Part shown: positions 1 through 64,000 of the stretch, one piece after another
How positions within the stretch are numbered: the first letter of the stretch is position 1
How the letters are laid out: every line of letters begins with the position of its first letter
DNA from: Spirochaetaceae bacterium
Lineage (GTDB): Bacteria > Spirochaetota > Spirochaetia > Treponematales > Treponemataceae
DNA: 64,000 nt
Assembly (NCBI GenBank): GCA_017614995.1
Contig: JAGAAX010000011.1
Span: 62,001 to 126,000 of the forward strand
Reading direction: 5' to 3'
Position numbers and translations under genes: made by a program
The notes under the pieces: model-generated
The model's input: the letters and a program-made list of their open reading frames with translations, nothing else
Database searches by the model: none
Told to the model about the DNA's origin: nothing

Positions 1-24
1 TTGCGGGTTAAAACAGTCAAATAG
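1..24 (+). CDS. 3' end of an upstream gene
   Basis: Frame 1 reads seven codons and a TAG stop, 15 bases before the rpmA start. In other spirochetes a small Prp/YsxB-like gene often lies between rplU and rpmA, so this may be its tail. The few residues visible (LRVKTVK) cannot prove it. Confidence 0.35.
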   Translation: MRVKTVK

Positions 25-39
25 CAGTGGAGGCATAAA

Positions 40-291
40 ATGGGACGCAAAAAAGGCGGAAGCGGTGCTAAAAACGGTCGCGATTCAAACCCAAAATATC
101 TTGGTATCAAAGCTTATGGTGGAACAGAAGTAACAGCAGGTTCAATCATTGTCCGCCAGAGAGGAACAAAAATCCATCCGGGCGTAAATGTTGGACGCGG
201 TAAGGATGATACTTTGTTTGCAACAGCAGACGGAAAAGTTGTGTTCCACGAGCGCAAAGGCAGAAAGCTTGCTTCTGTAGAAGCAAACTAA
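40..291 (+). CDS. rpmA: 50S ribosomal protein L27
   Basis: This 83-residue protein is L27, a large-subunit protein near the peptidyl-transferase centre. The N-terminus ([15 protein letters not shown] then YLG) and the central [15 protein letters not shown] block are family hallmarks, and the length is normal. It starts directly with the mature L27 sequence, so there is no cleavable N-terminal extension of the kind known in Firmicutes. The Shine-Dalgarno site GTGGAGG (27-33) fixes the start. It heads the run into obgE, the usual neighbour, with an intrinsic terminator between the two. Confidence 0.97.
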
Positions 292-331
292 TGCGTTTGT
301 TTTATTAATTTTGCGATTCTTGTCGCAGATG

Positions 332-377
332 ATACCCGGATTAGGCATTGCTGTGCTTAGTGCGGGTATTTTTTTTA
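332..377 (+). terminator. Intrinsic terminator between rpmA and obgE
   Basis: The outer stem ATACCCG/CGGGTAT (332-338 and 362-368) encloses an inner TAGGCA/TGCTTA stem and is followed by eight T residues. It probably reduces read-through from the strongly expressed ribosomal genes into obgE. Confidence 0.75.
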
Positions 378-388
378 GGTAGTTCAAC

Positions 389-1492
389 GTGATAAAATTT
401 GCAGATGAAGCAATAATTGAAGTTTGTTCCGGCAAGGGCGGCAACGGCTGCATTGCGTTCAGACGTGAAAAGTATGTGCCTCATGGCGGCCCTGCGGGCG
501 GCGACGGCGGACGCGGCGGCGACGTAATTTTTGTGGTTAAGCGGAATTTGCGCACGCTCGCACATTTGCGCTATAAGCAGAAATTTAAGGCAAGAAACGG
601 CGGTGACGGCGAGGGCAGAAACAGATTCGGCAAAGACGGTGAGGACGTAATAATTCCGCTGCCGCCCGGCTCTATTATCCGCGATGCTGAAACCGGCACA
701 TTAATCCGCGAATTTACGACGGAAAGCGAGGACGAGCGTTTTGTCTTTCTTGAAGGCGGCAAAGGCGGCTGGGGTAATGTGCATTTCAAGACTTCGACAA
801 ATCAGGCTCCGCAGTATGCACACGAAGGCAAACCGGGCGAATCCAGAATGCTTTCGGTTGAGCTTAATATAATGGCTGATGTCGGGCTTGTCGGCTTTCC
901 GAATGCGGGCAAGTCTTCTTTGCTTGACTTTTTTACCAATGCAAGACCGAAAATCGCGCCTTATCCGTTTACGACAAAAATCCCGAATCTTGGGGTTCTT
1001 CATGTTGACAGCGAGCGCGACATAATTATTGCCGATATTCCAGGCATTATCGAAGGCGCTTCTGACGGCGCGGGTCTTGGCTTTAAGTTTTTGAAGCACA
1101 TTTCAAGAACAGCAGGTCTTGTGTTCATCATAGACTGCTCAGATGATGAGTGTTTCGGCGCATTTGAAAAGCTCAAGCTTGAGCTTGAGAGCTACTCAAA
1201 GGAACTTGCTTCAAAGCCACGCATTGTGCTCTGTAACAAGCTTGATGTTGAGGGCGCAGGAGAGCGCTTTAAAGAGATAAAAAAGCAGCTTAAAGACGAG
1301 ACGGTTTTCGGTATGTCGGTTTTTGAGCGTACCGGCATGAATGATGTGCGCAAAGCTATAATTGCTCTTGTTGATGCGGTTGAGCTTCAGGACGACAGGC
1401 AGAAAACAGCCGCAAAACCGCAGAAAAGCGCGTTCATGGCGGAGCGTTCGGTCTGTGACGCAATGGAAGTTCAGTATCCGGGGCAGGAATAG
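389..1492 (+). CDS. obgE: GTPase Obg/CgtA, ribosome assembly
   Basis: Obg family GTPase (367 residues) acting in 50S maturation and stress control. The N-terminal glycine-rich Obg fold spans about residues 1-160 (GKGGNGCIAFRREKYVP, GGPAGGDGGRGGDV). The G domain follows, with P-loop GFPNAGKSS near residue 169, switch DIPGIIEGA and NKLD. The C-terminal OCT domain found in some homologues is not evident; the last 30 residues are a charged tail. The start is GTG, since the Obg fold begins at once (MIKFADEA). The stop lies 3 bases before nadD, so the two are co-transcribed. Confidence 0.97.
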   Translation: MIKFADEAIIEVCSGKGGNGCIAFRREKYVPHGGPAGGDGGRGGDVIFVVKRNLRTLAHLRYKQKFKARNGGDGEGRNRFGKDGEDVIIPLPPGSIIRDAETGTLIREFTTESEDERFVFLEGGKGGWGNVHFKTSTNQAPQYAHEGKPGESRMLSVELNIMADVGLVGFPNAGKSSLLDFFTNARPKIAPYPFTTKIPNLGVLHVDSERDIIIADIPGIIEGASDGAGLGFKFLKHISRTAGLVFIIDCSDDECFGAFEKLKLELESYSKELASKPRIVLCNKLDVEGAGERFKEIKKQLKDETVFGMSVFERTGMNDVRKAIIALVDAVELQDDRQKTAAKPQKSAFMAERSVCDAMEVQYPGQE

Positions 1493-1495
1493 CGT

Positions 1496-2083
1496 ATGAA
1501 GCTTGCTGTTCTCGGCGGCTCGTTTAATCCGCCGCATATCGGGCATCTGGCTTTGGCAGAAGATGTCCGCATTACGTTCGGCTATGACAAGATTTTGTTC
1601 ATTCCGGTGCATGTGCCGCCGCATAAACAGCTTGCTTTAGGCGCAACAGACGAAGACCGTCTTGAAATGGTTTTGCGCTCTATAAAAGACAACAGCTTTT
1701 TTGATGTTGACGACTGCGAGATAAAGAGGGGCGGCATTTCTTATACAATTGACACGCTAAGAATGTTGAAAAACCGGTACAAAGATGTGCTTGAAGGCAA
1801 AATCGGCTTTATAATAGGAGATGACCTTGTGGCAGGTTTTTCAACTTGGCATTGTGCTGAACAGATTCCGCTTGAGGCAGATTTGATTCTTGCATGCAGA
1901 AATCATGCCGATGTTACCGGACTTGATTTTCCGTATAAGCACAAGACCATTTTGAACGACGTTGTTTCAGTCTCGTCGTCTGAAATAAGAGAGAAAATAT
2001 CTTCGGGCAAAAGCTACCGTTATCTTGTTGCAAACGAAGTTTACCGTTATATTAACGAGAGACATTTATATGAAAACTTATGA
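1496..2083 (+). CDS. nadD: Nicotinate-nucleotide adenylyltransferase
   Basis: NadD transfers AMP from ATP to nicotinate mononucleotide, the penultimate step of NAD synthesis. The nucleotidyltransferase signature GGSFNPPHIGH (residues 7-17) and the C-terminal SSSEIREKI motif are both intact. The 195-residue length is typical. It starts 3 bases after obgE and overlaps yqeK by 14 bases, which indicates translational coupling. Confidence 0.96.
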   Translation: MKLAVLGGSFNPPHIGHLALAEDVRITFGYDKILFIPVHVPPHKQLALGATDEDRLEMVLRSIKDNSFFDVDDCEIKRGGISYTIDTLRMLKNRYKDVLEGKIGFIIGDDLVAGFSTWHCAEQIPLEADLILACRNHADVTGLDFPYKHKTILNDVVSVSSSEIREKISSGKSYRYLVANEVYRYINERHLYENL

Positions 2084-2642
2084 AACTCTGCTTGCAGAAG
2101 TAACAGAATACGCAAAAAGCCACGAAAAAAAAGAGCGTTACGAACATTCTGTGCGTACAGCCGCCACTTGTGCGGAACTTTGCAGGCGTTTCGGCGAGGA
2201 TGAGCAGAAGGGCTTTTTTGCCGGTATTGCGCACGATATATGCAAAGAATGTTCCGACATGGAACTTGTCTCACTTGCTGTCAAAGACGGTCTGCCTGTT
2301 TCTCAGATTGAGCGGACTAAGGTTTCTCTGCTGCATGGCAGGGCGGCTGCAACGCTTTTGCAGGAACAGTTTGGCGTAACAGATTCTGAAATTATAGAAG
2401 CTGTGCAGCATCATACATTCGGAAAAGCGGGTATGTGTAATCTGGCAAAGCTTCTGTATGTGGCAGACAAGATTGAGCCGGGCAGGGAGCACATAACCGA
2501 GAAATATTTGAAAAAAACAGAGGGCATGTCTCTTAATGAGCTTGTAATTTCTGTGCTTTCAGAAAATATTTCTTATTTGCAGGAAAACGGCAAAAAAATT
2601 GCGCCTGCAACACAGGAATTATTAGATTCTCTTGTAGGGTGA
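2070..2642 (+). CDS. yqeK: HD-domain hydrolase, YqeK family
   Basis: YqeK-family HD-domain protein (190 residues); characterised members hydrolyse Ap4A symmetrically to ADP. Metal-binding histidines and aspartates are visible in HSVRTAATCAEL, AGIAHDICKE, HGRAAATLL, QHHTFG and YVADKIEPGR. The start at 2070 is chosen over an in-frame upstream codon at 2025 because it follows a GAGAG site and gives the usual family N-terminus. It sits in the conserved nadD-yqeK-LCP-rsfS operon. Confidence 0.93.
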   Translation: MKTYETLLAEVTEYAKSHEKKERYEHSVRTAATCAELCRRFGEDEQKGFFAGIAHDICKECSDMELVSLAVKDGLPVSQIERTKVSLLHGRAAATLLQEQFGVTDSEIIEAVQHHTFGKAGMCNLAKLLYVADKIEPGREHITEKYLKKTEGMSLNELVISVLSENISYLQENGKKIAPATQELLDSLVG

Positions 2643-2661
2643 AAATAGTTGGGAGGGTTTT

Positions 2662-3852
2662 ATGGCGCAGTCACGTCACGAAAAAAGTTATTTGTTTATA
2701 ATTGGAATTCTAATAATATTGACAGCTCTGTCTGTCATATTGTTTTTTGCTTTGCAGACAGACCCGATTGCAAGCGTCCTTGAAAACAATCAGCTTTTGA
2801 ACGTTCTTTTTGTCCTTCAAAAAGACGGAAAGCCATTGTTTACAGATGTTTTCATTTATTACCCGGAATCTGAACGCGGCGCGCTGTTTAATATACCGGG
2901 AAATACGGGCTTGATTTTGGGTTCTTTGGACAGGGTTGACCGCATTGACGCTGTTTATACTGAAAAAGGAATTGAAACATATAAAAAAGAGATAGAAGCT
3001 CTTACAGATATAACAATTCCTTTTACAATTGAAATGAGCATTGACCAGTTTTCTGCATTGACTGACCTGCTCGGCGGGCTTAATGTTTTTATTCCGTCTC
3101 CAATAGATGTTGTGAACGGCGATGTACGGCATATTCTTCCGTCAGGCTCAGTTGACCTTGACGGTGAGAAAATGGTTTCGTATTTGTCTTATGCAGATGA
3201 CGAAGAAACTTCTGACAATATTCAGGACAGAATGGAAGGCGTAATGGTAGCTTTTCTTCATGCCTTGAATAAAAAATCAACATTTGTTCTGAACAAAAAT
3301 GTTTTTCCGGTTGTTTCGCGTTATTTAAAGGCAAATATTGATAACAAGGCATTGTACAGATTAATTTCGCTTATTTCTGCAATTGATTCTGAGAGGCTTG
3401 TTCCTCAGACTATAAGCGGAAAACGCCGTGAAGTAGACGGGCAGGTTCTTCTCTTTCCTGACTATAACGGCGAGCTGATTAAAGAGGTGTTCAAGCAGAC
3501 AATGATTTCAATTGCATCAACGGGCGGTATAGCAAATGACCGCGTTTATGTTCTTGAAATTCAAAACGGAACATCTCAGCAGGGTTTGGCACGCAATACA
3601 GGCGGACTTTTGCAGAGTTACGGCTATGACGTTCTTAGTATGATTAACGCAGACCGTGACTATGACAAAACACAGGTTATAGATCATATTGGTAATGCAA
3701 AGGTTGCCCAGGCAATTGCTGATATTATCCATTGTAAGAACATAATTACAGAAGAAGTTCCTAAAGATGCAAATTCAACTGAAAGTGAAGATTCACCAGT
3801 TGATTTTACGATTATTTTAGGACGTGACTTTACCGGCCGTTATGTCCGGTAA
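2662..3852 (+). CDS. LytR-CpsA-Psr family membrane protein
   Basis: A 396-residue protein with one N-terminal membrane anchor (about residues 10-32) and a large external part. Residues of about 55-250 resemble the LCP domain, whose members attach glycopolymers to peptidoglycan (IPGNTGLILG, IDQFSALTDLLGGLNVFIP). Residues of about 285-355 match the LytR C-terminal domain (VLEIQNGTSQQGLARNTGGLL). A strong GGGAGGG site precedes the start. The gene lies between yqeK and rsfS, the usual spirochete position. The LCP part is divergent: canonical arginines around the pyrophosphate pocket are not obvious, so catalytic activity is uncertain. Confidence 0.82.
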   Translation: MAQSRHEKSYLFIIGILIILTALSVILFFALQTDPIASVLENNQLLNVLFVLQKDGKPLFTDVFIYYPESERGALFNIPGNTGLILGSLDRVDRIDAVYTEKGIETYKKEIEALTDITIPFTIEMSIDQFSALTDLLGGLNVFIPSPIDVVNGDVRHILPSGSVDLDGEKMVSYLSYADDEETSDNIQDRMEGVMVAFLHALNKKSTFVLNKNVFPVVSRYLKANIDNKALYRLISLISAIDSERLVPQTISGKRREVDGQVLLFPDYNGELIKEVFKQTMISIASTGGIANDRVYVLEIQNGTSQQGLARNTGGLLQSYGYDVLSMINADRDYDKTQVIDHIGNAKVAQAIADIIHCKNIITEEVPKDANSTESEDSPVDFTIILGRDFTGRYVR

Positions 3853-3866
3853 GCATGGAGGATTTT

Positions 3867-4214
3867 ATGAAAACTATTAAAGAAAAAGCATTGGAAATTG
3901 CACAGCTTATGGAAGATTATAAAGGCGAGAATGTAACTGTTATTGATGTGTCTCAGCTTAACAGTTGGACTGACTATTTTATTATAGTTACGATAAACAG
4001 CGCTACACACTGGAAAGGCCTTTATAAATACGTCAAAGACTATGTTAAGGCAGATGATGTGCTTGAAATTCATGTGCCTAACAGAAAAACCCCTGACGGA
4101 GATGACTGGAACTTGATTGATATAGGGCCGATTGTAGTTCATCTTATGTCAAAAGAAGCGCGCGAATTCTATGATCTTGAAAAGTTGTGGCATGGCGGCG
4201 AGGTTCTCCGCTAA
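3867..4214 (+). CDS. rsfS: Ribosomal silencing factor RsfS
   Basis: RsfS binds ribosomal protein L14 and blocks subunit joining under starvation. The 115-residue protein shows the family core LNSWTDYFIIVTINSATH, then GDDWNLIDIGPIVVHLM and the terminal FYDLEKLW. The start at 3867 is preferred over an ATG at 3855 because GGAGGA (3857-3862) lies at a workable distance upstream of it. It is the last gene of the rpmA-rsfS cluster. Confidence 0.95.
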   Translation: MKTIKEKALEIAQLMEDYKGENVTVIDVSQLNSWTDYFIIVTINSATHWKGLYKYVKDYVKADDVLEIHVPNRKTPDGDDWNLIDIGPIVVHLMSKEAREFYDLEKLWHGGEVLR

Positions 4215-4236
4215 GCTGGAATTGTCTTTTTTACAA

Positions 4237-4265
4237 GGCTGCCTGTTTCGGGCAGTCTTTTTTTT
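4237..4265 (+). terminator. Terminator after rsfS
   Basis: Stem GGCTGCC/GGGCAGTC followed by eight T residues, directly downstream of rsfS. Confidence 0.85.
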
Positions 4266-4279
4266 GCTTTAAAAACAAG

Positions 4280-4307
4280 AAAGGCAGCGGTTTTTGCGCT
4301 GCCTTTT
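4280..4307 (-). terminator. Terminator for the acidic protein gene
   Basis: Palindrome AAAGGCAGCG...CGCTGCCTTTT lies between converging genes. It can serve the minus-strand gene ending at 4353 and back up the rsfS terminator. Confidence 0.6.
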
Positions 4308-4352
4308 CTACTGATAAAAAAATAACTTTTTTGACTGAATTAAAAACGCCTT

Positions 4353-4601
4353 TTAGTTAAAGTCGTCATATTCATCGAAATCATCCTCTTCGTCAAAGAA
4401 GTCGTCATCTTCTTCGTCGAAGCCGTCTAAATCATCGTCAAAATCTTCATCGTCATAATCCTCATCAGCAAAATCATCGTCGTCGAAATCGTCTAATGAT
4501 TCATCATCTTCATCATCAAAATCTTCGTCATCATCATAGGCGTCCATAAACAGGTAATCTGCCTCTAATGTTTCGTCCAATAATTCGCTTTCACTGAGCA
4601 T
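4353..4601 (-). CDS. Small, extremely acidic protein of unknown function
   Basis: An 82-residue protein made largely of Asp and Glu with scattered Phe and Tyr (EDFDDEDDESLDDFDDDD is typical). Nearly the whole chain after residue 20 is acidic; no lysine or arginine is visible. A good ribosome site (AAAGGAAG, about 8 bases before the ATG) and its own flanking terminator argue that it is expressed. The composition resembles the C-terminal tail of the RNA polymerase delta subunit, but the folded N-terminal domain of delta is absent. A nucleic-acid mimic or a chaperone for basic proteins is possible; this is inference only. Confidence 0.7.
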   Translation of the reverse strand: MLSESELLDETLEADYLFMDAYDDDEDFDDEDDESLDDFDDDDFADEDYDDEDFDDDLDGFDEEDDDFFDEEDDFDEYDDFN

Positions 4602-4818
4602 TTGACCACTTCCTTTGATTCGTCTTCATATAAAAAACATAGTTTAAGGTATTGCTTTATGTCAACTATTTCCACACAAAATTTTGCGTTTTTTTACGGT
4701 TTTTATACATTTTTTGCATTATTTATGAAAGTAAATCGTTTTTCGTTTTATATATAACTTTCGGGCAGACAGGGAAAAAAATAGCGTGCCAAAACAGGTT
4801 TGTTCTAATTCGTGCCGA

Positions 4819-4924
4819 GGGTTTGATACCCCGACGCTCTGCGTCGAAACAAAGGGTATCAAACCCGAGTGCAATTCCTTTTGAGAACAACATATCTCGT
4901 CGCTCTGCGGCGAGGTATGTTGAT
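4819..4924. repeat. Pair of palindromic elements upstream of ispE
   Basis: Two neighbouring hairpins share related cores. The first has 13-base arms GGGTTTGATACCC (4819-4831) and its exact complement at 4854-4866, enclosing CGACG-CTCTG-CGTCG. The second has AACATA/TATGTT arms around TCGTCGC-TCT-GCGGCGA (4889-4922). Neither has a T-run, so they look like REP-type repeats and not terminators. Apart from these, the 4602-4965 gap shows no convincing gene. Confidence 0.6.
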
Positions 4925-4965
4925 TCGGTTTTACAAAAAAAAGCAGTTATTCTAGGTATAAGCAT

Positions 4966-4993
4966 TTGACAAACTTAAACTTTTTAGTATAAT
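4966..4993 (+). promoter_or_regulatory. Promoter of ispE, consensus sigma-70
   Basis: TTGACA (4966-4971), a 16-base spacer and TATAAT (4988-4993). The ATG of ispE is only 9 bases beyond the -10 box, so the mRNA would have almost no leader. Confidence 0.85.
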
Positions 4994-5002
4994 AGCGAAG
5001 AT

Positions 5003-5863
5003 ATGTTATCTAATGTTTATGAACTTGCACCGGCAAAGCTCAATTTGACTTTGAGGGTTCTCCCTAAAAGGGCTGACGGTTTTCATAACATTGAGAGCAT
5101 ATTTCAGAAGATTCGTTTATGTGACGAACTGACTGTAACTCGTTCCGCGTCGGCGGGCTGTTCGCTTCAAGTTCATGGAATGGAACTGCCTGCTGAAAAC
5201 ACTGTACAGAAAGCTTTTTCGCTTTTTGCAGAAGTTGCAGAAATACGGGAAGGTATTGCAGTCGATTTAGTTAAGCACATCCCTAGTGGCGCAGGAATGG
5301 GCGGTGGTTCTTCTGATGCAGCTGCTTTGCTGCGGGCACTTAATTCATTGTTTTCGGCTAATGTTCCTCAGAAAGTTCTTGTGGAAATTGCTGAAAAAAT
5401 TGGCAGTGATGTTCCGTTCTTTTTGTATGGAGACTGCGCAATTGTAAGTGGACGTGGTGAAATTGTTCGGCCGATTGAAGGTCGAAGAGATCTATATTTT
5501 GTTGTTATTTGTCCGGATGTTCATAGCTCAACAAAAGAGGCTTATGGCCTTGTTGATGAGTGGAATATGAATAATACAGTTTCAAAAGTTGAGTGGCCTT
5601 CACTTGATGAATTGGAAGGGATTTATAAAAGACCTGCTGATAAATGGGTTTTTGCAAACAGCTTTACGCAGCCGTTAATCAGCAGATATCCTGAAATTCA
5701 GAGAGCTTTGGCTGCGATTACAGATGTTGGGGCAGATTTTGCAGATATGACAGGATCTGGTTCAACTGTGTTCGGGGTCTTTGAGGCTAAACAGAAAGCT
5801 CAAGACGCATATAACAGGCTTGCTTCGTGTTTTAAGCGTTGCTATTTATGTGATGCATTTTAG
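5003..5863 (+). CDS. ispE: 4-diphosphocytidyl-2-C-methyl-D-erythritol kinase
   Basis: IspE phosphorylates CDP-methylerythritol in the non-mevalonate isoprenoid pathway. The 286-residue GHMP kinase has the expected N-terminus (ELAPAKLNLTLRV), the ATP-binding loop PSGAGMGGGSSDAA at about residues 93-106, and the C-terminal MTGSGSTVFGVF motif. The protein begins at the first codon downstream of a consensus promoter with no clear Shine-Dalgarno spacing, which suggests leaderless translation. spoVG follows 39 bases later in the same direction. Confidence 0.95.
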   Translation: MLSNVYELAPAKLNLTLRVLPKRADGFHNIESIFQKIRLCDELTVTRSASAGCSLQVHGMELPAENTVQKAFSLFAEVAEIREGIAVDLVKHIPSGAGMGGGSSDAAALLRALNSLFSANVPQKVLVEIAEKIGSDVPFFLYGDCAIVSGRGEIVRPIEGRRDLYFVVICPDVHSSTKEAYGLVDEWNMNNTVSKVEWPSLDELEGIYKRPADKWVFANSFTQPLISRYPEIQRALAAITDVGADFADMTGSGSTVFGVFEAKQKAQDAYNRLASCFKRCYLCDAF

Positions 5864-5902
5864 CACGAATTGTTCAGATAATGTTATATAAGGAGCAATC
5901 AA

Positions 5903-6187
5903 ATGCAAATCACCGAAATCCGTATCAGAAAAGTTGCTTCTGAGGGAAAACTCAAAGCTTACGTGACCGTAACTTTTGATGATTGTTTTGTCGTTCATAA
6001 CGTCAAAGTTATTGAAGGAAAAACTGGATTATTCATTGCAATGCCGAGCAGAAAAACAAGAACAGGCGATTACAAGGATGTTGCTCATCCTATAAGCCCT
6101 GAATTTAGAACTGAGCTGCAAGATAAAATTCTCGATGAATATGCAAAAGGTAATTTCGATGAAACTGTTGCATACGAAGACGAGTAA
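5903..6187 (+). CDS. spoVG: SpoVG-family RNA/DNA-binding regulator
   Basis: A 94-residue SpoVG protein. The family binds nucleic acids and modulates expression; in Borrelia the homologue is a characterised DNA- and RNA-binding regulator. Conserved segments include the start [29 protein letters not shown] and [18 protein letters not shown]. An AAGGAG site precedes the start. It sits between ispE and tRNA-Gln. Confidence 0.95.
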
Positions 6188-6260
6188 TGCCTCTTTTTAA
6201 ATTGGATCTGACCGGTGTATCCGGAAAGAATATCATAGTGTCTGGTTTACAGACGCAGAT

Positions 6261-6333
6261 TGGGATGTCGTCAAGTGGTAAGACAACGGCTTTTGGTGCC
6301 GTCATTCCGCAGGTTCGAATCCTGCCATCCCAG
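6261..6333 (+). tRNA. tRNA-Gln (anticodon TTG)
   Basis: Cloverleaf: acceptor TGGGATG/CATCCCA, anticodon stem ACGGC/GCCGT with loop TTTTGGT (anticodon TTG), and T-arm containing GGTTCGAATCC. The discriminator base is G and CCA is not encoded. No strong promoter is visible just upstream, so it may be processed from a transcript containing spoVG. Confidence 0.95.
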
Positions 6334-6407
6334 TGAATATAAGGAATGTGATTTAGTTCCTGTGTAAAAAATAGTGCAGAGATGCTGGAGAATAAGGAGT
6401 TCCTGAA

Positions 6408-6959
6408 ATGGATAGTTTAGTTTTGGCTGCAAAAGAGCGCAAAGAATCTGGAAAGACTGTTGCAAAAAGACTTCGCAACGCAGGCCGTTTACCTGCTGTT
6501 ATGTACAATTCAAAAGGCGAAGCAACAATGCTCGATGTTGATGAAGTTGAATTCACAAAAATCTGGAAAGTTGCAACCCCAACTACATTGATTAATCTTG
6601 ATGTTAACGGCAAAAAGTCTTTGGCTTTTATCAAAGACACTGAATATGACATCAAAACAGACAAAAACCTTCATGTAGATTTTCATGTAATTGATGAATC
6701 TAAGAAGCTTAAGAGAAACATTCGTGTACAGGTTTCTGGAAGCCCTGTTGGTGTTCGTGAAGGCGGTTTCTTTGAAGCTGGCGTAAAAGAAATTGAAATT
6801 GAATGTCTGCCAAAAGATTTGCCTGTACGCCTTGTTGTAGATGTTTCTGAATTGAAACTTGGTGCTTCAATGGCTGTAAAAGACATCAAATTGCCAAACG
6901 GCGTAAAAGTTCTTTCTGACGGCGATGCTGTTATCGCACAGGTTCGTGGCATCAAATAA
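6408..6959 (+). CDS. rplY: 50S ribosomal protein L25, CTC form
   Basis: L25 binds 5S rRNA. The 183-residue protein has the N-terminal L25 domain (about 1-92; KRLRNAGRLPAVMYN, HVDFHVID) and the C-terminal TL5/CTC beta domain (about 95-180; PVGVREGGFFE, LPVRLVVDVSEL). A clear AAGGAG site precedes the ATG, and a terminator follows the stop. The position next to tRNA-Gln and tilS matches other treponemes. Confidence 0.95.
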   Translation: MDSLVLAAKERKESGKTVAKRLRNAGRLPAVMYNSKGEATMLDVDEVEFTKIWKVATPTTLINLDVNGKKSLAFIKDTEYDIKTDKNLHVDFHVIDESKKLKRNIRVQVSGSPVGVREGGFFEAGVKEIEIECLPKDLPVRLVVDVSELKLGASMAVKDIKLPNGVKVLSDGDAVIAQVRGIK

Positions 6960-6994
6960 CTGAGGAATTAACTATCAGCTTTGGTTAGATTGAA

Positions 6995-7037
6995 AGGATA
7001 TTCCATTAACGGAAGTTTTTGGAATATCTTTTTTTTT
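6995..7037 (+). terminator. Terminator after rplY
   Basis: Perfect 8-bp stem GATATTCC/GGAATATC (6997-7004 and 7021-7028) followed by a run of nine T residues. Confidence 0.85.
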
Positions 7038-7070
7038 GTTCGTGTGGCGGAGTTGTAAGCAGGGTCTTTA

Positions 7071-8480
7071 ATGAAATCTGAAACAATAGAAGAATTAAAA
7101 CGGAGCTTAATTGAAAAATGGGCAGCAACCGAAATGCGCGCAGGAATCGGTGTTTCCGGCGGCCCTGATTCAATGGTGCTGCTTTCGCTTCTCTGCGGTA
7201 TCTGCAAGTCTGAGAAAATGTGCAATTTTTCGGTTTTTGTGCTTACAATAGATCACAACATAAGAGAAGGCGGTGTAAGCGCGCAGGATTCAGATTTTGT
7301 GCTTGACTGGGTTGCAGAGCAAAAAAAGCTTAACCCGGATATAAAGCTTTATGCCGAAAAAAAGACTTTTGAAAAGGGCTTGGTTGACGAAACCGCATTA
7401 AAGCGCGGCAAGGGCACAGAAGAAGCCGCGCGCTTTTTGCGCTACAAAGCCTTTGAAGAATTTGCCCTGAAGTACAACCTCAATGTTTTCTGTACGGCGC
7501 ACAACAAAAACGACCAGCTTGAAACGCTCATTCAACGGTTTTTGCAGGGTTCTTCGCCTTTGAGCAGCACAGGCATTCAATTTGAGCGTGGCATTTTTTT
7601 CAGGCCTCTGCTTTCAGTTTCGCGCCAAGAAATTTTGGATTTTGCCCGCGGCAATAAAATTCCGTATAGAATTGATGCGACAAATAACGAGACGGTTTAT
7701 TTCCGCAATAAAATACGCAACTGTCTTGTGCCTTTTCTTGATGAGCATTTTGAGGGTTGGCAGACCGGCGTTCTGCATGGCGCAGAGAAGCTTGAGGACT
7801 TGACGGCTTCTGCAAGGGCTGTTACCGATGCTGCCACCGTAACAGCAAAAGGCAAAAACAAGGCGGAGCTTCCGGTTAAAGACTTTACTGCTTTTGACAT
7901 TGGAATAAGAATTCAGATTTTGTACAAGGCTTTTGTGCAGATTGGTGTGCAGCAGAGAATTCCATATCAGGCTGTAAAAAAATGCGCCGCCACGCTTGCG
8001 ATGTGCTCTTATGGCGTTTCTGTGGCTGTGGACGGAAACAGTCTTGTAATTTCTTATGAGCCTGAATCTGAAAAGCCTTTTCAGAATGTTTCTCGCAAAA
8101 TGCTTGCGCAGAACGAAAGCCTTTTTAGCGGCTTTTTTATGATTATCGATAAATGCGGAAGCTACACGCTGCATAAAAATCTTGAAATTGTTGTTCAAAA
8201 GGAAAAAAATGACACATCATTCGGTCCTTTTGACTTTCCATTAGTGATTAGAAACAGACAATCTGCCGATAAAATAAGAAGCGCAGACGGCTCTTTAAAA
8301 AAAGTTTCGCGGATATTTTCAGATTGGAAAGTTCCTGAACAGTTAAGAGATGAGATTCCTATTGTCGAAGCGCAGAACACTGTTTGTGCTGTTATAGCAT
8401 CTTGGTGCGGCTATAAAGACTGGCTGGTACCTCAAAAAGATTCTAAAAACGGTGTATACATTTCTATGAGGAAATTATGA
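7071..8480 (+). CDS. tilS: tRNA(Ile)-lysidine synthase
   Basis: TilS modifies C34 of the minor tRNA-Ile to lysidine, so that AUA is read as isoleucine. The PP-loop motif SGGPDSM is at residues 28-34, and the catalytic N-type ATPase core continues with TIDHNIREGG, FCTAHNKNDQLETLIQR and RPLLSVSRQEIL. The 469-residue length fits the long TilS form with C-terminal domains. Its stop overlaps the ftsH start by 4 bases (ATGA), so the two are translationally coupled. Confidence 0.95.
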   Translation: MKSETIEELKRSLIEKWAATEMRAGIGVSGGPDSMVLLSLLCGICKSEKMCNFSVFVLTIDHNIREGGVSAQDSDFVLDWVAEQKKLNPDIKLYAEKKTFEKGLVDETALKRGKGTEEAARFLRYKAFEEFALKYNLNVFCTAHNKNDQLETLIQRFLQGSSPLSSTGIQFERGIFFRPLLSVSRQEILDFARGNKIPYRIDATNNETVYFRNKIRNCLVPFLDEHFEGWQTGVLHGAEKLEDLTASARAVTDAATVTAKGKNKAELPVKDFTAFDIGIRIQILYKAFVQIGVQQRIPYQAVKKCAATLAMCSYGVSVAVDGNSLVISYEPESEKPFQNVSRKMLAQNESLFSGFFMIIDKCGSYTLHKNLEIVVQKEKNDTSFGPFDFPLVIRNRQSADKIRSADGSLKKVSRIFSDWKVPEQLRDEIPIVEAQNTVCAVIASWCGYKDWLVPQKDSKNGVYISMRKL

Positions 8481-10495
8481 GCGAATCAAGCCCTGATAAA
8501 AAAAAACCGTTATTTTCTAGTTTTATAGGCCCGCTTTTGTGCTTTATTATGGTTCTTGCGGTTATCTGTTTTCTTGTATTCGGATTTATGCAGAAGCCAA
8601 AAATTGTAAGCCTTTCATATTCAGATTTTCTTAACGCTGTCAAAAAAAATCAGGTTGAAGCTGTAGTAATAATTGATAACCAGTATGTTTTTGGCACGTA
8701 TGCGAAATCTTCCAATTTATACGGAAATTTTTCAACGTTTATTCCATATTCTGATGCAGAATTAATGCCTTTGCTGAAAGTTCATAATGTTGTCATAAGC
8801 GGAAAACATCAGGAAAAATCCATATTATCATATATTCTGGAACTGCTGCCGCTTGTGTTCATGTTCATGATGGTATGGTTTTTGTACCGTCAAAGTACAA
8901 TGCAGAATTCGCGCAGCCTTCAGTTTGGCAAAAGCCGCGCAAGACATTACGACGGCTCTAAGAAAATATTGTTTTCAGATGTTGCCGGACAGGAAGAGGC
9001 AAAACGCGAGCTTAGCGAAATCGTGGATTTTTTGAAGGCTCCGCTTAAATTTATTTCGATGGGCGCAAAAATACCGACCGGCGTTCTGCTTGTGGGTAAC
9101 CCGGGCACTGGCAAGACGCTGCTTGCGCGTGCCGTAGCAGGCGAGGCAGGTGTAAATTTCCTGCATATTTCGGGCAGCGACTTTGTAGAGATGTTTGTCG
9201 GCGTTGGCGCAAGCCGCGTGCGCGATTTGTTTGAGCAGGGCAGACGCTCTTCGCCTTGCATTATCTTTATTGACGAAATTGACGCTGTAGGCCGCGCCCG
9301 CGGTGCAGGTTTTGGCGGCGGCCACGATGAGCGCGAACAGACATTGAACCAGCTTCTTGTTGAAATGGACGGTTTTGAGGGTAAAGACGGAATTATCGTG
9401 CTTGCCGCTACAAACCGCCCCGATGTTCTTGACCCGGCTCTTCTGCGCCCCGGCAGATTTGACCGCCAGATTGAAGTTACGCTGCCAGACATTAAAGAAA
9501 GAGAAGCTATTCTTGCGGTTCATACAAAGAAGATTCAGCTTAACGACGATGTAGATTTGCGCAAATTTGCGCGCGCAACGCCCGGAATGAGCGGCGCGGA
9601 TCTTGCTAATATCGTAAACGAGGCGGCGCTTTTTGCCGCAAGAAAGTCTAAATCTCATGTAGACAACGAAGACTTTGAAGAAGCCCGCGACAAGATTTTG
9701 ATGGGCACTGCGCGCAAGTCTATGATTCTTCCGCAGAAAGAGCGCGCTATGACTGCCTGCCATGAAGCAGGCCATGCTCTGCCGTATTATTACCTTGAAT
9801 ATGTTACACCGCTTCATAAAGTGACTATAATTCCGCGCGGAAGGGCGCTGGGGCTTACAATCGGACTTCCCGATGAAGATGTTCATTCTCAGACAAAAAG
9901 TACCCTGCTAGATCAGCTTGTGATTATGTTCGGCGGTTATGCGGCTGAAAGTCTTGTTTATGGCGACACAACGACAGGCACGCAGAATGACATCCGTCAG
10001 GCGACAAATCTTGCTCATAGAATGGTCTGCGAGTGGGGCATGTCTGATGAAATCGGCGCTGTAAGTTACGGTCAGGAAGACGAGCCTATTTTTATGGGGA
10101 AAGAAATCGCGCGTCATAAGGATTATTCAGAAGAAACGGCGAAAAAGATTGACGAAGCCGTAACACATATACTTGCAGAGGCAAAGCGCAGGGCAATTGA
10201 GCTGCTTTCGGTTCACAGAAACGAGCTTGATACTCTGAGCGCGGCTTTGCTTGAATATGAAACATTAAGCGATGCAGAAATAAGGGCTTTGCTTAGGGTT
10301 GAGCCTGTACGCGAGCGTCCTGATTCAATTGCAGAAACAGGCTTTATTCTTGACAAGTCAATGAAAGAAAGAAAGCAGAAACGCAAAACTGCACCGCGCT
10401 CAAAAGCAAAACCAAAAGAAAGCGAGAAAGATCTTCAGAAGAATTTGCTTTTTACGCAGGAAGATACATCTGAGCAAAAAGACGCCGATAAATAG
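8477..10495 (+). CDS. ftsH: ATP-dependent zinc metalloprotease FtsH
   Basis: Membrane-anchored AAA+ protease for quality control. Two transmembrane segments (about residues 13-36 and 113-135) flank the external domain. The AAA module has Walker A near residue 207, Walker [12 protein letters not shown] and the second region of homology [20 protein letters not shown]. The zinc site HEAGH is near residue 429, with a distal acidic ligand in [10 protein letters not shown]. Walker A reads GNPGTGKT and not the common GPPGTGKT; the catalytic Lys and Thr are kept. The C-terminal 50 residues form a basic, disordered tail. It overlaps tilS by 4 bases. Confidence 0.97.
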
Positions 10496-10528
10496 GTTGT
10501 CCGGCTTCTAAAAACTGGAGGATGAATT

Positions 10529-12613
10529 ATGACGGTAAAATTACACAAAATATTTGCAGTATTAACTATTCTTTTTGCAGCCGCTGTTATGCCGGTTTTT
10601 GCCCAGACAGAAAGGCAGTTTTCTAGTGCCGAACCGAGACCGGAAGCAGCCAACCGCCGCACAGCGCTTATCTGCCTTGAGCAGGGCAAAGACGCAAAAG
10701 CACTGGGACATTGGGTTGATGTTTACGAAAAATCTTCGCTCGGCGTAGCTTATGACGCACATATTCCAGATTTGTGGCTGCTTCGCGCAGAATCTGCCGC
10801 AGAGCTTAATAGACCGAAAGTTGAGATTATTTCTTATGTTGAGCAGGCTTTAAGCAACCGCGGATGGATTCAGAACGGCATAGATGCTGCAAGACTTTTG
10901 TATGCAGATCTGCTCTCTGACACATGCGAATGGAAAAAATCGCTTGCAGTTCTTGACAGCGAGCCTAAGCTTATGTCCAATGACGCAGATTTTGTAAGGG
11001 CAAAAGACTATTACCGCTCTGGCAATCTTGCGCCAGCAAGAACAATTGTACGCAACGCAAAGACACTTTACCCTGATGACGGACGTTTTCAGCTTTTGTT
11101 TTTGCAGCGCGAGCGCAGCAATACAGGCAGCCGCGAGGTTGCAGCTTATGCAGCTTCTCTTTTAAAGACGCACACACTCTGGTCAGGCGAATACCCTGAA
11201 ATTCTGGTGCAGGGCGCGCATTATTCATCGTCTGATGAAGAGCGCATAAGACTTTTGAAGGCTTATGCGGCGCAGGGGCTTTCTGACGAGCTTCATACGG
11301 TTCTTTCGCTTAGATACGATATAATTTCTGAGAACACAGCCTTTGAATACATGGTCGGTTTTGCAGAAAAAGGGCTTATGTATGATCATCTTAGAGAATT
11401 TGTATCGCTTCTTAAAACGCCTGAAGTTAAGACCAAAGTAAAAGAATGGCTCGGTGCATTTGCCGGTGTTCTCATCTTTGACACAAACCATGACGGTATT
11501 GCCGATTTGTCGGCTGAATACAAGCGCGGACGTGCCTCATTTATCAGATACGACGCAAATCAGGACGGACTTTCAAGCTGGCAGGCTTTCTGCGATTTTG
11601 GCGTGCCTTTCAGTCTTACACTGCCAGAAAAAGAGATAACGCTTGATTACGGCATTTACCCGTCTTTAAGCACTTTGACAGACTCAAAGCGCGGCATTGT
11701 TTACGAGCTTACAGCCGACTCTGCAATGTGGACTCCGCTCAATATTGTTCTTGCTCCGTTTGAAAATCTCGGAATCAAGTTCTTTATTCCAAGTCCTAAA
11801 GGAAATATCAGCCTGCCTAAAGAAAACGTAATTCTGGCGTTTGCAAGCAGCATGAAACGTGCAACTTCTGAACGCACAAACGGCACAGTGCGCTTTTCTC
11901 TGCTTGACGGTGTGCCGCAGACAGCCGTCTATTATCAGGACGATGTGCCTTATGCTTACGGTTTCTTTGAAAACGGAAGGCTTCAGTTCCGTTCAGTTGA
12001 TATTGACGACGACGGCTTTTACGAGCTTACAGAAGTCTATGATTTCAGTGTGTCTAAGGTGAACAGATTTATGAGCGCAGCCGGTCAGCAGAAACTTTGC
12101 GAAGACCTTTTCGGCTCTAAGGATGTGCTTGCGGGCACATACTGCACGCAGATGATTCACGACAGCAACAAAGACGGCAGACCTGACTCGTTTATAGAAT
12201 TCCTGGGTAACGGTGAGAGAATCGTTTCTTGGGACATTGACCCAGAGCCGGACGGACTTTGGGACATCCGCTCTATAATTAAGGGCGACAGCCAGATTGA
12301 CCAGTTTATTCACCCTGTTACTAAAGAAGAAATTACCATAATGAACAAAAACGGACGCCCTGTGTCAATCGTTTCGCCATTGGGAATGCAGCCTATAATT
12401 CAGGACGAGTTTTTTGCAAATCTTTATTGGATAGAACAGCCTCAAAAATATGAAATTTCTCAACAAGTAATGAATTATTTTAACCTTTCGCCGTCTCAAG
12501 GTGTTTCAATTCTAGATATAATCGACGGAAAGAGACTTCTCGTCGTTCATATCGGAGATTATTATTTTGGGGAAATTTTTGATGGCGGAAAAGTTGTCAC
12601 TGAAACTGAATAA
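10529..12613 (+). CDS. Exported repeat protein with Asp-rich loops, unknown
   Basis: A 694-residue secreted protein with a clear signal peptide (about 1-25, ending VFAQ). The N-terminal 300 residues are helical and TPR-like. The C-terminal part has five short calcium-loop-like motifs: DTNHDGIAD near 317, DANQDG near 341, DIDDDG near 490, DSNKDG near 544 and DIDPEPDG near 569. These resemble EF-hand or dockerin-type loops, so metal-stabilised periplasmic or surface structure is plausible. It is preceded by GGAGG and overlaps the next gene by about 30 bases, implying joint expression with the protease downstream. No named family is recognised. Confidence 0.75.
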   Translation: MTVKLHKIFAVLTILFAAAVMPVFAQTERQFSSAEPRPEAANRRTALICLEQGKDAKALGHWVDVYEKSSLGVAYDAHIPDLWLLRAESAAELNRPKVEIISYVEQALSNRGWIQNGIDAARLLYADLLSDTCEWKKSLAVLDSEPKLMSNDADFVRAKDYYRSGNLAPARTIVRNAKTLYPDDGRFQLLFLQRERSNTGSREVAAYAASLLKTHTLWSGEYPEILVQGAHYSSSDEERIRLLKAYAAQGLSDELHTVLSLRYDIISENTAFEYMVGFAEKGLMYDHLREFVSLLKTPEVKTKVKEWLGAFAGVLIFDTNHDGIADLSAEYKRGRASFIRYDANQDGLSSWQAFCDFGVPFSLTLPEKEITLDYGIYPSLSTLTDSKRGIVYELTADSAMWTPLNIVLAPFENLGIKFFIPSPKGNISLPKENVILAFASSMKRATSERTNGTVRFSLLDGVPQTAVYYQDDVPYAYGFFENGRLQFRSVDIDDDGFYELTEVYDFSVSKVNRFMSAAGQQKLCEDLFGSKDVLAGTYCTQMIHDSNKDGRPDSFIEFLGNGERIVSWDIDPEPDGLWDIRSIIKGDSQIDQFIHPVTKEEITIMNKNGRPVSIVSPLGMQPIIQDEFFANLYWIEQPQKYEISQQVMNYFNLSPSQGVSILDIIDGKRLLVVHIGDYYFGEIFDGGKVVTETE

Positions 12614-14273
12614 ATATAAAGTCTGTATTTTTGCATGCTGCTTTGTCTTTGTTTTGGCAGAAGCGTTTTGTTCGGGTTCTTCCGAAAAAAATAAGGCAAA
12701 GCCTGTAAAAGTACAGCCTGTTCCTTATCAGGACGCAAGTAAAAAATCACGCGATATTGAAAACATTAAAAAGCAGATGTCTGCAAAGCCGGTGGTTTCG
12801 CTCTGGCTTGCCTGTCTTTTAAACGGAACATGGCAGGATGACGCAGAAGTTAATGCAGTTTATCTTGAAGCACAGAATGCTGCGCTAAAGGCATATTCAA
12901 AGGCTGTAGAAGAAAAAGACTGGGTTTCTGCCATGCGTCTTTACAATTCGCTTGCAGCATGTTCAATCAGCAAGGTTAATGAGCTGCCATGGTCTGTGCA
13001 GAAAATCGAAAACGAGCTGGCCGCAGCGGCTTCACTTGAAGGCAAGAAAACACAGACAGTAACCAAAATGTCTCAATTTATAAGGGGAACGGTGACTGTC
13101 TGGGTTGATTTGGGCTTTAAAATCGAGGGCGGGGCAGGCTATGCAAACAAAGTGCTCGGTTCGGGCTTTTTTATCGATTCCCGCGGCTACATCGTAACCA
13201 ATCATCATGTCATTGAAAATATGGTCAATCCCGAATACGAGGGTTATTCAAGGCTTTATGTTACGCTTGCTGACGACCCGGAGCAGCGCATTCCGGGCAA
13301 GGTTGTTGGCTACGACAAAATGCTTGACCTTGCGCTTATAAAAACTGAAATTACGCCGCCCTATGTCTTTTCGCTCGGTTCGTCACAGGACTTGGAAGTC
13401 GGCGACAAAATCTATGCAATCGGTTCGCCGATTGGGCTTGATAAGACGCTTACTTCGGGCATTATCTCTGCGACAGAGCGTCCTCTGCTTGCAACTACGA
13501 ATGTTCTTCAGATTGATGCTGCAATCAATTCGGGTAACTCTGGCGGTCCTTTGATTGCGCCTGACGGCACAGTGCAGGGCATTGTTTTTGCCGGTATGCT
13601 CGACTATGAAGGGCTCAATTTTGCAATTCCAGTGGAATTTTTGCGCAAAATTTTGCCGCGTCTTTATGCTGGCGGAAAAATTTCGCACTGTTGGATTGGC
13701 GCTTACGGCAAAACAAAAAAAGACGATTATTATCAGGACGTGGGGCTTGAGGTGCTTTATCTTATGCCGGGCAGCCCTGCCGCGCGCGCCGGTGTAAAAG
13801 CCGGAGAAATTATTGTGGCTCTTGACGGCAAGAGAATCAAAACGCTTGACGAATATCAGAACGAGCTTCTTAACAAAATTCCAGATTCACTTATTGCAAT
13901 TGACTGTGTTGATAAAAACGGAAACCTTGTAAGGCATGTTGTCTATACACAGCCACGCCCAGAAATGCCTTCAAACGAGGTTTATCAGCGCGACACAATC
14001 GAAAACTATTTTCTGCCGCTTTTTGGTATGCAGCTTAGAACAGCCGGTGAGACACTCAACAAGAAAAACTATTATGTTGAGCGTGTAATTCCGAACAGCA
14101 CAGCAGAAGAGAACGGTTTTTCAAGCAGTGATAAAATTCAGATAACCAAGTTCAAAGTTTTCAAAGAAGAAAATTATGCAATGGCTGAAATATATGCAAA
14201 AAGGCGCAAGAGCGGCTACATCGACATATTTATAGGCGTTGCAACTGCGCTAGACAGTCCTTCTTATTTTTAA
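12582..14273 (+). CDS. HtrA/DegP-like periplasmic serine protease
   Basis: Trypsin-fold protease of the HtrA type. A membrane or signal segment lies near residues 12-30, then a helical domain of about 130 residues. The catalytic triad is visible: His in NHHVIENM (about 208), Asp in DLALIK (about 250) and Ser in NSGNSGGP (about 320). A PDZ domain follows (SPAARAGVKAGEIIVALDGK) and a second degenerate PDZ-like repeat ends the protein. The possible lipobox (AEAFC) has Phe before Cys, so lipidation is doubtful. The start at 12582 is preferred to 12567 because GGGGAAA precedes it. It overlaps the upstream exported protein gene. Confidence 0.9.
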   Translation: MAEKLSLKLNKYKVCIFACCFVFVLAEAFCSGSSEKNKAKPVKVQPVPYQDASKKSRDIENIKKQMSAKPVVSLWLACLLNGTWQDDAEVNAVYLEAQNAALKAYSKAVEEKDWVSAMRLYNSLAACSISKVNELPWSVQKIENELAAAASLEGKKTQTVTKMSQFIRGTVTVWVDLGFKIEGGAGYANKVLGSGFFIDSRGYIVTNHHVIENMVNPEYEGYSRLYVTLADDPEQRIPGKVVGYDKMLDLALIKTEITPPYVFSLGSSQDLEVGDKIYAIGSPIGLDKTLTSGIISATERPLLATTNVLQIDAAINSGNSGGPLIAPDGTVQGIVFAGMLDYEGLNFAIPVEFLRKILPRLYAGGKISHCWIGAYGKTKKDDYYQDVGLEVLYLMPGSPAARAGVKAGEIIVALDGKRIKTLDEYQNELLNKIPDSLIAIDCVDKNGNLVRHVVYTQPRPEMPSNEVYQRDTIENYFLPLFGMQLRTAGETLNKKNYYVERVIPNSTAEENGFSSSDKIQITKFKVFKEENYAMAEIYAKRRKSGYIDIFIGVATALDSPSYF

Positions 14274-14285
14274 TATCATAGAGAA

Positions 14286-16091
14286 ATGGATTTATCTCTT
14301 ATTCGCAATTTCTGCATTGTGGCGCATATTGACCACGGCAAGTCTACGCTTGCCGACCGCCTTATTCAAAAAGCAAAAATTATTGATGACCGTCAGTTTC
14401 AGAACCAGATTCTCGACTCAATGGATATTGAGCGCGAGCGCGGTATTACTATAAAAAGTCAGGCTGTTACAATTCCGTATACTGCAAAAGACGGAAAAAC
14501 TTATGAGCTTAATTTTGTTGATACACCCGGACATGTAGACTTTTCTTACGAAGTTTCGCGTGCTATTGCTTCATGCGAAGGCGCTCTGCTGCTGATTGAC
14601 GCGGCGCAGGGCATTGAATCGCAGACTTTGTCGAACATGTACCTTGCCTTAGAGCACGACCTTGAGATTGTGCCTGTAATCAACAAAATAGACCTTCCCT
14701 CTGCGGATATTCCGGCTGTAAAACAGCAGATTGAGCACGACTTGGGGCTTGACCCTGAATCAGCCGTTCTTGTTTCAGCAAAGCAGGGTACTGGCGTAGA
14801 CGAACTTTTTGAGGCAATTGTAAACCGTATTCCTGCGCCTACACACGACGAGAGCGGAAAAACCCGCGCATTGATTTTTGACTGCCACTACGATCCATAC
14901 CGCGGTGTTGTAGTTCATGTGCGCATCTTCGGCGGTTCAATTAAGACCGGTCAGACAATCCGTTTTATGAGCAGCGGCTCTGAATATAAAATTGAAGAAT
15001 GCGGCATTTTCAAGATAAAGCTTGACCCGACAGGCGAAGTAAGCGAAGGCGGCGTCGGTTATTTTATTGCCGGCATAAAAACCGTTTCAGATGTACGCGT
15101 CGGCGATACAGTAACGCTTGCTGACGACCCTGCCGAAAAACCGCTCGACGGTTTCAAAGAAGTTAAGCCTGTAGTTTTCTCGTCTATCTACCCGATGGAC
15201 ACAAACGATTACGACGAGCTCCGCGACAGCATGGAAAAACTCAAGCTTAACGATGCGAGCCTGATTTATGAGAAAGACTCGTCAATTGCTTTGGGACATG
15301 GCTTCAGATGCGGCTTTTTGGGGCTTCTTCATCTTGAAGTTGTGCAGGAACGCCTTGAGCGCGATTTCAATCAGTCTGTAATTTTTACAGCACCGTCTGT
15401 CCGTTACAGCGTAACGCTTTCAAGCGGCGAAGAGATTTTTGTTGACAATCCTGCCGACTACCCGGAACAGAACCGCATCGTTGAGTCTAAAGAGCCGTTC
15501 ATCAAGGCTTCGATTATTTCACCGTCAACTTATCTTGGCAGTATAATTGCGCTTTGCACCGAAAAACGCGGTACACAGACAAACATGCAGTATCTTGATA
15601 CAAAGCGTGTTGAGCTTACTTACGAGATGCCGCTTGCCGAGGTTTTGTTCGATTTCTACGACCGCCTCAAAAGCTACAGCCGCGGCTACGCGTCTTTTGA
15701 CTACGACATTATCGGCTACAGACCGACCGAGCTTGTAAAGATTGATATTCTCTTGAACGGCAAGCCTGTTGATGCGCTTTCGCAGCTTTCTTTTAAGGGC
15801 AACGCCTACGACAGGGCGCGCCATGTTTGCGAAATGCTCAAAGAAGAGATAAGCCGCCATCAGTTCAAGATTGCAATTCAGGGCGCAATCGGCAGCCAGA
15901 TTATAGCCCGCGAGACTGTGAACCCTGTGCGCAAAGACGTTCTTGCAAAATGCTACGGCGGTGACGTTACCCGCAAACGCAAATTGCTCGAAAAACAGAA
16001 AGAAGGCAAAAAGCGTATGAAGATGATTGGCGAAGTTGAGCTTCCGCAAAGCGCATTTCTTGCTGTTCTCAAGACCAAAGACGAGAACTAA
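14286..16091 (+). CDS. lepA: Elongation factor 4 (back-translocase)
   Basis: LepA/EF4 is a ribosome-dependent GTPase related to EF-G. The 601-residue protein carries G1 IAHIDHGKSTLADRL, G2 RERGITIKSQ, G3 VDTPGHVDFSYEVSRA and G4 NKIDLP. It also has the LepA-specific C-terminal segment (GFRCGFLGLLHLEVVQERL, then RKDVLAKCYGGDVTRKRKLL). The length and the C-terminal domain distinguish it from EF-G and BipA. It lies 12 bases after the protease gene. Confidence 0.97.
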   Translation: MDLSLIRNFCIVAHIDHGKSTLADRLIQKAKIIDDRQFQNQILDSMDIERERGITIKSQAVTIPYTAKDGKTYELNFVDTPGHVDFSYEVSRAIASCEGALLLIDAAQGIESQTLSNMYLALEHDLEIVPVINKIDLPSADIPAVKQQIEHDLGLDPESAVLVSAKQGTGVDELFEAIVNRIPAPTHDESGKTRALIFDCHYDPYRGVVVHVRIFGGSIKTGQTIRFMSSGSEYKIEECGIFKIKLDPTGEVSEGGVGYFIAGIKTVSDVRVGDTVTLADDPAEKPLDGFKEVKPVVFSSIYPMDTNDYDELRDSMEKLKLNDASLIYEKDSSIALGHGFRCGFLGLLHLEVVQERLERDFNQSVIFTAPSVRYSVTLSSGEEIFVDNPADYPEQNRIVESKEPFIKASIISPSTYLGSIIALCTEKRGTQTNMQYLDTKRVELTYEMPLAEVLFDFYDRLKSYSRGYASFDYDIIGYRPTELVKIDILLNGKPVDALSQLSFKGNAYDRARHVCEMLKEEISRHQFKIAIQGAIGSQIIARETVNPVRKDVLAKCYGGDVTRKRKLLEKQKEGKKRMKMIGEVELPQSAFLAVLKTKDEN

Positions 16092-16109
16092 TTTGTTACA
16101 TTGTTTTTA

Positions 16110-16138
16110 TTGAAGAAAAGCCAATTACAGTGTACTAT
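16110..16138 (+). promoter_or_regulatory. Promoter for the 16168 gene
   Basis: TTGAAG (16110-16115), a 17-base spacer and TACTAT (16133-16138), about 30 bases before the GTG start. Confidence 0.55.
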
Positions 16139-16167
16139 AGCTAATATATCTAAAAGGGGGATATTCT

Positions 16168-16620
16168 GTGGAGTTTCTTGAATCTTGGTTCAGCGGTTTT
16201 TCAAACTATCTTGATGCACTGGTATCTCCTGAACGTCAGAAACTTATGCAGCACTGCGGAAAGGCTTGCGCCGATGCATTTGTTATGCAGGTTTATAAAA
16301 ACGCATGGACTGAATCTAAAGGCGATATTGCAGCCTGCATCCGCATAGCCCTTGAAACGCTTGCTCCCGATGTTATCTATGAGCCGGTTGAAGAAGACGG
16401 TCTGCCTACAGACAAATGCTATGACGTGATTTATCCGCACTGTCTTTGCGAGCTTGTAAACAGAAAGTTCATTGACACACCGCTTCAATGCGAATGTTCA
16501 CGACAGAATCTTCTGTATGTATGGGAATCATTGCTCGGCAAGGGAAACGTCAGCGTAGAAACCAAAAAGACAATCCTCAGCGGCGACAAATGCTGCATTT
16601 TCAGAATCACATTCAGATAG
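16168..16620 (+). CDS. Cysteine-rich conserved hypothetical protein
   Basis: A 150-residue cytosolic-looking protein with about nine cysteines. The C-terminal half has a regular pattern (YPHCLCELV, CECSRQNLLYVWESLLG, SGDKCCIFRITFR). This resembles V4R-type or L-2-amino-thiazoline-4-carboxylate hydrolase-like proteins, in which a Cys-x-Cys cluster and a terminal GD-x-x-C-x-F-x-I strand recur. The resemblance is by eye only. The start is GTG, supported by AAAGGGGG seven bases upstream. Iron-sulfur or thiol chemistry is possible but unproven. Confidence 0.7.
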   Translation: MEFLESWFSGFSNYLDALVSPERQKLMQHCGKACADAFVMQVYKNAWTESKGDIAACIRIALETLAPDVIYEPVEEDGLPTDKCYDVIYPHCLCELVNRKFIDTPLQCECSRQNLLYVWESLLGKGNVSVETKKTILSGDKCCIFRITFR

Positions 16621-16627
16621 AGAGCTT

Positions 16628-16915
16628 CTATTTTTTATATAATTTGCTGTGTGTTCCAATTCTGTAGAGATATAATTCTAGAATATTTTCTTTTATGCGG
16701 TAGATTAAAACCAAATCAGGACGGATATGACAGTCACGAAAATCTTTCAACTTTCCTAAAAGCTGATGATCGTGATATTTTTCTTCAAGCTGTTCGTCTT
16801 TTGCCAGTTTTCTAATGACTTCTTTTGTTTCATTTTTCTCATCTTCTGAAAGAGATTTTAGGTCTTTCTTAAAAGCGGAAGATTGTGCAAGCTTGTATTT
16901 GTATTCTTCAGACAT
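16628..16915 (-). CDS. YafQ-family mRNA interferase toxin
   Basis: A 95-residue RelE-superfamily toxin, closest in pattern to YafQ, which cleaves mRNA on the ribosome. The catalytic set is visible: His50 in HDHQLLG, His63 and Asp67 in DCHIRPDLVLIYR, and His89 in RIGTHSKLY. These match the known active-site histidines and aspartate of E. coli YafQ. It is the second gene of a two-gene operon: the antitoxin stop is 2 bases before this ATG. It converges on the 16168 gene with 7 bases between the stops. Confidence 0.9.
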   Translation of the reverse strand: MSEEYKYKLAQSSAFKKDLKSLSEDEKNETKEVIRKLAKDEQLEEKYHDHQLLGKLKDFRDCHIRPDLVLIYRIKENILELYLYRIGTHSKLYKK

Positions 16916-16917
16916 GT

Positions 16918-17136
16918 TTATAAGTCGCTGAACATTTCATCTACAGTGTCATAAACTTTAAGAGTACCTTTTTTACGCTGTTTTTCCATCTGGCGGTCAG
17001 CTCTTAAAATTGAGTTTACGGTAGATTTCGGATAATAACCGTAATCGTCTACTGACACAGAGGCGCCGTCAAGTTTCGCCATTTCTTTTAACGCGCGGAC
17101 AAATGTGCTGCTTGCATTATCTATTACTACAGTCAT
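16918..17136 (-). CDS. Antitoxin paired with YafQ-type toxin
   Basis: A 72-residue protein immediately upstream of the toxin, with a strong AGGAGG site. It does not begin like classical DinJ ribbon-helix-helix antitoxins. It has an extended N-terminus (MTVVIDNASSTFVRALKEM), a segment YYPKSTVNSILRADRQME and a C-terminal tail VYDTVDEMFSDL of the kind that wraps a RelE-type toxin. Assignment is by operon context and size; the DNA-binding fold is uncertain. Confidence 0.75.
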   Translation of the reverse strand: MTVVIDNASSTFVRALKEMAKLDGASVSVDDYGYYPKSTVNSILRADRQMEKQRKKGTLKVYDTVDEMFSDL

Positions 17137-17197
17137 TTTTACCTCCTGCCATCTTCAGAATAACACAATTCTATAGATTCTTCCACAGTTTTTTCTG

Positions 17198-17677
17198 TTA
17201 CAGCTTTTCAAGTAATGTGTGGATGGCGTAAAGGGTGGCTTCGCGGCGGACGTTGGCGCGGTCGCCGATAAAATGCTTGGTTGCGCTGCTTAGCTGACCT
17301 TGAACATAAAAACCGAAACAGACAGTGCCCACCGGCTTTTCGTCTGTTCCGCCTGTCGGGCCGGCATAGCCGCTGACAGAAACTGAAACTTCAGTGTTTA
17401 AAAGCTTTGCGACGCCTTCAGCCATTTCTCTTGTACATTCTTCGCTTACGGCAGAGAATTTTTCGAGTGTTTCGGTTTTTACGCCGAGTACGCTATGCTT
17501 AATTTCGTTGGTGTAGCTTACAACGCCGCCGTTCACCACGTCAGAAGAACCTGCAATTGCCGTAAGGCTTGTGGAAATCATGCCGCCGGTGCAGGATTCA
17601 GCCGTAGAAATATGCAGTTTTTTTTCGCGCAATAAATCCAATAACAGAGCTGCTTCCGGTTTTTCTCGGTCAAACAT
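17198..17677 (-). CDS. pncC: Nicotinamide-nucleotide amidase (CinA C-terminal type)
   Basis: A stand-alone CinA C-terminal domain of 159 residues. The family deamidates nicotinamide mononucleotide to nicotinate mononucleotide in pyridine nucleotide recycling. Signatures are STAESCTGGMISTSLTAIAGSS, GGVVSYTNEIKHSVLGV and SVSGYAGPTGGTDEKPVGTVCFG. The ATG at 17677 has GGGGAAG upstream and overlaps the ddc stop by 8 bases, so it is the last gene of dat-ddc-pncC. Confidence 0.92.
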   Translation of the reverse strand: MFDREKPEAALLLDLLREKKLHISTAESCTGGMISTSLTAIAGSSDVVNGGVVSYTNEIKHSVLGVKTETLEKFSAVSEECTREMAEGVAKLLNTEVSVSVSGYAGPTGGTDEKPVGTVCFGFYVQGQLSSATKHFIGDRANVRREATLYAIHTLLEKL

Positions 17678-19121
17678 CAGGCTTCCCCAAATTTCTAATG
17701 AGTTCAACAAGAGAATCAAGCTTAGAATGGGTAATAAGCGGATTCAAAAGCGTAAATTTAAGGCAGACAAAGCCGTCGCTTACAGTCTGACCGATAACGG
17801 CGCCATGCTCGTGAATGAGCTTGCGCCTGACTTTTTTGTTTATTTCATCTCCGCCTGTTAATCTGAAAACTACGGAACTTATTTCAGGCTTGGTGACTAC
17901 GGCAAAATCTTTGTCGCCTGCGAGCTTTTCGTAAAGATAAGCCGCATTTTCCATGCTTGTTGAGATTATCTCGCTCCAGCCGTCTTTTCCGCGTGTCTGA
18001 AACGCAACCCAAACTTTAAGCGCGTCAAATCTTCTTGTAGTCTGAAGCGACTTGTCTACAAGGTTTGTGTAGCCGTCTTCTTCGTCCTCTGTACGGTTCA
18101 AGTAATCAGCGTGAATCGTCAGCGCGTCAAAGTTTTTTCCGTCTTTGACGAGAACGGCACTTGAGCTGATTGGCAGCAGAAACATTTTGTGAAAATCTAC
18201 GGTTACAGAGTCGCACTTTTCAAGACCGGCGATTCTGTCTTTGTATTTTTGCGAGAGAATGACGCCTGAACCGTAAGCCGCGTCAGCATGAAGCCACATT
18301 CCGTATTTTTTGCACAGCGGCGCAATTTCTGAAATCTGGTCTATTGAGCCAAAGTCGGTTGTACCTATTGTGGCAACCACAAGAAACGGAATATTGCTGC
18401 TTTTTACGTCTTTTTCAAGTAAAGCTGCAAGTTTGGCTGTATCCATGCGCTTACGGCTGTCTACAGGCACTTTTACAACGCTTTCGTAGCCAAGCCCCAG
18501 AATGTGCGCGCTCTTTTCCATTGAAAAATGCGAGATTTCCGAAGTATACATGCGGAGCTTTCTGAAATTTTCTGGAAGCCCATGCTTTTTTATGTCGTAG
18601 TTGAGCTTTGTATTGCAGAACCAGTCTCTTGCAAGAATAATCGCCGTCTGGTTAGACTGGCTTCCGCCTGATGTGAAAACGCCGTCCGCGCCTTTTTCAG
18701 GTTCAAAGCCGTAAAGACTGCACAGCATTTTTATGACTTCAACCTCAATTTCGGTTGCAACAGGCGACTGGTCCCAGGAGTCCATAGACTGATTGAATGT
18801 AGAAAGCACAAGTTCTGACGCAATGCTTTCGATTGTTGCCGGACTGTGAAGGTGAGCCATGTAATCTGTTGACGGCGTGCGCAAAAAGTTTGGCAAAATC
18901 TGCTTTTTAAGGCGCTCAAGCACTGTCTGCCAGCCCAAGCCGTTTTGCGGCAGAATCTCGTCAACTTTTATAAGCTCTTTTAATTCCTGCGGAGTAGGGC
19001 CAGAATAGGCTGTGCTGTCTGAAAAAGACGCTGCCACCGCATCTGCTGTTTCTGCAATAATGCGGCGGTAAGCTTCTTTTGATTCAGGCTTGTCTGTTAA
19101 AAAAAGAGGAAGTTTTTCCAC
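17670..19121 (-). CDS. ddc: L-2,4-diaminobutyrate decarboxylase (PLP group II)
   Basis: A 483-residue pyridoxal-phosphate decarboxylase. The PLP lysine is in VDFHKMF (about residue 311), the substrate and cofactor pocket shows MAHLHSPATIESI and FTSGGSQSNQTA, and HADAAYG carries the PLP-stacking His and Asp. Group II includes glutamate, tyrosine and diaminobutyrate decarboxylases. The neighbouring aminotransferase makes diaminobutyrate decarboxylation the best call, giving 1,3-diaminopropane. The start is GTG, 6 bases after dat. Substrate assignment is inference from context. Confidence 0.85.
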   Translation of the reverse strand: MEKLPLFLTDKPESKEAYRRIIAETADAVAASFSDSTAYSGPTPQELKELIKVDEILPQNGLGWQTVLERLKKQILPNFLRTPSTDYMAHLHSPATIESIASELVLSTFNQSMDSWDQSPVATEIEVEVIKMLCSLYGFEPEKGADGVFTSGGSQSNQTAIILARDWFCNTKLNYDIKKHGLPENFRKLRMYTSEISHFSMEKSAHILGLGYESVVKVPVDSRKRMDTAKLAALLEKDVKSSNIPFLVVATIGTTDFGSIDQISEIAPLCKKYGMWLHADAAYGSGVILSQKYKDRIAGLEKCDSVTVDFHKMFLLPISSSAVLVKDGKNFDALTIHADYLNRTEDEEDGYTNLVDKSLQTTRRFDALKVWVAFQTRGKDGWSEIISTSMENAAYLYEKLAGDKDFAVVTKPEISSVVFRLTGGDEINKKVRRKLIHEHGAVIGQTVSDGFVCLKFTLLNPLITHSKLDSLVELIRNLGKPDV

Positions 19122-19127
19122 GATGAA

Positions 19128-20483
19128 TTACTTTCCGTATTTTTTATTGACTGCAATGACAGCTTCTTCAAAGATGTCCATTGCTTTTTTTAAATCTTCG
19201 TCTGATATGTTGAGGGCGCAGAGGCATCTCATTACAGAGCCGTTGCGGCCGCCTTTTTCGACGATGAGCTTGTTTTCAAAGCAGCGCTTCTGAACAGCAG
19301 CAGCAATGTCGCCGCTTGCAGGCAGAGAACCGAGCATGTCCGGTGTGCCTTTCGGGTCAACAAATTCTGTACCGCGCATAAGTCCTTTTCCGCGTATGTC
19401 GCCGATAATCGAGACCTTAGCTTTAAGTTCTGTGAGCCGCTTTTCGATGTAGCTGCCTTTGCGCACTACAGCTTCAAGAAATTCAGGCTTTGAAACTTTG
19501 TTTATGAGAACAGTTCCAGCTTTCATTGCAAGCTGGTTGCCTCTGAATGTGCCGGCATGTGCGCCCTGTGTCCATTTGTCGAGCTTTTTGTTGTAGATAA
19601 CCACAGACATTGGCTGTGTTCCGCCGAGAGCCTTAGACGAAAGAATTACGTCCGGCACAATGTCAGCATATTCAAATGCAAAGAATTTGCCGCTTCTGCC
19701 GATGCCGCACTGAATTTCGTCTACAATGAGCGGAATATCAAGTTCTTCTGTAACGCGGCGTATTGTCTTAAGAAATTTTACAGGGGCAGGAATAACACCG
19801 CCTTCGCCCTGAATAGGTTCGATTATAACTGCGGCAGGCTTTGTAATGCCAGATTCAGGGTCTTTCAGCGTACGCTCAAAAAAAGCGCATGCGGCATCAA
19901 CACCTGCGTCTCCGCCTAAACCGAACGGACAGCGGTATGAATATGGATACGGGAAAAAATGCACTTCAGGCATTAACCCGTTAACTTTTGTTTTTGCGTT
20001 TAAGTTTCCTGTGCAGGCTAAAGCTCCGTGGCCCATTCCATGATAACCGCCTGAAAATGCGATTATTGAAGTGCGGCCTGTAGCTGTTTTGCACAATTTT
20101 AATGCAGCATCTGTTGCGTCTGTTCCTGAAGGACTGCAAAACTGAATTTTTGCATTGTTCTTCAGTTCTGAAGGAAGCAAATCAAGCAGCGTATGCACAA
20201 ATTCGTCTTTAACCGGAGTGGTTAAATCCAATGTATGCAGCGGCGCATCCGACGTAAGCATATCAACCATAGCCTGATTAACTTCAGGATCGTTGTGTCC
20301 AAGTGCGAGCGTTCCTGCTCCGCACAAAAAATCCAGATATTTGTTTCCTTCTACGTCCTCAACCCACGACCCCTTAGCTTTTGCAAGCGCAAACGGAAAT
20401 TTGCGGGGGTAGCTTCGAGCGTTAGATTCAGTGGAATCCTGTCTGGTAATGTAATACTGATTGGTGCCCTTTTTCTCAAGCAT
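19128..20483 (-). CDS. dat: Diaminobutyrate-2-oxoglutarate aminotransferase
   Basis: A 451-residue class III PLP aminotransferase. The PLP lysine is in ILSSKALGG (about residue 284), with IVDEIQCGIGRSGKFFAFE and the N-terminal YLDFLCGAGTLALGHNDPEV. These match the EctB/Dat group that makes L-2,4-diaminobutyrate from aspartate semialdehyde. It is followed at 6 bases by a matching decarboxylase, the dat-ddc arrangement known for 1,3-diaminopropane. No ectoine synthase genes are seen beside it, which argues against ectoine production. A GGAG site precedes the start. Confidence 0.88.
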   Translation of the reverse strand: MLEKKGTNQYYITRQDSTESNARSYPRKFPFALAKAKGSWVEDVEGNKYLDFLCGAGTLALGHNDPEVNQAMVDMLTSDAPLHTLDLTTPVKDEFVHTLLDLLPSELKNNAKIQFCSPSGTDATDAALKLCKTATGRTSIIAFSGGYHGMGHGALACTGNLNAKTKVNGLMPEVHFFPYPYSYRCPFGLGGDAGVDAACAFFERTLKDPESGITKPAAVIIEPIQGEGGVIPAPVKFLKTIRRVTEELDIPLIVDEIQCGIGRSGKFFAFEYADIVPDVILSSKALGGTQPMSVVIYNKKLDKWTQGAHAGTFRGNQLAMKAGTVLINKVSKPEFLEAVVRKGSYIEKRLTELKAKVSIIGDIRGKGLMRGTEFVDPKGTPDMLGSLPASGDIAAAVQKRCFENKLIVEKGGRNGSVMRCLCALNISDEDLKKAMDIFEEAVIAVNKKYGK

Positions 20484-20664
20484 CTACTTTCTCCATTACT
20501 TGGATAACCAAATCTGTCAACGGCAGTTTTTGTTTTTGATCGTCTATTGAAACTACCCGATATTTCTTTTCTATACAAGCCCTTGTAACAATTTTTTTGC
20601 AAAATAATGCATGTTTTTGTCAAATATTTCATTATTTTTCTAAAATTCTCAAGATTGCAAGTAT

Positions 20665-20707
20665 AAAAAAAGCAATGCCTGTTCTTATGTAACAAGACAT
20701 TGCTTTT
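20665..20707 (-). terminator. Terminator after trpB2
   Basis: Read on the minus strand, stem AAAGCAATGTCTTGTT/AACAGGCATTGCTTT is followed by a long T-run. It separates the TrpB2 gene from the dat-ddc operon. Confidence 0.85.
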
Positions 20708-20758
20708 CGGGCAGCAAGCCGTCATTGCATGCCAATGGCTAAGCAAGACGGCGCACTA

Positions 20759-22144
20759 TTAATGTTCGTTTCCAGGGAACTGTGGAATTCCGTCGAAACC
20801 TTTTTTGAGGTCTGCATCTGTTGGAATGTAGTCGCTCATTTTTCCGTCATTGAATGCTTCATAAGCCTTCAAGTCGAAATAGCCTGTTCCTGTAAGACCG
20901 AAAACGATAGTCTTTGCTTTACCGGTTTCTTTGCATTTCAAAGCCTCATCGATTGCAACTTTGATTGCGTGGCTGCTTTCTGGTGCCGGCAGAATGCCTT
21001 CAACACGTGCAAAAAGTTCAGCAGCTTTGAAAACTTCAGTCTGCTCAACAGCGCGTGCTTCCATCAAGCCTTCATCATAGAGTTCACTTAAAATTGAGCT
21101 CATGCCGTGATAGCGCAAGCCGCCCGCATGGTTTGCAGACGGAATAAAGCCGCTTCCGAGTGTGTACATTTTTGCCATCGGACAAACTTTACCTGTGTCG
21201 CAGAAGTCGTACAGATATTTTCCGCGTGTAAGGCTTGGGCAGCTTGCAGGTTCAACTGCGATGAATTGGTAATCTTTTTCACCGCGGAGTTTTTCACCCA
21301 TGAACGGACTGATGAGACCGCCGAGGTTTGAACCGCCGCCTGCGCATCCAATAATGATGTCCGGCTCGATTCCGTATTTGTTCAAAGCAATCTGTGTTTC
21401 CTGACCGATTACACTCTGGTGCAGAAGAACCTGGCTCAAAACCGAACCAAGAACATAGCGGTAGCCTTCATGTGAAACGGCATGTTCTACAGCTTCAGAG
21501 ATTGCGCAGCCGAGACTTCCTGTTGTGCCTGGGAATTCAGCGTTGATTTTGCGTCCAACTTCTGTGTCCATAGACGGAGAAGGAATTGCTTTTGCACCGT
21601 ATGTGCGGATTACTTCGCGGCGGAAAGGTTTCTGCTCGTATGAGCATTTTACCATGTAGACAATACAGTCAAGGTCAAAGTAAGAGCATGACATTGAAAG
21701 CGCTGTTCCCCACTGGCCTGCGCCTGTTTCTGTTGTAACGCCTTTTAAGCCCTGCTTTTTAGCGTAATAAGCCTGGGCAATTGCAGAATTCAGCTTGTGG
21801 CTGCCTGATGTATTGTTTCCCTCAAATTTGTAATAAATGTGGGCTGGTGTACCAAGTTTTTTCTCCAGAAAATAAGCTCTTACAAGTGGAGAAGGGCGGT
21901 ACATTTTGTAGAAATTGCGGATTTCTTCCGGAATTTCAATAAGACGGTCTGTATTGTTAAGTTCCTGCTGAACAAGCTCATCGCAGAATACGTGGCTGAG
22001 CTCTTCTGCTGTGCAGGGCTTTAATGTTCCCGGGTTCAAAAGTGGAGCAGGCTTTGTCTTCATGTCTGCACGTACGTTATACCATGAAGTAGGCATCTCC
22101 TTTTCTTCAAGATAGATTTTATAAGGAATCTCTTGTTTTGCCAT
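20759..22144 (-). CDS. Tryptophan synthase beta-like protein, TrpB2 type
   Basis: A 461-residue PLP beta-synthase of the TrpB2 group, longer than classical TrpB. The PLP lysine is in SGSHKLNSA (about residue 117), then TETGAGQWG and the phosphate-binding GCAGGGSNLGG. No trpA is nearby. TrpB2 enzymes can condense indole with serine without TrpA, so indole salvage is likely, though another beta-replacement is possible. The ATG at 22144 follows a GGAGG site, so the longer start at 22162 is unlikely. It has its own promoter and terminator. Confidence 0.9.
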   Translation of the reverse strand: MAKQEIPYKIYLEEKEMPTSWYNVRADMKTKPAPLLNPGTLKPCTAEELSHVFCDELVQQELNNTDRLIEIPEEIRNFYKMYRPSPLVRAYFLEKKLGTPAHIYYKFEGNNTSGSHKLNSAIAQAYYAKKQGLKGVTTETGAGQWGTALSMSCSYFDLDCIVYMVKCSYEQKPFRREVIRTYGAKAIPSPSMDTEVGRKINAEFPGTTGSLGCAISEAVEHAVSHEGYRYVLGSVLSQVLLHQSVIGQETQIALNKYGIEPDIIIGCAGGGSNLGGLISPFMGEKLRGEKDYQFIAVEPASCPSLTRGKYLYDFCDTGKVCPMAKMYTLGSGFIPSANHAGGLRYHGMSSILSELYDEGLMEARAVEQTEVFKAAELFARVEGILPAPESSHAIKVAIDEALKCKETGKAKTIVFGLTGTGYFDLKAYEAFNDGKMSDYIPTDADLKKGFDGIPQFPGNEH

Positions 22145-22196
22145 ATTTAACCTCCGTGGCATACTTTATTGTTGAATAATTTCTTTTTATAGAAAC

Positions 22197-22225
22197 ACTA
22201 TACAATAAAAAAGGGATTTTGTCAA
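22197..22225 (-). promoter_or_regulatory. Promoter of the TrpB2 gene
   Basis: On the minus strand TTGACA (22225-22220), a 17-base spacer and TATAGT (22202-22197), with a leader of about 45 bases before the ATG. Confidence 0.8.
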
Positions 22226-22228
22226 TAC

Positions 22229-22325
22229 TTTTAGGGGAAAGACACCCCTCTACTCGGAAGCGGGGGTTTCTTTCCCCTAAAACCCCTATCTTCCCCAGCA
22301 CCGCTTAGGGGCTTCCGCCCCTAAG
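22229..22325. repeat. Double palindrome upstream of TrpB2 promoter
   Basis: A large palindrome with arms at 22229-22248 and 22262-22282 (TTTTAGGGGAAAGA pairing with TCTTTCCCCTAAAA) is followed by a perfect 9-bp stem CTTAGGGGC-TTCC-GCCCCTAAG (22304-22325). Both share the AGGGG core. The rest of the 22145-22568 gap holds the TrpB2 promoter, a degenerate TTTGTGTACA repeat at about 22333-22364 and no gene. Confidence 0.7.
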
Positions 22326-22568
22326 AACCCTGGTTTGTGTACAAAAGCCAGTTTGTGTACAGGCTTGCGCCTTAAAAGCTGATGCACAGTGATGCGCGGT
22401 TTTGGGGGGTGAAAATTGTGAAAAATTTTACATCAGGTTTACCAAAATTACGAAAAACTACACCGGGGTGTAGTTGAAATTATTCGCATTTGGATTATTC
22501 TTTTATTGTAGGCTTACATATTTTTTATTGGTTTTTAGAGATTTTTATATAGATAAAGGATATTTATT

Positions 22569-24276
22569 TTGAAAAAGACCAGCTTGTTTTTTATAACCGT
22601 CTATCTCTTTATATTAACAGTAATTACGTCGTGTGGGGGGGGGTGGAGGAGGCGGTGGTTCGGTGTCTTTTTCTGGAGAGCAGACGCTCCACAACGGTGG
22701 GGGCGGTGGCGGCTGGGGCAAAGGCAACCAGACCGGCAACGGCTTTGCTGGCGGTGAACCTGTTAATTATGAAGACGATTCGCTGTTTGCCGCATTTCCT
22801 CCGTTTTTCATTCCTATTGATCATATTGATATTTCTCTATACATAAATGATACTTTTATTGATGGTTTGACAGGGCTTAATTCATCTACGAAGAAAGATG
22901 TACTTCCAGTTATAAAGCCTGGTGATAATGTATATGGAACTGCACTTATAACGCTACAAGATGGTTCTGTGCGTAATGCAATTTTTCAAAAGACAACTCT
23001 GGGTATTGATACCAAGCTTGCATTGTATGCTGAATATAAATACAAAATCGTAAGTGATAATGAAGAAGTATATGAGGATATATTCACCACAACAGCAGGC
23101 ATTGATATTCCTTCTGAATATTTGCAAGGCTCTTTTTATGGATTTGATGATTCTACGGTAAATGCTTTTTCTGACGGAAAAGACACTTATACGGTTTCCG
23201 GCAACAGAATTGTTTCGCCTGCACCTGGAGATAAAATCCTTACACCTGTATTCAAATGTGAGCCTGAAGTTAGTTTTAGCGGAACAGGTGTAACGGCTGT
23301 TCCTGGTGCAGAAGATTCGTATGTATTTGATTATGTAGAGAATCAAGATGGTGTAAGCATGGATGTTCAAGCACCATCTCTGACAGGAACGACAGCAGTA
23401 TGTACTATCGATGGAACTTCGTTTACGTTAAACAGCGGTGATAATGCATATAACATGATTCTTGAACCAGGTGAACATATATTAGTTATGAATATTTCAG
23501 GAAGCGGCAATTGTGCAGCACAGACTTTTACAAAAACGATTACAGTATATGTAAAACCTGATTATAAAATAAAAGATGCTGATTCATGGAATGAATCTAC
23601 TGGTAAAATTAAATATCGTTATCTTAAACACGGTGCAACTATGCCGTTTGTTATGACAAGTGAAGCTGCCGCAGCATTCCCTTCTGCGATAACTAATATG
23701 GATGTAAAAGTTGACGGAAATAGTTGTTCTTATTCAGGCGGTTCATCAACAGGAAGTCCTGTTGCGAAAGATACAACACATTCTTTATATTTTAATTTTG
23801 AAGGTCCTTACTGCATTTTTGATTCTGTATCAACCAACATTAGCATTGCTATGAAGCCGATAAGGGTACAGGTTGCCAAAGTGGTGTTTAGAATGAATGT
23901 AACTGTCGATGGTGATTTTGGTCTTAGGGGCTATCTGCATCTTGGTAAAAATAGTGGTAATTGGCAGACTATAGGAGACTTTGGAGGTACTGGACTTGGC
24001 ATGAGTGGAGGTGACAACGATATTACAGGAAGTTGTAATCTCGTTTATGTAACGCTGGATTCACTTAATGAAAATATTTCATATGAAACCGATACGGCTG
24101 ACTATGATCAATATTCAGGAAATGATCAACTGGGATACGGTTCTACGAGTGTATCTCTTCAAGATGCTGTTAACGGAAGAAATTCATCAGATCAGTATTC
24201 GATACCATTACATACAAGTGGTGCTGATGGTTCTAGTGATAGTACTTTGACTGTCAAATTGATTGATAATTATTAA
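22569..24276 (+). CDS. Surface lipoprotein, frameshifted at a G9 tract
   Basis: A TTG start at 22569, with AAAGGAT upstream, opens a lipoprotein signal peptide ending VITSC. The next bases are nine G residues (22635-22643). Reading straight through leaves the frame. Removing one G (or adding two) joins the signal peptide to a 540-residue frame that begins GGGGGGGGSVSFSGEQ and runs to 24276. The mature part is beta-rich, without a recognised domain. No internal ribosome site explains translation of the long frame alone. This is either a phase-variable lipoprotein captured in the off state or a homopolymer sequencing error. A terminator follows at 24471. Confidence 0.8.
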
Positions 24277-24289
24277 TAGTAGACAGTGC

Positions 24290-24460
24290 ACATTTGCGTA
24301 GTGAAGCGGAGATTGTACACAAGCTGTCTGTTTTTGTCTCGCAAAAACAGACACTTTTCGCCAATTAGGCTTCAATATAAGATTAAACTACCGCGAAAAG
24401 AATTTCGCCGATTGAGCTTTATTTGTAGATAAGGCTATTGCGAAAAGCGCACAGCATAAT
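24290..24460 (-). repeat. Degenerate copy of a hairpin repeat family
   Basis: It contains TTGTACACAA (24313-24322), a perfect 12-bp stem TGTCTGTTTTTG/CAAAAACAGACA (24325-24353) and GCGAAA-type motifs. On the minus strand the order GGCGAAA, hairpin, TTGTGTACAA matches the tandem units at 29489-29680. Confidence 0.5.
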
Positions 24461-24470
24461 GTGCTGGTGT

Positions 24471-24494
24471 GGCACAGCGTAATGTGCCTTTTTT
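24471..24494 (+). terminator. Terminator after the G9 lipoprotein gene
   Basis: Stem GGCACA/TGTGCC (24471-24476 and 24483-24488) followed by six T residues. A near-copy of the stem (GCACA...TGTGC) lies just upstream. Confidence 0.65.
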
Positions 24495-24499
24495 GGATA

Positions 24500-24763
24500 T
24501 TAGGCTTTTGCTTGTAGCTCTTCTGCAAGCTTCTGTACAGTTTCAAGCGGAAGACCAGTACAACGTGCTATCACATCTTCTGTTACGTTTTCCATGAGAA
24601 GATTTCGCGCAGCTTCAAGCTTGGCTTCGGAGCGTCCTTCTTCTTTGCCGATAGCAATTCCATGATCTTCGCCCTGCTTGTAGCCATCTTCTTTGCCGGT
24701 GTTATAATAGCCCTGTGTTATCATGCAATAATCCATGTATTCTTTTTGTGCACGTGCTGTCAT
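24500..24763 (-). CDS. Free-standing Rpn C-terminal tail protein B
   Basis: An 87-residue protein equal to the last third of the Rpn-type nuclease at 25015. It starts MTARAQKEYMDYCMITQG exactly at an internal Met of that nuclease, then has GKEDGYKQG-type repeats and a C-terminal helix GLPLETVQKLAEEL. AGGAAT lies upstream of the ATG. Its first 102 bases (24670-24771) match the nuclease gene with two mismatches. A 98-base block (24561-24658) matches tail A with one mismatch, so it is a mosaic. It is the last gene of a three-gene operon. A regulatory or antitoxin-like role is inferred from E. coli Rpn proteins. Confidence 0.75.
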   Translation of the reverse strand: MTARAQKEYMDYCMITQGYYNTGKEDGYKQGEDHGIAIGKEEGRSEAKLEAARNLLMENVTEDVIARCTGLPLETVQKLAEELQAKA

Positions 24764-24769
24764 TTTTAT

Positions 24770-24982
24770 CTATTCCTGATTTTTTAGACTTTCTGCAAGC
24801 TCATACACCTTTTCCAACTCAAGCCCGGTGCAACGTGCTATCACATCTTCTGTTACGTTTTCCATGAGAAGATTTCGTGCAGCTTCAAGCTTGGCTTCGG
24901 AGCGTCCTTCTTCTTTGCCGATAGCAATGCCTATTTCTTTGCCTTCTTCCATTATGTCAAAGTCGTGGATATTGCATCTCAT
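24770..24982 (-). CDS. Free-standing Rpn C-terminal tail protein A
   Basis: A 70-residue protein with a unique 11-residue start (MRCNIHDFDIM), then EEGKEIGIAIGKEEGRSEAK, LEAARNLLMENVTEDVIA and a final helix GLELEKVYELAESL. The last two blocks align with the tail of the neighbouring nuclease. AGGAG lies seven bases before the ATG, so translation is likely. It begins 32 bases after the nuclease stop and ends 6 bases before tail B. Confidence 0.7.
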   Translation of the reverse strand: MRCNIHDFDIMEEGKEIGIAIGKEEGRSEAKLEAARNLLMENVTEDVIARCTGLELEKVYELAESLKNQE

Positions 24983-25014
24983 ATACTCACTCCTGAACTG
25001 TTCGTTCTCTTTGG

Positions 25015-25866
25015 CTAAACTTCTATTTCAAGTTCTTTAGCAAGTTCGCGTACTTTTTCGAGAGAAAGCCCTGTGATTTCTGCGATTTGTTCTATAGTAC
25101 CGAGGTTCTTCAAAAGCATATTTCGCGCAGCTTCAAGTTTCGCTCGTTCTTCGCCTCTAGCTTCACCATCTTCAACGCCCTGCTTGTAGCCATCTTCTTT
25201 GCCGGTGTTGTAATAGCCCTGTGTTATCATGCAGTAATCCATGTATTCTTTTTGTGCACGTGCTGTCATTTTTATCTTTTTCTCCCGCTCTTTGAGCTTT
25301 TGGCAAAGGTCGCTTTCTGCGTTGTCTGTAAGCAGAAACTTCAAAAAATCTGACCTGGCTTTTGAACCGGCATCTTTCCAACTACTGCAATTATAAAACA
25401 CTTTCAATGTTCTGTCTTCAAGCTTGACTGAATTATTTTCGCGGCAGGTGTTCTCAAATGTGTACACAGGTAGACCTTTCTTGAATAGGTCGTCAAGGCA
25501 GATGAAGATTACGATGTTCTCTTTCAGCTTTGAATATGGGTGACCTTTCAAGAGATAGTCAACGTCCATAAGGCTCTGATAGTAGCGGCTTCGTTTACGC
25601 AATTCCTTATAGAGTGTGGTCTGCATTTCAATGTCAAAGTCGTGCTTGCCGTCGTGCGTGTGTACATCAAGGCGAATGCCTCTTGCGTCCGGTGCTGTCT
25701 GTATGGTCTTTTCCGGCTCTGGATATGAAAGACTGCCGATTTTGATGTCGAGCAGTATTTCCAGCACGCTCTTGCACAGATCCGGATCTTCCATAACTTT
25801 TGCAAACATAAAATTGTCTGAACATGTCAGCTTTTCAAACGGCTTAGGTTTTATGAATTTTTCCAT
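25015..25866 (-). CDS. Rpn/PD-(D/E)XK nuclease-family protein (transposase-like)
   Basis: A 283-residue member of the PD-(D/E)XK nuclease transposase (Rpn) family. The N-terminus FEKLTCSDNFMFAKVMEDPD is characteristic. The likely catalytic core is RLDVHTHDGKHDFDIEMQ, with Asp, then Glu-x-Gln. The C-terminal 80 residues carry charged GKEDGYKQG repeats and a helix GLSLEKVRELAKEL. An internal Met starts the segment MTARAQKEYM, the same start used by the separate tail-B gene. A strong AAGGAGG site precedes the ATG, and a 12-base palindrome ATATAGCTATAT (25885-25896) sits upstream. Rpn proteins are known as DNA-degrading, RecA-independent recombination factors. Confidence 0.88.
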   Translation of the reverse strand: MEKFIKPKPFEKLTCSDNFMFAKVMEDPDLCKSVLEILLDIKIGSLSYPEPEKTIQTAPDARGIRLDVHTHDGKHDFDIEMQTTLYKELRKRSRYYQSLMDVDYLLKGHPYSKLKENIVIFICLDDLFKKGLPVYTFENTCRENNSVKLEDRTLKVFYNCSSWKDAGSKARSDFLKFLLTDNAESDLCQKLKEREKKIKMTARAQKEYMDYCMITQGYYNTGKEDGYKQGVEDGEARGEERAKLEAARNMLLKNLGTIEQIAEITGLSLEKVRELAKELEIEV

Positions 25867-25989
25867 ATAGCCTCCTTTTTTAAGATATAGCTATATGACT
25901 ATCTATAAAGATTTCGTTTTTTCTGTACCTGTATGCGAAAATTCTGGAAGATTTTACAAATTTGTCTTTGTGTCCGGTAGCGGCTTCAA

Positions 25990-26940
25990 TTATTTCAGCA
26001 CTTTGTTTTTCTGCAGTTCGGTAAAGACAGACTCTTTGCCGGTAAAATGGCCGCAGCCTGCAAAAATAAATGTAGTGCCGCCTTCGTTTAGGTATTGCGC
26101 AATAAGCTCTGCCCAAGCCTCGTTTCTGTCGTTCCAGATCATTTTATTGTAGCGCTTTTCAATGTCGGTTTCTGATTTTTTTGAGCTGTCAATGATTTTT
26201 GCAATTTTTGCTACGTCATCATTGATATAAGCTTCGTACATGTCTGAAATTTCTTTTGTTGCCTTTTCAAGTTCATCTGGTTCAGAAAAAGACTTGATGG
26301 TTTCAGAAAGAATCTCTACCTGTTCGTTCCAGTTTCCAAATTTGATAATGTCAAGCTGGGTCTGAAGAGTATCAAGCCCCTGTGTGTCAAGGCCGTTTGC
26401 TGAGGCATAATTTACAAAATAGGTGTCCAGAGCTTTATTCACGTCCAGCCCGGCTGTAACCAGAATTGACTGTGAGATAAGCAGGTTTGTAACCCATGGC
26501 TCAAACAAGGCATACTGGTCAAGGGTTTCTGCCGGAAAGATTGAGAGCAGAAATGCATTGTCTTTGTCGCTCAATTCTTTTCTGAAGTCCCTGCCTTCAG
26601 CGGCTTTTACGCTTTCTATCATCATTTCAATTGTTTTTTCTTGAATCTTTGGATAGTCAGAAGTTGAAATTTCGCCTAATCTGCGGTCTGCACTCAAAAA
26701 CAGCTTGTTTACGTTGTCAGATACAGCAAGCCTGTCATCTCCAAGGTGAATTGTGCCCTGCACATAAACTGTGGAAGGGTTTCCGTTTTTATCAGTTCCG
26801 CTGATTTTCCACAACATGCGTTCCTGTGTTTTTGTAAGTGATGCTGCTGCTGTTTTTGAGCCGGCACTTGTCGCACAGGATGTAGCTAAAACAAAAGTCA
26901 GCGCAATCAGCGCAATAAATGCTTTTTTTAAATTTTTCAT
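25990..26940 (-). CDS. TraB/GumN-family lipoprotein
   Basis: A 316-residue lipoprotein with lipobox LATSC near residue 22. The two TraB/GumN hallmarks are present: YVQGTIHLGDDRL near residue 60, and the C-terminal FAGCGHFTGKESVF with its GxxH. The family is thought to be metal-dependent hydrolases, but the biological substrate is mostly unknown. AAAGGGAAAC lies upstream. It stands alone on the minus strand between the Rpn operon and another exported protein. Confidence 0.85.
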   Translation of the reverse strand: MKNLKKAFIALIALTFVLATSCATSAGSKTAAASLTKTQERMLWKISGTDKNGNPSTVYVQGTIHLGDDRLAVSDNVNKLFLSADRRLGEISTSDYPKIQEKTIEMMIESVKAAEGRDFRKELSDKDNAFLLSIFPAETLDQYALFEPWVTNLLISQSILVTAGLDVNKALDTYFVNYASANGLDTQGLDTLQTQLDIIKFGNWNEQVEILSETIKSFSEPDELEKATKEISDMYEAYINDDVAKIAKIIDSSKKSETDIEKRYNKMIWNDRNEAWAELIAQYLNEGGTTFIFAGCGHFTGKESVFTELQKNKVLK

Positions 26941-26988
26941 AGTTTCCCTTTTTTTAAGTTATGCTGGATTTGATATAGTCTAATTTTC

Positions 26989-27028
26989 GAAACATACTAT
27001 CGGCGTGCCCATGCCAAAAGTATGTTTC
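26989..27028. repeat. Palindrome between two exported-protein genes
   Basis: Perfect 10-base arms GAAACATACT (26989-26998) and AGTATGTTTC (27019-27028) enclose a smaller GGC...GCC stem. The AACATA/TATGTT arms recall the palindrome at 4889-4922. No T-run follows. Confidence 0.55.
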
Positions 27029-27057
27029 AGCTTTTGTATACAATTAGGGGTTTAGGT

Positions 27058-27666
27058 TTACTTAAAAGCTTTTAATATGTCATTTAGTATTGCTTCATCG
27101 TCTTTTGTTGATACAAGAATTCCAAGCATATATTTGCCTATTTTGCAGCAGCAGTATTTTTGTATAGCTTTTGACACAGGACTAGATGCATTTATGGTTA
27201 ATACAGAATACTCTCTGCCTGCAATTTTCTCTTTAGAAATGTTATCATTTGTAAAAGTGACAAGTTCACTTGCTGTTTTTAAGGCGTCTTTTAATGCATT
27301 TACATATACATCTGCTGTAGTGTCAAGTATCTGCTTTTCGGTTATTATTGAAATGCTGTCAGCAGTAGCAGGATTATTTGCCAGAACATAATAAACTGTA
27401 GTCATCTCTGCTATTTTTGAAAGTTGCTTTAGATCATCATTTAAAGCTTGTGCACCAAGATTCATTATAGCTGCCATTTCTTCTTCTCCGTATCTAATCC
27501 AACCGTCTGGCAGCTCAAATTTTAAGCCTAAAAAGTCGTTTGTGTAAACATTGCCATTCCATTCGCCCATCGAAAAATTAGCCGGAATAGAAGATTGTGT
27601 TTCTTCTGCGACAATAAATGTCAGGGAGCAAATAAAAATCATTAAGATAAAAATCGTTTTTTTCAT
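27058..27666 (-). CDS. Exported protein of unknown function
   Basis: A 202-residue protein with a clean signal peptide (about 1-20, ending FIVAEE). The mature chain starts with SMGEWNGNVYTNDFLGLKFELPDGWIRYG, a pattern seen in small bacterial proteins that resemble photosystem/PsbP-like or DUF-type exported domains. It is otherwise unrecognised. AAGGAAAA precedes the ATG. There are no cysteines before the mature end, so it is probably soluble in the periplasm. Confidence 0.7.
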   Translation of the reverse strand: MKKTIFILMIFICSLTFIVAEETQSSIPANFSMGEWNGNVYTNDFLGLKFELPDGWIRYGEEEMAAIMNLGAQALNDDLKQLSKIAEMTTVYYVLANNPATADSISIITEKQILDTTADVYVNALKDALKTASELVTFTNDNISKEKIAGREYSVLTINASSPVSKAIQKYCCCKIGKYMLGILVSTKDDEAILNDILKAFK

Positions 27667-27771
27667 AGGTTTTCCTTTTTAATATTAAAGTGAATTCATT
27701 TTACACATTAAAACTCGATTTTGCAACTTGTTGGTGCAGTTTATGTTTTAGAGCGTCAAATTGTGCTTAAT

Positions 27772-27799
27772 AAAAAAGCCGGCTCGAAGTGAACCGGCT
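27772..27799 (-). terminator. Terminator after gltX
   Basis: On the minus strand AGCCGGTTC/GAGCCGGCT (one G-T pair) is followed by six T residues, just past the gltX stop. Confidence 0.8.
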
Positions 27800-27805
27800 G
27801 TAATT

Positions 27806-29401
27806 TTAGTTGAATGTGGCTATTGTGCGGTTGGTGCGCTCAAGTGCCTTGTCTTTGCCCAAAATCAAGATTGAACCCATAAGAGGCGGCGAAATGCGGC
27901 TGCCTGTAACAGCCATGCGGATCGGCATCATAAAGTCGCCGAGCTTAACACCAAGCTCTTCTGCCATGCTCTTAGCAAGCTCTTCCTGTTTTTCGTGATC
28001 AGGAATGTCAAAAAGCTTTTCGATGAATTCCTTTGATTTTTCAAGGACTTCTTTTGTCTTTGCTTCGTCAAGGCGCTTAGGCACAATCTCTGCAACCGGC
28101 GGAACTGCTACATTTTTGAACAAGAAGCCGACCATTTCGGCTGCGTCTGTCAAGAAGTGCAGGCGTTCTTTGATAAGCGGCATAAGTGCAAGAAGTTTTG
28201 TTCTAATCTCGGCGTCGCTCAAGTTTTCGGCACCAGCCTTAAGAGCAGAATCTGCAATGCAGAGCTTTCCGTCTTTAAGCGCAATGCCCGAATATTCAGG
28301 GCCGACATGCGGTGCAGGGAACTCTTCGCTTGCGTTAATCGGAATTGCGGCATCGCCTGTGCCTGTAATAAACGGAATAACAGCCTCAAGAAGCTCTTCG
28401 TCGCTCATAAGGCGCATATACTGACCGTTGAACCACTCGAGCTTTTTGTAGTCAAAAACAGCCGGAGCTTTGTTCAAATGCTCAAGCTTGAAAAGCTTTT
28501 CAAGTTCAGGCAGCTCGTACATGTCGCGGCCGTCTTCATAAGAACAGCCGAGCATGGCAACGTAGTTGATTAACGCTTTCGGCAGATAACCGCGCGCTCT
28601 AAACTCGTTTACGCTTGTTGCGCCATGACGCTTTGAAAGCTTCTGTCCGTCTTTTCCCATAACCATAGGAAGGTGGCAGAATTCCGGGTAATCCCAGCCG
28701 AAAGCCTTGTACATAATTACGTGCATCGGTGTAGACGGAATCCATTCCTGGGCGCGCATTACATGGCTGATTTTCATAAAGTGGTCGTCAACAATGTTTG
28801 CAAGGTGATAAGTCGGAAAACCGTCAGTCTTTAAAAGGATTGGATCTGGCGAAACGTCCTCATTTTTCCATTCAATGTCGCCTAAAAGTGCGTCGTGAAA
28901 GCGTGTTTCACCTTCCATTGGAACTTTGAGACGGATAACGTGCGGTTTGCCCGCATCAAGGTTTGCCTTTACTTCTTCCGGAGTGAGGTGGCGGCATTCG
29001 CGGTCATATCCCGGAGGCATCTTGTTTTTAGTCTGAATAATGCGGATTCTCTCAAGACGTTCCTCGTCGCAGAAACAGTAATAAGCCTGTCCTTTTGCGA
29101 CAAGCTCTTCTGCATATTTTTTGTAAATATCGAATCTTTCAGACTGAACGTACGGGCCGTATTCGCCGCCTTTCGGACCGCCTTCGTCCCATTCAATGCC
29201 GAGCCATGCGAGCGTGTCATAAAGATTCTGTACATACTCTTCGCCGTATCTTGTGCGGTCAGTGTCTTCAAGTCTGAGAATGAATTTGCCGCCGTTTGCA
29301 CGCGCAAACAAATAATTGAAAAGCGCGGTTCTTACACCGCCGATATGCTGCATTCCTGTCGGAGACGGAGCGTAGCGCACGCGTACTTCTTTATCTGCCA
29401 T
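27806..29401 (-). CDS. gltX: Glutamyl-tRNA synthetase
   Basis: A 531-residue class I synthetase that charges tRNA with glutamate. The HIGH-type motif is in RYAPSPTGMQHIGGVRTALF, and the KMSKS loop is KLSKRHG near residue 257. The EDTDRTRYG and TDGFPTYHLANIVDDH blocks are typical of bacterial GluRS. The length is slightly above the usual 470-500 because of insertions in the anticodon-binding half. Whether it discriminates against tRNA-Gln cannot be judged here. AGAGG precedes the start and a terminator follows. Confidence 0.96.
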   Translation of the reverse strand: MADKEVRVRYAPSPTGMQHIGGVRTALFNYLFARANGGKFILRLEDTDRTRYGEEYVQNLYDTLAWLGIEWDEGGPKGGEYGPYVQSERFDIYKKYAEELVAKGQAYYCFCDEERLERIRIIQTKNKMPPGYDRECRHLTPEEVKANLDAGKPHVIRLKVPMEGETRFHDALLGDIEWKNEDVSPDPILLKTDGFPTYHLANIVDDHFMKISHVMRAQEWIPSTPMHVIMYKAFGWDYPEFCHLPMVMGKDGQKLSKRHGATSVNEFRARGYLPKALINYVAMLGCSYEDGRDMYELPELEKLFKLEHLNKAPAVFDYKKLEWFNGQYMRLMSDEELLEAVIPFITGTGDAAIPINASEEFPAPHVGPEYSGIALKDGKLCIADSALKAGAENLSDAEIRTKLLALMPLIKERLHFLTDAAEMVGFLFKNVAVPPVAEIVPKRLDEAKTKEVLEKSKEFIEKLFDIPDHEKQEELAKSMAEELGVKLGDFMMPIRMAVTGSRISPPLMGSILILGKDKALERTNRTIATFN

Positions 29402-29488
29402 AAAAACCTCTTGTATATAGTGTGAATGATCTGCAAAATGAAAGCTTATTATATAGGTTTTGTTTGTTTTTGGGAATATGCGTTTTGC

Positions 29489-29680
29489 TTGGGATTAATC
29501 TACAGTTTGGGTTTTATTTGGCAAAACGCCCAGTTTGTGCTTTCGCACAAACTGGTAAATGGTGCACAAGGGTGCGCGTTTCGCCTTGGGATTTATCTAC
29601 AGCTTTGGATTAATCTGGCGAAACGGCCAAGTTTGCGCTTTGCGCAAACTTGAGGGATTGTGCACAACTTCGCGCTTTTG
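29489..29680 (+). repeat. Tandem pair of 97-bp hairpin repeats
   Basis: Two imperfect units start at 29489 and 29586 (period 97). Each runs TTGGGATT-ATCTACAG, GGCRAAACG, a hairpin, then a GTGCACAA box. The hairpins are CCAGTTTGTGC-TTTC-GCACAAACTGG (29530-29555) and CAAGTTTGCGC-TTT-GCGCAAACTTG (29628-29652), both with perfect 11-bp stems. The arms differ between units but pairing is kept, so structure is under selection. Short reading frames across it look spurious. Confidence 0.75.
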
Positions 29681-29683
29681 GAG

Positions 29684-30178
29684 CTACTGTACAAGGGCTT
29701 TTTCTATTTCGGCGATGTACAGCTCGTGCACGTCGTCTTTCCAGAATGTGGTTCTGAGCTTTTCGTCGTTAAGAGCGGCGGCGTCCATTGGCTGGCTGTA
29801 AAGCTTTTTGCAGACAAGCACGAGGCGGCTTTCTTTGAACCAGACAGTGCCTTCGCCTTTTTCTACAGAAAAACCGCAGGCTTTTACTTTGTCCTCGTCT
29901 CTGCCGCTTTTGCTGCCGCAATAGTTGAGCTGCTTGCGGTATTTTTCGTCCATTATGCAGATAGAGAACTTTTCGCCGGCGTCTACAAATTCTTTTGTAA
30001 AGCGCGACGGGCGTATATAAACTGTAACAACGTTTTTGCCCCACATAATGCCCAAGCCGCCCCAGCTTGCAGTCATCATGTTCGTTCTGCCGTCTTTTTC
30101 AGCAGTAATTAGCATCCAGTCTTTGCCGATTACCTTAAAAGGATTTTCGTTCCATTCTTCAAGTTTTAATTCTTTCAT
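29684..30178 (-). CDS. Flavin reductase-like FMN-binding protein
   Basis: A 164-residue flavin reductase-type protein. The N-terminus (NENPFKVIGKDWMLITAEKDG), TMTASWGGLGIMWGKNVVTVYIRPSRFT and the FSICIMDEKYRKQL segment are typical of small FMN-binding split-barrel reductases in anaerobes. The start at 30178 gives the normal family N-terminus. A -10-like TATATT lies 6 bases before the ATG, suggesting a leaderless transcript, although the -35 is poor. The substrate is unknown. Confidence 0.85.
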   Translation of the reverse strand: MKELKLEEWNENPFKVIGKDWMLITAEKDGRTNMMTASWGGLGIMWGKNVVTVYIRPSRFTKEFVDAGEKFSICIMDEKYRKQLNYCGSKSGRDEDKVKACGFSVEKGEGTVWFKESRLVLVCKKLYSQPMDAAALNDEKLRTTFWKDDVHELYIAEIEKALVQ

Positions 30179-30285
30179 GCCTTTAATATACACTGTTTTT
30201 TTTCTATGAAGAAGTATAAAAGAAGTATATTTTTTATGATTTTTGCGGTAAAATATCAGCAGCTTAAACAAAAGAGGAAATAATA

Positions 30286-30468
30286 ATGAGCGACAAAAAA
30301 CTTAGAAAATCTCGCGATAAAAAGCTTTGCGGTGTATGCGGCGGAATCGCAGAATATCTTGATATGGACCCGACAATTGTAAGAATTATCTGGCTTGTTC
30401 TTGTGCTTTGTGCAGGAACAGGAGTTTTGGCTTATATCATTGCCGCAATCTTAATGCCGAATTCTTAG
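30286..30468 (+). CDS. PspC-domain membrane protein
   Basis: A 60-residue protein that is a single PspC domain: RDKKLCGVCGGIAEYLDMDPTIVRI followed by one transmembrane helix (WLVLVLCAGTGVLAYIIAAILM). PspC domains take part in envelope-stress signalling in other bacteria. A GAGGAAA site precedes the start. The downstream sequence can form a weak AAGGGCTG/CAGCCTT hairpin before the next gene. Confidence 0.9.
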   Translation: MSDKKLRKSRDKKLCGVCGGIAEYLDMDPTIVRIIWLVLVLCAGTGVLAYIIAAILMPNS

Positions 30469-30513
30469 GCAAATCGCTAAGGGCTGTCTAATTAAGGCAG
30501 CCTTATTTATGCT

Positions 30514-31272
30514 ATGAAAATTGATTTGCTCACACAGGTCGGCTACAAAATCGCGCAGGACGAAAATCAGTTCTGCTTCGGCATAGACGCTGTGCTGCTT
30601 GCCGATTTTGCTTCTAAGAAAATCCGTTCAAATGCAAATGTAATCGATTTATGTTCAGGCAACGGAATAATTGCGCTGCTTATTTGCGGTTCTACAAAAG
30701 CCCAAAAAGTAACGGCTTTGGAGATTCAAAAAGAAGCCTGTGCACTTGCCAGAGAATCAGTAAAGCTTAACGCACTCTCTGACAGACTCAATATCGTAAA
30801 CGGCGACCTGAAAAATGCCGCAGCTCTTTTTGACAAGTACAGCTTTGACGCTGTTGTCTGCAATCCGCCATACATGAAAGCTTCGCATGGCAAGGAAAGT
30901 GCCGTAAACGCAAAAGCCATAGCGCGCCACGAGATTTTGTGCACGCTCGAAGACGTTGTAAAAGCTTCAGATTATCTATTAAAGCCCAACGGCAGCTTTT
31001 TTATGATTCACCGGCCGGAGCGGCTTGGCGAAATATTTGCAGCGCTCAACAGACATAACTTAGAAGCTTCAGAACTGCGAATGGTTCACCCTGATGCGGA
31101 ATCTGCACCGACGATGGTGCTTATTCAGGCAAAAAAGAACATAAAGCCCAACCTCAAGGTTCATGTTCCGCTTATAGTTTATAAAGAGAAGGGCGTTTAC
31201 ACAGACGAGGTTAAATCAATATATTTACCGGAAACAGGAAACGGAAAAAATGATAAAAGCTGTAATTTTTGA
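30514..31272 (+). CDS. tRNA1(Val) adenine-37 N6-methyltransferase-like
   Basis: A 252-residue Rossmann methyltransferase of the TrmN6/YfiC group. The SAM site is VIDLCSGNGIIALL, and the adenine-methylase catalytic motif NPPY appears in DAVVCNPPYMK. The N-terminus (QFCFGIDAVLLADFA) is typical of YfiC. It overlaps the next gene by 23 bases, suggesting coupled expression. YfiC-like proteins vary in tRNA or rRNA target, so the exact site is inferred. Confidence 0.9.
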   Translation: MKIDLLTQVGYKIAQDENQFCFGIDAVLLADFASKKIRSNANVIDLCSGNGIIALLICGSTKAQKVTALEIQKEACALARESVKLNALSDRLNIVNGDLKNAAALFDKYSFDAVVCNPPYMKASHGKESAVNAKAIARHEILCTLEDVVKASDYLLKPNGSFFMIHRPERLGEIFAALNRHNLEASELRMVHPDAESAPTMVLIQAKKNIKPNLKVHVPLIVYKEKGVYTDEVKSIYLPETGNGKNDKSCNF

Positions 31273-31888
31273 CATGGACGGCGTAATTTTAGATTCTGAA
31301 TCTGTCTGTGACAAAACTTGGGAAGCCGCGCTTGCGGAAGAGGGCTTTGTCGATGACAAAGACGCAATAAACAAATGCCGAGGCACAAATTACGCCGACA
31401 CCTGCAAAATTCTCCATGAGCTTTACGGCAGTGATTTTCCTGCGGAAAAGTTTATGGCACGCGGTTCAGAGCTTTTTCATCAGATTGAAAATGAACAGGG
31501 CATTCCGCTTCTGCCTTATGCAAAAGAAGTGCTCGAATATCTTTCGGCAAAATACATTATGGCGCTTGCGTCGTCAACAAGAGAAGCTTCTGTGCGCCGT
31601 CTGCTCAAAGATAAAGACGTGCTCGGCTATTTTAAGACGCTGACCACCGGCGACATGGTTTCTCACAGCAAGCCAGACCCCGAAATTTATAGGCTTGCAT
31701 GCGCTTCAATCGGTTTGCCGCCAGAAGTCTGCGTTGCTGTTGAGGACAGCCCGAACGGCATAAAGAGCGCATATACTGCCGGCTTAAAGGTTGTAATGGT
31801 GCCAGACAGAATTGCACCGACAAAAGAAATTGAAAAGCTCTGCTGGCAAATCTGCCCGAATTTATATGAACTTGAAAAGATTCTTTAG
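31250..31888 (+). CDS. HAD-superfamily phosphatase, beta-phosphoglucomutase-like
   Basis: A 212-residue HAD hydrolase. Motif I is FDMDGVILDSE, motif II ALASSTREAS, motif III a Lys in HSKPDPEIY, and motif IV AVEDSPNGIKSAYTAG. The order and the cap size match the phosphoglucomutase/phosphoglycolate phosphatase subfamily. A specific sugar-phosphate substrate cannot be assigned. It starts inside the preceding methyltransferase gene. Confidence 0.92.
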   Translation: MIKAVIFDMDGVILDSESVCDKTWEAALAEEGFVDDKDAINKCRGTNYADTCKILHELYGSDFPAEKFMARGSELFHQIENEQGIPLLPYAKEVLEYLSAKYIMALASSTREASVRRLLKDKDVLGYFKTLTTGDMVSHSKPDPEIYRLACASIGLPPEVCVAVEDSPNGIKSAYTAGLKVVMVPDRIAPTKEIEKLCWQICPNLYELEKIL

Positions 31889-31921
31889 TTCAGTTTTAAT
31901 GGAACATAAATGGTACATAAT

Positions 31922-32788
31922 ATGAAGAAAATGCTCACGCTGTGCTTTTTTTCAGTTTTTGCGGTTTTGGTTTTTGCTGAAAAAAAGACGTACATAGACA
32001 AGGCAAAAGGCTACAACGTAATTGTTGAGACAAATTATATCGGTACAAATCTGCCCGATGAGGGCATAAACGAATACAGGGCGACGCTCTACAACTGGAA
32101 CAAAGAGACAGGTGTTTCGACCAAAAAGGTGCAGCGTATAACGCGCGAAGTTGACTGGGGAATGCGGAAAGCGCTCGCCGAGAGCAATGTGGGCAACGGT
32201 CAGACTTTTGTTATCCGCGTAACGCCTGTGCCGGCTGAAGAAAAAAGCACAGTTTCTTATGTCACTGCGCTGATAACCGTAAACGACAGCAAATACGAAT
32301 TCTGGGACGTTTACGAGACAGTCTTTAATCTTGACGGAACGCCAGGTGCGTCTGCTGCAACAGCGCCAAAAGCACAAGCTGCCACACCGGCTGCCCCGAC
32401 GCAAAAGACTGACGGCGTTTTTTACGAGCCGAATCTCGGCTACAAAGGCCGCGCAACCGCTACAAAAGCCGGTGCAAATCTTTCAAAAGAAGCTGTCAGC
32501 AAATTAAAGGCTGAAATGCTTGCATTTGCAAAAAAAGGCGGTTCAGAGCCGGTTGAGGTTCAGCGGTTCACCAAAGAAGAAAGCTGGCTTTTGCAGCAGG
32601 CGCTTAAAAAGCACAAGCTTGCTGTCGGCGACACTTTCATTGTTACGGTTATTCCCGAACCAAAGCAGGGCGCTTCAAGTTTTTCTACTATTGCGGTGGT
32701 CTTGACAATAGCAAAGGCAGACCCGCAGAAAAAGAGCTGCTCTTATAATTTCACCGCCTATAAGACAGAAAAGACCTTGAAGCCATGA
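31922..32788 (+). CDS. Exported protein with internal domain duplication
   Basis: A 288-residue protein with a signal peptide (MKKMLTLCFFSVFAVLVFAE). Two related halves are joined by an Ala/Thr/Pro-rich linker at about residues 143-163. The first contains VQRITREVDWGMRKALAE then GQTFVIRVTPVP; the second VQRFTKEESWLLQQALKK then GDTFIVTVIPEP. The start at 31922 is preferred over 31910 because it begins the signal peptide. No known family is recognised. It probably acts in the periplasm. Confidence 0.75.
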   Translation: MKKMLTLCFFSVFAVLVFAEKKTYIDKAKGYNVIVETNYIGTNLPDEGINEYRATLYNWNKETGVSTKKVQRITREVDWGMRKALAESNVGNGQTFVIRVTPVPAEEKSTVSYVTALITVNDSKYEFWDVYETVFNLDGTPGASAATAPKAQAATPAAPTQKTDGVFYEPNLGYKGRATATKAGANLSKEAVSKLKAEMLAFAKKGGSEPVEVQRFTKEESWLLQQALKKHKLAVGDTFIVTVIPEPKQGASSFSTIAVVLTIAKADPQKKSCSYNFTAYKTEKTLKP

Positions 32789-32794
32789 TGCACC

Positions 32795-32835
32795 GGCATC
32801 TTGAAAATCGCCAATGGCGAGTTTTTCGAGATGCC
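32795..32835. terminator. Long hairpin between convergent genes
   Basis: GGCATCT...AGATGCC arms extend through GAAAA/TTTTC and CGCC-AAT-GGCG, making about an 18-bp stem with few mismatches. There is no long T-run after it, but its place between two convergent stops suggests a shared terminator or processing structure. Confidence 0.55.
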
Positions 32836-32847
32836 AAAATCTGTTTG

Positions 32848-33060
32848 TTAGTCTTCTTCCGGCGTTTCACCCGGCCAGAACAAGCCGTCTAGTGTTACGC
32901 CGAGCACCTTGCAGATTGCAATGCACAAATTTATAGACGGATTGTAGTCGCCTTTCTCGATGGCATTGATTGTCTGGCGGCTTACGTTCACAGCTTTTGC
33001 AAGATCGTCCTGCGACATATCCTTTAGGGCGCGTGCCGCTTTGAGTTTCAGATTCTTCAT
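32848..33060 (-). CDS. Xre-family regulator (Cro/CI HTH)
   Basis: A 70-residue single-domain helix-turn-helix regulator: RALKDMSQDDLAKAVNVSRQTINAIEKGDYNPS with the typical IAICKVLGVTLDGLFW end. This compact form commonly accompanies small membrane proteins and represses its own operon. Its ATG overlaps the upstream stop by one base (TGATG), so it is the third gene of a membrane-membrane-regulator operon. Confidence 0.93.
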   Translation of the reverse strand: MKNLKLKAARALKDMSQDDLAKAVNVSRQTINAIEKGDYNPSINLCIAICKVLGVTLDGLFWPGETPEED

Positions 33061-33632
33061 CAGTCTTCCTCATCTTTTGGGGTGCATTTCTTGTAATAGA
33101 TTTGCTTTATCAAGGCATTGATGAGCATTATTAAGCCTGAAATCACTATAAAAAGCAGGCGGCAGTTGCCGTTCAGCTTTCCGTCTGTGAAAAGCTTGTC
33201 AAAATTCTTTGCATAATCTGCAATAATCCAGATTGCACATAAAAACCAAAAAACAGTGGTTGCAATTGTCAGTGTTAATTTTTTTGACTTTTGTTCAGCT
33301 GTCTCCCCGTTCAAAACCGGATCGACGGCGTTTTTCCATGTAGTTATGCATATAAATGCAGTGTAGCTCAATAGAATACCGAGAAAAAACATGGTTGGAA
33401 CATCACTGAATAAAAGTCCGTTTTCTGCAAGCAGCATTCCTAGCAAAGACCATGCAATCAAAATAAAGTAGCTTATTCTCAACGCCAGCAGTCTTATCTG
33501 CTGCTGCCGCTCATCATATTCGGCAGTCTTGCCATGCTTTTTGTTGTGTCTGGTTAATAAAAAAGAACCGCCGAAAAAAAGGATAAGCCACAAGACAAAT
33601 GTGTTTGCATTGCTGAAAATGTTGTCAGTCAT
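33060..33632 (-). CDS. Four-helix membrane protein with YDERQ motif
   Basis: A 190-residue integral membrane protein with about four transmembrane helices. After the first helix it has AEYDERQQQIRLLALRISY, the YDERQ motif that recurs in small Xre-associated membrane proteins. The start at 33632 (GAAGGAAG upstream) is preferred over 33698. It is homologous to the preceding gene. The function is unknown; partner genes suggest regulated membrane or transport physiology. Confidence 0.8.
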   Translation of the reverse strand: MTDNIFSNANTFVLWLILFFGGSFLLTRHNKKHGKTAEYDERQQQIRLLALRISYFILIAWSLLGMLLAENGLLFSDVPTMFFLGILLSYTAFICITTWKNAVDPVLNGETAEQKSKKLTLTIATTVFWFLCAIWIIADYAKNFDKLFTDGKLNGNCRLLFIVISGLIMLINALIKQIYYKKCTPKDEED

Positions 33633-33657
33633 AATATTACTTCCTTCTTCAGGCTTC

Positions 33658-34197
33658 TTAGTCGCCTTTTTCAGTTTTTTCGGCTTTTTTGTCTGCAATT
33701 ATTTTGAGAAACGCATTCAGCGCAATAATCAAAGTGAGGACAGACACAAAAAGGTTTGACCAACTTGAAGCCATTATGCCGTCCGGCGTAAACCAGTTTT
33801 CTCTTGTTCTGAAAAAGACTGCAAAATTTGCTGCGGATGCAAGCAGAATCAGAATTCCCCACTGTTTCCGCTTTTCATTTCCGCAGAAATATGCGTCGTT
33901 CCAGATTGCAAAACAGACAAATGCGCCAAGCCCTGCAAGCATTATGGCTGTCTGCTCAAGATAGAACGGAATTACCGTCAGCTCAAAATTTGAGTGTACA
34001 AGCATTGAAGCAGCAAGCAGAATAATGTATGTAATGCAGCCGACTTTATAAGCTTTGCCGCGTATTGCAATCTGGCGCTCATCATATTCCGCTTTTTTGC
34101 CTGTCAGTTTTTTGATTATCAGTGAGATAATTACAGTTACAATTATTACGGCAGCAAAACCTGCTGCTACTCCCAATGCATATTCAGGTGATTTCAT
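33658..34197 (-). CDS. Four-helix membrane protein with YDERQ motif, paralogue
   Basis: A 179-residue membrane protein, first gene of the operon. It has a helix near the N-terminus, then AEYDERQIAIRGKAYKVG, and three more helices with a short acidic/basic C-terminus. It is a paralogue of the next gene in length, topology and YDERQ position. GAGGGA precedes the ATG at 34197. A promoter with two palindromes lies upstream. Confidence 0.8.
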   Translation of the reverse strand: MKSPEYALGVAAGFAAVIIVTVIISLIIKKLTGKKAEYDERQIAIRGKAYKVGCITYIILLAASMLVHSNFELTVIPFYLEQTAIMLAGLGAFVCFAIWNDAYFCGNEKRKQWGILILLASAANFAVFFRTRENWFTPDGIMASSWSNLFVSVLTLIIALNAFLKIIADKKAEKTEKGD

Positions 34198-34259
34198 TTT
34201 GTTCCCTCTTTCTTTAGTTTTAAGACAGATTCTGACTGTGCACAATGTCGTTTGTCTTT

Positions 34260-34308
34260 ATGTCAAATATATACGACAAAATAGCAGATTGTCAAGTAAA
34301 TTTGACAA
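34260..34308 (-). promoter_or_regulatory. Promoter with two 20-bp operator palindromes
   Basis: On the minus strand TTGACA (34295-34290), a 16-base spacer and TATATA (34273-34268). Two 20-base sites of the form TTGTC-N9/10-TTGACA-N cover the -35 (34289-34308) and the -10 (34260-34279), with centres 29 bases apart. They are good candidates for binding sites of the operon's own Xre regulator. Confidence 0.65.
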
Positions 34309-34348
34309 AAAGTTGCTGAATTTTTTGCAAATTTCCTTTTCTTTGGTT

Positions 34349-35125
34349 TTATTCTTCTGGAATTAGAAACTGAAGCCCTTTTATGTCGTTGTCCACGTTT
34401 TTGGCGGTAAACTCGTCGTAGGCGGCAAGCACCCTGAATTCTTTTAAGCCTGAAAAGCCGGAGCTTTCCGCTTCATGTTCAATCTGCTTTAATATATCAG
34501 GCTGATTTTTTATGCTGCCGCGCCATTGGATTGCAAGCGCTCTGCATGAAGGAATCTGAATAATGCCGTTACGCAGTTCATCAAGAACAGGAATACAGGC
34601 ATAAATCTCATAAGCGCCTGTTCCGGGGTGCGGAAAAATCTGCAAAAAAGGTGTTTTCGTTATGTTTATCTCAAGGCCCTGGCTGATTGCGTCTGTAAAT
34701 GTTCCTGCAAGAAAATCAAAGAGCGGCTCATTGTTTTCACGCTTTTTGCAGTAGCAGCGTACTGCGCCGATTTTCTTTCTTGAAGTGCGGAAATCTTCGT
34801 TTGCATTCTGCCAGCTTTTTACAACTCTTATGATGCGCGTAAGGTTGTCGAGCCGTTCCTGCAGAACGTCAAGGCAAATCTGGTAATCTTCGTGGCCGTC
34901 AAAAAAGCGGTGGATAATCTCTTTTTCAAGCCCGAAATTCCGCAGCGTCATAACCTGAATAACGCGTGCCACGTCGCTGAAAGAGTAGTACCTTTTGCCG
35001 GTTGAATATTCCGTAAAAGACGGCAAGATAAAGCCTTCTTCTTCAAGGCGCAGAATGGAAGAGCGGCTTGTACCGCAGGCTTTTGCTATCTGAAAAGTGG
35101 AAAATTTGCCATTTTTGCTGTTCAT
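34349..35125 (-). CDS. MerR-family regulator with effector-binding domain
   Basis: A 258-residue regulator. The N-terminal MerR helix-turn-helix is FSTFQIAKACGTSRSSILRLEEEG with the wing YYSFSDVARVIQVMTLRNFG. A coiled coil follows, then a C-terminal domain (about 115-255) resembling the GyrI/BltR-type small-molecule binding fold. It is divergent from pheA and shares a 16-base palindrome with it. Its own promoter (TGGACA, 17, TATTTT) places the -10 only 6 bases before the ATG, with no Shine-Dalgarno site, so the mRNA is probably leaderless. Confidence 0.88.
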   Translation of the reverse strand: MNSKNGKFSTFQIAKACGTSRSSILRLEEEGFILPSFTEYSTGKRYYSFSDVARVIQVMTLRNFGLEKEIIHRFFDGHEDYQICLDVLQERLDNLTRIIRVVKSWQNANEDFRTSRKKIGAVRCYCKKRENNEPLFDFLAGTFTDAISQGLEINITKTPFLQIFPHPGTGAYEIYACIPVLDELRNGIIQIPSCRALAIQWRGSIKNQPDILKQIEHEAESSGFSGLKEFRVLAAYDEFTAKNVDNDIKGLQFLIPEE

Positions 35126-35131
35126 ATAAAA

Positions 35132-35180
35132 AAAATACCAGTCTTGCTATTGCGTGTCCAGTAGTGGACAGTGGTATATT
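35132..35180. promoter_or_regulatory. Divergent MerR/pheA promoters sharing one operator
   Basis: Palindrome TGTCCA-GTAG-TGGACA (35155-35170). For pheA (plus) it lies between TTGCGT (35150-35155) and TATATT (35175-35180), whose spacing is 19 bases, the long spacer typical of MerR-activated promoters. For the regulator (minus) its left arm is the -35 (TGGACA) of a promoter with -10 TATTTT at 35137-35132. Confidence 0.7.
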
Positions 35181-35186
35181 CTTCCA

Positions 35187-36017
35187 ATGAATTACAAAAT
35201 TGCTTATTGCGGAATAGAAGGGGCGTTTGCAAATATTGCCGCCAGAAATATCTTTCCTTCAGACGAATTGGTTGCTTTTACAAGTTTTCCACATGCTTAT
35301 GCTTCAGTTGAAAACGGACAGTGTGATTTTGCGGTGCTTCCGCTTGAGAACAGTTTTGCAGGCGATGTACGCGGGGTTTTTGACCTTCTTTTTAAAGGAA
35401 ATCTTTTTATTACCCAGATTTTTGAGTTTAGAATTTCGCAGACACTTCTCGGAGTTGAGGGTGCAGAAATTTCAGATATAAAGACAGTTTACAGCCATCA
35501 GCAGGCACTCGACCAGTGCACGCAGTTTATTACCGATCATGGCTTTCAGACAATAGCGTCTGTGAACACAGCCATTGCGGCAAAAGAAGTAGCGCAGAAA
35601 GGCGACAAGACTGTGGCTGCAATTGCAAGCGAAGAGGCAGGCCGTCTTTACGGGCTTAAGGCGCTTGCAAAGGGCATAAACCAGGACACAGAGAACACGA
35701 CTAGATTTGCGGTTCTTTCGCGCGATGCAGATTATGCCCGCAACGAAGAGGCTAAAATTATTTCGTACCTTATGTTCAATGTTAAAAACGTGCCGGGCGC
35801 TTTGTCCTCTGCCATTAAGATAATCAGTAAAAAAGACTACAACCTCATCGGGCTTCACAGCCATCCGGTTCAGAATGCTCCATGGGAATATTATTTTTAC
35901 GCAGAAGTTGAAGGCTGCCTTGCAAGCAGAAACGGTCAGAAGCTTATTGACAAATTGAAAAAATGCTGTCTTTCTGTAAAACTAATCGGGCAGATTGCTG
36001 AAAGAGAGGATGCTTAA
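35187..36017 (+). CDS. pheA: Prephenate dehydratase
   Basis: A 276-residue prephenate dehydratase making phenylpyruvate for phenylalanine. The catalytic domain shows IEGAFANIAARNIFP, LPLENSFAGDVRGVFDLL and the conserved Thr-Arg-Phe in NTTRFAVLSR. A C-terminal ACT domain (about 200-275) starts NVPGALSSAIKIISKKDYN; the phenylalanine-binding ESRP motif of other enzymes reads HSHP. There is no chorismate mutase domain. The start at 35187 is just after a -10 box, with no ribosome site. aroF follows with 1 base between stop and start. Confidence 0.94.
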   Translation: MNYKIAYCGIEGAFANIAARNIFPSDELVAFTSFPHAYASVENGQCDFAVLPLENSFAGDVRGVFDLLFKGNLFITQIFEFRISQTLLGVEGAEISDIKTVYSHQQALDQCTQFITDHGFQTIASVNTAIAAKEVAQKGDKTVAAIASEEAGRLYGLKALAKGINQDTENTTRFAVLSRDADYARNEEAKIISYLMFNVKNVPGALSSAIKIISKKDYNLIGLHSHPVQNAPWEYYFYAEVEGCLASRNGQKLIDKLKKCCLSVKLIGQIAEREDA

Positions 36018-36018
36018 C

Positions 36019-37047
36019 ATGAACATGGAATTTGAACGGAAACTTACCATTCCGATGAAAGTAAAGGAAACATATCCGCTTACTGATGAAATGAAAAAGA
36101 CTGTCAAACAGAAAAGAGACGAATTAAAATCGATTTTTGAGGGCAGGGATGACAGACTGTCTCTTATTATAGGCCCATGTTCTGCTGACAATGAGGACAG
36201 TGTACTCGATTATGTTTCAAGGCTCTGCACCGTTCAGGAAAAAGTAAAAGACAAGATAATGATTGTTCCGCGCATATATACGAACAAGCCGCGCACAACA
36301 GGCGCAGGCTACAAGGGAATGCTTCACCAGCCAGACCCAAATGGCAAGCCGGACATGTTTAAAGGAATTATCGCGACAAGGCATATTCACATGCGCGCCG
36401 TTAAAGAAACAGGCTTTATCTGCGCAGACGAGATGCTTTACCCTGAAAACTACCGCTATCTTGATGATTTGCTCGGCTATGTTGCGGTCGGCGCGCGCTC
36501 GGTTGAAGACCAGCAGCACAGGCTTACCGCAAGCGGCATTGAAGTTCCTGTCGGCATGAAAAACCCGACGAGCGGCGATTTTTCTGTAATGATGAACGCC
36601 ATTCTGGCAGCCCAGCATCCGCATACGTTTATCTATAGAGGCTGGGAAGTTCATTCAGAGGGCAATCCGCACTGTCACGCGATTCTGCGCGGCTCTATAA
36701 GCAAGCATGGCAATTATGTTCAGAATTATCATTACGAAGATTTAATCCGCCTTTGTGACGAATATGCAGAACGCGAGTTGCAGAATCCGGCTGTTGTTAT
36801 AGACACAAACCATGCCAATTCCAAAAAAAATCCGTTTGAGCAGCCCCGTATTATTATGGAAGTGCTTAATTCACGCCGATATAATAAGGGCATAGCAAGC
36901 ATCTTGAAAGGCTTTATGGTAGAAAGCTATATCGAAGACGGTGCTCAGTCTCCCGGCGAAACCTGCTACGGCAAGTCAATTACAGATCCATGCCTCGGCT
37001 GGGAAAAAACAGAACGCCTGATTTATGATATTGCGGATAAGCTGTAA
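36019..37047 (+). CDS. aroF: 3-deoxy-7-phosphoheptulonate (DAHP) synthase, class I
   Basis: A DAHP synthase of the AroF/G/H type (342 residues) catalysing the first shikimate step from PEP and erythrose 4-phosphate. Motifs are LIIGPCSADNED, PRIYTNKPRTTGAGYKG, GARSVEDQQHR, GMKNPTSGDF, VVIDTNHANSKKNP and GAQSPGETCYGKSITDPCLGW. The start is placed at 36019, about 10 bases after GAGAGG; 36025 is also possible. With pheA it forms an operon for aromatic amino acid synthesis. Confidence 0.95.
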   Translation: MNMEFERKLTIPMKVKETYPLTDEMKKTVKQKRDELKSIFEGRDDRLSLIIGPCSADNEDSVLDYVSRLCTVQEKVKDKIMIVPRIYTNKPRTTGAGYKGMLHQPDPNGKPDMFKGIIATRHIHMRAVKETGFICADEMLYPENYRYLDDLLGYVAVGARSVEDQQHRLTASGIEVPVGMKNPTSGDFSVMMNAILAAQHPHTFIYRGWEVHSEGNPHCHAILRGSISKHGNYVQNYHYEDLIRLCDEYAERELQNPAVVIDTNHANSKKNPFEQPRIIMEVLNSRRYNKGIASILKGFMVESYIEDGAQSPGETCYGKSITDPCLGWEKTERLIYDIADKL

Positions 37048-37286
37048 AAAATCTGCATAATTCTAAGCAGTTTTCCGTATAAAATACAGAAAATCAGATT
37101 CTCAAAAGCATGCCTGCGGTGTAAAAATTCGAACAAAATGAAAATTTTGGTTCACATAAGGTATATGTTGTTATATAATAACTTATTACTAAATAAAGAA
37201 ATTGTTCTTCCTTGCTGTGCTTATGAGGACATAATGGCAGAAATAATAAACACACAAATTTTAGGTAAGCTGGTACTTGTTAAGAT

Positions 37287-38681
37287 ATGAATTTTAAAGA
37301 ACGCATTTCATCAGCTCTACTTTTATTTAAGAATACATTTCTATATCCAGATTCACATAAAGAAATACTGGCTGATAAAAATATAAAACGCATACACTTT
37401 ATTTTAGTGGTTCCCTTTATTTTATGTGTTTTTGGTTTTATTCAATTTCTTAGAAATGGGCTTAGCAATAATCCCTCTGAAAACAAATATTTAATAATGT
37501 ACTATATACTCTTTATGAGTCTTGATCTTTTTAGTTTTATTTCGGCATCAATTATCATAAAGAAAAAAATAAAGTCTGTTTTTCTCAAACAAACAGTAGT
37601 GAATATAGTTATTGGCTGTTTTATCTTTCTGTTTATTTTTGGTGTTTTCGATAGTGATGTAAGCCGCATAATTGTAGATTTTATATTTTTTACTGTATTG
37701 ATTCTTCTGTCGATTATTTTCTTGGATCTCAGCCCTGTTTTATATTTTTTGATGATAATAACAGGCTTGATTTGCTTAGGTGCAAAAGTAGTTATATTAA
37801 AAGTACCACTAAACATGCTGAACATATATTTTTTCGGAGTTGTCATATTTTTTGTCTGTTTTTTCAAGCAGTATGTAACCGTCCGCAATTTAAGGCAGGA
37901 AGATCAAATTCTTGCGCAGCAGAAGCAGTTAGAATCTCAAAACGAAGAGCTTGAGCGTCAGAAATCTCAGCTTATGAACAATAAGAAAATTCTCGAAGCT
38001 GAAGTTCTTGAGCAGACTGAATCAATCCACAAGCGCGATGACCAGATTATCAAAATGCAGAATTCTACAATTATTGCATTGTCAAACCTTATTGAAAACC
38101 GCGACGAGGACACAGGAAACCATGTAAGCCGCACAAGCCGCTATGTCAATATGCTGACAAAACGGGCACTTGAAGTAAATCTTTATACTGACACGATAAA
38201 CGAAAAATTTTTGGAAAATATCCGCAAAGCCGCTCCTCTGCACGACATGGGAAAAATTGTCGTTTCAGATGTGATTTTGAAAAAGCCTGGCAGACTGACA
38301 GATGAAGAATTCAAAGACATGCAGCGGCATACAATTGAGGGCGGCAGAATCGTAAAAGAAATTTTGAGCGATATAGAAGATACTGAATATATAGACATGG
38401 CTTCAGAAGTAGCTTTGTACCACCACGAAAAGTTTAACGGCACAGGCTATCCGTACAATCTTAAGGGCTGTGCAATTCCTGTTTCTGCCAGAATTATGGC
38501 TCTTGCAGATGTTTTTGACGCCCTTGTTTCTAAGCGCTGCTATAAAGAGCCGTTTTCGCTCGACGAGGCTTTGCAGATTATCAGAGAAGAGTCGGGCAAG
38601 CATTTTGACCCGTTCCTTGCCGAGGCATTTTTAGGCTTAAAAGACGAGCTTAGCGAATGCCTTAACGACGACAGACTATAA
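37287..38681 (+). CDS. Membrane HD-GYP cyclic-di-GMP phosphodiesterase
   Basis: A 464-residue signalling protein. About six transmembrane helices fill residues 35-200, then a coiled coil (QKQLESQNEELERQKSQL) and an HD-GYP domain with AAPLHDMGKI and HHEKFNGTGYP, so the catalytic set for c-di-GMP hydrolysis is intact. The first 600 bases are clearly AT-rich compared with the catalytic half, which has the base use of the surrounding genes. No strong ribosome site is seen. The 37048-37286 gap contains AT-rich sequence and no gene. Confidence 0.92.
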   Translation: MNFKERISSALLLFKNTFLYPDSHKEILADKNIKRIHFILVVPFILCVFGFIQFLRNGLSNNPSENKYLIMYYILFMSLDLFSFISASIIIKKKIKSVFLKQTVVNIVIGCFIFLFIFGVFDSDVSRIIVDFIFFTVLILLSIIFLDLSPVLYFLMIITGLICLGAKVVILKVPLNMLNIYFFGVVIFFVCFFKQYVTVRNLRQEDQILAQQKQLESQNEELERQKSQLMNNKKILEAEVLEQTESIHKRDDQIIKMQNSTIIALSNLIENRDEDTGNHVSRTSRYVNMLTKRALEVNLYTDTINEKFLENIRKAAPLHDMGKIVVSDVILKKPGRLTDEEFKDMQRHTIEGGRIVKEILSDIEDTEYIDMASEVALYHHEKFNGTGYPYNLKGCAIPVSARIMALADVFDALVSKRCYKEPFSLDEALQIIREESGKHFDPFLAEAFLGLKDELSECLNDDRL

Positions 38682-38686
38682 CCGCC

Positions 38687-39637
38687 ATGACTTGGGTTTT
38701 TCTTGTTCTTTTGTACGGCGTTCTAAAAGGCGGAAGGGAAATAGCCAAAAAAAAGGCGATGTACACAAACACCGTAATGGAAGTTCTTGTGGCTTATACG
38801 GTTCTTTCGTTTGTTTTCGTCGTTCCGCAGGCAAAAGACGCAGGCGGCATGGAGCTTAAGTTCTATTTTTTAGTTGCATTAAAAGCTTTTGCGATTTTTC
38901 TTGCATGGATTTGCAGTTTCCGCTCTTTAAAGTTTTTGCCTGTAAGTCTTTACGGCATCTTGTCGCTGTCGCGCATTCTTTTTGCGACATTGCTCGGCGT
39001 TATAGTGCTTCACGAAACATTGGGAATATACCAGATTTTGGGGCTTATTCTTGTAAGTGCAGGGCTTCTGCTTTTAAAGTTCAAGCCTAAAAGCAGGAAA
39101 CGCACTGCTGTGCGTGGCGGTGCTGCTGTTGCCGGTTCTAATGGCGCGGACGTAGAGGCTTCAGCCTTAGAAGCTGCCCAAAACCAAGAAATGCCGACCC
39201 AGATTCCTGTTAGAGAGACAACGGCGTTTTTTGTTGCGCTTGCATTTCTTTCGTGCATTTTCAATTCAGTTTCGGGCTTTATGGACAAGATTCTTATGCG
39301 CGACATCAACAGCTCGCAGCTTCAGTTCTGGTATATGCTGTTTCTTGTCTCGTATTATGTAATTTATCTGCTTGTCAAAAGGGAAAAAATCAGCTTTTCT
39401 GTGCTTAAGAACAAATGGGTGTGGCTGCTTGCCGTTATGTTTGTTATCGGCGACAAGGCGCTTTTTATAGCAAACGCCAACCCCGAAAGCCGCATCACTG
39501 TAATGACGCTGCTCAAGCAGAGCGCATGCATAATCACAATTCTCGGCGGAAAGTTCATTTTCAAAGAGAAGGGCATAGGCTACAAGCTGTTCTGCGCTTC
39601 AATTATAATAACAGGAATTGTTCTCGGCGTTCTGTAG
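38687..39637 (+). CDS. EamA/DMT-family transporter
   Basis: A 316-residue drug/metabolite-transporter-like protein with about ten transmembrane helices in two EamA repeats. The first repeat ends near residue 130 with ILVSAGLLLLKF. A polar Ala-rich loop (about 131-180) joins it to the second, which ends FKEKGIGYKLFCASIIITGIVLGVL. The ATG lies 5 bases after the HD-GYP stop, so they are likely co-transcribed. The substrate is unknown. Confidence 0.88.
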   Translation: MTWVFLVLLYGVLKGGREIAKKKAMYTNTVMEVLVAYTVLSFVFVVPQAKDAGGMELKFYFLVALKAFAIFLAWICSFRSLKFLPVSLYGILSLSRILFATLLGVIVLHETLGIYQILGLILVSAGLLLLKFKPKSRKRTAVRGGAAVAGSNGADVEASALEAAQNQEMPTQIPVRETTAFFVALAFLSCIFNSVSGFMDKILMRDINSSQLQFWYMLFLVSYYVIYLLVKREKISFSVLKNKWVWLLAVMFVIGDKALFIANANPESRITVMTLLKQSACIITILGGKFIFKEKGIGYKLFCASIIITGIVLGVL

Positions 39638-39679
39638 CCCGAATGGCGGGTTCTCAGAATTGCGGTGGCTGAGCAGGCT

Positions 39680-39774
39680 GGTCGGTGAGCGTAGCCGAAC
39701 CGACCGCTACAGTAGCATAGGTTCTATTTTTTGCTCATTTCGGATTCGGTCACTTCGGCTTGGTTCAGTGACCG
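39680..39774. repeat. Two palindromes of the TGAGCGNAGYCGAA family
   Basis: GGTCGGT-GAGCGTAGCCGA-ACCGACC (39680-39705) and CGGTCACT...AGTGACCG (39747-39774). The second, read on the minus strand, matches the CGGTCACTGAGCGAAG-type palindromes around the GIY-YIG gene at 43.8-44.4 kb. Confidence 0.65.
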
Positions 39775-39782
39775 GTTTCCGC

Positions 39783-39815
39783 TAAAAAAAGGCCACCGGT
39801 TGACCGGTGACCTTT
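39783..39815 (-). terminator. Terminator of the lectin lipoprotein gene
   Basis: On the minus strand AAAGGTCACCGGT-CA-ACCGGTGGCCTTT is followed by a T-run of about seven. Confidence 0.85.
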
Positions 39816-39825
39816 GGCTTGCGTT

Positions 39826-42324
39826 TTATTTGCCGCTGCTATTGCTGCTGCGGGAATAATCTTTTTCTGCAATAAGTACAGAAGCATCCGGTGTTCCGCC
39901 TGGTCCGTTGTAAGCAGTATACTCGATTATCAAGCCATGAGAGTCTTTATCATTTCCCCATGTGTATAGACCTGTATAAAAGGCGTAATCGTATGCGTAG
40001 CTATCAGTTCTTGGGTGAGCCCAGTCTATATACCACCTGTCCAGCTTTTCTTCAGGCCAGTAGCAATTGTCATAAGAATGCTTGTTTGCCAGTTCTGTTA
40101 TAGAGTCTTGGTTCGGTTTCTCAGAAAAGTTGTCTTTTGTGTATAATGGTACTCCATTACTGATTCCGGGCATTTCATTTCCAAGACTCCACGTACCGTT
40201 CCTCTTTCTGTCTTTAAAGCTATCCCATGCAGCAAAACTGCCGTTTATAGTTTTTTTTGATTCTTGGTCGTAAAATGGCGTACCTTCTTCAGGACCGCAA
40301 GCCCATTTCCATATACCATTTTCTCTTTTTGCACCAATCCAACCTCTCGCATTTGATTGGTTGATGTTCTGTTTTTTGTATACGCGGTCGTAGATAAACA
40401 TATTTTCTGTCTGCGAAGTTATGGTCATAAGATAGCCGGTAAGACCGTTGAATTTGCTTGCTTTTGCTTTAGTAAGAGCGGCATTCCAATCTTTTGTTTT
40501 ATATGTATTGTCAATTTTATAAAAGCTTCCATTAAAGTATGTAGCATGATTGTCTTTTATATATTGCAAATCAACAGTCTGAAGGTTGAGTTTTATCTTC
40601 ACCTGAGATTTACCTGGTTCAATGAAAAAATGAATCTTTTCAAGGAAGCTCGATGCTGCGGAAGCTGCAATTTCATGGTTTTCGGATATGAACTGCACGT
40701 ATTTAAGTTTATCGCTAGTTTTAATGTTATTGTCAGTGTTACTGTCACCGTCAATATATTTGTCAACATATACGTTGAGGCTGTCATCACTGTAACGGAT
40801 TGCCATGTCAAAGTTACCGCCGTCTACAGTTGTAGACTGTACTTTAAAGTAACCGCCTTCTACACCGATGCTGAGAATCGTACCGTCAGAATGGAAGTGA
40901 TCAGGTCCAAGTGTAAAGTAATCTCCGTCAGCGTCTCTTGACCATGTTACATCTTCCGGGTCAGGCAGGCTTATGCCTGCTTTGATTTTGACGTTGTTTT
41001 CTTTGTCTTCCAGTTCAACATTTTCTGTGCGGTAGCTGTTTCTGAGCGTATAGTGGTTGCTGGCAGATGATTCAACAACAACTGCTCCGGCTGATGTATT
41101 TGGCGCTGCAATCAGTGTAATTTTATTTCCGGCAGAACTTACATTGCCGTCTGCGTAAACCTTGCTTCCAGAGAAAGACTTGAGCCAGATACCGCTTTTT
41201 TTCTGGTTGCCTACTTCAGGATTGCCTGAAAGATGGATGATAGAACCGCCGATTAAAGCTGTTTTTGGAGTGTTGCCGTTGCCGCCGTAAACGTTGTTGA
41301 GTCTTCCGCCTGTAATAGTGATATCACCGGTCGGCGCGCTCATATAAGTGATATAACCAGGTGCGCTGATAGTTGGTGCATCTGCATCGCCTGATGTACC
41401 TGCGTACAAATCAAAACCTGCAAAATTTGTATAGTTCTCATTAACTGCATTAAGAGATTTTTCGTTTCCGGCTGCATCGGTAAAGTATATCATTGTTGCG
41501 CCGTCAGTTTCTTTAACAGTTACTGGAATTCCATTAGCGAATACTTTGCTGTGCTCAAGGTCTGCATACGGAGCAGGCTGCAATTTTGCGTACAGGGTAA
41601 CATCGCCAGTTTTTTCCATTCTGCCCCAGCCTGTCACTGGAGTAGTTAGAGTTTCTTCCTCATACCAGCCGTCAAAGTAGTAGTTCTTTGCGGTAACTTT
41701 GTTTGGGTTTTCATTGAATTGTATGCCAATGCTTTCTTTATATGTTGCCGGATACGGGTTATCGATAATTCCTTCCGGTCTGTAGATAATTCTGTGTTCG
41801 CCGGGCGCCATTTCATTGAGGATTACAGTATATGGCTTTTCGGTGTCATCTTCAGCCTTTACGGTAAAAGTAACGGTATTGTTAAAGAAATCTATCGGAG
41901 CGTTAGTAGTCCAGATTTTTTCGCCGTTTTCTTCAGTCTGTGTAAAAGTGTCTTCTTTAATTGTTGCGGTAGAAGAAATTTTTATAGTAGGTTTAAGAAG
42001 AGGCTTTGCATCCATTGTACCGTAATTATAATCAACAATAATCTGCTGATTATTGGTATCTGACAGACGTCCTGCCAAATCGCTTGAAAATGCTGAAAGG
42101 GCAGGGGCGTTTTTGGCTTTTTCAAATTTAAAGCTTATAATCTCTGCGGCAGAAGATCTTGCCGGTGTAGAAGGTGTGTTCTCTTCTTCTGGTGCTTCCG
42201 ATGATGCTGCAGGACCAGCAGCGGCTCCGCCACCGCCTCCTCCGCCACCACCGCAGGCGAATGGGAATGTTAACGCGAGGGTTAAAAGAATAATCAGTAA
42301 TAAAGTGTTTTTAAATTTTTTCAT
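39826..42324 (-). CDS. Large lipoprotein with C-type lectin-like domain
   Basis: An 832-residue surface lipoprotein candidate. The signal peptide ends FPFACGGGGGGGGG; the glycine codons are mixed (GGT, GGC, GGA), so this tract is not a homopolymer. An InlB-type repeat occurs near residues 210-250 (YYFDGWYEEETLTTPVTGWG). The central region is beta-rich. The C-terminus (about 620-815) resembles a C-type lectin fold: YLMTITSQTENMFIYDRV, GWIGAKRENGIWKWACGPEEG and DNCYWPEEKLDRW. The ATG at 42324 follows AAAGGAT. Adhesion or glycan binding is likely but unproven. Confidence 0.85.
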   Translation of the reverse strand: MKKFKNTLLLIILLTLALTFPFACGGGGGGGGGAAAGPAASSEAPEEENTPSTPARSSAAEIISFKFEKAKNAPALSAFSSDLAGRLSDTNNQQIIVDYNYGTMDAKPLLKPTIKISSTATIKEDTFTQTEENGEKIWTTNAPIDFFNNTVTFTVKAEDDTEKPYTVILNEMAPGEHRIIYRPEGIIDNPYPATYKESIGIQFNENPNKVTAKNYYFDGWYEEETLTTPVTGWGRMEKTGDVTLYAKLQPAPYADLEHSKVFANGIPVTVKETDGATMIYFTDAAGNEKSLNAVNENYTNFAGFDLYAGTSGDADAPTISAPGYITYMSAPTGDITITGGRLNNVYGGNGNTPKTALIGGSIIHLSGNPEVGNQKKSGIWLKSFSGSKVYADGNVSSAGNKITLIAAPNTSAGAVVVESSASNHYTLRNSYRTENVELEDKENNVKIKAGISLPDPEDVTWSRDADGDYFTLGPDHFHSDGTILSIGVEGGYFKVQSTTVDGGNFDMAIRYSDDSLNVYVDKYIDGDSNTDNNIKTSDKLKYVQFISENHEIAASAASSFLEKIHFFIEPGKSQVKIKLNLQTVDLQYIKDNHATYFNGSFYKIDNTYKTKDWNAALTKAKASKFNGLTGYLMTITSQTENMFIYDRVYKKQNINQSNARGWIGAKRENGIWKWACGPEEGTPFYDQESKKTINGSFAAWDSFKDRKRNGTWSLGNEMPGISNGVPLYTKDNFSEKPNQDSITELANKHSYDNCYWPEEKLDRWYIDWAHPRTDSYAYDYAFYTGLYTWGNDKDSHGLIIEYTAYNGPGGTPDASVLIAEKDYSRSSNSSGK

Positions 42325-42519
42325 CTGCAAATCCTTTTGCCTAAAAAGCGATATCCCCTCGCCACGTTATAATATCGGCAGAAATCTCAAAAAAGTCAAT
42401 TGTTAAAACTCTAATTTCTCTAAATACAATGTAAAAGATGCAAATTTCGGCAGAAACTTGGCGTTTTGTAAATCTTAGGTTATGATGCTATTATATTTAA
42501 AATGCTTTTGGGAGGGATT

Positions 42520-43758
42520 ATGTACATTTCTTATGTTACTTATGCTCTGGTTGTGGCTCTGCTTTTGTGGGGTGGCAAATTAGCCCGCGGAAAAGGCAAT
42601 TTCCACGAAGATTCGACTTCTCTTGAGGTTACAAAGTCTTTGCGCGGTTTTGCGGCGCTCGGCGTTATTCTGCACCATATTTCGCAGGAACAGGCTTTTC
42701 AGATGTCGGCAGGGCAGGGACACCATGGCGAGCTTAGTATTTTTGTAAATGCGGGCTTTTTCTTTGTCGCAGTCTTTTTCTTCTGCTCGGGTTTCGGTCT
42801 GATTAAGAGCCTTGATACAAAAGAGAATTATCTTGAAGGCTTTTTGAAAAAGCGCGTGTTCAAGGCGATTCTTATTCCGTTTTATGTAAACGCCGTTCTT
42901 TTTGCAATTTTCGGTATTGCAGGCGGTTATGACCTGCCGCCGCTGCGCCTGATTGCAGGCCTTTTGGGCTTGACTCTGCTCAATTATTACGCATGGTATC
43001 CTGTGGTGCTTACGCTTTTGTATATTGCGTTTTACTTTATCTTTAAGAACGTCAAAAACAGAAAGCTCTGCTTTACGCTGATGTTTCTCGTGATTTTTTT
43101 GCAGGGCGTGTTCTTCTGCTTTAACGGACATTTTGCGTGGTGGGCAGGCGAGCCGAACTGGTGGGTTGTGCCGGGCGCAGTTCAAAATGCCGTCTGGTGG
43201 AAGCAGCCGGGCGTAATCTGGTTTTTCGGCGAATGGTGGGTCAATTCTTCTATAGCGTTTTTTATCGGCATGGTTTTTGCTGCCAACGAAGAGAAAATCC
43301 GCGGATGGTTCAAGAAGCTTTATCTTTTGAAGCTTCTCTGCTGCATTGTGCTGCTGGTTGCGTTCCATATTCTTTCGGGCTTTCTTCAGGGAAAATTCGC
43401 CTACTGGTCAGAATGGGCAGGCAACGGCCCGGGCATCTTGAACAAGTTTATCTGCTATTTGGGCCAGCTTCCGCAAGTCACAATGTTTGTCATTACGCTT
43501 TTTGCCGTAATGCTCGTTTATCATGCTGAAAACCCTGTTTCGCGCTTTTTTGGCGGCATTTCGTATGAAACTTATATGATGAACCTTGTCGCAATAACGG
43601 TTTTCCGCTTTTTGATTTATAACGGCAGAAGCCCGCTTTATAAAGCCGGAAACTACAATCTTGTGCTTTACGAGGTTTGCGTAATTGCGTCTACAATTGC
43701 GCTTGCACTGCTCTTCAAGCTTTTGAATAAGCTTGTATACAAACTTTTTAAGCTGTAA
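42520..43758 (+). CDS. Membrane acyltransferase, family 3
   Basis: A 412-residue integral membrane acyltransferase of the OafA type, which O-acylates cell-surface sugars. The family motif is near residues 35-50 (TKSLRGFAALGVILHHIS), with the essential His-His and a preceding Arg. About ten transmembrane helices follow. The start at 42520 has GGGAGG directly upstream, so the ATG at 42502 is rejected. The target polymer is unknown. Confidence 0.9.
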   Translation: MYISYVTYALVVALLLWGGKLARGKGNFHEDSTSLEVTKSLRGFAALGVILHHISQEQAFQMSAGQGHHGELSIFVNAGFFFVAVFFFCSGFGLIKSLDTKENYLEGFLKKRVFKAILIPFYVNAVLFAIFGIAGGYDLPPLRLIAGLLGLTLLNYYAWYPVVLTLLYIAFYFIFKNVKNRKLCFTLMFLVIFLQGVFFCFNGHFAWWAGEPNWWVVPGAVQNAVWWKQPGVIWFFGEWWVNSSIAFFIGMVFAANEEKIRGWFKKLYLLKLLCCIVLLVAFHILSGFLQGKFAYWSEWAGNGPGILNKFICYLGQLPQVTMFVITLFAVMLVYHAENPVSRFFGGISYETYMMNLVAITVFRFLIYNGRSPLYKAGNYNLVLYEVCVIASTIALALLFKLLNKLVYKLFKL

Positions 43759-43766
43759 GTCCAGCC

Positions 43767-43965
43767 CGGTCACTGAGCGAAGTCGAAGTGACCGAATAAT
43801 GGAAACTGTGCTGCTGTAATGGTTGGTGGTTTCGACTCCGCTCAACCACCGGCCGGTCACTGAGCGAGTCGAAGTGAGCGAATAATGGAAGTTGGGCTGC
43901 TGTGTTTGGTGGTTTCGACTCCGCTCAACCACCAACCGATCACTGAGCGGAGTCGAAGTGACCGA
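43767..43965. repeat. Palindrome array upstream of the GIY-YIG gene
   Basis: Five palindromes in about 2.5 tandem units of about 85 bases. Type A is CGGTCACTGAGCGAAG...AGTGACCG (43767-43794, a degenerate copy near 43854-43880 and 43937-43964). Type B is GGTGGTTTCGACTCCGCTCA-ACCACC (43825-43850 and 43908-43933). A and B alternate and share the GAGTCGAA core in opposite orientation. Confidence 0.85.
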
Positions 43966-43987
43966 AAGTAGAGAAGGGCATTAAAAA

Positions 43988-44329
43988 ATGAAAGGATATG
44001 TATATATTCTGAAATGTGCAAATGATTGTTATTATACAGGAAGTACAACAGATTTAGAAAAAAGACTTTGGCAGCATGAGAATGGAGAAGGTTCAAATTA
44101 TACAAAAGCACATTTGCCGGTAAAACTTGTATATCTTGAAGAATCTTCAAGAATTGAAGAGGCATTTTATCGAGAAAAGCAGATACAAGGTTGGAGCAGA
44201 AAAAAGAAGGAAGCTTTAATAGCAGGAGATTTTAATAAATTACATAAACTTGCAGAATGTAAAAATGGAAGCGGCGCTACTGTAGTGGCCGGTGGTTTCG
44301 ACTCCGCTCAACCACCGGCCGTTAACTGA
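43988..44329 (+). CDS. Small GIY-YIG endonuclease, palindrome-associated
   Basis: A 113-residue GIY-YIG protein of the YhbQ/UPF0213 size class. The catalytic region reads VYILKCANDCYYTGSTTDLEKRLWQHENG, followed by YTKAHLPVKLVYLEE and the essential Glu region EAFYREKQIQGWSRKKKEALI. The last 17 codons lie in a palindrome (VVAGGFDSAQPP), so the 3' end of the gene is built from the same repeat that lies upstream. Base use is AT-rich. Ribosome binding is by GAGAAGG. A role in moving or maintaining the palindromes is inference. Confidence 0.85.
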   Translation: MKGYVYILKCANDCYYTGSTTDLEKRLWQHENGEGSNYTKAHLPVKLVYLEESSRIEEAFYREKQIQGWSRKKKEALIAGDFNKLHKLAECKNGSGATVVAGGFDSAQPPAVN

Positions 44330-44360
44330 GCGAAGCCGAACCAAGCCGAAGTGAGCGAAG
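44287..44360. repeat. Palindrome overlapping the GIY-YIG 3' end
   Basis: Perfect 10-bp arms GGCCGGTGGT (44287-44296) and ACCACCGGCC (44311-44320) around TTCGACTCCGCTCA, then ACTGAGCGAAGCCGAA and AAGTGAGCGAAG half-sites. Same family as 43767-43965. Confidence 0.8.
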
Positions 44361-44425
44361 ATAAAATCAGACTAGACCCGACAATCTGTTGCTGATAAAA
44401 TAAAAGCGTTATTTCGGGTGGGAAT

Positions 44426-46579
44426 ATGCTTTTAGATGAACTCAACGAAGAACAGAAACTGGCTGTTACTGCCACAGAAGGTTTTGTGCGCGTAATAGCC
44501 GGTGCAGGTTCGGGCAAGACACGCGCTTTGACTCACAGATTTGCCTATCTTGTAAACGAAGTCGGCATTCTTCCGTCTAATATTCTCTGTGTTACCTTTA
44601 CGAATAAAGCCGCAAACGAAATGCGCTCGCGTATACGGAAGCTTACAGGCGACAATGATACGGGCTATATTTCCACTTTTCATGGCTTTTGTGTAAGCAT
44701 TCTTCAGGAAGATTCTAACGCGGTTCAGTATCCTAAAAGCTTTTTGGTGCTCGACAATTCTGACATTGATGCAATGCTTCAGATTATCTACGAAGAGCGC
44801 GGTTTAACCTTGCGTGACATGACTTTTTCAAATGCGCGCGACATGATTGAAATTAGAAAGCTCTTTGAGAACCCGGATTATTACAACGACATGATCCGTA
44901 TGACGCTCGACGAGATTCATCAGAAGTATATAGAAGCAAAAACGCCAAAAGACATAATCTTTTACGGCTATCTTTATCAGGAAAAAAAGTGCTTTGGGCT
45001 TGATTATAACGACCTTCTGAAATTTGTGCTTTTTATTTTTGAGCAGAACAGCGGGATAAAGCTTAAGTGGCAGCAGCGGCTTGAGTACATAATGATTGAC
45101 GAATTTCAGGACATTGACCTGATTCAGTATCAGCTTATGGAAGTTTTGTGCGCCTACCACAAGAACCTGTTCATTGTCGGCGACCCCGACCAGACAATCT
45201 ACACATGGCGCGGCGCAAACGTCAAATATCTTATGGATTTTGATAAGACGCACGAAGGCACACAGACGATAATGATGATGCAGAACTACCGCTCTGTACC
45301 TGGCATTATCAATGCCGCAAATTCGCTTATAGCAAAAAACCGCGTGCGCCTTGAAAAATCGCTTGTGCCGGTGCGGACTGGCGGTGCGCTGCCCAAGCCT
45401 GTGTATTATCACGCCAAATCTTCTGAAGATGAGGCAAATTACATAGCGGACAAAATCATCGAGCTTAAAACTGAAGGCTTCTCACCCGCAGATATTGTGG
45501 TTATGTACCGCGCCCATTATATAAGCCGAGTAATCGAGGAAGTTTTTCAAAAAAAGCAGATTGAATACACGCTGTTTTCGGGTATGCCGTTTTTTGACCG
45601 CGCCGAAATCAAAGATTCTCTCTCATATCTGCGCATGATTGCCTACAAAGACGACCTTTCATTTTTGCGGATTGTAAACGCGCCTAAGCGTAATATCGGA
45701 GAGCGGCGCATAAGCTTTTTAAAAGACTATGCCGAAAAAAACGGCTGCTCACTCTATGAAGCGCTGAAAAAATCTGCTGATGACGAGATTTTTGCAAACA
45801 CTAAGGCAAAAGCATTTATAGATTTAATCGAAAAGTATTCGGCAAGCTACGCCGGTATGCAGATTTCAGAGCTTTTCAGCCATGTAATGAATGAGTCCGG
45901 CTATGAGCTTTCTTTGCGCACCGAAGGCGGGCAGGAGAGGCTGGACAATCTTGCCGAGCTAAAGCAGTCAATCTACGAATACGAGACTTCTTGCGGCGAG
46001 GAGTGTACTTTGCCAAATTATCTTGCCCATGCCGCTCTTTACACCAATTCAGACCTCGGCACAACAAAAGACGCTGTCCGCTTTATGACTATTCACACTG
46101 CAAAGGGCTTGGAATTTCCTGTTGTGTTTCTTGCCGGCATGAACGAGAACATGTTTCCGAGCAAAAAGGTTGATTCAATGCAGGCAATGGAAGAAGAGCG
46201 GCGGCTCTGCTTTGTTGCCTATACGCGCGCCAAAGACCGGCTCTATCTTACAGAATCTGAAGGCACAATGCAGGGCTTCGGCTACCGCTATCCGTCGCGC
46301 TTTATTTTTGACGTGGAAAAGCGCCTGCTTGATTATGCTGTAGAAGTGCCGGAACATCTTGTGAAAAACACGCTCCGCTATATTGAGGACACAAACGCTG
46401 CGCTCGCCAAAATCTCGGCACTTTCCGGCTTAAAAAAAGATGACAGAATAAGCCACGCTATTTTGGGCAGCGGCACAATAATTGATGTAGATGCCGTAAA
46501 GCACGTCTATACCGTAAAATTTGATTCTATCTCTACGCCCCGCAAAATGAGCTTCAAAGCCCCTTTGAAGAAAATCTAA
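44426..46579 (+). CDS. UvrD/PcrA-type ATP-dependent helicase
   Basis: A 717-residue superfamily 1A helicase for repair or replication. Motif I is VIAGAGSGKTRALTHR (residues 27-40), Ia CVTFTNKAANEMRSR, II MIDEFQDIDLIQYQLM, III VGDPDQTIYTWRGAN, IV IVVMYRAHY, V TIHTAKGLEFPVVFLAGM and VI EEERRLCFVAYTRAKDRLYLT. All are intact. The length fits PcrA/UvrD. GGTGGGA precedes the ATG. Its stop overlaps that of a convergent GNAT gene, with no terminator between them. Confidence 0.95.
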   Translation: MLLDELNEEQKLAVTATEGFVRVIAGAGSGKTRALTHRFAYLVNEVGILPSNILCVTFTNKAANEMRSRIRKLTGDNDTGYISTFHGFCVSILQEDSNAVQYPKSFLVLDNSDIDAMLQIIYEERGLTLRDMTFSNARDMIEIRKLFENPDYYNDMIRMTLDEIHQKYIEAKTPKDIIFYGYLYQEKKCFGLDYNDLLKFVLFIFEQNSGIKLKWQQRLEYIMIDEFQDIDLIQYQLMEVLCAYHKNLFIVGDPDQTIYTWRGANVKYLMDFDKTHEGTQTIMMMQNYRSVPGIINAANSLIAKNRVRLEKSLVPVRTGGALPKPVYYHAKSSEDEANYIADKIIELKTEGFSPADIVVMYRAHYISRVIEEVFQKKQIEYTLFSGMPFFDRAEIKDSLSYLRMIAYKDDLSFLRIVNAPKRNIGERRISFLKDYAEKNGCSLYEALKKSADDEIFANTKAKAFIDLIEKYSASYAGMQISELFSHVMNESGYELSLRTEGGQERLDNLAELKQSIYEYETSCGEECTLPNYLAHAALYTNSDLGTTKDAVRFMTIHTAKGLEFPVVFLAGMNENMFPSKKVDSMQAMEEERRLCFVAYTRAKDRLYLTESEGTMQGFGYRYPSRFIFDVEKRLLDYAVEVPEHLVKNTLRYIEDTNAALAKISALSGLKKDDRISHAILGSGTIIDVDAVKHVYTVKFDSISTPRKMSFKAPLKKI

Positions 46580-47019
46580 TATTTGAGGCGCATATCAAAA
46601 GCTTTTTTGCTGTTTCCGTTAAAGCCGAGATTTTCGTAAAACTGATGCGCTTCTTTTCGTGCAATTCCGCTTTGGAGAATTACTTTGTAGCAGTTACGGC
46701 TTCTTGCAAATTCAACGGCTTTGTCTATGACCTTTTTTGCAAGTCCCTGCTTCCGGTAGTCTTTGTCGGTGACCACGTTCTCTAAAAAGCAGATTGGGCG
46801 GTTTCCGCTTGTCAGGTTTGGAATAATAATGCAATAACAGGTTGAAACAACTTTTTTGTTGTCTACAGCACCGAAATATTTGATGTTTGGTGTTGCCTCA
46901 ATTTCTTTCCATACTATTTCTGAATTTTCAACTGTAAGGTTTTTGTTTGATTCATCAAGCTGAATATATAATTCAAGCAGCGAAGCCAGGTAGTCTTTGG
47001 TCAGTTCCCGAATTTCCAT
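46576..47019 (-). CDS. GNAT-family N-acetyltransferase
   Basis: A 147-residue GNAT enzyme. The acetyl-CoA loop is VVTDKDYRKQGLAKKVIDKAVEFA, followed by CYKVILQSGIARKEAHQFYENLGFNG, the typical motif B. The N-terminus (MEIRELTKDYLASLLELY) is complete. AAGGAATCC precedes the ATG. The substrate is unknown. It converges on and overlaps the helicase gene by four bases. Confidence 0.9.
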   Translation of the reverse strand: MEIRELTKDYLASLLELYIQLDESNKNLTVENSEIVWKEIEATPNIKYFGAVDNKKVVSTCYCIIIPNLTSGNRPICFLENVVTDKDYRKQGLAKKVIDKAVEFARSRNCYKVILQSGIARKEAHQFYENLGFNGNSKKAFDMRLKY

Positions 47020-47196
47020 GTGGATTCCTTTTTTTATGCTATATGCAGCAATATTAATATGAAAGCAAGTACTTTGTATACCGGCAGCTTTTTATAGAAA
47101 AAAATTCCAAAAGTGATTTTCTTTATTTTGTTTTTTTGATATTATTAATAGGGTTATATGTACAAGGTAATCACAAACCAATAACGAGGTATCTTT

Positions 47197-47328
47197 ATGA
47201 GACTTGCTAAACGTTTTAGATCAGACAGAATCACTGCTACACAGAAAGCTAATGACAAGAAAGACGCTAAAAGAATTTCAGCAAATATTGAGCTTGTCAA
47301 ATCTTTGGCTCCAAAAGCAAAGAAATAA
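47197..47328 (+). CDS. 43-residue basic protein, unknown
   Basis: ATG at 47197 with GAGGT seven bases upstream, stop TAA at 47326-47328, and a terminator 30 bases later. The product has about 14 Lys/Arg (starts MRLAKRFRSDRITATQK, ends KSLAPKAKK) and is probably one or two basic helices. Isolated transcription unit plus good signals indicate a real small gene. It resembles a small ribosome- or RNA-binding protein in charge only. Confidence 0.7.
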   Translation: MRLAKRFRSDRITATQKANDKKDAKRISANIELVKSLAPKAKK

Positions 47329-47357
47329 TTTTTGCTTTGATGTGTTGATTCGTTTAC

Positions 47358-47382
47358 GGCTGCTTCGGGCAGCCTTTTTTTT
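47358..47382 (+). terminator. Terminator after the 43-residue gene
   Basis: GGCTGC-TTCGG-GCAGCC (47358-47374) with eight T residues after it. Confidence 0.9.
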
Positions 47383-47530
47383 AAAAAAACTCTAAAAAAT
47401 TTAAAAAAAATCAAAAAACTTTGTAACCTTTCTTTTGTACGGCGGTTTGTTTTATGATTGCAATAACACATTATTTGAAGTTTTTTAATATATACAGCAA
47501 CTTAAGTGTTGCACTCAAAGCTCCTTTATG

Positions 47531-47558
47531 AAAGCCGGTAAGTTTTACCGGCTTTTTT
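47531..47558 (+). terminator. Second, orphan terminator
   Basis: AAAGCCGGTA-AGTTT-TACCGGCTTT with a following T-run, 150 bases beyond the previous terminator and with no gene in between. It may end an unannotated small RNA from the 47400-47530 region, which has a GCAAC/GTTGC stem but no clear promoter. Confidence 0.7.
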
Positions 47559-47603
47559 TATGCCCAAAAATGATAAACCGCTTTGACGTTCACATTATTT
47601 TAA

Positions 47604-47996
47604 TTATATGCAGGTTTGAGTATCAAATAATTTTAATCCGGGTAAAACTGCTTGCATTAATTTAAAATGTCTGTCATTTGTCCAAATCTCACAATCGTGT
47701 TTTATAGCAATATAGGCTATTATTGCATCTTGAAAAGGAACAACAAGTCCGTTTTGTTTAAGGCAGATAAATTGTTTTGCAAGTAAAAGCCAGTCGTTTT
47801 CAGAAAAAGGCAGATAGAAGAAATCTTTTAAAGCATTTTCCATTTGACAAAACTGCTTGTCAGAATTACTCCCTCTCAATATTTCTGCCTTTACAACACC
47901 ACAAATGGCAATATCATTTTCAGCAAATATTTTCTTTGCTTTTTCAGTCGGTTTATCCCAAAAGTCGATTATTATATTTGTATCTACAAGTATCAT
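47604..47996 (-). CDS. PIN-domain toxin (VapC type)
   Basis: A 130-residue PIN-domain ribonuclease. The acidic residues are visible: Asp5 in ILVDTNIIID, Glu near 38 in VKAEILRG, Asp near 89 in VPFQDAIIAYIA and Asp near 107 in WTNDRHF. These support an intact Mg-dependent active site. The start overlaps the antitoxin stop (ATGA). AT-rich base use fits the surrounding island. Confidence 0.92.
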   Translation of the reverse strand: MILVDTNIIIDFWDKPTEKAKKIFAENDIAICGVVKAEILRGSNSDKQFCQMENALKDFFYLPFSENDWLLLAKQFICLKQNGLVVPFQDAIIAYIAIKHDCEIWTNDRHFKLMQAVLPGLKLFDTQTCI

Positions 47997-48208
47997 AAAA
48001 GACTTGCCTCTCGGAATTCTGTAACGGAATCTGCATTAAGATGAAGTTTTCCTGCTAAATCAAAAAATTGCTGCTTATTATTTGGAGTAGTGTGTGTTGT
48101 GAAAACTTCTCCCTGTTCAGATTCAAGAAGCTTTATAAAAGCTGAAACTGAGGTCAATAATGATTCTGGTAAAGTTCTAACTTGCTCAATAACTGTTTCG
48201 TATGACAT
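47993..48208 (-). CDS. Antitoxin of the PIN module
   Basis: A 71-residue protein directly upstream of the PIN toxin, with a 4-base overlap. GGAGGTG precedes the ATG at 48208; a longer frame from 48232 would bypass this site. The N-terminal helices (TVIEQVRTLPESLLTSVSAFIKLLESE) resemble small antitoxins of the DUF2281/VapB-like kind. The C-terminal half would wrap the toxin. Function is by context. Confidence 0.85.
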   Translation of the reverse strand: MSYETVIEQVRTLPESLLTSVSAFIKLLESEQGEVFTTHTTPNNKQQFFDLAGKLHLNADSVTEFREASLL

Positions 48209-48230
48209 TTTCACCTCCATAATCATTTCC

Positions 48231-48239
48231 ATTATAACA
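48231..48239 (-). promoter_or_regulatory. Extended -10 promoter of the PIN module
   Basis: On the minus strand TGT-TATAAT (48239-48231), about 23 bases before the antitoxin ATG. No good -35 is visible, as expected for an extended -10 promoter. Confidence 0.55.
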
Positions 48240-48309
48240 TAAGCTAGTACAAAAACACATGCTTTTTTTGCTGTTCATTTCTGTGCAGTAGAGATTTTTG
48301 CGAATTATG

Positions 48310-48454
48310 CTTAATCAATGTAAGAAGCACACCTTAATAGTGGTAAGATATGTTTCTTAAACAAGGTAAGATTCGTATCTTACACAGTGTAAGGTGTACA
48401 TGCTTACACTGTGTAAGAAAATGCTTTTTTTGAGGAATTCTTACACAAGGTAAG
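48310..48454. repeat. Array of six 15-bp dyads, CTTA-N6-GTAAG
   Basis: Starts at 48310, 48333, 48356, 48379, 48403 and 48440: CTTAATCAATGTAAG, CTTAATAGTGGTAAG, CTTAAACAAGGTAAG, CTTACACAGTGTAAG, CTTACACTGTGTAAG and CTTACACAAGGTAAG. Spacing is 23, 23, 23, 24 and 37 bases. The intervening 8-9 bases differ. The array sits upstream of the PIN module promoter and downstream of the 48489 gene. Only the dyads are conserved, which points to protein-binding sites. Confidence 0.8.
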
Positions 48455-48488
48455 AAAGTTTTATGAGTTGTGGAATTTGATAAGTAGA

Positions 48489-48686
48489 TTAAATTCTTGT
48501 AACATTCCCATTTTTTACAAGCTGTTCTATAATGGCAGCAGTGTCAGCATGGAGTTCTGCAAGAACTTCATCCGCCGTCATGTTAATATGACGGAGCGAA
48601 TTGTATTCGCGCAACTTGCGGATATCTTCAACATCAAAACGGCGTGAAAGTTCAGGTTTTTTCAATTCAGTAATAGTTGTATTCAT
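48489..48686 (-). CDS. Putative antitoxin of frameshifted PIN module
   Basis: A 65-residue protein with two helices (ELKKPELSRRFDVEDIRKLREY and INMTADEVLAELHADTAAIIEQL). AAAGGAGG lies seven bases before the ATG at 48686. It begins inside the 3' end of the PIN gene at 48667-49183, on the same strand, so this module has toxin first and antitoxin second. No family is recognised; the role is contextual. Confidence 0.65.
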   Translation of the reverse strand: MNTTITELKKPELSRRFDVEDIRKLREYNSLRHINMTADEVLAELHADTAAIIEQLVKNGNVTRI

Positions 48687-49183
48687 TTTCATCCTCCTTT
48701 TCAGTCTGAAAGGCTTCTGGTGAATAAATCAAAATATCTTTATAACCTTCTGTTGTTGTCAGAATTTTTATACCTTTTATAGTGTTTACATTAACAATGT
48801 GTTTGAAATTCCAAGACACAATAAAATCGCAATTACTTATAATTGCTGCTGCAATATGTTGGCAATCATCAAAACTGCGTTTTTTTTAGAATACCGAAAT
48901 CTATAATTTGTTCTGCAAAAGCAAACATTTCTTTTGTAACATTCACCAACTTATAATCTATTTCATTTAGATGAGAAAATAAAGCAGCTTTCTTTTTGTC
49001 ATCTGAACATTTGGCTAATTCTTGAATAACAACATCAGAAATATAAATATCATATTTTCCGCTCTTAAAAGTTTCCCACACATCACGAGTTATCTGCATC
49101 TGTTCAGAAGCATCAGTCTGCTCAAGATAACTGATAACAGAAGTATCGAGATATACTTTTGTTTTATTCAGTGATGCATGCAT
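48667..49183 (-). pseudogene. PIN-domain toxin frameshifted at an A8 tract
   Basis: From the ATG at 49183 (GGAGG upstream) the frame codes a PIN N-terminus, TKVYLDTSVISYLEQ then ISDVVIQELAKC. It stops early at 48869 after reading an A8 tract (minus strand, plus-strand T run 48879-48886). Dropping one A continues as RSFDDCQHIAAAI, DFIVSWNFKHIVN and TEGYKDILIYSPEAF to a stop at 48667-48669, a complete PIN C-terminus with its acidic residues. The intact gene would be about 171 codons and overlap the antitoxin start by about 20 bases. It is either inactivated or switchable. Confidence 0.8.
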
Positions 49184-49294
49184 TTTATCCTCCAAGATTA
49201 TGGATAGCAAAAAATATCCGTACAGCTTGTACGTGCAAAGTATAGTACATGAATATGAAAAAAGAAAGAATTAAGTTTTTAACTTTATTTCCTC

Positions 49295-49600
49295 TCAGAT
49301 GGTCTCGCAAATTATATCTTTTATTGATTGTTGAAGTTTTGTTACAAGTTCCTGTTTTGCGTCAGGGGCTAGGTTTGTAATGTACTGATCCGTTTTTTCC
49401 ATAAACAATTTATAAGGTGGAACATCTAATGCTGCCGCAATTTTTTGTACCATATCTATTGAAGGAAATTTCTTTCCGATTTCAATTTCACCGATATAGC
49501 TTGTTGAAGTTCCACATCGCTCTGCTAATGCCATTTGCGACAGACTGTTGATACTTCGATATTTTTTTACATTTTCAATAAATACGGTTCTCAATTCCAT
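49295..49600 (-). CDS. Xre-family transcriptional regulator
   Basis: A 101-residue regulator. Its helix-turn-helix is LSQMALAERCGTSTSYIGEIEIGKKFPSIDMVQKIAAALDV, and a C-terminal helical segment follows (LAPDAKQELVTKLQQSI). It is divergent from the membrane-protein cluster starting at 49728, with three related dyads in the shared upstream region, so it probably controls that cluster and itself. Confidence 0.9.
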   Translation of the reverse strand: MELRTVFIENVKKYRSINSLSQMALAERCGTSTSYIGEIEIGKKFPSIDMVQKIAAALDVPPYKLFMEKTDQYITNLAPDAKQELVTKLQQSIKDIICETI

Positions 49601-49607
49601 ATTAACA

Positions 49608-49699
49608 ATATGCTATCAGCGCATAATAATTGTTGACAATTCGCTTTTGGCAAATTAATATTAAAAATACAAACTTTGTAATGTGCTAAAAGCGTATTA
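49608..49699. promoter_or_regulatory. Three related dyads between Xre gene and 49728
   Basis: Sites of about 20 bases at 49608-49627 (core TGCTATCAGCGCAT), 49638-49657 (reverse, core TTGCCAAAAGCGAA) and 49680-49699 (core TGCTAAAAGCGTAT). A TTGACA (49634-49639) lies between the first two, so at least one overlaps a promoter. Confidence 0.55.
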
Positions 49700-49727
49700 G
49701 AAAATATGCTATAAATAGGAGATTGTT

Positions 49728-50852
49728 ATGTTTCAAACAATTGCTATTGTAATTCTATTAGGTATAATTGTTTATTTGATTTTTGACAAAAAAGGCATAA
49801 AAGCAGATGATGTAAAATTGTTCTTTAAAAATATGGGAGAAAAAATTAAAGAAAAGTTTCCAATATTCATAAAAAAAGGAAAACGACCACTAATAGCAGC
49901 TATTATCATAAGTCTGCTTTTGTTATTCTTGTTTAAGACTCTACCCTTTATAACTAATGGATACTCATATACAAAAACGATAAGAGAAGCCGAAAAGTAT
50001 GCTGACAGGGAACAAAAAAGAATAGAGAATGAAGAAAAAAATGAACATTTCTCAAATAAAATTGTTACCAGTAAAGTCTTAGCCGAGTCTCCAAAAGGAG
50101 AACAAAACGAGTATTCTTCAAATAAAGTCGTTACCAGTAAAGACGTAGCTGAACCTGCTAAAAGAGTATACAAAATGTCAGATATTGGCAAAATCATTCT
50201 TGATGACGGAAAAATTGTATCTGCAAACGAATATGATGCTGATAACTCTAATGCTGTCGCGGTTATTTGGAATATTGCAAAAGACGGTTCTTATGCTCTT
50301 GGACTTGGCATACATACAGGTGTGTGTGAATGGGCAAGTAAAGACTGTTATGGATATGCGGGTAGATTTGAGGCACTTGAGGATTTAAAAGACGGCAGCA
50401 AAGCATTAGAAATTGTAAAGCGGGTTGACCCGGATGGAAGCAAAAACCTTGAAAAAAATTATCCTGCACTGTTTTTTGCTGAATCGTATGGACGCAGATT
50501 TAATGTCGGTAAATTTACTGACGGATGGTATATTCCAACTATTTCTGAAACTGGTTATCTCCTTAATTGGGTTTGGGATGATTTGAAATATAGTACTGAA
50601 ATTGATAATACTCTTGCTGTTATCTATGGAATGGATAATTTTTACTTACCCCGGTTTTGGGTTTCAACAAGTTACAGGACTAGGAATTCCTATTATGATT
50701 ATGATACTGATAATCCAGATTATGTTTGTCCTGATATACCTCCTAATGAATGGATTTCAATAAATAAAATAACCGTTTGGGGCGAGAGCGGTGGTTTTTC
50801 TTATAACAATAATGATAAGTTTAAAGTATTTGTTATGAGAAAATTCGATTAA
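49728..50852 (+). CDS. Membrane protein with extracytoplasmic C-terminal domain
   Basis: A 374-residue protein. It begins with a 43-residue cassette (one helix, then DKKGIKADDVKLFFKN) that recurs at 51819. A second helix lies near residues 55-75. A charged linker contains an imperfect tandem repeat (NEHFSNKIVTSK and NEYSSNKVVTSK). The C-terminal domain (about 145-374) has GKIVSANEYDADNSNAVAVIW and GWYIPTISETGYLLNWVWDD, resembling DUF1566/Lcl-like exported domains common in treponemes. AGGAG precedes the ATG. Function unknown. Confidence 0.75.
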   Translation: MFQTIAIVILLGIIVYLIFDKKGIKADDVKLFFKNMGEKIKEKFPIFIKKGKRPLIAAIIISLLLLFLFKTLPFITNGYSYTKTIREAEKYADREQKRIENEEKNEHFSNKIVTSKVLAESPKGEQNEYSSNKVVTSKDVAEPAKRVYKMSDIGKIILDDGKIVSANEYDADNSNAVAVIWNIAKDGSYALGLGIHTGVCEWASKDCYGYAGRFEALEDLKDGSKALEIVKRVDPDGSKNLEKNYPALFFAESYGRRFNVGKFTDGWYIPTISETGYLLNWVWDDLKYSTEIDNTLAVIYGMDNFYLPRFWVSTSYRTRNSYYDYDTDNPDYVCPDIPPNEWISINKITVWGESGGFSYNNNDKFKVFVMRKFD

Positions 50853-50906
50853 TTTTCTTTGTTACAAAGACTGCATTTATAATCAAATATTTTTGGAGGA
50901 TAAAAC

Positions 50907-51743
50907 ATGAAAAAAATAATTATTGTAACTATGACGCTGATATTAAGTATAACATTTTGTTTTTCACAGGAAATGATAAAAATACCTGGTACAAATTTTC
51001 ACAGGTATTACCAATTGATTAATATACCTGGTAAAAATTACAAGATGTTAAAAACAGAAGTAACGCAAGAGTTATATGAAGCTGTAATGGGTGAAAATCC
51101 AAGCCATTTTGAAGGTGAGAATTTACCTGTTGAAAATGTAAACATTTGGGATGTGATTTATTTCTGCAATAAGTTGAGTAAACTTAAAGGCTTAACACCA
51201 GTATATTCTGTAAATGGTACAACAGATTTTACAAAATGGGACTATATACCGCATAAGGATGAATATATAGATGATAAGATGAACAATTATGGGGCAACCT
51301 ATATATATTGTAATGAATATGCAAATGGATACAGATTACCTACGATAGAAGAATGGCAATATGCTGCAAAAGGTGGCGATGATTTTGAATATGCAGGAAG
51401 TAATAATCTTGATGAAGTAGGATGGTATGATAATGTTGAATTCCCTGATGATTATGCAGAATATAAAAAGTATAAAACAGCCAGCGAGCGAAATGCACAT
51501 ACAAAAAGTGTTGGACGAAAAAAAGCCAATGGCTTTGGTTTATATGATATGAGCGGAAATGTATGGGAAATGTGTGGTAAATTATTTCTTTTCTCTGGTG
51601 AAAGTACCCCTATATTTAACAGATATATATCAGGTGGATCTTATCGTGACGAGAAGAAATTGTGTAAAATACATATCTATGAAGCCTTGTACAACGAAAG
51701 AAGAAGTGATGTAGGTTTCCGTATTGTGCGCAATGCTTACTAA
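50907..51743 (+). CDS. Exported SUMF1/FGE-sulfatase-domain protein
   Basis: A 278-residue protein with a signal peptide (MKKIIIVTMTLILSITFCFSQ). The SUMF1 fold is clear: KTEVTQELYEAVMGENPSHF, PVENVNIWDVIYFCNKLS, GYRLPTIEEWQYAAKGG, GLYDMSGNVWEMC, YISGGSYRD and SDVGFRIVRNAY. Such domains occur in formylglycine-generating enzymes, but also in non-enzymatic binding proteins; the copper-binding cysteine pair of true FGE is not obvious, so a structural role is likelier. GGAGG precedes the ATG. Confidence 0.88.
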   Translation: MKKIIIVTMTLILSITFCFSQEMIKIPGTNFHRYYQLINIPGKNYKMLKTEVTQELYEAVMGENPSHFEGENLPVENVNIWDVIYFCNKLSKLKGLTPVYSVNGTTDFTKWDYIPHKDEYIDDKMNNYGATYIYCNEYANGYRLPTIEEWQYAAKGGDDFEYAGSNNLDEVGWYDNVEFPDDYAEYKKYKTASERNAHTKSVGRKKANGFGLYDMSGNVWEMCGKLFLFSGESTPIFNRYISGGSYRDEKKLCKIHIYEALYNERRSDVGFRIVRNAY

Positions 51744-51818
51744 TTATTAAACATAGGTATAATTCACCAATAAATGCGACAGTATCATTTAACGCGTATG
51801 AAATATTAGGAGATTAAT

Positions 51819-53018
51819 ATGTTCCAAACGATTGTTATTGTAATTATTTCAAGTATAATCATTTACCTTATTTTTGACAAAAAAGGCATAAAAGCAGATG
51901 ATGTAAAATTGTTCTTTAAAAATATAGGAGAAAGAATTAAAGAAAAATCTTCAACTGTAATTAATGAAACTAAAGCTTCTTTTAATTCGATAAAAAGAAA
52001 AACATCAGAGAATTCTGTAAATGTGCCGTCTGTAATAGAAACTTCAACCAATGATAACGAATCTGCAAATGATTCTAGTAATGTAGGTGAAGAAACGAGA
52101 GCTGAATCAATGCATAATTCAGGGAAAAACAAAAAACGAGTACTAATAATAGTATTAATACTATTAACGATTCTAGTTATAGTATTCACAATTCCATTTC
52201 TTTTGGATTTTGTATGGGATGTGTTAGATTCGGATGGCATTATCATTCTTATTTATTTAACACTTTTCATCTTCCTAATGACAAAACGTTGGTTTCGGCG
52301 TTTGATGTTGGTTGCTCTAATCTTATTTATTTGTATAGCTCCATTTGCATATAAAAAGACCATGTTGGATTATGACGGTAAATATGCAACTGACAGATTG
52401 GTATATACCGAAGAATATGGGTTTTGTATGCTTATTACATATTATCCAAATTATCAAAGCGGAAATGCAAAAGGCTTTGCTGTAACAAATATTCCATTTG
52501 AAACCTTATTTTATGTACAAGCAAATCAATATGGAAATGATACAGCAGATTCAAAAGATTTATTAGATTCTTATCAAATGCTCGCAACTTTTGGGGATAA
52601 TACTTTAGTTGATTCTTTGGCAAAAATTTTATTAGATTCCAAGATAAGCACAAGAAGCATACAAATAGGCAAATATGGAAATTATATTGCTATAAAATTC
52701 GAGGATTATAACAGCCTTAATTCAAGTTCTGATTCTGTTGCCTATGATAATGGTGATTTTTCAACGCAAAGTTTAGAATTAGAACCAACGCGAAGCAGTT
52801 CTGAGGACAGGATCAGGGAGAGGGTGGCGACAATGGGAGGAATGAGAGAATTAAAACCAGCGCGAAGCATTACTTTAATGAATACTTTAATGGAAATTTT
52901 CTTCTGTATAGTCATTATTGTCATTATCGCACAACTAATCAGTATCGTTGTTATGGTTTTAACAGAAATAGTAAAACTCCAGAAAAAAAAGCATATAAAT
53001 AAAACAGACAAATTGTAA
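51819..53018 (+). CDS. Membrane protein sharing the 49728 N-terminal cassette
   Basis: A 399-residue protein. Its first 43 residues (one helix, then DKKGIKADDVKLFFKN) nearly repeat the start of the 49728 gene, including the ribosome site AGGAGATT. Residues of about 110-175 form two or three helices, then an external domain with FCMLITYYPNYQSGNAKGFAV, and a final helix near 360-380 with a basic tail. It is AT-rich. No family is recognised. Confidence 0.7.
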   Translation: MFQTIVIVIISSIIIYLIFDKKGIKADDVKLFFKNIGERIKEKSSTVINETKASFNSIKRKTSENSVNVPSVIETSTNDNESANDSSNVGEETRAESMHNSGKNKKRVLIIVLILLTILVIVFTIPFLLDFVWDVLDSDGIIILIYLTLFIFLMTKRWFRRLMLVALILFICIAPFAYKKTMLDYDGKYATDRLVYTEEYGFCMLITYYPNYQSGNAKGFAVTNIPFETLFYVQANQYGNDTADSKDLLDSYQMLATFGDNTLVDSLAKILLDSKISTRSIQIGKYGNYIAIKFEDYNSLNSSSDSVAYDNGDFSTQSLELEPTRSSSEDRIRERVATMGGMRELKPARSITLMNTLMEIFFCIVIIVIIAQLISIVVMVLTEIVKLQKKKHINKTDKL

Positions 53019-53107
53019 AATTTGAGAGTTTATTATGGAATAACTGATAAAAATGCTTTATTAAGCGTAAATAATATAAATTGATAATTTGCAAAGGAAA
53101 TCATTAA

Positions 53108-53317
53108 ATGATTATATTTATTCTTATTGCAATAGTTGCGATGGTTATTTTGCCCAAGCTTATAAAAATTTTCGGAAATGAAACTTTTGATTATGATAAA
53201 GCTACAGGCAGAACTGTTAGGAAAACTCCAGAACAAAAAGCGCTGAGATTCAAAATCTATGCAGAATTGGTGCTTATTGCTCTGGTTTGCTTTATGGTTG
53301 CAAGATGCGTACAGTAG
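53108..53317 (+). CDS. Small two-helix membrane protein
   Basis: A 69-residue protein with helices at both ends (IIFILIAIVAMVILPKLIKI and YAELVLIALVCFMVARCV) and a polar centre FDYDKATGRTVRKTPEQKA. AAAGGAAA lies upstream. It follows the 51819 gene in the same direction by 90 bases. Function unknown. Confidence 0.6.
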   Translation: MIIFILIAIVAMVILPKLIKIFGNETFDYDKATGRTVRKTPEQKALRFKIYAELVLIALVCFMVARCVQ

Positions 53318-53460
53318 TTTCTGTCAATCTTTATTAAACTAGGCTATTCCAATCATGCCAGCTTACATACTGTTGGCAATACGACCAATGAACAGATGAT
53401 ATAAGTCTTATACAGAAAAATTCATAGAAAAAACTGTAGCAAATGAGGACGTTTTGTTGT

Positions 53461-53611
53461 ATGAGCGATAAAAATATTGACAATAATGTTCCCGAAGTTT
53501 CTAACGAGGTCTTAGAATGCGCAGGAATTTGAAATATCTGATTTCCATGTAAAAGCAGCCCTTGCCGATATGGAAAATGTTCGAACTTGGTGTAAAAATC
53601 AAATTAAATAA
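53461..53611 (+). pseudogene. Degenerate small reading frame
   Basis: The ATG at 53461 codes MSDKNIDNNVPEVSNEVLE then stops at 53532. The plus-one frame continues with QEFEISDFHVKAALADMENV and RTWCKNQIK to a stop at 53611. The two parts look like one gene with a frameshift near 53513-53522. Nothing else coding is seen in the 53318-53703 gap apart from the terminator at its end. Confidence 0.4.
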
Positions 53612-53641
53612 CTCAACGAATTCTGAAACAAGCTCCAGAAC

Positions 53642-53681
53642 AAAAAAAGGCACAAAAGCTTTTGAACAAAACTTTTGTGCC
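53642..53681 (-). terminator. Terminator after the 53704 gene
   Basis: On the minus strand GGCACAAAAG/CTTTTGTGCC (53681-53649) followed by seven T residues. Confidence 0.85.
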
Positions 53682-53703
53682 TGCTCCTTTTTTTGGGTTT
53701 CTG

Positions 53704-55044
53704 CTAAAGCTGGAGACCAAAACCGATACCGCCGCCTGCAACAAACGGATAGCCGACGCGGAGGAATGGTTCTATATAAAGCGGTGATTTTCTTATATAA
53801 TAGCGGTAACCTACACGCAATGCTCCGAGAGGAGAAACCTTTAAGCCGAGCTGGTCTTTTATCAGACCTGTCTTGTTGAATGCAACTGCTGCACCAAGTT
53901 CAGGCTGAAGGTAGAAGCCCCAGCCGTAAGGATGCTTTGCTTTCATTGAATCTGACATTATGTAATGACGGTAGAACAAAGCAAGCTCTGCTTCAAGAAT
54001 AATCTTTGAGAAGTTAAGACCTTTGATTTTGAAACCGTCAGAAAAGTCGATAAAACCGCCGGTAAGAAAACCTATAGCAGAATTCTGTCTGAATGAGTGG
54101 TCAAACATTACAGAACCGCCGAGTGTTCTGAACTTTGAGTTGTATGAGTTATATTCAATATTTGCAGTCAATGTATTTACAGGCTGAAAATAATTCTCTT
54201 GGAGCATTTCTTCTGTAAATTGAATATCATCAAGACTGCCAAGCTCATCGTCGTCTATAGCAATATCAGGGTAGTCTGTGTCAGCTTCTGCAATTTGTAC
54301 ATTCTCTGCCTGCTGTGCTGGTTCAGGCTGCTGAGGCTGAACTGGCTGGCTTTGTACAGGCTGTGCCTGAGTGTATTGCGGCTGACTCTGTACCGGCTGG
54401 GTCTGAATTGGCTGAGTCTGAGTGTACTGCGGTTGAGTCTGTGCAGGCTGTGTGTAAACAGGCTGTGACTGTGTGTCCTGTGCGTATATAGGCTGAATAT
54501 CAACGTAGTCTGGTTCAGTCTGTGTGTAGACTGGCTGAGGTTGCGTATATTGCGGTTGTGTCTGTGCAGGCTGCGTGTAGACAGGCTGAATTTCAGTATA
54601 TTGCGGCTGAGAGTATACAGGCTGTGTCTGCGGCAACTGCTGTGTCTGTGTGTATTGCGGCTGGCTGTACTGCTGAGGCGTTGTAACAGACTGAGACGGT
54701 ACAGTTTGTGCTGCGCTGTTCTGCTTAGGCTCTGTGTACGAGTAGTCTTCTGCAAGCGGTACATGTACCGGCATAGAAGGAGATGATGCCTGCGGCAGAG
54801 TAGACGAGGTAATAGGCGCAGATTCCATAGGTATTGCAGAATCTTGCAGAACACGCGGCTTCTGTTCAACTATAGGGGCTGTCTGTCTTGGATTTAAAAA
54901 ATCCTCGAGCATTACATCCATAAGCTCAATAAGCTGAGTATCATCTTTCTGTTGTGCTGTGCATAAACTGATAGAACTGAATATGCAGATAAGTAAAACG
55001 GAAGCGCGAAGCATTCCGTGTAGCGTTTTTCTTTCAGAAATCAA
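53704..55044 (-). CDS. Outer-membrane-like protein with Pro-Gln-Thr repeats
   Basis: A 446-residue exported protein; signal peptide to about residue 31 (SISLCTAQQ). Residues of about 125-245 are a low-complexity region of repeated QPQYTQ, QPVYTQ and TQPAQ units, about 110 residues long. The C-terminal 180 residues look like a beta-barrel or OMP domain (TANIEYNSYNSKFRTLGGSVM, YIEPFLRVGYPFVAGGGIGFGLQL, ending in Leu). The start is TTG at 55044 with GGAG upstream. Surface exposure of the repeat is inferred. Confidence 0.75.
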   Translation of the reverse strand: MISERKTLHGMLRASVLLICIFSSISLCTAQQKDDTQLIELMDVMLEDFLNPRQTAPIVEQKPRVLQDSAIPMESAPITSSTLPQASSPSMPVHVPLAEDYSYTEPKQNSAAQTVPSQSVTTPQQYSQPQYTQTQQLPQTQPVYSQPQYTEIQPVYTQPAQTQPQYTQPQPVYTQTEPDYVDIQPIYAQDTQSQPVYTQPAQTQPQYTQTQPIQTQPVQSQPQYTQAQPVQSQPVQPQQPEPAQQAENVQIAEADTDYPDIAIDDDELGSLDDIQFTEEMLQENYFQPVNTLTANIEYNSYNSKFRTLGGSVMFDHSFRQNSAIGFLTGGFIDFSDGFKIKGLNFSKIILEAELALFYRHYIMSDSMKAKHPYGWGFYLQPELGAAVAFNKTGLIKDQLGLKVSPLGALRVGYRYYIRKSPLYIEPFLRVGYPFVAGGGIGFGLQL

Positions 55045-55260
55045 GATCCATCTCCATTCTGTTAAAAACTATATTATATAAGTAAAAATAACAAGAAGAA
55101 ACCGCATACGTCCATGTATACAATTTCCCCAATTAGCTTATCGGCAAAAAACATTAAAACTTTAGCTCTTAAGCCGCCCTTTATCAGTGTAAATTCTCCC
55201 CCAGAATTCCCTGTACGTCAAGTGCCTGGTGCGCTGTTTATCAGGCGTGTTCTGAAATTG

Positions 55261-55289
55261 TTGACAAAAGGCATGATTTTCTCTATGTT
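55261..55289 (+). promoter_or_regulatory. Promoter of the leuA leader
   Basis: TTGACA (55261-55266), a 17-base spacer and TATGTT (55284-55289). The leader ATG is 6 bases later. Confidence 0.75.
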
Positions 55290-55295
55290 TGTCTT

Positions 55296-55358
55296 ATGAT
55301 TTTCACAGAAAAACTACTTCTAGCAGGACTTTTCTCAAATTGCCGCGTAAGAACGTAA
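55296..55358 (+). CDS. Leucine leader peptide (leuL-like)
   Basis: Twenty codons, ATG at 55296 to TAA at 55356. It carries three consecutive leucine codons (CTA CTT CTA at 55314-55322) and a fourth at 55329, in the order KLLLAGLF. It lies between a promoter and an intrinsic terminator upstream of leuA, as in classical leucine attenuators. It lacks a Shine-Dalgarno site and may be leaderless. Confidence 0.75.
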   Translation: MIFTEKLLLAGLFSNCRVRT

Positions 55359-55383
55359 GCTGTGAAATATATATGCTTATTAC

Positions 55384-55417
55384 AGCCTGTCGCCTTACCG
55401 GTGGCAGGCTTTTTTTA
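55384..55417 (+). terminator. Attenuator terminator upstream of leuA
   Basis: AGCCTGTCGCC/GGTGGCAGGCT with a loop of five and a T-run of seven. A competing pair, GCTGT (about 55360) with ACAGC (about 55382), overlaps its 5' arm and could act as antiterminator when a ribosome stalls at the leucine codons. Confidence 0.8.
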
Positions 55418-55457
55418 TGCCGTCAGATGTCCGGCGGCAAATTGGAGTGTGTAAAAA

Positions 55458-57116
55458 ATGGCTAAGTACAACCCTTTTGGTAAAATTCCGCTTAAAAACC
55501 GCGAGTGGCCTGAAAAGACCATTGACCGCGCGCCGATATGGTGTTCTGTAGATTTAAGAGACGGCAATCAGGCATTGTCTGTGCCGATGAACGTGGAACA
55601 GAAGCTTGCCTTTTTTGATATGCTTGTAAAGATTGGCTTCAAAGAGATTGAGGTTGGGTTTCCGAGTGCGTCGCAGACCGAATACTCATTTGTGCGCCGT
55701 CTTATAAAAGAAAACCACATTCCCGAAGATGTAACTATTCAGGTTTTGTGCCAGGCGCGCGAGCACCTTATTGCCAAGACTATGAAAAGCATACGCGGCG
55801 CACCTAAGGCGATTTTTCACATTTACAATTCAACTTCGCCAAACCAGAGAAAATACACATTCAATATGTCAAAAGAGGAAATTACCGCCATTGCCGTCAA
55901 CGGCATAGAGGCTGTAAAGCAGAACGAATATCTTGCGGAAGGAGCGAATATTCAGCTTGAGTATTCGCCGGAAAGCTTTTCAAATACCGAAATTGATTTT
56001 TCAGTTGAGATTTGCGAGGCTGTTCAAAAAGCATGGAATCATCATAACTGGAACAAGATAATCTTCAATCTGCCGTCAACGGTTGAATATTCAACCCCGA
56101 ATGTCTATGCAGACCAAATCGAGTATTTCTGCAAGCATATTTCTGACCGCGAAAATGTCATAGTAAGCACGCACTGCCATAACGACAGAGGAACAGGCGT
56201 TGCTTCTTGCGAGCTTGCTCTGCTTGCCGGAGCGGAGCGTGTTGAAGGCTGCCTTTTCGGCAACGGTGAGCGTACAGGCAACCTTGATATTGTAACAACC
56301 GCGCTGAATATGTACACAAACGGCATTGATCCTGGGCTTGATTTTTCAAATCTGCCGGAAATTACACAAAAATACAGCGAATTTACTGATATGCAGGTTC
56401 CAGAAAGGCAGCCGTATGCAGGCTCTTTAGTCTTTACGGCTTTTTCAGGCTCGCATCAGGACGCAATACGCAAGGCTATGGCAGCGCGTCAGTCTATGCC
56501 GGGCGACGCGCCCTGGGACGTTACATACATTCCGATTGACCCGCACGATATTGGCCGCGAATATGAGGAGATAATCAGAATAAACAGCCAGAGCGGCAAA
56601 GGCGGTGCGGCATGGATTCTCGAGCAGAATTACGGTATTTCTCTGCCGAAGGCAATGCACCCTGTTCTCGGCAAGGTTGTTACTTCTGCCGCCGACAAGC
56701 TTCAGCGCGAGCTTTCCGCAGAAGAAATTTACCAGCTCTTTATTGATACATGGATTGATACGACAAGCCCGCTAAAAATCGTCGATTTTGCGCAGACTTA
56801 CCTCGGCGGCGACCAGGTTCAGTGCCGCGCAAGCATCTGCTATTTGGGCGAGATTATCGCAATCGGCTCAAGCGGAAACGGTCCTCTCGATGCGTTTGTT
56901 TCGGCTCTGCAAAAAGCCAGCGTGCCGCATTTCTCGATTTCAGCATTCCACGAGCACGCAATCGGTCTCGGTACGGGCACAGAGGCTCTTGCGTGCGTAG
57001 AGATTACGCTTGATGACGGGCGCAAATTCTGGGGCTGCGGCAAGAGCACGAACATCGGTTTTGCCGGTATTAACAGCGTTGTAAGCGCCGTAAACCGCAT
57101 AAGCGTCGCGGAATAA
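55458..57116 (+). CDS. leuA: 2-isopropylmalate synthase
   Basis: A 552-residue LeuA, the committed step of leucine synthesis from 2-oxoisovalerate and acetyl-CoA. The catalytic barrel shows APIWCSVDLRDGNQAL, EVGFPSASQTEYSFVR, STHCHNDRGTGVASCELALL and VEGCLFGNGERTGNLDIV. A C-terminal regulatory LeuA dimer domain begins near residue 430. The length fits the long type-2 form. TTGGAG precedes the ATG. Expression is probably controlled by the attenuator just upstream. Confidence 0.96.
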   Translation: MAKYNPFGKIPLKNREWPEKTIDRAPIWCSVDLRDGNQALSVPMNVEQKLAFFDMLVKIGFKEIEVGFPSASQTEYSFVRRLIKENHIPEDVTIQVLCQAREHLIAKTMKSIRGAPKAIFHIYNSTSPNQRKYTFNMSKEEITAIAVNGIEAVKQNEYLAEGANIQLEYSPESFSNTEIDFSVEICEAVQKAWNHHNWNKIIFNLPSTVEYSTPNVYADQIEYFCKHISDRENVIVSTHCHNDRGTGVASCELALLAGAERVEGCLFGNGERTGNLDIVTTALNMYTNGIDPGLDFSNLPEITQKYSEFTDMQVPERQPYAGSLVFTAFSGSHQDAIRKAMAARQSMPGDAPWDVTYIPIDPHDIGREYEEIIRINSQSGKGGAAWILEQNYGISLPKAMHPVLGKVVTSAADKLQRELSAEEIYQLFIDTWIDTTSPLKIVDFAQTYLGGDQVQCRASICYLGEIIAIGSSGNGPLDAFVSALQKASVPHFSISAFHEHAIGLGTGTEALACVEITLDDGRKFWGCGKSTNIGFAGINSVVSAVNRISVAE

Positions 57117-57215
57117 GCGTGTTTTCGTTTTCTTTGTAAAAAATACTCTGCAAGGTATCTTAAATTTTTTTGAATAATGTGTTATGCTTGTTGCAGGTGT
57201 GGGGAGAGGCGAGAA

Positions 57216-57833
57216 ATGGTATTTGAATCAAAAGAAGAGGCGAGGGCGGCTGCAAAACTTGCTGTGAAACAGCTTCGCGTGGGTTTTGAGACTGAAACGC
57301 GGAGTATGCTTGCTGCGGCAAACTTGGCAGCCACAAGTTTTTATGAAGAAGCCGAGTGCCTTTTTGTTTTTATGTCAAAAAAAAGCGAGATTTCCACTTC
57401 ATGCTTAATCGAAAAAGCTTTTGCAGATAAGAAGGCTGTCGCAATTCCAAAAATTGCAGGCGATACGCTTGAATTTTATCTGCTTGACCCGCAAAAGAAA
57501 ATCGAAGAACAGGTTGAAACAGGCAGTTTCAATGTTTTAGAGCCTTGCGCCTTTCTTGAAAAAATTGACCAGAGCAAACTGCCGCTGGACAGTCTGTTTG
57601 TTGTGCCGGGGCTTGCGTTTGCCTTAGACGGAACGCGGCTTGGGCATGGCAAAGGCTATTACGACCGTTACATTGACGGCGTTTACCGCTCAAATTCTTC
57701 AGTTTATCTTCCAAAAGCTATAATCGGCTTCTGCTATGACTGTCAGGTTTTTGAAGAGCTGCCGTCCGACGATTACGATGTTCCTTCAACGCATATTGCA
57801 ACAGAAAAACGGTTTATCACCTGCGAATCTTGA
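57216..57833 (+). CDS. 5-formyltetrahydrofolate cyclo-ligase
   Basis: A 205-residue 5-FCL family enzyme converting 5-formyl-THF to 5,10-methenyl-THF with ATP. The signature FALDGTRLGHGKGYYDRYI is intact, and IPKIAGDTLEFYLL fits the family. The ATG at 57216 has GGGGAGAGG upstream; a longer frame from 57177 lacks a site. It follows leuA by about 100 bases and may be independent. Confidence 0.93.
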   Translation: MVFESKEEARAAAKLAVKQLRVGFETETRSMLAAANLAATSFYEEAECLFVFMSKKSEISTSCLIEKAFADKKAVAIPKIAGDTLEFYLLDPQKKIEEQVETGSFNVLEPCAFLEKIDQSKLPLDSLFVVPGLAFALDGTRLGHGKGYYDRYIDGVYRSNSSVYLPKAIIGFCYDCQVFEELPSDDYDVPSTHIATEKRFITCES

Positions 57834-57875
57834 AACAACCTTGAAAAATTTCAGCAAAATCCGTATTTTTAGTAT

Positions 57876-58481
57876 ATGGCACAAATTAAATCTGCATTAG
57901 AAATTGCACTTGAACGGACAGCAGACATAAAAAGCGATGCTTCTGTCGGCAAAAAAAGAGAACTGAACAACTGCGGCAAAAAGCTTGCCTCTGATTTTTT
58001 GTCAGATAGTGACTTAGCCGCCTTCAAAAAAGCTTTTGGCGCTTATAAGCATGAAGAAAAAGACTTTGTTCTTGAAGGTGCTGTAAAGCTTTTTATGGCA
58101 AGAATTCAGCTTCCGGCTGATGAGGCTGAAAAAGAAAAGATTTTGCAGGCAGGGCAGGGGCTTGAGGTTTTGCTGCCGCACAAAAACATAGGGCAATTGT
58201 TCCAGTCGGTTGACCAGGTTTTCAGCCGCTACCTTGAGTCGCAGAAGCAGCTTGAGGCGGCTTTGACACAGCAGTTTATGCCCAAACTGCGCCAGAAGCA
58301 GCAGGAACTTGAGAAGCGCTTTGGGCAGCAGATTGCGCTTGAACCGTCGCAAGACCCTGACTTTGTTCAGGCTTTGAACCGCAATCTTGACGCGCTTAAA
58401 GAGCAGTATTCTGGTTCAATTGACGAGATAAAGCACTTTATAGCAAATGCGGCAGGGCTTGATATAAGCGGCGAAAATTAA
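57876..58481 (+). CDS. Helical cytosolic protein, spirochete type
   Basis: A 201-residue, highly charged helical protein (MAQIKSALEIALERTADI, KNIGQLFQSVDQVFSRYL, QQFMPKLRQKQQELEKRFG). Glutamine-rich coiled-coil segments are visible at about 135-165. No enzyme motif or signal peptide is present. It starts 42 bases after the folate enzyme gene. I recall similar treponemal hypotheticals but cannot assign a function. Confidence 0.75.
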   Translation: MAQIKSALEIALERTADIKSDASVGKKRELNNCGKKLASDFLSDSDLAAFKKAFGAYKHEEKDFVLEGAVKLFMARIQLPADEAEKEKILQAGQGLEVLLPHKNIGQLFQSVDQVFSRYLESQKQLEAALTQQFMPKLRQKQQELEKRFGQQIALEPSQDPDFVQALNRNLDALKEQYSGSIDEIKHFIANAAGLDISGEN

Positions 58482-58500
58482 AAAATATTTCGTCCATCTA

Positions 58501-58529
58501 TTGACATTTTTTTGAACTATCTATATTAT
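58501..58529 (+). promoter_or_regulatory. Promoter of tRNA-Asn
   Basis: TTGACA (58501-58506), a 17-base spacer and TATTAT (58524-58529), about 30 bases before the tRNA. Confidence 0.85.
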
Positions 58530-58557
58530 GTTCAACGTGTTCAGCAATGAACTACAT

Positions 58558-58630
58558 TCCCCTGTAGCTCAGCTGGCAGAGCAACAGACTGTTAATCTGT
58601 GGGTCCGCAGTTCAAGCCTGCGCGGGGGAG
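58558..58630 (+). tRNA. tRNA-Asn (anticodon GTT)
   Basis: Acceptor TCCCCTG/CGGGGGA (one G-T pair), D-arm GTAGCTCAGCTGGCAGAGC, anticodon stem ACAGA/TCTGT with loop CTGTTAA (anticodon GTT) and T-arm CGCAG-TTCAAGC-CTGCG. CCA is not encoded. Confidence 0.96.
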
Positions 58631-58632
58631 CG

Positions 58633-58666
58633 AAGCTGATTTCCGTTTTGGAAGTCAGCTTTTTTG
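58633..58666 (+). terminator. Terminator after tRNA-Asn
   Basis: AAGCTGATTTCC/GGAAGTCAGCTT with a loop GTTTT-type and six T residues following. Confidence 0.85.
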
Positions 58667-58738
58667 TTTTTAAAGCACTTTGTAAGAAAAAAAATTGCAT
58701 TTTTTTCAATTTTTTTTGAGAAAGTAGAGAAAAAGTAT

Positions 58739-58768
58739 TTGACAAAATAGAGATATTAGAGGTATAAA
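58739..58768 (+). promoter_or_regulatory. Promoter of a candidate small RNA
   Basis: TTGACA (58739-58744), an 18-base spacer and TATAAA (58763-58768), with no reading frame downstream. Confidence 0.75.
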
Positions 58769-58774
58769 TAATTA

Positions 58775-58849
58775 TACCATTTTTTCCCTTTTGTGGGCGC
58801 AGTGAAAGTTTTAACCCTCCTTTTCTTTCAATTGCGCCCTATTTTTTTG
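58775..58849 (+). ncRNA. Candidate small RNA with CU-rich loop
   Basis: Between the promoter at 58739 and a T7 run (58842-58848) lie about 75 bases with no frame. The 3' part is a strong terminator hairpin: GGGCGCA pairs with TGCGCCC and TGAAAG with CTTTCA. Its 16-base loop contains CCCTCCTTTT (about 58815-58824), complementary to Shine-Dalgarno sequences. The 5' part is also CU-rich (TTTTTCCCTTTT). The opposite strand lacks a terminal T-run, so the plus strand is the transcript. Confidence 0.7.
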
Positions 58850-58864
58850 CCATGCTGAAAATAC

Positions 58865-59701
58865 TTAGAACTGCATTATAAGCCCTGTGTGCAGGTGATA
58901 GAGCTTTGCGCCGAGGTATTTTTTCATAATCTCAAAAGCGCGTTCGCCGGTGCAGTGGCCTGTGTAAATCTGCCTTATTCCAGTTTGTGCAAGGTAAAGC
59001 GCGGTTTGTGTTACATCGTTTTCAGACTTTCTGTGCAGGTGAAAGCCGCCGGCAAGCGTATAAATCTTTTTGTCTGGAAAAACGCGCTTTACGTCCTCGA
59101 TTGTGTTTACAACGCCGTTATGGGCGCAGCTTGTAAAAACAATCAGACCTTTTTCTGTTTCAAAAACTACAGTCTGCTCGTGGTCAAAATTGTCAAGCTG
59201 CCAGTTTTTTCCATTTTTTACAAGCAGCGTACCCTTAACATGCCCAAGCTTACGGAGTTTTTCAGTCTGCGGCGGCATGTTGTCAAGTTCATGCGGAATC
59301 AGTGTAACACCGTCCATGAGCGTGAAAGTGCTGTCGATAAACTCGAACCTGTCCCTGTATTTTTCGAGAATGCCCTTTTTGATTCCGATGTATCTGTTAT
59401 GAAAACGGCGTGAACTGTAGCAGTTTTCTCTGCATGTTTTTAGCAGGTAAAACTTTGCGGTGGAATTTTCTCTGAAAAAAGTCTCAAGACCGTTTGCATG
59501 GTCATAGTGGGCGTGGCTTAAAATGCCGGCATCAACGTCTTTTATGCTGATGCCGCACATTTCTGCGTTTTTCAAAAAATTGCTTGAAGCACCCGTATCA
59601 ATGAGGATTTTCTTGCGGTTATACTCGACAAGAATGCTTAATCCCCATTCAGCTTTTAAGTTGCCGGCGCGGGTGCTGTCTACTAAAATAGTTGCTTTCA
59701 C
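58865..59701 (-). CDS. Metallo-beta-lactamase-fold hydrolase
   Basis: A 278-residue MBL-fold enzyme. The metal site SHAHYDHANG is at residues 62-71 and a further His lies in TSCAHNG, AGGFHLH and TGHCTGERAF. This pattern fits the group annotated as dihydropterin-aminobenzene phosphate synthase-like or general MBL hydrolases. The substrate is unknown. It begins directly after the OmpA gene stop and is the last gene of the TPR-MltD-OmpA-MBL run. Confidence 0.88.
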   Translation of the reverse strand: MKATILVDSTRAGNLKAEWGLSILVEYNRKKILIDTGASSNFLKNAEMCGISIKDVDAGILSHAHYDHANGLETFFRENSTAKFYLLKTCRENCYSSRRFHNRYIGIKKGILEKYRDRFEFIDSTFTLMDGVTLIPHELDNMPPQTEKLRKLGHVKGTLLVKNGKNWQLDNFDHEQTVVFETEKGLIVFTSCAHNGVVNTIEDVKRVFPDKKIYTLAGGFHLHRKSENDVTQTALYLAQTGIRQIYTGHCTGERAFEIMKKYLGAKLYHLHTGLIMQF

Positions 59702-61045
59702 TTAGTACCATGAAGTGTAGTGGAACACCGGCTGCAGTGTAATTTCTACACGGCGGTTAAGCGCACGTCCTTCCGGCGTATCGTTTGAAGCAATCGGAAC
59801 GTTTCCACCGTAACCCTTGTAGCTGAAAATTTCCGCAGGAAGTCCGCGTTTCTTCATTTCTTCTACGATGGTCTTTGCACGCGCAATAGACAGCGGCATT
59901 TCGCTTTGAATATCGCCGATACGTGCTGTATGTCCTTCAATAAGAATACTGAATGTAGTTGTATTAAGAACATCTTTTATGATTTTAGCAATCTTATCTA
60001 TGCGTTCGCCTTCTGTCGGCAGAAGTTCAGGTGAATCCGGCTTGAAACGGAATGCGAACGAGAATGATGCGCCAACTGGACCGTCGATTATAGGTGCTGC
60101 TATGTCCTCATCATCTGTGATAGACTTTTTAAGCTTGTTGATAGCAAGGTAATAAGAGTCGTCTTTGATAGGAACGCGTATTTTCTTTATAAGCTTATCT
60201 TTATCAAGAAGAATTACAACTTTTCCGTCGTTGATAAGGTCAATGTTCTCTGGAACAGACAGAATCCGCAGAGCGTCGCTGCGTGAAATAACCGGGTCTG
60301 TTCGGTTTGTTCCATAAACTTGGTGCGCCTTTATAACAAGCGGATCTTCGCCGACGCGGTCTATGTATTTAGTCAAATCACTTTCATAGCCGTAATTTAC
60401 AACACCATGCTTTTTGATTACTTCAGGCTTAACCATGTTATGCTCATAAAGCAGCGTCATTGTTTCGTCCCAAATTCTTGGGAAAAGGCAGGGTTCGACA
60501 CCCTCTGTTATAAATTCACCATGAACCGGAAGCATTCCGCGCGCGTCGATTACAATGCCTGTATAAGGGCGCGAGGCGATTCTGTCCATCGGCTGTTTTG
60601 GTCTGTATGGATGCTGATGAGAGAGAATTTTTGCTGATATGTCATAAAGCGAGATGCTGTGTGCAATCTGAAGATTTTGCGACTCTCTTGAGAAATAGCT
60701 TGGTGTACTTTCTCCGTTGTCAATTATCTGGCTTAGCTGCTCAAGCGTAATGTCTTCGCGCAAAACTAAATCGTTAATTTCTGTAAACGAATTAACTTTA
60801 ACCGCAAGCAGGGCGTCTTTTATAAGAAGCGGCGTCTGCATGTTGATTCTTTCAACTGCCGTAGCGCGCCCAGACGGCATGTTTATTCCTGCTTTTTCAA
60901 CGTCAAGCGTAATTGTTGACGAAAACTTTTGTGTCGTCCAGTCTATGCTGCTTGAAGACTGCATATTTTGGGTTTGTGCAAAAGTGAATGCCGCTATTAA
61001 CAGCAAAAAAACAGAAACTATATACTTATTTCTAATAAAAAACAT
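59702..61045 (-). CDS. OmpA-family outer-membrane protein
   Basis: A 447-residue exported protein with signal peptide (ending AAFTFAQ). The OmpA C-terminal peptidoglycan-binding domain is at about 335-440: ILIEGHTARIGDIQSEMPLSIARA, SYKGYGGNVPIASNDTPEG and RALNRRVEITL, including the diaminopimelate-contacting Asp/Arg region. A large N-terminal domain of unknown fold precedes it. GAGAGG lies upstream. It should link the outer sheath or periplasm to peptidoglycan. Confidence 0.92.
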   Translation of the reverse strand: MFFIRNKYIVSVFLLLIAAFTFAQTQNMQSSSSIDWTTQKFSSTITLDVEKAGINMPSGRATAVERINMQTPLLIKDALLAVKVNSFTEINDLVLREDITLEQLSQIIDNGESTPSYFSRESQNLQIAHSISLYDISAKILSHQHPYRPKQPMDRIASRPYTGIVIDARGMLPVHGEFITEGVEPCLFPRIWDETMTLLYEHNMVKPEVIKKHGVVNYGYESDLTKYIDRVGEDPLVIKAHQVYGTNRTDPVISRSDALRILSVPENIDLINDGKVVILLDKDKLIKKIRVPIKDDSYYLAINKLKKSITDDEDIAAPIIDGPVGASFSFAFRFKPDSPELLPTEGERIDKIAKIIKDVLNTTTFSILIEGHTARIGDIQSEMPLSIARAKTIVEEMKKRGLPAEIFSYKGYGGNVPIASNDTPEGRALNRRVEITLQPVFHYTSWY

Positions 61046-61071
61046 AAAAACCTCTCATTAAAGAGTAAAAC

Positions 61072-62571
61072 TCATTCTATTATCGGCACTTTTAAAGTAC
61101 TTCCTTCACGAAGAATTTGATTAACGCCCATATTATTTGCTTCTGCAAGGCTTTCAACTTGAACGCCGTACTTAAGCGAAAGACCCCATAGATTGTCGCC
61201 CGGCTGAACTTTATAAGTGCCGGTATATGCAACATTTTGATTTGCAGATTTTCCTGCATAGGCGGGGACATCTTTAAAAGCCGGAATGCATATCGTCTGA
61301 CCGATTTTAAGCTTTGTAGGCTTCAGCCCCGGATTTGCCTGCTTAATCATGTCCTCTGTAACGCCGTAATGGCGGCTCAATGCATAAATAGTATCACCAG
61401 AACGGATTTTGTAAAGATGATACTTAATCAGCAGCTTGTCTTTGTCATTGATAAGCTCTGTAACCGCATCTTTATATTCAGCCGGAATACGGAGTTTGTA
61501 AACCGCATTCGGCGGTGTAATGCCGTAAAAAAGTGCAGGGTTAAGGAATTTGATTGTGTCGCTGTCCATAGAAGTCTGCTCTGCAACAAGCGAAATATCC
61601 ACGTTGCGCTTAACGTCTATAAACGTATAATCCTCGTGGGCGGTTTCATCAAATTCGGTTGTTTCAATTCCATAATATTCTGGGTTAGTCAGAATGTCCG
61701 CAATCGCAAGAAATTTCGGTACATAATTTATAGACTCGCTTTTAAGCAGCCTTTTTTCACATAAAAACCAATAATCTGAATCAGGATTCTTTTTGCATGT
61801 TCTTGTAACTGCACCAAGTCCCGAATTATATGCTGCAAGAGCCAGACACCAGTCGCCGAGGCTGTCGTAGTTTTCTTTAAGCTTTTTCAGAGCCGCGTCT
61901 GTCGTAAGCCAGGGGTCGCAGCGCTCGTCCATCCACTCGTTTATGCGTATGCCGAAAGGCGCGATGCTGTTTTTCATAAACTGCCACATGCCCATTGCGC
62001 CTGATTTTGATACAGCGTCTATTTTAAAGTTCGATTCAATTACCGGCAGAAACTCAAGACATTCTGGCAGACCCATCTCTGCAATTTTTGCGCGGATATA
62101 GCCGCGGTAAGGCGCGCCGTTCTTCATTACAGCGGCGAGCCATTTTTTTGCGTAGTCTGTCGTGTACTGCTTAAGAAATTTCTGAACTAGGGCATTTTCT
62201 TCCGGGTACTCAATCGCAATCTTCTGTTTTTCCGGCAGCGGCGTTTCTTCTGTTTCATTATTTTCTGCGGAAGCTTCGCCTGTCAATGTTCCGTCAGCTT
62301 CAGCTCCGCTATCCGGTGTTTCACTGTTGTTTTGCGGTTGTTCCTCAAGAGTTCCGTCTGAAAGGTTTTCAGTCTGTGCCTTTGTCACAAGCTGGTCAAT
62401 TTTGGTTTCAAATTTTATAGGCGTAAACGAAGTGTCAGTTTCTGCTGTTTCAATAAAGTTGATAAACGAAAGATTTTCTATGCATGTTTGCTGTTCCTGT
62501 GCGTCTAAAGAATTCTGCGCTGAGGCAAAACAAAATGCACAAGCCAGCAAAAAAGCATTAATTTTTCTCAT
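61072..62571 (-). CDS. MltD-type lytic transglycosylase with LysM domains
   Basis: A 499-residue exported murein hydrolase. The signal peptide ends CFASAQ. A linker rich in Glu, Thr and Asn (about 40-115) precedes the SLT domain; the catalytic Glu is in PVIESNFKIDAVSKSGAMGMWQFM (near residue 180), then AAYNSGLGAV. C-terminal LysM repeats (YKIRSGDTIYALSRHYGV and YKVQPGDNLWGLSLKYGV) bind glycan. It overlaps the upstream TPR lipoprotein gene by 4 bases. Confidence 0.94.
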   Translation of the reverse strand: MRKINAFLLACAFCFASAQNSLDAQEQQTCIENLSFINFIETAETDTSFTPIKFETKIDQLVTKAQTENLSDGTLEEQPQNNSETPDSGAEADGTLTGEASAENNETEETPLPEKQKIAIEYPEENALVQKFLKQYTTDYAKKWLAAVMKNGAPYRGYIRAKIAEMGLPECLEFLPVIESNFKIDAVSKSGAMGMWQFMKNSIAPFGIRINEWMDERCDPWLTTDAALKKLKENYDSLGDWCLALAAYNSGLGAVTRTCKKNPDSDYWFLCEKRLLKSESINYVPKFLAIADILTNPEYYGIETTEFDETAHEDYTFIDVKRNVDISLVAEQTSMDSDTIKFLNPALFYGITPPNAVYKLRIPAEYKDAVTELINDKDKLLIKYHLYKIRSGDTIYALSRHYGVTEDMIKQANPGLKPTKLKIGQTICIPAFKDVPAYAGKSANQNVAYTGTYKVQPGDNLWGLSLKYGVQVESLAEANNMGVNQILREGSTLKVPIIE

Positions 62572-63623
62572 AGTTTCTCACCGTAATAGATGCCGGCCCA
62601 TTCCCATCGTCCATGAATATCCGGGTCCAGCGGAAAATTGATCTTTCTAAAATAGAAATACCAGACTGAAACGTTCTGCTGCCATCCCCATGTACGCAAA
62701 TACGCTTCGCTCGTATTAGAAGTTTCGTCAAGTTTTTCGCTAAACCGTATCTTTCCGCGCATAAAATTTGCCATAGAGAAGTTTGCCTGGCTGTTTGAGT
62801 CGGTTTCTTCCTGTCTCCACGTCATTGCGAAGAAATTTACCCTTGAACGGTACTTTTCAAGCTGTTTAAAGTTGTTCGTTTTAAGCGCGTTTTTGACAGC
62901 CTGCTCAAGCGCATCAAGCGACTCAAACGACCAGTCTTTTGCAGAGGCGTTGAGCTTGAGCATCTGATTTGCGCGGTGGTACGCATTCGGAATGCCCGAA
63001 ATCTGAATTGTGGTTGCGTCAGGCTGCGCCTCAAAAAGTGCGTAGCATTTGCGCATCTGCTCCCATTCGCCGATATTCTCGTATTCTACGGCAAGGCGCG
63101 CGTACATTTCTGTAAGACTTATCTTGTCCGGAAAGCGCAAGATAAGCTCGTTAAAGAATTTGATGCGGCTGTCCGGGTCGTTGCTAAGCTGAATCAGATT
63201 GGTGAGCGCCGTAAAATGAACGGAAGTTCCTTTTACGATTAAGTCGTCGTAATCGCTCAAGATTCTGTCAAAGTAGTAGCGTGCTATAGGCTTTGCCTTG
63301 TCTTCCATATAAATATGCGCAACCATAAGCAGCCAGTAAGCGTTGTACTGGTCGTTTGGGTGGTTTTCTACATAGTCAGTCAAAAAAAGCACAAGTTCTG
63401 TGGTCTGGCCTTTTGCTATAAAATCGTTGGCAAGCTGGCTTACTATGGTAAAGCGGCTTTCCTGTGTTGTTTCATCAGATTCAAGAAGAAGCTGCAAATC
63501 GTTGAGCTTCTGTGTATTTGAAAGCCTGCTCGTTGCGGGCGTTTTCTGCCTGCATGAAGAGCATAAAATGACTGTGCATAAGCAAATATAGGTCAATATA
63601 ATTCGTGTCTGCAATTTTAACAT
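62568..63623 (-). CDS. TPR-like lipoprotein
   Basis: A 351-residue lipoprotein (lipobox LCSSC near residue 24) with helical repeats over about 40-260 (for example YWLLMVAHIYMEDKAKPIARYYFD and YARLAVEYENIGEWEQMRKCY). It fits TPR-type periplasmic scaffold proteins. Its promoter puts the -10 box seven bases before the ATG at 63623; the longer frame from 63659 would start inside the promoter. It overlaps mltD by 4 bases, so it may act with that enzyme. Confidence 0.8.
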   Translation of the reverse strand: MLKLQTRIILTYICLCTVILCSSCRQKTPATSRLSNTQKLNDLQLLLESDETTQESRFTIVSQLANDFIAKGQTTELVLFLTDYVENHPNDQYNAYWLLMVAHIYMEDKAKPIARYYFDRILSDYDDLIVKGTSVHFTALTNLIQLSNDPDSRIKFFNELILRFPDKISLTEMYARLAVEYENIGEWEQMRKCYALFEAQPDATTIQISGIPNAYHRANQMLKLNASAKDWSFESLDALEQAVKNALKTNNFKQLEKYRSRVNFFAMTWRQEETDSNSQANFSMANFMRGKIRFSEKLDETSNTSEAYLRTWGWQQNVSVWYFYFRKINFPLDPDIHGRWEWAGIYYGEKL

Positions 63624-63630
63624 GGCGATG

Positions 63631-63659
63631 ATTTTAACATGGCTAACGCTTATTTTCAA
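63631..63659 (-). promoter_or_regulatory. Promoter of the TPR-MltD-OmpA operon
   Basis: On the minus strand TTGAAA (63659-63654), 17 bases, TAAAAT (63636-63631). A GCCATGTTAAAAT sequence occurs twice, 18 bases apart, supplying both the -10 box and the start codon region. Confidence 0.65.
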
Positions 63660-63734
63660 CAGTTGTTTTAAGGGGCGGATACTATGTAACTTTTAGGATT
63701 TTTCCATGTTAAAACTTATATAACTGTCTGTTTT

Positions 63735-63801
63735 TTGACAGTTGTTTTGTGCTACACTTTTATGATAAGGAAATCTCTAAAAACTTTAGTTTTTCGAGAT
63801 T
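63735..63801 (+). promoter_or_regulatory. Promoter and leader hairpin of the last gene
   Basis: TTGACA (63735-63740), 17 bases, TTTTAT (63758-63763); AACTGTC/GACAGTT arms overlap the -35. A leader hairpin AATCTCTAAAAACT/AGTTTTTCGAGATT (63772-63801) follows. There is no T-run, so it may stabilise or regulate the mRNA. Confidence 0.5.
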
Positions 63802-63844
63802 CGCACAATTACTAAAAGTTTTTCCGGCTTTTGATGGGGGATTT

Positions 63845-64000
63845 ATGCCTAAAAAATATAATACACTGCTCGCAGTGGGCATTTCATGCATAATTTTGGG
63901 TGCTATTCTGCTTGTTGCACGTTTTGCGTCTGCGAATTTTTCTTTTATTTCTTGGGTAACTGTTTTTGCCGTTCTTGCAGGCGGACTTCTTCTTTATTTG
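63845..64000 (+). CDS. Membrane protein, cut off by the window end
   Basis: The ATG at 63845 has a GGGGG site eight bases upstream and opens 52 codons to the window edge. The sequence starts MPKKYNTLLAVGISCIILG and contains two hydrophobic segments, LLAVGISCIILGAILLVARF and WVTVFAVLAGGLLLYL. The family cannot be judged from this part. Confidence 0.75.
   Translation, partial: MPKKYNTLLAVGISCIILGAILLVARFASANFSFISWVTVFAVLAGGLLLYL

Follow-up and report, generated by a model that had tools for sequence, protein, structure and literature searches.

The Rpn genes of E. coli and C. difficile encode, besides the full-length nuclease RpnL, a small protein RpnS that is translated from an internal start, and the RpnS of E. 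coli binds RpnL and blocks it (Zhong et al. 2023, PMC10327210). Separate genes can also encode RpnS: in E. coli, rpnE is followed by such a gene, ypaA, and rpnC by a second rpnCS. The tagged ypaA protein was detected, and RefSeq calls ypaA a pseudogene. Four-residue repeats are the hallmark of RpnS; one extra repeat abolished the inhibition in RpnC, and no cross-inhibition was observed between the small proteins of RpnA and RpnB (Zhong et al. 2023, PMC10327210). When K-12 was checked, ypaA was found 12 nt behind rpnE. The homology begins exactly at the internal ribosome site AAGGAGAGATTAATG with an identity of 84%, and ypaA has one four-residue repeat more than rpnE and a diverged end.

The CDI and Rhs polymorphic toxin/immunity systems have variable C-terminal modules, displaced modules that are kept downstream, and orphan immunity genes. 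Their likeness to the genes described here is in the working only, and the proteins are unrelated to Rpn.

We analysed a window of 64,000 nt from a Spirochaetaceae bacterium (assembly GCA_017614995.1, contig JAGAAX010000011.1, positions 62,001 to 126,000), where an Rpn-type nuclease gene (N) is followed by two detached tails (T1 and T2). The initial annotation did not recognise this layout. It has been published for E. coli, and since Zhong et al. (2023, PMC10327210) and the rpnE-ypaA pair show the same, a nuclease with a free tail was already known. The rpnE-ypaA (rpnES) and rpnC-rpnCS pairs resemble the N locus in that a full-length Rpn gene is followed by a detached tail copy, and rpnE-ypaA resembles T2 in the breakpoint, the additional repeat and the diverged end. 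The E. coli pairs have one free tail of the same gene, whereas the treponeme locus has a tandem pair, with one tail from another subfamily and T2 a mosaic. The described RpnL/RpnS systems (E. coli RpnA-E, RpnP2 and C. difficile Rpn) share the nuclease family, the internal tail start, the four-residue repeats of the first tail helix and probably the C-terminal helical bundle. They differ from the treponeme genes, here known from sequence alone, in which the distal block has discrete alleles that reassort between subfamilies. New are the two tandem tails, the tail of foreign origin and the exchange of distal blocks among subfamilies. No further paper on free rpnS genes was found in a literature search that covered subscription journals poorly.

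The nuclease gene and the two tails

The presence of an Rpn-type nuclease with two tail genes behind it was confirmed by three open frames on the minus strand, each with a profile match (Table 1). The genes follow each other in the order N, T1, T2 with spacers of 32 nt (N-T1) and 6 nt (T1-T2). In the profile search, N scored 121.4 bits against TIGR01784 (cut-off 52.1, residues 19-275) and 42.5 bits against PF12784 (cut-off 27.4). N belongs to the Rpn nuclease family (TIGR01784/COG5464, PDDEXK_2). The motif residues D67, E80 and Q82 are present, and their columns are invariant in 7 paralogues. When the N model was searched with Foldseek, the PD-(D/E)XK enzymes McrBC, MspJI, PaqCI and Kpn2I were listed, none below E 0.001. 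T1 and T2 cover only the last 50-75 positions of TIGR01784, a profile with 20 matches in the source assembly of 3.05 Mb.

Table 1. Coordinates of the rpn features in the window
Feature	Position	Strand	Basis
N: full-length Rpn-family nuclease of predicted PD-(D/E)XK type (RpnL-type), 283 aa	25015..25866	minus	TIGR01784 5.9e-35, PF12784 8.5e-11
Candidate start for an RpnS of N (84 aa), internal ATG, Met200	25267..25269	minus	Junction Met and GGGAG at 25282-25286
Distal variable block of the N tail, MLLKNLGTIEQIAEIT, allele B	25072..25119	minus	Block table
Remnant of a type II (subfamily II) Rpn gene between N and T1, 33 nt, AKENEQFRSEY	24983..25015	minus	Same DNA inside L002, L008, L071, L077
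T1: detached tail, 70 aa, subfamily II head MRCNIHDFD, distal block allele A	24770..24982	minus	TIGR01784 positions 223-272, 2.7e-7
Distal variable block of T1, LLMENVTEDVIARCT, allele A	24827..24871	minus	Block table
T2: detached tail, 87 aa, N-subfamily head, middle as T1, allele A	24500..24763	minus	TIGR01784 positions 206-273, 4.5e-8
Distal variable block of T2, LLMENVTEDVIARCT, allele A	24557..24601	minus	Mosaic comparison and block table; LINLGVSLDIIAQAQ instead in the syntenic G001 tail

Chance open frames were ruled out for T1 and T2 by the TIGR01784 matches and by the recurrence in relatives. The break-up of one nuclease gene by a frameshift was also ruled out, with the N tail complete and duplicated by the two tails. 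Genuine frameshift break-ups of one nuclease gene were observed at L108 and L162.

Internal starts and ribosome sites

Both downstream genes were noted at the outset to have ribosome sites, and these were found as AGGAG 7 nt upstream of the T1 ATG and as AGGA, a weak site, 10 nt upstream of the T2 ATG. T1 and T2 are free-tail genes directly behind an rpn gene that start at an internal start with its ribosome site. Within N, Met200 has GGGAG 12 nt upstream (-7.4 kcal/mol), which is a long spacing.

The in-frame ATGs of 83 treponeme-family Rpn genes or gene parts were scored for anti-Shine-Dalgarno pairing with a threshold of -6 kcal/mol. A strong ribosome site was found at the junction Met in 89% of 82 junctions compared to 6% of 425 other in-frame ATGs (p 9e-33, for paralogues that are not independent). 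About a dozen head sequences were seen, each with its own junction ribosome site (MTAR, MRCN, MVET, MNAK, MAWG, MNLHDRD, MIQT, MLAQ, MSKI, MTLQ and others). Similarly, 69% versus 5.6% were obtained with a second set of 51 genes, taken from a separate scan of named relatives that partly overlaps the first. These results suggest that the treponeme-family Rpn genes have the internal start and ribosome site at the tail that characterise RpnL and RpnS. The intragenic RpnL/RpnS antitoxin arrangement is extended to the spirochaetes with strong sequence statistics.

Origin of T1 and T2

The start of T2 corresponds to Met200 of N, as had been proposed for the second tail, and the next 31 residues are identical to N with two synonymous changes. 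The middle of T2 is that of T1 (37 identical codons, 5 synonymous changes), and its end is unlike both N and T1. T2 is a mosaic of an N-type head, a T1-like middle and a different end.

The head of T1 is typical of another Rpn subfamily in the same genome (L002, L008) and has 96-97% nucleotide identity to L077/L071. The 33 nt upstream of its ATG overlap the N stop codon by one base, hold the AGGAG at 24990-24994 and still read as they do within L002 and L008. Because the head and these 33 nt match such genes, the AGGAG of T1 is the ribosome site that a full-length gene of subfamily II carries internally. T1 is of foreign origin: its head is of subfamily II and the nuclease in front of it of subfamily I. 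The proposal that both tails are copies of the tail of the nuclease in front therefore holds for the first part of T2 (the 31 residues of its head) but not for T1 with its subfamily II head and 33 nt.

In G001, a T2-like tail adjoins the same flanking gene, and the contig begins at the second codon of this tail. The two tails differ by one amino acid outside the distal block and by 10/15 inside it. T2 is probably the older tail of the site.

Free tails in related genomes

The nuclease with free tails was observed again in other treponemes. At G005:C101, G004:C28, G000:C50, G001:C47 and G019:C5, free tails follow immediately on another rpn tail or nuclease, two of them in tandem at G001:C47. 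They are uncommon behind an intact nuclease, with one clear case (L214, the same G004 locus) among the 51 full-length genes of the named set. Since the tail-only layout recurs in related genomes and is always broken at the internal start, it is not due to chance. Stand-alone rpnS genes appear to arise repeatedly, and they can come from a different Rpn subfamily.

On balance, T1 and T2 are probably stand-alone RpnS-type genes. A rather unlikely alternative is that the free tails are functionless by-products of recombination between rpn paralogues, recent and intact only by their youth. The tails swap freely among the subfamilies, decayed or frameshifted rpn genes are common nearby (L108, L133, L157, L164), and T2, syntenic with the G001 tail, may be a left-over. 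The free tail of G004 (L116, G004:C28, reverse strand 3837-4106) is open throughout, but its start codon is ATA instead of ATG; one copy may thus be dead. However, where free tails adjoin an rpn tail, the breakpoints lie at most about eleven codons ahead of the internal start and never inside the nuclease domain. The start at the junction Met with its ribosome site was kept in T1 and at G005:C101, G001:C47, G000:C50 and G019:C5.

The selection on a free tail was followed in a unit of a subfamily III nuclease and a subfamily II free tail that is common to G004 and G005. The unit is homologous over ~1050 nt including the junction and sits among different genes in the two genomes. For the free tail, an omega of 0.10-0.15 was obtained over about 0.6 synonymous differences per site, and for the nuclease an omega of 0.08. 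So few amino-acid changes in the free tail were reached in 0/3000 neutral simulations. Provided that the tail had become free before G004 and G005 diverged, as the junction, repeat number and block common to both suggest, this speaks for a selected protein. Purifying selection, seen in two related species on a free tail like these, argues against debris and, together with the ribosome sites, supports the initial annotation in its view that the tails are selected genes.

Some further arrangements were seen. L140 (G019:C5, reverse strand 1-1044) has a nuclease domain whose own tail is missing from the junction on (FRG followed by CIKNFS and a stop), and then two free tails, the first with the strong ribosome site TAAGGAGATTATATG. 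L126 (G004:C54, 2938-3180) is a solo tail left after an internal deletion, in which the first nuclease codons, the internal start and its ribosome site are retained. At L204 (JAGCFW010000018), a contig titled as an Alphaproteobacteria MAG has two treponeme-type rpn genes, which is probably a binning error. When phage records were searched with T2 by tblastn, only six weak matches of <50% identity were found; Wolbachia WO phage records were among the weak T2 matches. Scanning viral contigs with the nuclease alignment brought up two full-length Rpn nucleases with a MIQTVKQNEQ head (L279 and L280, IMG/VR), and no sign of free tails in phages. PADLOC gave no useful match.

Four-residue repeats and distal blocks

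The length from the internal Met to EAARN was in register modulo 4 in 49/49 tails with four head types. It is 44 residues in N and 48 in T2, i.e. one four-residue repeat more. Behind EAARN, a distal block of 15-16 residues occurs in about six recurrent alleles, which were assigned by pattern and are approximate. N carries allele B (LKNLGTIEQIAEIT type), whereas the block common to T1 and T2 is absent from N and is of allele A (MENVTEDVIARCT type).

In 53 tails from across the genus, head type and allele were independent (mutual information of 0.28 bits versus a shuffled mean of 0.35), and each of the six alleles was found in two to five head types. Nuclease domains of 85-97% identity were observed with tails of only 31-60% identity, and domains of <45% identity with tails of 75-88%. 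The distal blocks reassort freely among the nuclease subfamilies. Their independence of the subfamily suggests an exchangeable specificity module.

The differences between the tails bear on the idea that T1 and T2 specifically inhibit N, i.e. are two detached copies of its own antitoxin, which we consider unlikely. The three genes share the same order and probably the same operon, the head of T2 is identical to that of N, and the RpnS of E. coli blocks its cognate RpnL (PMC10327210). However, T2 has one repeat more, T1 has another head and both have a different distal block; in E. coli an extra repeat abolished the RpnC inhibition and RpnA and RpnB showed no cross-inhibition (PMC10327210). An inhibition of N itself by T1 or T2 is doubtful on sequence grounds; for T2 because of the one-repeat and distal-block differences, of which the former sufficed to abolish the inhibition in RpnC. 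By analogy, if the RpnC repeat rule holds, T2 should not block N, and T1 with its other head even less. Free tails with a matching head never shared the repeat number with the resident nucleases examined, for which no significance is claimed, as same-head nucleases within one genome rarely match either.

The free tails might also be a reservoir of cassettes that change the pairing specificity of full-length nucleases by gene conversion. Closely similar nuclease domains with divergent tails and the reverse, the six alleles unassociated with the head type, and the replaced 15-residue block as the main difference between T2 and its G001 counterpart would fit this. Yet an exchange between full-length paralogues alone would yield the same mosaics, and a silent donor needs neither a selected open frame nor a kept ribosome site; this role, too, is improbable.

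Structure of the tail

The T2 model shows a C-terminal three-helix bundle (40-57, 62-69 and 73-86) of the HTH type with a mean pLDDT of 66. The structural comparison was led by TrpR-like rows with Z below 8, which may mean a common arrangement only. The tail profile matched RpnA (7TH0) with E 0.22, and 7TH0 was not among the listed rows of the fold search with T2, the model of which is weak. The T2 model and the tail profile are consistent with an RpnS fold, the three-helix bundle of 7TH0, but are no proof of it. T1 and T2 also gave a weak match (E about 1e-4) to NCBIfam NF047948, the Wolbachia Wmk model, probably through a shared HTH-like motif.

Proposed function of the free tails

For T1 and T2 as stand-alone RpnS-type genes, the layout, the internal-start signals, the origin and mosaic make-up of the tails and the selection on a comparable free tail in relatives are read from the DNA; their expression, binding, inhibition and targets we infer. 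N is a full-length nuclease and has, besides, a candidate internal start for an RpnS-type small protein of its own. Recombination between the tails of rpn paralogues would have detached T1 from a gene of subfamily II and T2 from the subfamily of N, in both cases at the internal start. They would probably be co-transcribed with N, with T2 coupled to T1. As helical tail proteins, both may pair up with a full-length Rpn protein through its tail and keep the nuclease in check. Since the repeat number and distal block of T1 and T2 differ from those of N, Rpn proteins with a matching tail (another paralogue, an earlier version of N or an incoming allele) would be likelier best targets than N.

This raises the question of what the free rpnS genes target, given a repeat step against the neighbour that should abolish pairing, a point that the E. 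coli work is not known to address. A tentative and rather improbable answer is that the treponeme Rpn tails form a mix-and-match pairing code of head, counted repeats and about six distal blocks, in which the detached tails would be orphan immunity genes, like those of the polymorphic toxins, kept against Rpn nucleases other than the neighbour.

A neighbouring gene

Close to the tails, at 22569-24276 on the plus strand, a lipoprotein-like gene was observed in which the frame changes, at a run of 9 G, between the signal peptide (TTG start, ...VITSC) and the body. In the paralogues L193 and L196 the run has 8 G and is read in frame. Because 9 G splits the frames and 8 G reads through in two paralogues, this gene family looks phase-variable.
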